Part shown: positions 1 through 23,301 of the stretch, in pieces
Layout of the letters: each line of letters starts with the position of its first letter
Numbering within the stretch: position 1 is the stretch's first letter
Virus record (IMG/VR): IMGVR_UViG_3300042343_001610
Coordinates: 1 to 23,301 of that record
Reading direction: 5' to 3' (one strand)
DNA from: a virus
DNA: 23,301 nt
Position numbers and translations under genes: made by a program
Notes under the pieces: model-generated
What the model was told of the DNA's origin: nothing
The model's input: only the letters and a program-made list of their open reading frames with translations
Databases searched by the model: none

Positions 1-1332
1 AACTCTTCGGTTTCAACATACGATATTATAACAGCAACTGATCCGCGAGTAGCAGCGTTAGGATTAACTGATATAATTAACAACAATTTTAAAAAATGCC
101 CAGGTACTAGCATGAGTTGTCCTCAAGCTGCCGGAGTGTTAGCATGTCTTGCAGAGAAATACCCGCGGATAACCCAATCTGATGCAAGGGCGTATGTTAA
201 AAATGCAATGCCATATACTGTATTAAGTACAAATGGCGGTGCTACTGATACTAAAGATGCAGGGTTTACGTTTAATCCCAACAGCATTAAACCGATGTTA
301 TTTTTGAAAGGAACAAGAGTTCCGTCTGCAGAAATAGGAGGATTTTACCCAACGCCGTTTCCAGAAACTGTAAATTGGAATCGACCTGCAACTGGTCAGG
401 TATATCCAAGACGTAAAATAACACAAACATCTAATTTAGCTGCAACATTTGCACTTTCGTCAGATGTAGTCACTGTAAGTAACGGCGGAATTGTAACGTT
501 TACACTTAATACTACAAATTTGCCAGATAATACGTTAGTTCAATATATTATTTCTGCTAAATTAACAACCCAGCCGGCATTACTGTATTCAACATCGGCG
601 TATAGTGGTGTATGTTCAGAAACTACGCTTATTGCATCGTTAGACACCCGACCTTATACAGGTAACAGAATTCAAACAACTGGTGTTAATGCAACAGTTA
701 CGTCAATTACAAATAGTATTTTAGGAATAGGAACTTTAGGTATATCAACTCCTGCAGTACCGGGAGGTCTACTGTTTACAGGCACCAACGACGACGGGCG
801 ATGGACAGTTCCACTAATGTTTAACGTAACATTTTTAGGAAATACTTACAACACAATATACGTTGGAACAAATTCATATATAACATTTGGTGCAGGGTCG
901 TCTGCTTGGGAGGGACTTGGAGCAGCAATGCCAGCCCTCCCAAAAATTATGATTAGCGCCAAAGACAATTCGTGCCAGCGTATATTTTACGGATATACAG
1001 GAGTTCCACCAAACAGGACGTTTAGAATAAGATTTGAAGGTACTGCAAGTTCATCTGGCGGAATAAATTTAATCTATGAAGTTTTGTTTTATGAAAATAA
1101 CCCAGAAACAATAGATGTTCAGATAGCAAATAACGCACGTTGGGGAGTATCTTTTGATGGAGATATATATCCTTTTAGTTCTGCTGATATAAGTGTACCA
1201 TTAGTTGGTACATTAACTGTAAACAATAATTTAGCAAGTTTGCCAGTTACGATAACGTCTACAAGTCAGATATTATTAACAGCACGATTGGGCATATTTC
1301 CAACTCCGTCAGTTAATGTAACAGTTAATTAA
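1..1332 (+). CDS. Subtilisin-like (S8) serine protease, C-terminal part, with beta-rich virion-type domains (5' partial)
   Basis: The reading frame is open from base 1, so the gene starts upstream of the window; the ATG at 112 lies inside the catalytic motif and is not a start. About 443 residues are visible. The fragment GTSMSCPQAAG (codons 35-45) matches the subtilase active-site serine motif GTSMAxPHxAG, with the nucleophile Ser at codon 37; the usual His after Pro is Gln here. The Asp and His of the triad would lie upstream and cannot be checked. The catalytic domain ends near codon 75. A beta-rich segment follows (about nt 450-570) that resembles the first half of the Calx-beta-like repeats in the giant protein downstream. 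A nidogen-like segment comes next (about nt 760-1150), with a Y-V-x-T-N-S-Y-I-T-F-G core. Its place at the head of the tail-fibre genes suggests a virion-associated protease that may act in maturation or on host surface proteins. The role is inference; the S8 call is firm. Confidence 0.8.
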   Translation, partial: NSSVSTYDIITATDPRVAALGLTDIINNNFKKCPGTSMSCPQAAGVLACLAEKYPRITQSDARAYVKNAMPYTVLSTNGGATDTKDAGFTFNPNSIKPMLFLKGTRVPSAEIGGFYPTPFPETVNWNRPATGQVYPRRKITQTSNLAATFALSSDVVTVSNGGIVTFTLNTTNLPDNTLVQYIISAKLTTQPALLYSTSAYSGVCSETTLIASLDTRPYTGNRIQTTGVNATVTSITNSILGIGTLGISTPAVPGGLLFTGTNDDGRWTVPLMFNVTFLGNTYNTIYVGTNSYITFGAGSSAWEGLGAAMPALPKIMISAKDNSCQRIFYGYTGVPPNRTFRIRFEGTASSSGGINLIYEVLFYENNPETIDVQIANNARWGVSFDGDIYPFSSADISVPLVGTLTVNNNLASLPVTITSTSQILLTARLGIFPTPSVNVTVN

Positions 1333-1351
1333 CTTAGTAGATATTAAACAT

Positions 1352-1359
1352 GATAAATA
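1352..1359 (+). promoter_or_regulatory. T4-type late promoter candidate (GATAAATA)
   Basis: The octamer matches the NATAAATA form of the T4-like late promoter and sits in the 47-nt gap before the 200-aa structural gene. Its ATG is 21 nt downstream, leaving a short leader with a weak AAGAGAG ribosome site. There is no -35 element, as expected for this class. The motif is easy to meet by chance in AT-rich DNA. Confidence 0.45.
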
Positions 1360-1379
1360 TATGATAAAGAGAGAATACT

Positions 1380-1982
1380 ATGCAGAACAAAGAAACAACC
1401 GGGGTACATATTCAAGGACACCTTAAAATATTTGACCCATTGAGCGATGAAGTGTTTGTTAATAAACGTAACGCAATTCATTACGAAAACATGAGTATTG
1501 CATTAGCAAATAGCATTGCATCTCGTGATCACGGGTTTGTATACGAAATGGGATTTGGAAATGGCGGTACTGCAGTTGATCCGACTGGTATTATTACATA
1601 TTTAACACCTAATAGTTACGGATCAAACGCTAGTTTATACAATGAAACATATTCAAAAATTGTCAATGATTTGTCATCAAACAATTTAGATCCAACACGT
1701 AATTTTATTGAAGTAAGACATTTTCCTGGTACTAATTATACAGATGTGTTTATTACGTGTTTACTAGATTATAGCGAACCTGCAGGGCAGTATGCAACAG
1801 ATAATGCACAAGCTTCTAAAAGTGAATTTGTGTTTGATGAAATAGGACTAAAATCTTATGGTAATCCAAATTTATTGTTAACACATGTTATTTTTCATCC
1901 AGTACAGAAGTCATTAAATCGGTTAATTCAAATAGATTATACCGTGCGGATTCACAGTCTAACCGGCGTAGTAGGAGTTTAA
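1380..1982 (+). CDS. Conserved marine-myovirus structural protein (200 aa)
   Basis: The 200-residue protein opens with a T-G-V-H-I-Q-G-H-L-x-I-F-D-P segment and contains H-Y-E-N-M-S-I-A and F-G-N-G-G-T-x-V-D-P-T-G-I-I-T-Y blocks. It ends with T-H-V-I-F-H-P-V-Q-K-S-L-N-R-x-I-Q-I-D-Y-T. I recognise this pattern as a conserved, usually unnamed virion protein of T4-like marine phages. No signal peptide or membrane segment is visible. It ends one base before the next start (TAATATG) and carries the next gene's AGGAG ribosome site in its last codons, so the two are probably coupled. Its position among fibre genes suggests a tail or baseplate component, but the exact role is unknown. Confidence 0.75.
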   Translation: MQNKETTGVHIQGHLKIFDPLSDEVFVNKRNAIHYENMSIALANSIASRDHGFVYEMGFGNGGTAVDPTGIITYLTPNSYGSNASLYNETYSKIVNDLSSNNLDPTRNFIEVRHFPGTNYTDVFITCLLDYSEPAGQYATDNAQASKSEFVFDEIGLKSYGNPNLLLTHVIFHPVQKSLNRLIQIDYTVRIHSLTGVVGV

Positions 1983-1983
1983 T

Positions 1984-4023
1984 ATGGCATCATCAGAAAC
2001 TTCGTATACAGTTAAGTATACTGATCCAGGTAAAGGTGCTATTACAGTTAATGATAACTTACTTGATAAAACTACTTCACTTACGTTTGTAGGTAGAAAT
2101 AAATCGATGTATGCGCAATACATTGCAGAAAATTTTTTACATTTATTAGAAAATTTTGCAAGATCAACTGAACCTGGTGCTGAATTAAATGAAGCATCAC
2201 CGATAACTGGGCAATTATGGTACGACACAACTGCTAATATTGATATACTTAAAGTATTTAACGGATCTAAATTTGTTCCAGTAAGTGCTATAAACAAAGA
2301 TATATCTGCGCCACCTACTGCAAGTAGTCGTGCAGGTGATCTGTGGGTTAATGCATCTACAAAACAACTTTATATATATTCGGGCAATACTGGTAATACT
2401 GCAGGATCGTGGAATTTAATTGGACCTCAGTTTAGTAGCGGGTTAAACACCGGTCCGTTATCTGAAACAATGATTGACGATGCAGGCGATAGTCGTTCTA
2501 TATTGTCATTTTATGCAAACAATGACCGAATTGCAATCATTAGTACTGGCAGTTTTATTCCAAAAGTAACAACATTTGGCTTTGCAACAATTAATCGCGG
2601 AATAACATTATCTTCAGAAACAAACAATGTAAATGATGCTATTAAATTATGGGGGAATGCAAGTTCTGCAGATAGTTTAGTGTATAAAGGAACAACTGTT
2701 CCTGCAGTTAATTTTATGAGAACAGATATTACTACTGAGGCAACGTCGATTAATGTTAAATCTAACGACGGTATTAGCATGGGTAGTGATTTAAGTTTTA
2801 AAATTACTACATCAGATACCGATGTTAAATTAACTTCAAAAACTGGTAAAAATATTAAAGTTAATTTTTCTTCTGACAGTGGTGTTACTAGTAATTTAGT
2901 AATTACTGCATCGTCAGTAGGAATTGGCCAAGGTAACACTGCTCCTCAGGCAACATTAGATGTATTAGGTTCTGCATTAATCAGTCAAACATTGTCAGTA
3001 ACTGGCACAACTGACTCAACTTCGTTAACTTCTGGAAGTATTATTACTGCTGGTGGATTAGGAGTTACAAAAAACTCTAATTTTGGAGGAACATCTACAT
3101 TTAATAATACTCTGTATGTTTATAGATCAACCGCAGGCCCTGTGCTAATTCCAAAATACTCACCTAATCAACCTATTGAAGATCGACCACTTTATGATAT
3201 CGGTTCGCAGACATTACCATTTAGAAATGTGTATGCAACTAAATTTGTTGGTGATTTTGATGGTACACATACTGGAACATTTACCGGAAGTATTTCTGGT
3301 ACTGCATCAAGTTTAACTGATTCTAGATCGTTTCGTTTAGACGGTGATGTAGTTGCAGAACCACAATTTTTTAATGGTACAAGTAATGTTAGGTTAGCAA
3401 CCACTATAACTTCGGCATTAATTAGTTCAAAAAACGCTGCGTCTGAATCATTTAGTTCTGATCAGTTATTGATACAACGTGGTAGTGTAGGGTTGTTACG
3501 TATTCGAAAAGATGATTTCTTAAGAGAAGTAGCAACAGTTCCAATTGGCGTAATCATGCCATATGCGGGCGAAACCCTGCCCACAGGATATTTACTTTGT
3601 GACGGCTCTGAGGTATCTACTATTACATATAATAAGTTATATAATGTGATTGGTGACAATTATCGTAATGTTTCTTTATTAAAAGGTGCTAATACATTTG
3701 CACTTCCTGATTTAAGAGGACGGTTTCCGTTAGGTCGTGATAGCATGACTAATGATTTGCCGGATGTAACAAAAGGAAATTCTACATTTAACGCTGGCGG
3801 CAATCGGAACGGTCTTAATAGTGATAGCACAGCAGCTGCAAGACGAGTACATGATTCTGCAGCATCAACTATAGGGTTTGGTGCTGGAAATGATGCAGCA
3901 GGAACATTAGCACCTGCAGGAACACCGGGATCTGAAATGTCATCAGTAGTGTCTAATAAAGCATCATCAATTATGAATCCATATCAAACAATTAATTACA
4001 TTATTTTTACAGGTATAGTATAA
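1984..4023 (+). CDS. Tail fibre protein with N-terminal fibre module and C-terminal phage tail collar domain (679 aa)
   Basis: Residues about 31-83 form a module (L-T-x-x-G-x-N-x-x-x-Y ... E-N-x-x-x-L-L-E-N-F-A ... G-Q-L-W-Y-D-T) that recurs at the N-terminus of the next two proteins. A long Thr/Ser/Gly-rich beta region follows, including a D-I-G-S-x-x-x-P-F-R-N-V-Y-A-T-x-F-x-G segment typical of fibre shafts. Residues about 518-600 are a phage tail collar domain: I-G-x-I-M-P-Y-A-G, P-x-G-Y-L-L-C-D-G, then L-P-D-L-R-G-R-F-P-L-G-R-D, ending in the Y-Q-T-I-N-Y-I-I tail. The protein probably trimerises in the tail apparatus and contributes to host recognition. The ATG at 1984 has an AGGAG ribosome site 7 nt upstream. 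The gene overlaps the next start by one base (TAATG). Confidence 0.85.
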   Translation: MASSETSYTVKYTDPGKGAITVNDNLLDKTTSLTFVGRNKSMYAQYIAENFLHLLENFARSTEPGAELNEASPITGQLWYDTTANIDILKVFNGSKFVPVSAINKDISAPPTASSRAGDLWVNASTKQLYIYSGNTGNTAGSWNLIGPQFSSGLNTGPLSETMIDDAGDSRSILSFYANNDRIAIISTGSFIPKVTTFGFATINRGITLSSETNNVNDAIKLWGNASSADSLVYKGTTVPAVNFMRTDITTEATSINVKSNDGISMGSDLSFKITTSDTDVKLTSKTGKNIKVNFSSDSGVTSNLVITASSVGIGQGNTAPQATLDVLGSALISQTLSVTGTTDSTSLTSGSIITAGGLGVTKNSNFGGTSTFNNTLYVYRSTAGPVLIPKYSPNQPIEDRPLYDIGSQTLPFRNVYATKFVGDFDGTHTGTFTGSISGTASSLTDSRSFRLDGDVVAEPQFFNGTSNVRLATTITSALISSKNAASESFSSDQLLIQRGSVGLLRIRKDDFLREVATVPIGVIMPYAGETLPTGYLLCDGSEVSTITYNKLYNVIGDNYRNVSLLKGANTFALPDLRGRFPLGRDSMTNDLPDVTKGNSTFNAGGNRNGLNSDSTAAARRVHDSAASTIGFGAGNDAAGTLAPAGTPGSEMSSVVSNKASSIMNPYQTINYIIFTGIV

Positions 4024-4940
4024 TGAGTTACATTATAAACAAAACAGATGGTACACGGTTAACTGAAATTATTGACGGTAGTGTTGATCAAATAGCAAGC
4101 GAGTTAACATTAATTGGTAAAAGTGCTAGCTCCTACGGTGAACATTTAAATGAAAATTTAGTGCATATGTTGGAGAATTTTGCTAACGCTACTGCGCCTA
4201 CTAAGTCTATTGTAGGGCAGTTGTGGTTTGACACAATCGAAAGTCGATTGAAAGTATATGATGGATCTGGGTATAAAATTACAGGCGGTACTATTGTATC
4301 AGATACGCATCCTAGTTCGTTGTCTCAGGGTGACATCTGGATTAATAATGCAACTCACCAACTGTACTTTAATGACGGAACCCAAGTAGTACTAGCAGGA
4401 CCAGATACTCCTGAAGTTAACGGATTTTTAATAGTTAGCCAAACTTCAGATACTCAAGATACATATGAAATTATTAAAATTACTGTTCAAAGTCAGCTTT
4501 TTGGTGTTATTAGCAATGTTGCATTTAATGTAGACGTAAACAACCCAATTCCTGATTTTGATAGTTTACGAGTCGAAGCAGGATTAAATCTAGTGTCTCC
4601 GTCAAAGATTACAAATGTTGATACATCGTCAGAAGACTTAGATGCTGTTAATAATGTAAGGCTACTAACTGCTATAAAACAAAAAGCACCATACGGAATT
4701 TCGTTAGATATTTCAAGTATGCCTCCCGGAACAGATACTGATCAGAATTATAAAATCGGTGTATTATTGGGTAAAATATTTCCAATCGACGACTTTAAAG
4801 ATAATACAGGAGAAGATTCTCCAATATGTAGAGTGTTGTGTACAAAAAACGGCAACAGGTCCGTTAGAACGTTCCAGTTAGGGTCTGATACAACGGACGG
4901 GTGGTTTAACACTTACACCGAAGATGTAACTTGGAATTAA
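4023..4940 (+). CDS. Tail fibre-like protein sharing the N-terminal module (305 aa)
   Basis: Residues about 27-71 repeat the module of the preceding gene: E-L-T-L-I-G-K, E-N-L-V-H-M-L-E-N-F-A and G-Q-L-W-F-D-T. A second shared segment follows, G-D-I-W-I-N-N-A-T-x-Q-L-Y-F (about residues 103-116). The remaining 190 residues are different: no collar domain and no fibre-shaft repeats are visible, and a short M-P-P-G-T-D-T-D stretch lies near residue 234. It is the shortest of three tandem paralogs and may be an adaptor or short fibre. Its start overlaps the upstream stop as TAATG, which suggests coupled translation and matched amounts. Confidence 0.75.
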   Translation: MSYIINKTDGTRLTEIIDGSVDQIASELTLIGKSASSYGEHLNENLVHMLENFANATAPTKSIVGQLWFDTIESRLKVYDGSGYKITGGTIVSDTHPSSLSQGDIWINNATHQLYFNDGTQVVLAGPDTPEVNGFLIVSQTSDTQDTYEIIKITVQSQLFGVISNVAFNVDVNNPIPDFDSLRVEAGLNLVSPSKITNVDTSSEDLDAVNNVRLLTAIKQKAPYGISLDISSMPPGTDTDQNYKIGVLLGKIFPIDDFKDNTGEDSPICRVLCTKNGNRSVRTFQLGSDTTDGWFNTYTEDVTWN

Positions 4941-4946
4941 TAAATA
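4939..4946 (+). promoter_or_regulatory. T4-type late promoter candidate (AATAAATA)
   Basis: The octamer fits NATAAATA and overlaps the stop codon of the 305-aa gene, 24 nt before the ATG at 4971. An AAGGA ribosome site lies between them. It would allow the 506-aa fibre gene and the giant gene to be transcribed separately from the coupled genes upstream. Confidence 0.45.
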
Positions 4947-4970
4947 TATAAAAATAAGGAAATATACAAG

Positions 4971-6491
4971 ATGGCGTATACAATCAAACACTTTAATAAT
5001 AGTACCGCAGCAGTAGTTGAGGACGGTTCATTAAATCTTAAGTATGATATCAGTTTAATTGGGAAAAATTATTCAGGGTACGGGATAGTTCAAAACGAAA
5101 ATTTCATGTGGTTACTTGAAAATTTTGCCGGAGGATCTGAACCTCCTAATGCAACTACTGGCCAACTTTGGTATGATACCGATGTCCAAAAATTAAAAAT
5201 TAACTATGCTGGAAATTCATGGCGCACTATTGGAATAACTAATGTTGTTTCTAATGGCGTTGCACCTCCATCAAACGCAATGTCTATTGGTGACTTTTGG
5301 TGGGATGACACTAATGAACAGTTATATTGCAGAGGTAATAATAATGCTGATATTTATATTGGCGGATCTGCAGAAAATCCCGGAACTCAAATTTTGCCAG
5401 GAACACTTACAGATGCATCAGGTAACCTACACTCGGTATTATTAGCATATGTTGATACTGAACTTTCATTTGTTGTTAGTAAAGATACTTTTGAGCTGCC
5501 AACAACTGGTACTGATGCAATAGATAATTTTATATCAATAACCAAAGGAATTACACTTGCGTCTGATACAACAACTGATTTAGGATTTAGATTTAACGGA
5601 ATTGCAACTAATTCTAATAAGTTAGGTGGTGTTGCTGCATCGGGATATATTACAGCTGCTACTCCAACATTTGTTAACTCAGCAACGTTTTCAGATACCG
5701 GATTTACTATAGGCTCAAACTCTAATCTAAAAATATCAATTGGTAGTAGTAGTACCGCGATTATTAACAATCAGTATTCTAACACTATTGAGTTTAAAAC
5801 AAAATCCTCCACCGCGACTGTTTCTGCATTTAAAATAGTTAATACTGATATTATTCCGGGAGATGCCCTTAGTAAAGTAGGTACATCTACGTCACCATTT
5901 GTAGAAATGAATGCAACTACCTTTAATGGCAACTTAAATGGGTATCCTACTAGCATTTATGATGAAACTGCTGCATCGGAAGATAATGATTACACTATAG
6001 CAGTTCCGGGAACAATTGCAGTTAGAACTACTGCGGAAATTACATACGGAAACCCAGACAATCCGTTAAGTCAGTGTGCTGCGGGATCGCTCATTGCAAC
6101 TAATTTTTTAGGACAAGGGTTTTTATCTAAACCAGCTGATCTTGCAGAAAATTATTTAGCTGATACTATTTATGAAGTTGGCACAGTATTAATGATTGGC
6201 GGTGAACAAGAAGTTACGGCAGCAGGTAGTGGATATCGTGCAATAGGTACTGTGTCTCTAGAACCTGCATATTTAATGAATGTTAAATTAGTAGGCGGAA
6301 CAGCAGTTGCACTAAAAGGTCGAGTACCGGTAAAAATAATTGGAGCTGTTAAAAAGGGAGATAAGTTAATTGCTGCAGATACAGGAGTAGCAACAGCGTT
6401 AACAGTACAAGATGCTAGTTTAGTGTTTGCAATTGCATTAGAAAGTAATGACAATGACGATGTTAAATTAGTAGAAGCATTGATACTTTAA
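4971..6491 (+). CDS. Tail fibre protein with N-terminal fibre module and conserved C-terminal fibre domain (506 aa)
   Basis: Residues about 27-70 carry the same module as the two preceding proteins (I-S-L-I-G-K-N, E-N-F-M-W-L-L-E-N-F-A, G-Q-L-W-Y-D-T), followed by G-D-F-W-W-D-D-T-N-E-Q-L-Y. The middle is Thr/Ser/Gly-rich with L-G-G-x-A-A-S-G-Y and S-P-F-x-x-M-N-A-T-x-F-x-G segments typical of fibre shafts. From about residue 390 to the end is a domain I recognise from other marine phage fibres: D-L-A-E-N-Y-x-A-D, Y-E-x-G-T-V-L-M-I-G-G, N-x-A-Y-L-M-N-like and G-R-V-P-V-K-I-x-G-x-V-x-K-G-D. It is likely to be a fibre tip or folding domain. Which receptor it binds cannot be told. Confidence 0.8.
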   Translation: MAYTIKHFNNSTAAVVEDGSLNLKYDISLIGKNYSGYGIVQNENFMWLLENFAGGSEPPNATTGQLWYDTDVQKLKINYAGNSWRTIGITNVVSNGVAPPSNAMSIGDFWWDDTNEQLYCRGNNNADIYIGGSAENPGTQILPGTLTDASGNLHSVLLAYVDTELSFVVSKDTFELPTTGTDAIDNFISITKGITLASDTTTDLGFRFNGIATNSNKLGGVAASGYITAATPTFVNSATFSDTGFTIGSNSNLKISIGSSSTAIINNQYSNTIEFKTKSSTATVSAFKIVNTDIIPGDALSKVGTSTSPFVEMNATTFNGNLNGYPTSIYDETAASEDNDYTIAVPGTIAVRTTAEITYGNPDNPLSQCAAGSLIATNFLGQGFLSKPADLAENYLADTIYEVGTVLMIGGEQEVTAAGSGYRAIGTVSLEPAYLMNVKLVGGTAVALKGRVPVKIIGAVKKGDKLIAADTGVATALTVQDASLVFAIALESNDNDDVKLVEALIL

Positions 6492-6514
6492 ATATAGTAA
6501 GGAATAAGAAAAAA

Positions 6515-9500
6515 ATGACAATTACATTAGATCAATCAGGCTATAACATTATCTGGAATCGTATTAAAAGAATATACGAAGAAGGAGACGGTGATTACGG
6601 CTATGGACAACAACTAACTAGTATTGAGTTAGGCGCCGGAGCTGCTGCAGAACAGGCACGGTTTACCGAGTTAAGAGCTGACATTTTAGCAGCTAGATAT
6701 CATCAAATTGGAGTTCAAACAACTGCTCCAATTCCGGCAACTCAATCAATAATTTCGTCAGCTGACTGGGCAAAATGGGAAACTACGTTAATACAAGTAG
6801 AAAATAATAGAATGTTAACCCCGCCATCAACACAAGCAATTCGTGCTAATTTAGCAGCACCGTCAATTATGGATGTGTGGAATGGGTTAACAGCATTTAC
6901 TACAGACGTTACATTTGATAGTGCAGATGCAATGAGACACTACTTTAACACAGGTAGTACCATTGAATTTACATCAACACGCACTGGCGGTAGTACTGCT
7001 AAGAAAAATACATCATGGACTTCGTTTTTAACAACTTGCGGTACGGTTAGTTTTAAACGCAATGCAACTACCTCAACTAAAACATCTGGTACAAATATTG
7101 GTTATAGCCAATTAACAGACAGTGATCAGATTATATATCGAAAAATAGTAACTGATGCATTTAAACCAGATTCGTATACAATTAAAGCTAGATTATCAGA
7201 AGAAACTGTAATTACATTTACTGTTGAATTTGATGATATCATCACTGGCGCAACTGATGCTAACGTTGACGGTGTGTTAACAACTACTATTAACGCATAT
7301 CATGCATCTGGCATATATGTTAGTGTTCCGGCACCAATTGCTTCAGCTGACACTCTTCCGGGAGATCCAAATCCAGTATTTACAATCGCACGTGATGTAT
7401 CTAGAATTGACGAAGGGTTATCTAGTGTAACATTTTCAGTTAGTGCTATAAATTTCTCAGGTGATACAGTATATTGGAGAGCCGTTGGTTCTGGTATTAA
7501 TGCATCGGATTTTGTTGAAAACACACTAGGGGAAAGTTTGTTACTTGTTGATAATACTGGAACATTCTCGTTAACTGCTGCTGCAGATTCATTTACTGAA
7601 GGCACTGAAAAATTTAATATTGAAATTCGTGTTGCACCAGAATTAACTAGTCCTGTAGTTGCATTAATAACATCAGAACAAATTACTGATTTGTCATTAA
7701 CTATACCGGTTGTTATTGTTACTCCGTCTTATGACTTTGTGGCTCAAACGGTTAGTTCTGTAGCAGAAGGCCAATCTGTAACATACACAATTGTTACTAC
7801 CGGTGTACCCGATGGTACTGATTTAATATGGTCAACTATCGTGTTAACTCCTGGATTAACTGCTGACGATTTTGATGATAAAACATTATCAGGTACTGTT
7901 ACAATTAACAGCAATACTGCAACGCTTACTAGAACACTAGTTGATGATAGTGCAGTAGAAAAACTAGAATCATACCAAATTTCATTATCAACTGTTAATC
8001 CAACTACTGGTATAAAAAAAGTTGTAAAAACAAGTTATTTAATGCAGGTTGTTGATACAGTTGTAGTAATTCCAGAAATTCCTTATACAGTAGTAACCGG
8101 TGCAACAACTACCTCTGTTGCAGAAGGCAGTAAAGCTGGAATAATTTTTAAAATTAACACACCAAAATTACCTGTAAACACTAGAGTATGGTGGAACACT
8201 GTTGTTGATACTGGAACAATTACTGCATCTGATTTCACTGATAATGCAATGTCCGGTTCTGTTGTAATTTCAAACCAAACAGGTTCTGTTACTCGATATG
8301 CAAAATCTGATAGTCTTATAGAAGGCACAGAACAATTTCATTTAGTGTTCTATGCTGATTCATTAATGACAACAGAATTAGTAACTAGTGATATTGTTGT
8401 ATCAATTACTGAAACTGTAAATTATGTAATTACAAGAAATCCAGTATCTATGGTAGAAGATGGGTTAGGGGTTGTATTTACTGTTAACACACCGTGGACA
8501 GAAGACGGTACCGTATTGTACTGGACAACTGTTTCAGAATCAGGTACAGTTGACGAACTAGATTTTGCTGATAACACACTTACTGGTACTGTTACAATTA
8601 GTGGTAACACTGGTACTATTCTTAGACGTGCAGTAAAAGATACGCTTACTGAAGGTATTGAACAATTTCATTTAGAAATTCGTGCAACAGACGGCATTGG
8701 CGGACCATTATTAGTTTCAAGTCAAAGTACTACTATTACTGAAAATGTTTTATATGAAATCAATACACTTGGCTCAGAAATTTCTGAAGGGTTAATTGGT
8801 GTAGATTTTGTTGTTACTACTCCAAAATTACCAGCTGGTACAGTGTTATATTGGTCAACAGTAACTGATACTGGCACAATTATTGCATCTGATTTTACTG
8901 ATAACAAAATGTCTGGTACTGTTGTTATTACTAACAACACTGGTACTATTACTAGAACTGCTGCAGATGACGCGTTAACAGAAGGTATTGAATCATTTCA
9001 TCTTATATTAAAAACTGGTTCTGCATCTGGCACACAAGTAGCTGTAAGTAGTATTGTAACTATTTCGGAATTTGTAAAATATAAAATTACTCCATCAACC
9101 CAATCAGTATCTGAAGGCCAATCTGGTGCAACCTTTAACATTACTACTCCTAAAGTAGCAAATGGTACTGTTGTATACTGGACTGCATTAGGTCATACAG
9201 GTAATATTACAGGTGATGATTTTGTAGTTTCAGATGCGCAAGGCGGCTCTGCTCAACGTGTATCTGGACAGGTTACTATTCAAAATAATCGTGGTTCGTT
9301 TATTATTACTGCTAGAGCTGATTCGTTAACAGAAGGTTCTGAATCATTCCAAATTGAATTAAGATCAGACGGTATCGATGGTCCTGTTTTAGATACTACT
9401 GGACTTGTTGCATTAAATGAAATTGTACCATATCAAATTATTGCAGGTGCTGCTACTGTTGCAGAAGGTACAGGCAGTGTGTCGTTTACTGTTAAAACTC

Positions 9501-12500
9501 CAGTTAATGCATCTACATTTGACGGTGCTGAATTGTTCTGGACTACACGTACTATGTCTGGTACTATAGCTGCAACTGATTTTACTGACGAAGTATTACA
9601 AGGTACTGTTGAAATTAACGGTAACGTTGGTACTATTATTAGAACTGCTGCTGCTGATAAATTTACTGATGGTGTTGACGCGTTTGCTATCGAACTTAGA
9701 CTTACCGGTTATGGTAGTCCAGTGTTAGTTACTAGTAATGTTGTTGTTATTCAAGATTTATCTACAACAGTAGCTGTTCCGGATCCTATGCAACCAGTGT
9801 ACACTGTAACTTCAGATACTACTGCAATTTTAGAAGGAGGTTCGGTTGTATTTACAATTGCAACAGACTATGTACTTCCAACTGCTAATTTATATTGGAC
9901 ATTGTTTAGAGGTCCTGGATTAGAAATTACAGATTTGTCATCAATACAAAGTCCGTCAGCATTTCATGTAGAGATGAATGGAGGCGGTGCGTATAATGAA
10001 GAAACTAACTACGAAGGTACTGCAACTGTTACAGTTACTGCACCTGTTGACGTACTGTCTGAAGGCACCGAATCGTTTATATTCCAATTACGTACTGGCT
10101 CGTTGTTTGGACCAGTTGTAGCAACAAGCCCGGGTGCTATTACAGTTTCTGATCAAGCATCTTATGCAGTTTCTGCATCAGTTCGTTCTATATCAGAAGT
10201 TGACGAAGGTGGTGCAGGTGTAACATTTACAGTAACTACTCCACAAAGTGCTATTGGTACAGCGTTAACATGGACGATTGTTCCTGTTACAGGCAATATT
10301 ACTGCTCTAGATTTTGTAAGTGAATCATTAACTGGTACACTTTCAACTAACGGGACTATTACTAGAACATTTTCAGTAGTGGCAGTTGCCGATGCTGCAA
10401 CTGAAGGTAATGAATCTTTCCGCATTGCACTTTCAGACAGTACTGGTGCAATTGCATTAGGTACAGCTGCTCCAGTTGTTACAATTTCAGAAATTGTAGC
10501 TTACTCATTAACTTCGTCAGTAACATCTGTAACAGAAGGCGGAAGTGTTGTTTATACATTAACTACACCAAAACTTAAAGCTGATGCATTGTTAAAATGG
10601 ACAGTTGTTAGTAAAACTGGTAATTTAACCGGTGCTGATTTTACACCGCAACTATTAACTGGTACATTTACTGCATCTTCATCGACAAACACTGGAACAT
10701 TTACTGTTGTTACTAGAGCTGATTCAGCAACTGAAGGTGATGAGTCGTTTACTATTGATTTATCTGTTGCAGCAACTGGACAATCTATTACATTAGGAAC
10801 TCCTTGTTTACCTGTAACAATTACTGAAACTGTGTCGTATGTAATTACAACGCCATCACTATCAGTAGCAGAAGGCAGTGCAGTAACGTTTAATATTGCT
10901 ACACCAATGTTAAACGACAACACTGTATTGTATTGGGAAGTAGTATCACTTTCTGGAACAGTAAACGCAGATGATTTTGTTGAAAATAAAGTTAACGGAC
11001 CTGTTACTATTGTTAATAATGCTGGACAAGTTGTTGTTACACTTAAAGATGATAAAGTTACTGAAGGTAACGAATCATTTAAAATTCAGTTAAGAGAAGG
11101 GTCTGCACAAGGTAGTACAATTGATGCATCGTGTCCAACGGTAACGGTTACTGAAACAGTTGGGTATTCAGTTACTTCTCCAACATCTGCAGTTGTTGAA
11201 GGCGGATCGATAACATTTAATATTACTACACCAAAAGTTGATGACGGCACTGTTATAAAATGGACTGTTGTTTCGGTTACTGGATCAGTAGTGGTAGGCG
11301 ATTTTAGTCCATCAGGGTTAACTGGAACTACTACTGTAACAAGCAATGCAGCAACGGTTACATTAACATTAGCAGCTGATGCATCAGTAGAAAACACTGA
11401 TACATTTACTATTTCATTAAAGAACGCAGATGATTCGGCTATTACGTTAGTATCTCCTGCACCGGTTATTACTATATCTGATAGTACTGATTATTCAGTA
11501 ACTGCAAACAAAGCATCAATTATTGAAGGTGATACAACTGGTGTTACATTCACAGTAACTACTCCAGGTACATCAAAAGAAAAATCATTGTACTGGTCAT
11601 TAGAAAGTGTTTCTGGTAATGCAATTGCAACTGACTTTGTTGCATTTACTGGAACTGTTACTATTGTTGGACGTGTAGGAACAGTTACTGTAAAAGCAAA
11701 ATCTGATACAGAACTTGCTGAAGGTGATTCATTTAGACTTGTATTAAGAACTAAATCGCAAACTGGTACACCAGTTACAATAACTCCAAATGCAGTAGTT
11801 AATGTTTATGATACAGAGTTCTGCACTATTACATCAAATGTAACAGCAATTGATGAAGGCGGCACCGGTGTAACATTTACAATTAACACACTTACTTCAG
11901 ATAACGGTCAAAAATTGTTTTGGAAAGTTGTTGGTTCTAAAGCTAGTGCATCATCATCTCCTGCTTCTGGTATAAATGCAGCTGATTTTACAACAATGGC
12001 ATTAACTGGTCAAACTAGCACAGTAGCAAATAAAACAACAACTATATCATTTACTGCTGCTGCTGATTTACAAACTGATCCAGGTGAAACGTTTTACCTA
12101 GAAGTAGCTAGATCATTAAACGGTACTCCAATTGTATTTTCTACAGCATGTCCTAAAATTACAATTAATGATAAATCGGCTACTGAAAAAGTAGTAAGTA
12201 AAACAATTGATATAACATGTACACATTCAAGTCTTATAGCCGAAGGTAACAATGGAGTGTTTAATATTGTAATACTACCAACAGGAAAAGCAGTTGACAT
12301 TAATTGGGAAGTTGTTAAAACTACACCAGCTTCTATTCAAAGTGCAATATCATTAACAAAAGGCGGTAATTTAGCTAGTAAAGGTACTATTAAAACAACC
12401 TGGACCGAAGCTAATCCAACTGTTGCAACTGGCGAATTAAGATTATGGATTAATACGTTAGGAACAAGTGCAAGTGGAAGTTTCCAAATAACATTTACGG

Positions 12501-14191
12501 TAATAGATCCAGTTACACAAAATCCTGTAAGTATTACGTCGTCTGCAGTTAATGTACTTCACCCGCCAGTCACAGAAACAATAACAGGTGTGTCTCAAAC
12601 ATGGACTCCGAAAGTTGCCGGTGCTTCGACAATCTCTATATCATTGCAAGGCGGCGGCGGCGCAGGCGGCGGCGCAGGCGGATCATTTAACGGCGGCGAC
12701 GGCGGCGATGCCGGTGCAGTTGAAGGAACGATTGATTTTACATCATTAAAATCGTTATACTTTGATTTTATGCCTGGCGGCAGTTCATCGGCAGTTACTC
12801 TTGATTGGACAGGATTATGCGGATCAGGTGGTAGTGGTATTGCAGTATATTCTAAAAAAGGTGCAGCAGCTCCATTTGCATCAGTTGGGGGTGCTGGTGG
12901 CGGTGGTGCTGGTTGGATAAATGGTACAGATCCAGGTGGCAAAGGTTCAGCTCCTACTATTGAATCAGTATGGACTAAGGCATGTGCAACAGCAGGCATA
13001 GCATCAAAACAATCAAACGGCGGAGGCGGCGGTGGCGGCAGTGTTGCAGTTGTACAACCAGTTGGTAAGTACGTTGCAAACAATAATGTTGCAGGCAACG
13101 CATATTCAAGGATTGGCGGCAACGGTGGTAAATCGTTTGTACCTGCAGACTGGAGTTATGTAGTAGCAGGTGGTGGTATAGGCGGAGAAGGTTCTAAATT
13201 AATAACTAGACAACCACAAAACGGTGATTATCCAAGCAGCGGTTACGGTGCTAACAAAAAACTAATTGCTAGCCAATTTAAAAACTATTGTATTGGACCA
13301 GATAATCAAACAACACGCAAAGATGATACTATATATGTTACATATTTTGATGTAAAAAGTCTAGTTAGAGTTGAAAAATCTGCAGGACAGTTTATAGAAG
13401 TTGGACAATCGTTGCCAGAAGGTGATTATTGGTTAAATATTTATACTGACGGTACTGGTGCTGTAATGATCAATGACAAATTCTATAACGGTACAAAACT
13501 TACAGATTTTAAAGTTTCATTACAAGCCGGTTGGAATAACAGAATTTCTGTATATTATCAATATAAATCAAACGCAAATAAAACATTTGGTATTTCTGCT
13601 ACGTTACGCCCGTTCTTCAAAACTATGGAATCAGCTTCGGCATTTGTTTGGACTACTAGATCTCCTGGTGCAATGATGAAACCGCAAGCAGGATCAGGTG
13701 CAGCTGGCACACCAGCAAAAGCTGTATTAACATATACACCGGGTAACGTTATTGCTGGACAAGTAGTACCGCCAATACCAAGACCGGTAGTAGTATCAAC
13801 TGCAAAATATGTACCACCATCTTATGATATAGTAACGTATAATACAACGAATATACCAACTTGGTGGTGGGTTGTAAATGTTAAGTCTACTCCAGAAGCA
13901 ACAATGCTTTGGGAAGACTTATATATACCAGTAGACACTACTACAAAAATTAATTATATGGCTGACGATCAAGGATGGATTAAACTGTATAATGCAGCAG
14001 GCGATACACAAGTAATGAATAATTCGGCACATAACTTATGGGTATTTATTGATACTAAGCTAGGCGTAATTACTAAAATTGAAGCATATTATAAAGATAC
14101 AGGCGGTGGCCCGTATGGTGCTCGAGGTGTAATTTATAGCAATAACGCATACGTTTGGACTACACGTGATCCGGCTCGTCATTATAGATAG
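6515..14191 (+). CDS. Giant fibre/adhesin: phage N-terminal domain, about 15 Calx-beta-like repeats, Gly-rich domain, two C-terminal modules (2558 aa)
   Basis: Residues 1-275 are a domain I recognise from virion proteins of marine T4-like phages: G-D-Y-G-Y-G-Q near residue 28, a helical L-R-x-D-I-x-x-A-R-x-H-Q segment, R-H-Y-F-N-T-G with S-x-R-T-G-G, and Y-x-Q-L-T-D-S-D-Q. This part probably anchors the protein to the virion. Residues about 286-2018 are tandem beta-sandwich repeats of the Calx-beta type. Residues 2019 to about 2260 are glycine-rich, opening with T-W-T-P-K-V-A-G like Gly-rich phage adhesin domains. The rest holds two related modules, each ending in (F/Y)-V-W-T-T-R-(S/D)-P. The ATG has an AAGGAATAAG ribosome site upstream. 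The unbroken 7.7-kb frame argues for function. The likely role is a long fibre with a receptor-binding tip at the C-terminus; that assignment is inference from domain order. Confidence 0.85.
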   Translation: MTITLDQSGYNIIWNRIKRIYEEGDGDYGYGQQLTSIELGAGAAAEQARFTELRADILAARYHQIGVQTTAPIPATQSIISSADWAKWETTLIQVENNRMLTPPSTQAIRANLAAPSIMDVWNGLTAFTTDVTFDSADAMRHYFNTGSTIEFTSTRTGGSTAKKNTSWTSFLTTCGTVSFKRNATTSTKTSGTNIGYSQLTDSDQIIYRKIVTDAFKPDSYTIKARLSEETVITFTVEFDDIITGATDANVDGVLTTTINAYHASGIYVSVPAPIASADTLPGDPNPVFTIARDVSRIDEGLSSVTFSVSAINFSGDTVYWRAVGSGINASDFVENTLGESLLLVDNTGTFSLTAAADSFTEGTEKFNIEIRVAPELTSPVVALITSEQITDLSLTIPVVIVTPSYDFVAQTVSSVAEGQSVTYTIVTTGVPDGTDLIWSTIVLTPGLTADDFDDKTLSGTVTINSNTATLTRTLVDDSAVEKLESYQISLSTVNPTTGIKKVVKTSYLMQVVDTVVVIPEIPYTVVTGATTTSVAEGSKAGIIFKINTPKLPVNTRVWWNTVVDTGTITASDFTDNAMSGSVVISNQTGSVTRYAKSDSLIEGTEQFHLVFYADSLMTTELVTSDIVVSITETVNYVITRNPVSMVEDGLGVVFTVNTPWTEDGTVLYWTTVSESGTVDELDFADNTLTGTVTISGNTGTILRRAVKDTLTEGIEQFHLEIRATDGIGGPLLVSSQSTTITENVLYEINTLGSEISEGLIGVDFVVTTPKLPAGTVLYWSTVTDTGTIIASDFTDNKMSGTVVITNNTGTITRTAADDALTEGIESFHLILKTGSASGTQVAVSSIVTISEFVKYKITPSTQSVSEGQSGATFNITTPKVANGTVVYWTALGHTGNITGDDFVVSDAQGGSAQRVSGQVTIQNNRGSFIITARADSLTEGSESFQIELRSDGIDGPVLDTTGLVALNEIVPYQIIAGAATVAEGTGSVSFTVKTPVNASTFDGAELFWTTRTMSGTIAATDFTDEVLQGTVEINGNVGTIIRTAAADKFTDGVDAFAIELRLTGYGSPVLVTSNVVVIQDLSTTVAVPDPMQPVYTVTSDTTAILEGGSVVFTIATDYVLPTANLYWTLFRGPGLEITDLSSIQSPSAFHVEMNGGGAYNEETNYEGTATVTVTAPVDVLSEGTESFIFQLRTGSLFGPVVATSPGAITVSDQASYAVSASVRSISEVDEGGAGVTFTVTTPQSAIGTALTWTIVPVTGNITALDFVSESLTGTLSTNGTITRTFSVVAVADAATEGNESFRIALSDSTGAIALGTAAPVVTISEIVAYSLTSSVTSVTEGGSVVYTLTTPKLKADALLKWTVVSKTGNLTGADFTPQLLTGTFTASSSTNTGTFTVVTRADSATEGDESFTIDLSVAATGQSITLGTPCLPVTITETVSYVITTPSLSVAEGSAVTFNIATPMLNDNTVLYWEVVSLSGTVNADDFVENKVNGPVTIVNNAGQVVVTLKDDKVTEGNESFKIQLREGSAQGSTIDASCPTVTVTETVGYSVTSPTSAVVEGGSITFNITTPKVDDGTVIKWTVVSVTGSVVVGDFSPSGLTGTTTVTSNAATVTLTLAADASVENTDTFTISLKNADDSAITLVSPAPVITISDSTDYSVTANKASIIEGDTTGVTFTVTTPGTSKEKSLYWSLESVSGNAIATDFVAFTGTVTIVGRVGTVTVKAKSDTELAEGDSFRLVLRTKSQTGTPVTITPNAVVNVYDTEFCTITSNVTAIDEGGTGVTFTINTLTSDNGQKLFWKVVGSKASASSSPASGINAADFTTMALTGQTSTVANKTTTISFTAAADLQTDPGETFYLEVARSLNGTPIVFSTACPKITINDKSATEKVVSKTIDITCTHSSLIAEGNNGVFNIVILPTGKAVDINWEVVKTTPASIQSAISLTKGGNLASKGTIKTTWTEANPTVATGELRLWINTLGTSASGSFQITFTVIDPVTQNPVSITSSAVNVLHPPVTETITGVSQTWTPKVAGASTISISLQGGGGAGGGAGGSFNGGDGGDAGAVEGTIDFTSLKSLYFDFMPGGSSSAVTLDWTGLCGSGGSGIAVYSKKGAAAPFASVGGAGGGGAGWINGTDPGGKGSAPTIESVWTKACATAGIASKQSNGGGGGGGSVAVVQPVGKYVANNNVAGNAYSRIGGNGGKSFVPADWSYVVAGGGIGGEGSKLITRQPQNGDYPSSGYGANKKLIASQFKNYCIGPDNQTTRKDDTIYVTYFDVKSLVRVEKSAGQFIEVGQSLPEGDYWLNIYTDGTGAVMINDKFYNGTKLTDFKVSLQAGWNNRISVYYQYKSNANKTFGISATLRPFFKTMESASAFVWTTRSPGAMMKPQAGSGAAGTPAKAVLTYTPGNVIAGQVVPPIPRPVVVSTAKYVPPSYDIVTYNTTNIPTWWWVVNVKSTPEATMLWEDLYIPVDTTTKINYMADDQGWIKLYNAAGDTQVMNNSAHNLWVFIDTKLGVITKIEAYYKDTGGGPYGARGVIYSNNAYVWTTRDPARHYR
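7370..12568 (+). repeat. Tandem Calx-beta-like domain repeats inside the giant adhesin
   Basis: About 15 units of 109-126 residues lie head to tail. The consensus is Y-x-I/V-T ... S-V-x-E-G-x-x-V-x-F-x-I-x-T-P ... G-T-x-L-Y-W-T-x-V-x-x-x-G-x-I-x-x-x-D-F ... L-x-G-T-V-x-I ... T-x-T-R-x-A-x-A-D-x-x-T-E-G-x-E-S-F-x-I-x-L-R. The acidic D-x-x-T-E-G-x-E turn fits the calcium-binding edge of Calx-beta domains. Approximate unit starts (nt) are 7370, 7727, 8084, 8422, 8749, 9076, 9427, 9796, 10159, 10498, 10834, 11161, 11488, 11818 and 12196. The last unit is degenerate and lacks the T-E-G-x-E turn. At the DNA level the units have diverged, so this is an old expansion. Confidence 0.8.
12650..12712 (+). 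repeat. GGC-rich low-complexity tract coding for polyglycine
   Basis: GGC and GCA codons alternate with few interruptions and give runs such as GGGGAGGGAGG, followed by G-G-D-G-G-D-A-G. The tract stands out as strongly GC-rich within AT-rich DNA. Further Gly runs occur near 12886-12915 and 13018-13040. The domain context matches glycine-rich phage adhesin domains. Confidence 0.7.
13370..14173 (+). other. Two related C-terminal modules of the giant adhesin (candidate receptor-binding domains)
   Basis: Module 1 (13370-13666, residues 2286-2384) and module 2 (13823-14173, residues 2437-2553) share an order of motifs: an aromatic-rich strand, a T/A-D-x-x-G segment leading to N-x-x-x-Y-N-G or L-Y-N-A-A-G, a strand ending in I-x-x-Y-Y, a short G-rich loop, and a closing (F/Y)-V-W-T-T-R-(S/D)-P. 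The pattern suggests a duplicated PA14- or lectin-like beta-sandwich, but the fold is inferred by eye only. Module 2 carries a W-W-W run. Confidence 0.5.
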
Positions 14192-14218
14192 TAGTTAGTA
14201 AAAAGTAGTATAAATGAT

Positions 14219-14240
14219 AAAGCCGGCAATTGCCGGCTTT
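14219..14240. terminator. Bidirectional intrinsic terminator between convergent genes
   Basis: A perfect palindrome (core AGCCGGCAATTGCCGGCT with flanking A/T pairs) lies between the stop of the giant gene and the stop of the convergent ThyX gene. Each strand has T residues after the GC-rich stem, so it can end transcription in both directions. With the AATT centre as loop it forms an 8-9 bp stem. Confidence 0.85.
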
Positions 14241-14247
14241 GTTGTGA

Positions 14248-15015
14248 TTAGTGTTTGTAAAAATTAAAAAAGTGTTGATGCCATTTAAGTTTTTTAGGTT
14301 CAACAATTTCTTCTTTAATAGGTTCTAAAACTGGTTCTTCCTTGTAAACAAAGTCATGTACCATTGGAAATACTGCGCTAATTGCTTGCGCACATGCTAC
14401 AGCAACTTGTTTGTGTTCAAGCTGTGTATCCACGTTACTGCGCACTTGTATGTAGTGAATCCATGAGCGCAACGTCCCGTTAACATACACACGACTTTTA
14501 GTATTGCCTTCTGGAAGAACAACACGAGCTTGTTCTTTAGCAATCCCGTTGCTAATTGCCCATTCATATTGTGCTTTTGCTGAATTAATATGAGCTTCTT
14601 GTCTTAGATGCCATTCGTCATTAATCGCCTCTTCTTCTGCAGTATTAATTGTAATTGAATTTTGACGATTTTTAGGATCTTGAAATCTAGCATCGCGTAT
14701 TTCAAAAGACAGATCGTTTGTTGGATCTGCATAGCGTTGACTAAACTCTTGGAATCTAAATGAAGCGTGACGTAGTAATTGACGTGCAATATCGCGGGTG
14801 GTATTTACTTCTAAACACACATTAACCATTTCAAGTGGTGACCAATGTTTATGTTTAATTAGGTAGTTGATAAGTTTTTCTGAAGTTTCTGTATTAAACT
14901 GATTTGAAGGATTACTTACTCTAGCACAAAATGCTATAAGTTCTTGTGCATCAGTAATTCCTAACTCAGCAAATTCTTCAGTAGGTTGAGAATATGATAC
15001 TAATTTAATGTTCAT
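14248..15015 (-). CDS. thyX: Flavin-dependent thymidylate synthase ThyX (255 aa)
   Basis: ThyX methylates dUMP to dTMP using methylene-tetrahydrofolate, FAD and NADPH, and supplies thymidine for phage DNA. The signature region reads R82-H83-A84-S-F-R-F-Q-E-F-S92-Q-R94-Y95, matching RHRx7SxRY except for Ala at the third position. Upstream, H-W-S-P-L-E (58-62 region) and T-T-R-D-I-A-R-Q are typical. Downstream, L-P-E-G, G-T-L-R-S-W-I-H-Y and Q-x-E-H-K-x-V-A complete the fold. The last 30 residues are a charged Glu/Pro/Lys tail beyond the usual domain. The ATG overlaps the upstream stop as ATGA. The gene ends just before the palindromic terminator and is the last of its operon. Confidence 0.95.
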   Translation of the reverse strand: MNIKLVSYSQPTEEFAELGITDAQELIAFCARVSNPSNQFNTETSEKLINYLIKHKHWSPLEMVNVCLEVNTTRDIARQLLRHASFRFQEFSQRYADPTNDLSFEIRDARFQDPKNRQNSITINTAEEEAINDEWHLRQEAHINSAKAQYEWAISNGIAKEQARVVLPEGNTKSRVYVNGTLRSWIHYIQVRSNVDTQLEHKQVAVACAQAISAVFPMVHDFVYKEEPVLEPIKEEIVEPKKLKWHQHFFNFYKH

Positions 15016-15332
15016 AATTTACTTTTTTTTAAAAATTTATTGGTTAGTTTTTCAACGTCTTTTTTAATTTTGATTGCATCAATTTTAAAATCAACATCAT
15101 CAATTCGGTCTTCATAATCAACAAGTAATTCAGATAAACTTTCTTGAAAATTATTCCATCCTTCTTTTTTTATTTTTGCTGTTAATTTTATTTCCCATGA
15201 TTTACTATCTTTAAAATTAACAACTACTGATTGTAAATACAGAAAAGGTATCACGTTAAATGATACCTCGTCTAATACATCAGGCCAAACTGCAATCACA
15301 TCATTAGGAAGTGATTTCTTTTGACTTAGCAA
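15012..15332 (-). CDS. Conserved marine-phage protein of unknown function (106 aa, TTG start)
   Basis: The frame begins with TTG at 15332, preceded by AAAGG at good spacing inside the upstream gene; no in-frame ATG is available, and the only early alternative is a GTG at 15299 without a ribosome site. The protein has an A-V-W-P-D-V-L-D-E segment, a beta strand with S-W-E-I-K-L and a C-terminal helix rich in Lys and Asp (D-F-K-I-D-A-I-K-I-K-K-D-V). I recall similar W-P-x-V-x-D ... W-E-I ... D-F-K-I-D proteins in T4-like cyanophages, where they have no known function. It overlaps the upstream gene by 29 nt and thyX by 4 nt. Confidence 0.65.
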   Translation of the reverse strand: MLSQKKSLPNDVIAVWPDVLDEVSFNVIPFLYLQSVVVNFKDSKSWEIKLTAKIKKEGWNNFQESLSELLVDYEDRIDDVDFKIDAIKIKKDVEKLTNKFLKKSKL

Positions 15333-15972
15333 TGGTTGCCTTTTTAGCAGGAGCAGGAGCAGGAGCAGTAGTTACACTTACTTCAACTTCAGATTCAACT
15401 TTAGCTTTTTTAGCAGTTGGAATTAAATCTTCAGCTTGTCTGCGTAACGATGCAGCTTCTTTAGATAAGCGATCTGCTTCTGAACGATACTTTTTAGCCT
15501 GTTCTTCGGGAGTTAACAGGGTAGTAAGTTCTTCTACAACTGGTTTTATTTCTACTGTTGCATCAACTTGCTTAGATTCTAATGACGATTTAATTGATAA
15601 ATCGTCAACTGGAACACCGCGTTGTTCTGCAATAGTTTGATTAAGTTCAGATAACAAAATTGCATATGAATTGTTTGGTAACATTTCAATTTGATCAGTT
15701 GATGCTTTAACTAACCGTCCTTGAGTATGTAATGCTGCTAGCATAATGCTACCATCCGGAAAGCTTGAACGAGCCATAACTTCTGCAAATTCATTTGCAG
15801 TTTGCCCTGTGCTACTTTCAACTAGATTAATTATCGCATCGTGATAACTGTCTGGTAAATTTTCAGTAGGAGCAATTAAGCAATTATATGCATCTCCGGG
15901 CAATGTGCGATAAACAACAATGCATTTTTTACCCGTTGCTTTTACTCTGCCAACGTGTTTTAAGTCTGCCAT
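15304..15972 (-). CDS. Conserved phage protein with C-terminal coiled-coil and Ala/Pro/Lys tail (222 aa)
   Basis: The N-terminal 130 residues contain L-K-H-V-G-R-V, Y-R-T-L-P-G-D-A-Y-N-C-L, L-P-D-S-Y-H-D-A-I-x-N-L-V-E-S and F-P-D-G-S-I-M-L-x-A-L-H, a pattern I associate with an unnamed T4-like marine phage protein. Residues about 151-190 (P-E-E-Q-A-K-K-Y-R-S-E-A-D-R-L) are heptad-like and probably a coiled coil. The end is a low-complexity Val/Ala/Pro/Lys tail. It starts at TAATG shared with the upstream stop. No enzyme motif is visible; a structural or assembly role is possible but unsupported. Confidence 0.7.
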   Translation of the reverse strand: MADLKHVGRVKATGKKCIVVYRTLPGDAYNCLIAPTENLPDSYHDAIINLVESSTGQTANEFAEVMARSSFPDGSIMLAALHTQGRLVKASTDQIEMLPNNSYAILLSELNQTIAEQRGVPVDDLSIKSSLESKQVDATVEIKPVVEELTTLLTPEEQAKKYRSEADRLSKEAASLRRQAEDLIPTAKKAKVESEVEVSVTTAPAPAPAKKATIAKSKEITS

Positions 15973-16211
15973 TATTGCGTACCGGCAGTTTCAGCTTGTT
16001 TAGTAACAGCAACTAAGAAGTTGTCCAATTTTGTGTAAGTTTGGCCAACTGCAACCATTTCATTTGGTTTAAAAGCACCACGTGAACTTGCAATATCAAT
16101 AATAGTTTTTAACGCATTTAAGTCGTTAATTGTAAGATCATTAGTTGCTTGTTCTTGAGTTGCTTCTGTTTCTGCTGTGTTTTCTGTTGTTTGTTCTACG
16201 TTTTCTGTCAT
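15972..16211 (-). CDS. Small acidic conserved phage protein (79 aa)
   Basis: The start is placed at the ATG at 16211, which has a strong AGAGG ribosome site; a longer frame from 16265 would overlap the upstream gene and has no such site. The first 25 residues are Glu/Thr/Gln-rich and probably disordered. The rest (L-T-I-N-D-L-N-A-L-K-T-I-I-D-I-A-S-S-R-G-A-F with Y-x-K-L-D-N-F-L) is helical and resembles small unnamed proteins of T4-like marine phages. It ends as TAATG with the next gene. Function unknown. Confidence 0.7.
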   Translation of the reverse strand: MTENVEQTTENTAETEATQEQATNDLTINDLNALKTIIDIASSRGAFKPNEMVAVGQTYTKLDNFLVAVTKQAETAGTQ

Positions 16212-16240
16212 GTTTTTTCCTCTGTGGTTAATATAGTTAA

Positions 16241-16528
16241 TTATCTTGAGTTTAAATCTGGACATGCAATTGTGAAAAAGCTAAGTTCCTTTTCTGACTC
16301 AAAACCAATTGTAATGTTATAGATTATAGAATTAGACGAATCTAATGAAATTCCTTTATCTATGTAGTATCGATTATTTAAATTTTTTGTAATCCAAGTA
16401 TCAATAGATCTGATTAATTCTGGATTAAATCTATTAATAGTAAAGTATTTAAAATGCGGGCAGGCAAAGCCTACCCTACGCATATTAAAGTAATTTAATG
16501 GATTTGGTTTTCCATTTTTTAACGCCAT
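16241..16528 (-). CDS. Hypothetical phage protein (95 aa)
   Basis: The ATG at 16528 shares one base with the stop of the VWA gene (TAATG), which suggests coupled translation. The protein has a C-P-H-F segment near residue 23, several aromatic residues, an R-S-I-D-T-W-I-T-K-N-L helix and a beta-rich C-terminus with F-F-T-I-A-C-P. No known domain is recognised. The two C-P dipeptides are not in a metal-site arrangement. Confidence 0.6.
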   Translation of the reverse strand: MALKNGKPNPLNYFNMRRVGFACPHFKYFTINRFNPELIRSIDTWITKNLNNRYYIDKGISLDSSNSIIYNITIGFESEKELSFFTIACPDLNSR

Positions 16529-17709
16529 TACGCAGCTTCCTTAGCAAATTCGTAGTAAGCAAACTCACCCCATGGAGGAACAATTTTGTCATTACCATGA
16601 ATAATAAACACTGTGTCGCAATACCCTTCGTCACCCCAACTACCAAATGGATAACCGTCTGTAAACATAATAAACTTTTTAGGTTGAATATCATGTTCTT
16701 TCATGTAATCCCAGTTTGCATCAAACTCTGTACCACCACCGCCTTTTGGCTGATATTCATCAAACTCTGTAATAGTATAAGCGTTATAATCAGCTTCGTT
16801 ATACACTTGCGTATCAAAGCACCATAGTTTAATGTTAAAATCTTGATACTCTTGCATAATACCTTTGATCTCACTTAAAAAATCTCTAGCTTGATCATCG
16901 CCAATTGAGCCAGACATATCAATTGCAACGCAAATATCAATTGTTTCGTCATAGTTAGTACCTGGCAAAATAGCGTTCATGTGCCAACCTTTTCTGTTAG
17001 GCCGCATAAAAGAAAAGTCATTTTTAATAGTACTTTGAATTTGCTGACGTAAAATTTCACGCCAGTTCATTTTAGGTTCAGTAAGCTCTTTAATCATACG
17101 TGAAACACTAGCTGGCGTATTGCCGGCACCTGCAGCTTGTGCAGCAGCCATAGTAGCCTCACGTATCTCATCACGAATCTTTTTTAGTTCGTCTTTAGTA
17201 TACTGAGGACGACCGCTACCGTTAGGATTACTTTCCCAATCAATGTGTTCATCAAGCATTTGACCTAATTTGCTAAGTGAATCTTCATCAAACTCATCCA
17301 TTAGTTTGTCATAAATTTCTTCAGAACCCATACCGTAATAATCTGGATTATGAAAGATTTTAATAGCAGGAGGTGGTTCGCCAATTTTATCACGAACCAT
17401 TTGACCATTAACATTATAGTCACATGCAATGTTAAAGATTTTAGGATTACGACCATCTCTACGTGACATATGATCAAACACGTTATGGAGAATCTCATGG
17501 CCAATAACAAATTCAATTTGTTTTACAGTTAATGGTTCAAAAAAATCACGATTATAAAAAATAGAACGGCCGTCAGTTGCTGCAGTTGGACACCAATCTG
17601 ATCCGTCTACAATTTTTAAACGTGTAGCCATATTACCAAAAAATGGATGGCGTAACAATAATCCTACGCGAGCTACAATAATTTTATCAACAATTGAATC
17701 TAGAGCCAT
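16528..17709 (-). CDS. Putative metallopeptidase-fold protein with C-terminal VWA domain, partner of the MoxR ATPase (393 aa)
   Basis: The N-terminal half is of the predicted metal-dependent peptidase type (DUF2201 family): H71-E-I-L-H75 gives a zinc-binding HExxH, followed by N-x-A-x-D-Y-x-V-N (93-101). The C-terminal part is a VWA domain with a complete MIDAS: D264-M-S-G-S-I-G, Thr328 in G-G-G-G-T-E-F, and Asp351 in F-T-D-G. A helical, Ala/Gln-rich linker lies around 170-210. In cells, VWA proteins of this kind work with MoxR AAA+ ATPases on protein or metal-cofactor maturation; the ATPase gene is immediately upstream. The ATG at 17709 has AAGGA upstream, and a consensus promoter lies in the preceding gap. 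Whether the peptidase site is active is not known. Confidence 0.88.
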   Translation of the reverse strand: MALDSIVDKIIVARVGLLLRHPFFGNMATRLKIVDGSDWCPTAATDGRSIFYNRDFFEPLTVKQIEFVIGHEILHNVFDHMSRRDGRNPKIFNIACDYNVNGQMVRDKIGEPPPAIKIFHNPDYYGMGSEEIYDKLMDEFDEDSLSKLGQMLDEHIDWESNPNGSGRPQYTKDELKKIRDEIREATMAAAQAAGAGNTPASVSRMIKELTEPKMNWREILRQQIQSTIKNDFSFMRPNRKGWHMNAILPGTNYDETIDICVAIDMSGSIGDDQARDFLSEIKGIMQEYQDFNIKLWCFDTQVYNEADYNAYTITEFDEYQPKGGGGTEFDANWDYMKEHDIQPKKFIMFTDGYPFGSWGDEGYCDTVFIIHGNDKIVPPWGEFAYYEFAKEAA

Positions 17710-17742
17710 AAATAAATCCTTAAAAAGTTATAATAAGTGTAA

Positions 17743-17771
17743 AGTATAACACCGCCTTGCGGCGGTGTCAA
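17743..17771 (-). promoter_or_regulatory. Sigma70-type promoter with palindrome filling the spacer, upstream of the VWA gene
   Basis: On the minus strand TTGACA (17771-17766) is followed by a 17-nt spacer and TATACT (17748-17743), 11 of 12 consensus matches. Transcription would start near 17736, giving a leader of about 26 nt with an AAGGA ribosome site. The spacer and the edge of the -35 box form a perfect 8-bp inverted repeat, ACACCGCC / GGCGGTGT, around GCAA (17749-17768). As DNA it could be an operator; as RNA read through from the MoxR gene it would be a stable GNRA tetraloop hairpin. No T-run follows, so it is not a good intrinsic terminator. Confidence 0.7.
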
Positions 17772-17782
17772 CTGTTTTGATA

Positions 17783-18874
17783 TTACTGACCGCTTGCTGC
17801 GTTAATATATTTGCCATACTTACGATGGAAATCGTCAAAACATTCAATTTCATCTGGCTCTAATGGTAACTTGTATTGGCATAATGCAAGTTTAGTACCC
17901 ATAATTGCAATCTCTGTTTCAAAATTGTTCATCATAAATAAGAAGTAGTTGTTAACTTGATCATTCCAGTTAGGCACTTTTTTACTAGCAGCCTCTTTTA
18001 ACTCGTAGCATAAGCTAATAGTTAATGAGTACATTGCCGAAATCTCTTTAGTTTCACATTTTGTAATTTTACCGTCAAGTACTGCGCGTGGATCAGGCAA
18101 TTTACTTGCAAACTGTCTATGTGCCATAAACTTAATACCAAGTCCTTCACCAATTGAACCTGCAACTAAGTCAGCTAATGTGTCAGCGTCAACATCGTTG
18201 TCTTCAATTAATTCACTTACAAAGCTCCATGAGCGCGGAGTAGCAAATGCACGTGAACTTGATTTAGTATCAAATGTATATAAGTCCTGTTTGCTTGCTG
18301 TTAAGAAGCCAACTACATCTGGATGAATGTTGTTTTCTGTAGCCCAGTCAAAGTAATCATCCCAGTCAACAGCCATTTCTAAATGCACAAATCTGTTAGC
18401 AAGTGGAGCTGGCATGCGATAAGTAACACCTTTGTCTGTTTCTCTGTTACCAGCAGCAACAATTACAACATTTTCTGGCAATTCATATTGACCAACACGA
18501 CGATTTAAAATAAGCTGATAAGCAGCAGCTTGGACACTAGGTGCAGCAGAATTCATCTCATCTAAAAACAAAATGATGCTTTTGTGTTTTGCAGCAAACG
18601 CTTTGCTAGGAAGTTCTGAAGGCGGAGCCCATACCATTGTTTGGTCTACTGAATCAAAGTATGGAATACCTTTAATATCTGTTGGTTCCCATAAACTTAA
18701 TCGCACGTCAATTACATGTGCAGTTAACTCACTACCTAATTGTTTAATAATATCAGATTTACCAATGCCTGGAGGACCCCAAATAAAGATTGGACGTTTG
18801 CTGTTAAACGCTTTACGTAAGCATTTTTTAGCATTTCTAGGACCGACTGTACGTGAAGTGATTTCGTTGCTCAT
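17783..18874 (-). CDS. MoxR-type AAA+ ATPase (363 aa)
   Basis: Numbered from the ATG at 18874, it shows Walker A G33-P-P-G-I-G-K-S40, Walker B I-L-F-L-D-E-M-N (101-108), sensor 1 A-G-N (141-143) and N160-R161-F as the arginine-finger region. The layout, with the R-L-S-L-W-E-P-T-D-I-K-G segment between Walker A and B, fits MoxR/RavA-type AAA+ proteins. These act as chaperone-like remodelling ATPases with a VWA partner, encoded next downstream. The start at 18874 is chosen because GAGGA stands 9 nt before it; the in-frame ATG at 18889 lacks a ribosome site. A perfect-consensus promoter lies about 95 nt upstream. Known phage roles are not established. Confidence 0.88.
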   Translation of the reverse strand: MSNEITSRTVGPRNAKKCLRKAFNSKRPIFIWGPPGIGKSDIIKQLGSELTAHVIDVRLSLWEPTDIKGIPYFDSVDQTMVWAPPSELPSKAFAAKHKSIILFLDEMNSAAPSVQAAAYQLILNRRVGQYELPENVVIVAAGNRETDKGVTYRMPAPLANRFVHLEMAVDWDDYFDWATENNIHPDVVGFLTASKQDLYTFDTKSSSRAFATPRSWSFVSELIEDNDVDADTLADLVAGSIGEGLGIKFMAHRQFASKLPDPRAVLDGKITKCETKEISAMYSLTISLCYELKEAASKKVPNWNDQVNNYFLFMMNNFETEIAIMGTKLALCQYKLPLEPDEIECFDDFHRKYGKYINAASGQ

Positions 18875-18957
18875 AGTGTAATTCCTCATAGTGAGTTAAA
18901 AAATAAAGTTAAATATAATAAGTAAGCATTTTGTAAATGTTGCGTTGCTAACTAACT

Positions 18958-18994
18958 ATGCTGCATATTATACAGCATTTTTAATTAATGTCAA
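18958..18994 (-). promoter_or_regulatory. Perfect sigma70 promoter with inverted repeat across the -10 box, upstream of the MoxR gene
   Basis: On the minus strand TTGACA (18994-18989), 16-nt spacer, TATAAT (18972-18967): 12 of 12 consensus bases. The start site would be near 18960, giving a leader of about 85 nt. The arms ATGCTG and CAGCAT (18978-18973 and 18963-18958) flank the -10 box symmetrically and cover the expected start site, an operator-like layout. The region lies in the only gap over 100 nt in the minus-strand block (18875-19001); nothing else was seen in it. Confidence 0.8.
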
Positions 18995-19001
18995 CTATTT
19001 T

Positions 19002-19391
19002 TTATAAGTTGTTTTGCCTATCTTTCATTGCTTTTAATAAACCATATTTACGAATGTCGTCTGAGAAAAAGTAAAGTTCAAATCCTTTTCGTTCATTAAA
19101 CACTGTTATACTTTTAAATGTTAAGTAGTACGGACAATCTAAATACCGTTCTAAAAAAATAATAGTTTGTGGACTAAGTTCTATTGCATCTGTAAATGGA
19201 ATCTCGTATGCTTTGAGATCTAGTGTATTAGTTAGAAATTCAAATCCATCATCAGACAGACGAAGCGCGTTGAGTTTTCCTACACGAGTTGATTGCCACC
19301 ACTTACGCGAATACAGTTTTACATTAGCGTCGTCGTGACTTTTGCCCCATTGATCTAAAAATATTTTTGTTAATGCAGATTGTGTAATCAT
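19002..19391 (-). CDS. Conserved hypothetical phage protein (129 aa)
   Basis: The protein contains R-L-S-D-D-G-F-E-F-L-T-N-T-L, a central P-F-T-D-A-I-E-L-S-P-Q-T-I-I-F-L-E-R-Y-L-D-C-P-Y-Y-L and a C-terminal F-F-S-D-D-I-R-K-Y-G. I recall comparable sequences as unnamed proteins of T4-like marine phages. No catalytic motif, membrane segment or signal peptide is visible. Its ATG overlaps the stop of the 91-aa gene (ATGA, 4 nt), so the two are likely translated together. Confidence 0.7.
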   Translation of the reverse strand: MITQSALTKIFLDQWGKSHDDANVKLYSRKWWQSTRVGKLNALRLSDDGFEFLTNTLDLKAYEIPFTDAIELSPQTIIFLERYLDCPYYLTFKSITVFNERKGFELYFFSDDIRKYGLLKAMKDRQNNL

Positions 19392-19663
19392 CGCACTATA
19401 ACCCCTTTAGTTAGCTTTACAACAACGAAATCGTCGCACTTAAACGTAGTGTTTAGCTTTTTAGCTAAGTTGTGTGCATGCCCGGGATTTGAGAAACTAA
19501 CTTTTTTATACTTGTTGCCAATTTGTTTTGAAGATGATTTTAAATTAAATGGTTCATCTTTATAAACAACTGCCCATATAGCGTCAGCTTCTAAAATCTG
19601 GTCTAATTGATTAGTACTTGGGTCAAGATATTCTAGTAATATACGCGGTTTTGGTCGTGACAT
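19388..19663 (-). CDS. Conserved hypothetical phage protein (91 aa)
   Basis: The ATG has the best ribosome site of the window, AGGAGG five nt upstream (19674-19669). The sequence runs S-R-P-K-P-R-I-L-L-E-Y, L-E-A-D-A-I-W-A-V-V-Y, P-F-N-L-K and K-K-V-S-F-S-N-P-G-H-A-H-N-L-A-K-K-L-N. The last pattern is one I associate with small unnamed proteins of marine T4-like phages. A late-type promoter motif lies in the 31-nt gap upstream, and the strong ribosome site suggests high expression. Function unknown. Confidence 0.72.
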   Translation of the reverse strand: MSRPKPRILLEYLDPSTNQLDQILEADAIWAVVYKDEPFNLKSSSKQIGNKYKKVSFSNPGHAHNLAKKLNTTFKCDDFVVVKLTKGVIVR

Positions 19664-19686
19664 AATGTCCTCCTATTAACTACGTA

Positions 19687-19694
19687 TATTTATC
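19687..19694 (-). promoter_or_regulatory. T4-type late promoter candidate (GATAAATA) on the minus strand
   Basis: The octamer follows directly after the stop codon of the 82-aa gene and precedes the AGGAGG-led 91-aa gene by 23 nt, the same geometry as the plus-strand late motifs. No matching -35 was found. If real, the 91-aa and 129-aa genes would be expressed late, unlike most of the minus-strand block. Confidence 0.4.
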
Positions 19695-19943
19695 TTACTT
19701 TTCCTCTCCAAAGAACCCACTATCAAGATTAACCGTGATTACTTCACTGCTTTGTTGTGTTTTTAACGCGTCTAACAACGCTTCGTAGTCTCGATTAATT
19801 TGAGCTAATATTTCAGTTAGTGCTAGATTAAGTAACCTAGCTTGTTGTATAGGAATCTTTACTTCTTTTTGCTGAGAAAGTTCAGCTGCGCGTAATAATT
19901 GCGCAAATTGTGATATTGGTATAGTATTAATCGTTTTTTGCAT
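19695..19943 (-). CDS. Small hypothetical phage protein, helical (82 aa)
   Basis: The sequence is mostly amphipathic helix: P-I-S-Q-F-A-Q-L-L-R-A-A-E-L-S-Q-Q-K-E-V, then A-R-L-L-N-L-A-L-T-E-I-L and D-Y-E-A-L-L-D-A-L. It ends with V-N-L-D-S-G-F-F-G. The start overlaps the upstream gene by 17 nt and its ribosome site is weak, so translation may depend on the upstream gene. No family with a known function is recognised; a protein-protein interaction role would fit, but is only a guess. Confidence 0.6.
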   Translation of the reverse strand: MQKTINTIPISQFAQLLRAAELSQQKEVKIPIQQARLLNLALTEILAQINRDYEALLDALKTQQSSEVITVNLDSGFFGEEK

Positions 19944-20412
19944 TTGATAGCACCATTTTCATTTCTATTTCTGATTTAAAAGGACCTTTATGATCGTTGC
20001 GTTCGATAGTTATTACTTTAGGACAGAAACTTTTAACCCACCCTTTTTCAAATTTAATAATATAATACCCCGCACAATATAGACTTTTACTTTGATCACT
20101 TTTAGTAAATAACGGTAGTTTACGTCTAACATCATACACTGAGTTATAAGGTACACAACTAGTTGGATATCCGTAACATTCATTTTGTGTAGATGCAGAT
20201 ATCTTTACATTATGTTTAGATAAAAAGAAATTCTCACCAAATTGGGTAGTTAATTCTTCTTCTTTATCAAATAATAATTCGCCATCTGTGTTACTTAGCA
20301 CGTACTTGTCGTTATCTTTTTTATGTAATGTAGCAACTTTTAGACCGTCTTGTTCAATAATCCAAAATTTACCGTCTATAATTGGTTTTGCGTATATTTC
20401 AATTTCTACCAT
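19927..20412 (-). CDS. Conserved marine-phage protein of unknown function (161 aa)
   Basis: Strongly patterned sequence: A-K-P-I-I-D-G-K-F-W-I-I-E-Q-D-G near the start, F-G-E-N-F-F-L, then E-C-Y-G-Y-P-T-S-C-V-P-Y-N-S-V-Y-D-V-R-R-K-L-P-L-F-T-K-S and S-K-S-L-Y-C-A-G-Y-Y-I-I-K-F (quoted as separate blocks). I recognise these blocks from unnamed proteins common in T4-like cyanophages. Three conserved Cys lie in the middle and one near the end, so a metal or nucleic-acid site is possible. The gene overlaps its upstream neighbour by 7 nt and the downstream one by 17 nt. Confidence 0.75.
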   Translation of the reverse strand: MVEIEIYAKPIIDGKFWIIEQDGLKVATLHKKDNDKYVLSNTDGELLFDKEEELTTQFGENFFLSKHNVKISASTQNECYGYPTSCVPYNSVYDVRRKLPLFTKSDQSKSLYCAGYYIIKFEKGWVKSFCPKVITIERNDHKGPFKSEIEMKMVLSNAKND

Positions 20413-20606
20413 GTATCTACACCTGTAATCTCAACAGTTTGTGTAGTAGCAACACCATTTACTACATACGGAAATGAAATAGCTAATATGTAACCGATAC
20501 CACTATTGTTATCATACGCTACGTCAATCTTTTCCACCTCTGGAAATTTTTCTAAAACTGCTAAAATTTCAAGTAGTTCTTCTTTTTGTAATGTAATTTT
20601 TTTCAT
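20406..20606 (-). CDS. Small hypothetical protein (66 aa)
   Basis: The start is set at the ATG at 20606, one base after the stop of the exonuclease gene (TAATATG); a longer frame from 20666 would lie inside that gene. The protein begins M-K-K-I-T-L-Q-K-E-E-L-L-E-I-L, followed by F-P-E-V-E-K-I-D-V and a beta-rich end. It has a helix-then-strands layout with no recognised domain. Because no ribosome site is evident, it probably relies on ribosomes finishing the exonuclease gene. Confidence 0.6.
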   Translation of the reverse strand: MKKITLQKEELLEILAVLEKFPEVEKIDVAYDNNSGIGYILAISFPYVVNGVATTQTVEITGVDTW

Positions 20607-20607
20607 A

Positions 20608-21594
20608 TTATTGTTTTGTATAGTTAGCTTGAAATGGAATGCAATATTGCTGTATGCTATCAACAATACGTTTCATATCATAAGACTGACAAAACTTCAT
20701 CATGCGTACACCTACTTGTGAAATCTCTTTAGGTTTAGCATTTTCATTAATGGTGTCTTCAATAATCTTACGTATGTCAGCCGGTTGTTGTGTTAAATCG
20801 ATTAACGTTCTATTACGTTCGTAATCATCTAATACTCGATGTTCTTTACCATTGTGATCAGTCCATCGTTGTAACAAAAAGTTGTTCCATGAATATCCTT
20901 TAGAGTGTCTGTCTTCAAATGCTTCTGTTAAGCCTACTTTTTTTGTAGTGCCTTTTGTTCTAGCACCAGGATATGCTGAAAACACGTTATCACTAGTGTC
21001 ACCACGAACACATTTCTCAAATAACATCCATTCGGGATCAAACGGTAGCTTATTTTCGCCAGTTTTCTTATCTTTAATGGGTTTGCCTTTAGCATCAAAG
21101 TATCCTTGGTGTGTGATATGATGATCAGCAACACCGTTATATTGACTAACTGTAGGACTAATTAGTTGCTGAAAGTCGGTATCTGTACTAAAGATAATAT
21201 GGTTGTCGTCCGGATGCATTTGAATAAATCCGGCAATTAAATCATCTGCTTCTAACCGTGGATGTTGTAATACTGTACAGTTAGTTTTTTCACGTACAAA
21301 CTCACAAAACTCGTTAAATGCCTCCCAGAATATTTTATCTTCTTCTTGCTCTTTAACAGTCATTGCTTGTCGTACCTCAGTACGGTTGCGTTTGTATGGT
21401 TCATAAAAATCCTTACGCCAGCTACGCCCTTCTAAACAAAATACAACGTGGTGACCGTCAAAATCATTCCATGTTTTCTTAATGCCATTAAACATAATAT
21501 GTAACGCCATGCCTAACTTAAGGTCGTCACTTCCTTTAACAGAATATCGCGCTCTAGCAAAAAGATTTGCAGTGTCTACTTCAATAAATGCCAT
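20608..21594 (-). CDS. RNase H / 5'-3' exonuclease of the T4 Rnh (FEN-like) type (328 aa)
   Basis: The protein has the acidic metal-site pattern of the 5'-nuclease family: Asp7 in I-E-V-D-T-A-N, Arg/Lys-rich Y-K-R-N-R at 67-71, E-A-D-D at 115-118, S-T-D-T-D-F-Q-Q-L at 136-144 and R-G-D-T-S-D-N at 197-203. The length is close to T4 RNase H. T4 RNase H removes RNA primers and short flaps from lagging-strand fragments, so this gene probably serves phage DNA replication. A usual helix-hairpin-helix DNA-binding motif is not clear after residue 203; the K-G-T-T-K-K-V-G stretch may mark it. Ribosome site AGAGGA stands before the ATG. The 53-aa gene lies just upstream. Confidence 0.85.
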   Translation of the reverse strand: MAFIEVDTANLFARARYSVKGSDDLKLGMALHIMFNGIKKTWNDFDGHHVVFCLEGRSWRKDFYEPYKRNRTEVRQAMTVKEQEEDKIFWEAFNEFCEFVREKTNCTVLQHPRLEADDLIAGFIQMHPDDNHIIFSTDTDFQQLISPTVSQYNGVADHHITHQGYFDAKGKPIKDKKTGENKLPFDPEWMLFEKCVRGDTSDNVFSAYPGARTKGTTKKVGLTEAFEDRHSKGYSWNNFLLQRWTDHNGKEHRVLDDYERNRTLIDLTQQPADIRKIIEDTINENAKPKEISQVGVRMMKFCQSYDMKRIVDSIQQYCIPFQANYTKQ

Positions 21595-21602
21595 TGTATC
21601 CT

Positions 21603-21764
21603 CTATTGTTGAAAGTTAAAAGTATATTCTGGTTTAACTATAAACTTTGCTTCCCACCCATTAACAGTAGGCCTAACATATTCTAATTTAATAGTAGGAT
21701 TGTTGTATAATACATCATAATTACCAGGCAGTTTTTTAGCCTGACCGCGTCCAATTGTACTCAT
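21603..21764 (-). CDS. Small hypothetical protein (53 aa)
   Basis: An ATG at 21764 with TAGGT upstream opens a 53-residue frame ending in TAG at 21603-21605. The gap between its neighbours is otherwise fully used by it: 8 nt separate it from the 141-aa gene, and its stop codon overlaps the AGAGG ribosome site of the exonuclease gene. The protein is basic at the start (M-S-T-I-G-R-G-Q-A-K-K-L-P-G-N-Y) and rich in Tyr and Asn, with no recognised family. The tight fit in the operon is the main support. Confidence 0.65.
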   Translation of the reverse strand: MSTIGRGQAKKLPGNYDVLYNNPTIKLEYVRPTVNGWEAKFIVKPEYTFNFQQ

Positions 21765-21772
21765 GTTGTTAC

Positions 21773-22198
21773 CTATTGTGTTTTGTTAATTTTAAGAAAT
21801 CCAAAATCTTGATCTGAGATATCAATGCCTTCTGCTGCTGCAGCATTGTAACAAATATCTCTGTACCAACGACCTACAATTTCATCTTCAGGATCACCGT
21901 CAAAGCCGTATCCTTCTTGTTTTAATTTTTCAATCCAATACTCATTCCAATCAATTTCAAAGAATCCATTTCTTACGTTATCCTTGTTAACTTTAAACCC
22001 AATAACATCAACCCACGGTTCGTGTCTTAATGTAGCTTTTTCTTTGTCTGTTAATGGTGCTTTTTCAATTGTTACTTTTTTAGCTTTAGCTTTAGGTTTA
22101 GCTTTTTGTTTAGCCTTAATTGCAGCCTGTACTTCTTGTTGATGTTTTAGTTCTGGATTTTCACCACCAAACACTTTTTTTATAAAATTTCCAAACAT
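21773..22198 (-). CDS. Conserved marine-phage protein with basic N-terminal region (141 aa)
   Basis: Residues about 26-45 are a Lys/Ala-rich stretch (A-K-Q-K-A-K-P-K-A-K-A-K-K), probably flexible and possibly nucleic-acid binding. The rest contains D-K-E-K-A-T-x-R-x-E-P-W-V-D-V, a G-F-F-E-I-D-W-N-E-Y-W-I segment and an acidic D-G-D-P-E-D-E-I-V-G-R-W-Y-R-D-I-C. I recall E-P-W/Y-V ... F-E-x-D-W-N ... C proteins as a conserved unnamed family in T4-like marine phages. It starts as TAATG with the end of queE, so the two are coupled. Function unknown. Confidence 0.72.
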   Translation of the reverse strand: MFGNFIKKVFGGENPELKHQQEVQAAIKAKQKAKPKAKAKKVTIEKAPLTDKEKATLRHEPWVDVIGFKVNKDNVRNGFFEIDWNEYWIEKLKQEGYGFDGDPEDEIVGRWYRDICYNAAAAEGIDISDQDFGFLKINKTQ

Positions 22199-23037
22199 TA
22201 TGTTCCCCAGTTATTGCCAAACAGCGGGAGGTGAAGTCTATCGCTGTATCTTAATCCGTGCTTTAATGCAAGTTCTGCTACTCGTCGATTATTAAGGTTG
22301 TATACATCAGTTACACCGCCTACTGGCATTAAGTAAATATCACCTCTAAATCCGTTGTCTTTATATAGCTGCATTACTTCAAGTGCTTCTGTTACATCGT
22401 CTTCGGATGCTACTACAAATTTTAAGAATGAACTATGACCTGAAAATTGATATTCTGTTACAATCTCAGGACGTATAGCTTTTTCTCTAGGCTCGCCACT
22501 TACACTTAGCTTAGGACTAACTGAAAACGTAGTTTGATACCGTCTTTCCATGTATAAGTAGTTTTCAAAATCTTGTAACAGTTCTTGTGTACCATTAGTT
22601 TCAAATGTAATGTTTTTTAAGTCTGCAAGTTTAGGATGTCTTAGTAATTCTGGATATATCTTTTGCCAACCTAATAGTAATGGTTCACCACCTGTAATAA
22701 CTAAGTGTACATTACCCCATTCGTTGTTAGGTAATAGCTCAATCATTTTAGCTGCAACTTCGTCTATTGACATAGTTGGACTTAAATGCTTAAATTTTGG
22801 ATGCCAACTTGCATAACTGTCACAGCCTGTAGTTACTAATGGTAGCTCGTCATATGAATGATATTGCACACCGTTATTAGCAATAGCATCTGCTTGTACG
22901 CTAAGTTCACCTTTAGGCATGCCAAACCCTTGACATTTAAAGTTGCAACCGTATGTACGTAAGAAGATGGACGGAACGCCCATAAAGCGTCCTTCACCTT
23001 GTAATGAGTAAAATAATTCCGATACTTTTAATGACAT
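22198..23037 (-). CDS. queE: 7-carboxy-7-deazaguanine synthase-like radical SAM protein (279 aa)
   Basis: QueE turns 6-carboxy-tetrahydropterin into 7-carboxy-7-deazaguanine, the first deazapurine on the route to preQ0, queuosine and 7-deazaguanine DNA modifications. The start L-F-Y-S-L-Q-G-E-G (8-16) and L-R-T-Y-G-C31-N-F-K-C35 are typical of QueE. G-G-E-P at 116-119 and E-T-N-G-T at 146-150 fit the SAM-binding strands. The third cluster cysteine appears to be C72 in G-C-D-S-Y, so the motif is CX3CX36C instead of CX3CX2C, because of an inserted G-F-G-M-P-K-G-E segment. Ribosome site AGGA precedes the ATG. No QueC, QueD or FolE gene is in this window, so the rest of the pathway must be elsewhere or in the host. 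Confidence 0.87.
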   Translation of the reverse strand: MSLKVSELFYSLQGEGRFMGVPSIFLRTYGCNFKCQGFGMPKGELSVQADAIANNGVQYHSYDELPLVTTGCDSYASWHPKFKHLSPTMSIDEVAAKMIELLPNNEWGNVHLVITGGEPLLLGWQKIYPELLRHPKLADLKNITFETNGTQELLQDFENYLYMERRYQTTFSVSPKLSVSGEPREKAIRPEIVTEYQFSGHSSFLKFVVASEDDVTEALEVMQLYKDNGFRGDIYLMPVGGVTDVYNLNNRRVAELALKHGLRYSDRLHLPLFGNNWGT

Positions 23038-23301
23038 TAATTGTTCCTGTCTTGTTTACGAAAATCTTTGCAATCTTTAATAGCAGCTTTCAATGTTTCT
23101 GCATAGTTTAATGTCTGTTGTTCAGTCATTATAGTTGATTGCTGATATTTAAGATAACCATTAAACCACAAGTCCCATGTCATTTTAATACGATGCTGAA
23201 ACCCGTTAAGAAAGCTCAATGTTTCGTATGCAATACTGCTTAAAAACGAATTTTTAATTTTGTATGTGTTTGAAACATCAAATGGTCTATCCCAGTACGC
23301 A
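23037..23301 (-). CDS. Hypothetical protein, 5' partial (88 visible residues)
   Basis: The frame is open to the right-hand edge of the window, so the true start lies beyond 23301; a TTG at 23219 is in frame but needs no special role. Visible blocks are Y-W-D-R-P-F-D-V-S-N-T-Y, N-G-F-Q-H-R-I-K-M-T-W-D-L-W-F-N-G-Y and a charged, helical end (A-E-T-L-K-A-A-I-K-D-C-K-D-F-R-K). No known domain is recognised. It ends as TAATG with the start of queE and so is probably the first visible gene of the same operon. Confidence 0.65.
   Translation of the reverse strand, partial: AYWDRPFDVSNTYKIKNSFLSSIAYETLSFLNGFQHRIKMTWDLWFNGYLKYQQSTIMTEQQTLNYAETLKAAIKDCKDFRKQDRNN

Follow-up and report, generated by a model that had tools for sequence, protein, structure and literature searches.

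The junction between a MoxR-type AAA ATPase gene and the VWA gene that follows it on a 23.3-kb viral fragment (23,301 nucleotides, hereafter the window) contains a 29-bp element that is probably composite: a hairpin that would act on MoxR transcripts as an intrinsic terminator or attenuator lies within the spacer of a sigma70 promoter for VWA. On the minus strand, positions 17771–17743 read TTGACA CCGCCGCAAGGCGGTGT TATACT with a spacer of 17 bp and 11 of the 12 sigma70 consensus letters, and the wider reading between the MoxR stop and the VWA start is CAG TTGACA CCGCCGCAAGGCGGTGT TATACT TTACACTT. The original prediction of a sigma70-type promoter with a GCAA-capped 8-bp dyad before VWA was found as claimed, and the promoter is present in 79 of 80 related loci. 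The simplest reading of it, which that prediction had not named, is an intrinsic terminator inside a promoter. The features of the region, all on the minus strand, are as follows.

18967–18994, minus: promoter of MoxR, TTGACA-16-TATAAT, hairpin-free (sequence; kept in relatives).
17783–18889, minus: MoxR-type AAA ATPase gene, upstream, whose transcript would carry the hairpin; like N4 gp24 (Pfam, PHROG 1297).
17766–17771, minus: −35 box of the VWA promoter, TTGACA, whose ACA doubles as the base of the hairpin stem (invariant in 35/35 distinct aligned elements, partly by construction).
17749–17768, minus: nested hairpin ACACCGCC-GCAA-GGCGGTGT, the proposed MoxR terminator or attenuator in the promoter spacer (fold, conservation, covariation, score +10.9).
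17743–17748, minus: −10 box TATACT, with TG before it at 17751–17750 (extended −10); relatives have TATAAT, TATACT or TAAACT.
17734–17748, minus: tail UAUACUUUACACUUA, an imperfect U-tract that is also the −10 box and start region (sequence; terminator score; CGUUUUUA in locus L029).
17717–17721, minus: AAGGA, the likely ribosome-binding site of VWA, downstream of the expected start (sequence).
16528–17709, minus: VWA gene with a DUF2201_N putative metallopeptidase domain and a DUF2201 VWA-like domain; like N4 gp25 (Pfam, PHROG 1314, isolates).

The palindrome at 17768–17749 forms a perfect 8-bp stem with a GCAA cap, and two further pairs (G-U and U-A) can extend the stem into the −35 and −10 boxes. 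The ACA of the −35 box provides 3 of the 20 palindrome bases, and the TGT ending the palindrome supplies the TG of the extended −10. The hairpin is GC-rich (GC in 6 of 8 pairs, −15.1 kcal/mol), and the 101-nt region around it folds at −26.2 kcal/mol with a z score of −3.2. It starts 14 nt past the MoxR stop codon (17783–17785) and ends about 40 nt short of the VWA ATG (17709). The terminator scan listed the palindrome as terminator-like on both strands, and the Rfam search of the window gave no match. A hairpin directly past a stop codon with a U-containing tail is, by its anatomy, a predicted intrinsic terminator. Among the promoter candidates in the 15 kb scanned, that of VWA ranked second, next to the perfect MoxR promoter at 18994–18967, and these two were the only matches to TTGACA-N16-18-TATAMT in the window. 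The VWA transcript would be expected to start near 17736. We infer termination and initiation at this junction, with their strengths and timing, from sequence.

The family of the VWA gene is called “HNH endonuclease” in PHROGs and in many public records, a label that looks wrong given the DUF2201_N and DUF2201 VWA-like domains assigned by Pfam. Elsewhere in the window, a strong hairpin, AAAGCCGGCAATTGCCGGCTTT, lies at 14214–14245 between the convergent ends of a giant gene (6515–14191, plus strand) and a ThyX-like gene (14248–15015, minus strand), and it looks like a terminator with its best tail on the plus strand. The giant gene is an ORF of 2558 aa in which Pfam finds several Calx-beta-type domains (PF03160); a stretch rich in glycine lies close to its end, and its product is probably a giant surface or tail protein.

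In the proposed mechanism, the polymerase arriving from MoxR would, just past the stop codon, make a strong tetraloop hairpin and then a tail of moderate U content, where it would terminate or be attenuated. The same DNA would serve as the sigma70 promoter of VWA, with the base of the 5′ arm as −35, the end of the 3′ arm as TG and the tail as −10. A transcript initiated at this promoter would start downstream of the hairpin and would thus be free of it. With a hairpin stop and a promoter of its own, VWA would be insulated from MoxR and its level would be set mainly by its own promoter. The two genes look insulated because of the terminator-like anatomy, the terminators at the same junction in cultured phages and a separate MoxR promoter with 10–12 consensus matches, which was found in all 65 testable loci; the separate control of the two partner genes proposed originally is supported by this. 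It is conceivable, though we consider it unlikely, that the nesting is itself regulatory. As MoxR termination and VWA initiation share the same 29 bp, a polymerase at the promoter and one coming from MoxR would be mutually exclusive, and the rate of MoxR transcription would directly set the frequency of VWA starts. If so, selection would be keeping the overlap and not merely the two signals.

The conservation of the composite element was examined in 80 viral loci obtained by a search with the VWA protein (73–100% identity). In 78 of them, TTGACA-17-TATAAT, TATACT or TAAACT stands immediately before VWA with an 8-bp stem and a 4-nt loop in the spacer (one stem has 7 pairs). The 79th, L030, has the element 17–20 nt behind MoxR, and there an inserted gene of 155 aa separates the element from VWA. 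A chance origin of the element is excluded by its conservation before VWA in these 78 loci and behind MoxR in L030. In the last locus, L029, both promoter boxes are gone and a GAAA-capped hairpin remains, followed by CGTTTTTA, in which a U-run has been gained. Thus, the hairpin is found behind MoxR in 80/80 loci and the promoter in 79/80, and the distance from the MoxR stop to the hairpin start has a median of 19 nt (range 4–20) in the loci where MoxR is visible. Relatives keeping the gene pair were checked for a loss of the palindrome and both boxes, which would speak against the original prediction, and the element was kept in 79 of the 80. When the palindrome was sought in related phages, as had been suggested, the exact 20-mer was found in 20 viral contigs, every time at the MoxR-VWA junction. 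Exchange could be reflected in the insertion in L030 and in the outer stem pairs, which changed 13 times or more on the protein tree, but gene order is otherwise conserved.

The strength of the putative terminator was estimated with a score of the d'Aubenton Carafa type. The window element scored +10.9 and L029 +24, and 37 distinct elements gave a median of +1.9, with 78% above zero and 22% below. The tract following the hairpin in the window, UAUACUUUA, is of moderate U content, and relatives with TATAAT are weaker. These weak U-tracts and modest scores speak against the terminator, and they would be expected if the tail has to double as the −10 box. The hairpin might instead protect the 3′ end of the MoxR mRNA or mark a cleavage site without being the main terminator. 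This role in RNA stability or processing is improbable in our view. It would suit a strong tetraloop hairpin with a weak U-tract in many members and it shares all the RNA-level evidence with the terminator, but L029, which lacks the promoter, has a better U-tract, and terminators with U-tracts stand at the junction in most cultured phages.

MoxR stands directly before VWA in 12 cultured phages, and a terminator-like hairpin was found in the gap of nine of these, namely Phosso, Atu_ph07, CBB, RaK2, XbC2, Munch, Sharanji, SNUABM_19 and APECc02 (the last with a weak tail), and the submitters of Munch had annotated a terminator at this junction. No clear terminator was seen at the MoxR-VWA junction of phi30-3, Vibrio phage 2.275 and N4, which counts against the terminator. 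In N4, the homologous pair gp24-gp25 also has no clear nested promoter between the genes. In Sinorhizobium phage Phosso, MoxR appears terminated and VWA separately started as in the window, but the terminator and promoter stand side by side over about 150 nt, whereas the window element fits both in 29 nt. CBB, XbC2, RaK2, Munch, Sharanji, SNUABM_19 and Atu_ph07 likewise have a hairpin and U-tract right behind MoxR, but as plain intrinsic terminators outside any consensus promoter. When cultured phages were searched by BLAST with a 43-nt version, most matches were weak or partial; the best was Aeromonas phage Ahp1_CNU-2021, with the same hairpin and a poor −10 (TATTGT).

As an operator, which was one of the original suggestions, the palindrome would be bound by a dimeric repressor that blocks the VWA promoter. 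In favour of this, operators are classically placed between the −35 and −10 boxes, and the dyad is nearly perfect in every member. The stem was analysed in an alignment of 35 distinct 29-mer elements. Because these had been collected by promoter pattern, the invariance of the promoter in the alignment is partly by construction while the stem pairing is not; the raw upstream sequences of the loci show the promoter directly. Paired cells made up 99.7% of the 35 elements as compared with 82.7% when the 3′ letters were shuffled and 38–53% when the partner was slid. Changes on both sides were observed in 59 cells against 22 expected, and the covariation score was 0.394 versus 0.094. Four stem pairs show changes on both sides, with a flip between CC/GG and GG/CC in half of the types, and the five invariant pairs also belong to the promoter boxes. 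The 70-protein VWA tree implies a minimum of 21 changes in the five variable stem letters and a minimum of 13 in the outer two pairs. The stems of L023–L102 shift by double or quadruple substitutions and broken-pair intermediates are nearly absent, for which templated palindrome correction or exchange between phages could account.

The VWA set has YNMG loops (UUCG, UGCG, UACG, UCCG, UUAG and others), two types with UUUG, and GNRA loops, the latter being GCAA in the window and GAAA in L029. The strand preference of the loops was tested free of any stem requirement by scanning the viral collection for TTGACA-N5-loop-N5-TGTTATAMT. Among the matches listed, full 8/8 stems were found at 53 of 118 distinct sites with YNMG loops and at 8 of 115 with the reverse-complement loops, and 7 of these 8 hairpins have loops common to both sets. 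With Watson-Crick pairs only, the counts among the matches listed were 50/118 for YNMG and 3/99 for its reverse complement. The GNRA loops gave 5/115 among the matches listed, against 0/114 for their reverse complement (p 0.06). Many of the 53 YNMG sites are the same VWA junction and so are not independent origins. On the strand that is read from MoxR into VWA, the preference is for tetraloops predicted to be stable in RNA. The RNA under selection must come from MoxR, because transcripts begun at the VWA promoter would start downstream of the hairpin. This agrees with the earlier suggestion of a GNRA-capped hairpin on the MoxR mRNA, which should lower read-through into VWA.

The operator is not supported by these results, as the stem varies and the loops are RNA-typical on one strand, neither of which a DNA-binding dimer would need. 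The compensated changes leave the half-site recognition sequence unconserved; in addition, similar elements with other stems precede unrelated genes in other phages, and the hairpin of L029 outlives the loss of the promoter. We therefore regard the operator as very unlikely. A DNA hairpin promoter, cruciform or single-stranded and read by a phage RNA polymerase like the N4 virion RNA polymerase, would explain a hairpin at a promoter and has the gene pair in common with N4, but the invariant sigma70 boxes at 17-bp spacing, the RNA-type loops and the free variation of the stem sequence speak against it, and we consider it extremely unlikely.

The proposed nesting of a terminator in a promoter has a counterpart in the PeSLs, whose stem-loops reportedly terminate transcription. 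Each genome reportedly has a number of similar PeSLs within its hyperplastic regions, where they mediate recombination and gene shuffling. PeSL stands for promoter-early stem-loop, an element of T4-like phages such as RB49 and phi1 (Arbiol et al. 2010; Comeau et al.). Titles cited in PMC4503421 and PMC5348500 use the name “composite conserved promoter-terminator motifs”. Our scan of RB49 found 11 nested elements with at least 10 promoter matches, for example TTGACAGGGGATCGGTGATCCCCTATAAT, as compared with 0.6 hairpins expected by chance over all 596 promoter-like sites with shuffled spacers. These have the same nesting and match the published PeSLs, so the kind is already known. The window element shares with them a strong sigma70-like promoter (11/12 plus TG) with a GC-rich stem-loop inside its 17-bp spacer. 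RB49 has about 11 similar copies with 6–8 bp stems and 3–5 nt loops, whereas the window element has a 4-nt loop throughout its relatives, compensated divergence, a stem base belonging to the −35 box, and one copy per genome at one fixed junction. Copy number was judged on a 372-kb relative, which has one strong-promoter, GC-rich nested element, as does the window; further copies were not found in either. Being single-copy and orthologous across the lineage, the element was filed as a PeSL-like variant and not as a mobile repeated cassette; by sequence comparison, it is a single-copy, vertically conserved, covarying form of PeSL-like nesting.

Little or no excess of nested hairpins was seen in the scan of T4 and KVP40 (3 and 0; expected 0.75 and 1.45). 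In T4 (AF158101), minus-strand positions 2457–2429, which lie between gene 60 and rIIA.1, resemble a promoter and enclose a 7-bp hairpin, TACCACA-AGGA-TGTGGTA; this may be a lone PeSL-like site. In other viral contigs, the nested design of the window element was found before genes that, read from sequence and not from family search, encode a gp44-like clamp loader (L159, L223), a gp32-like protein (L209), MoxR itself (L202), a lipoprotein-like product (L155, L175, L197) and unknown products (L192, L204). On the viral contig L518, two promoters with differing nested GNRA-loop hairpins (3911–3939 and 4922–4950) are separated by about 1 kb, resembling the multi-copy layout of RB49. A host-derived element was considered and rejected: when 84,980 genomes of bacteria and archaea were scanned for YNCG versions with a GC centre, there were 21 sites and no clear case, the two that reach 8/8 pairs both needing G-U pairs.

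These findings together provide comparative, sequence-level evidence that a consensus promoter can retain a terminator within it over long evolutionary times, with one set of 20 bases serving both the folding of one RNA and the promoter geometry of the following transcript. They would extend the idea of PeSLs beyond the repeated cassettes of T4-like phages, to one junction that is fixed in large phages as well as to junctions of other genes, and the element would represent a ready-made 29-bp insulator design.
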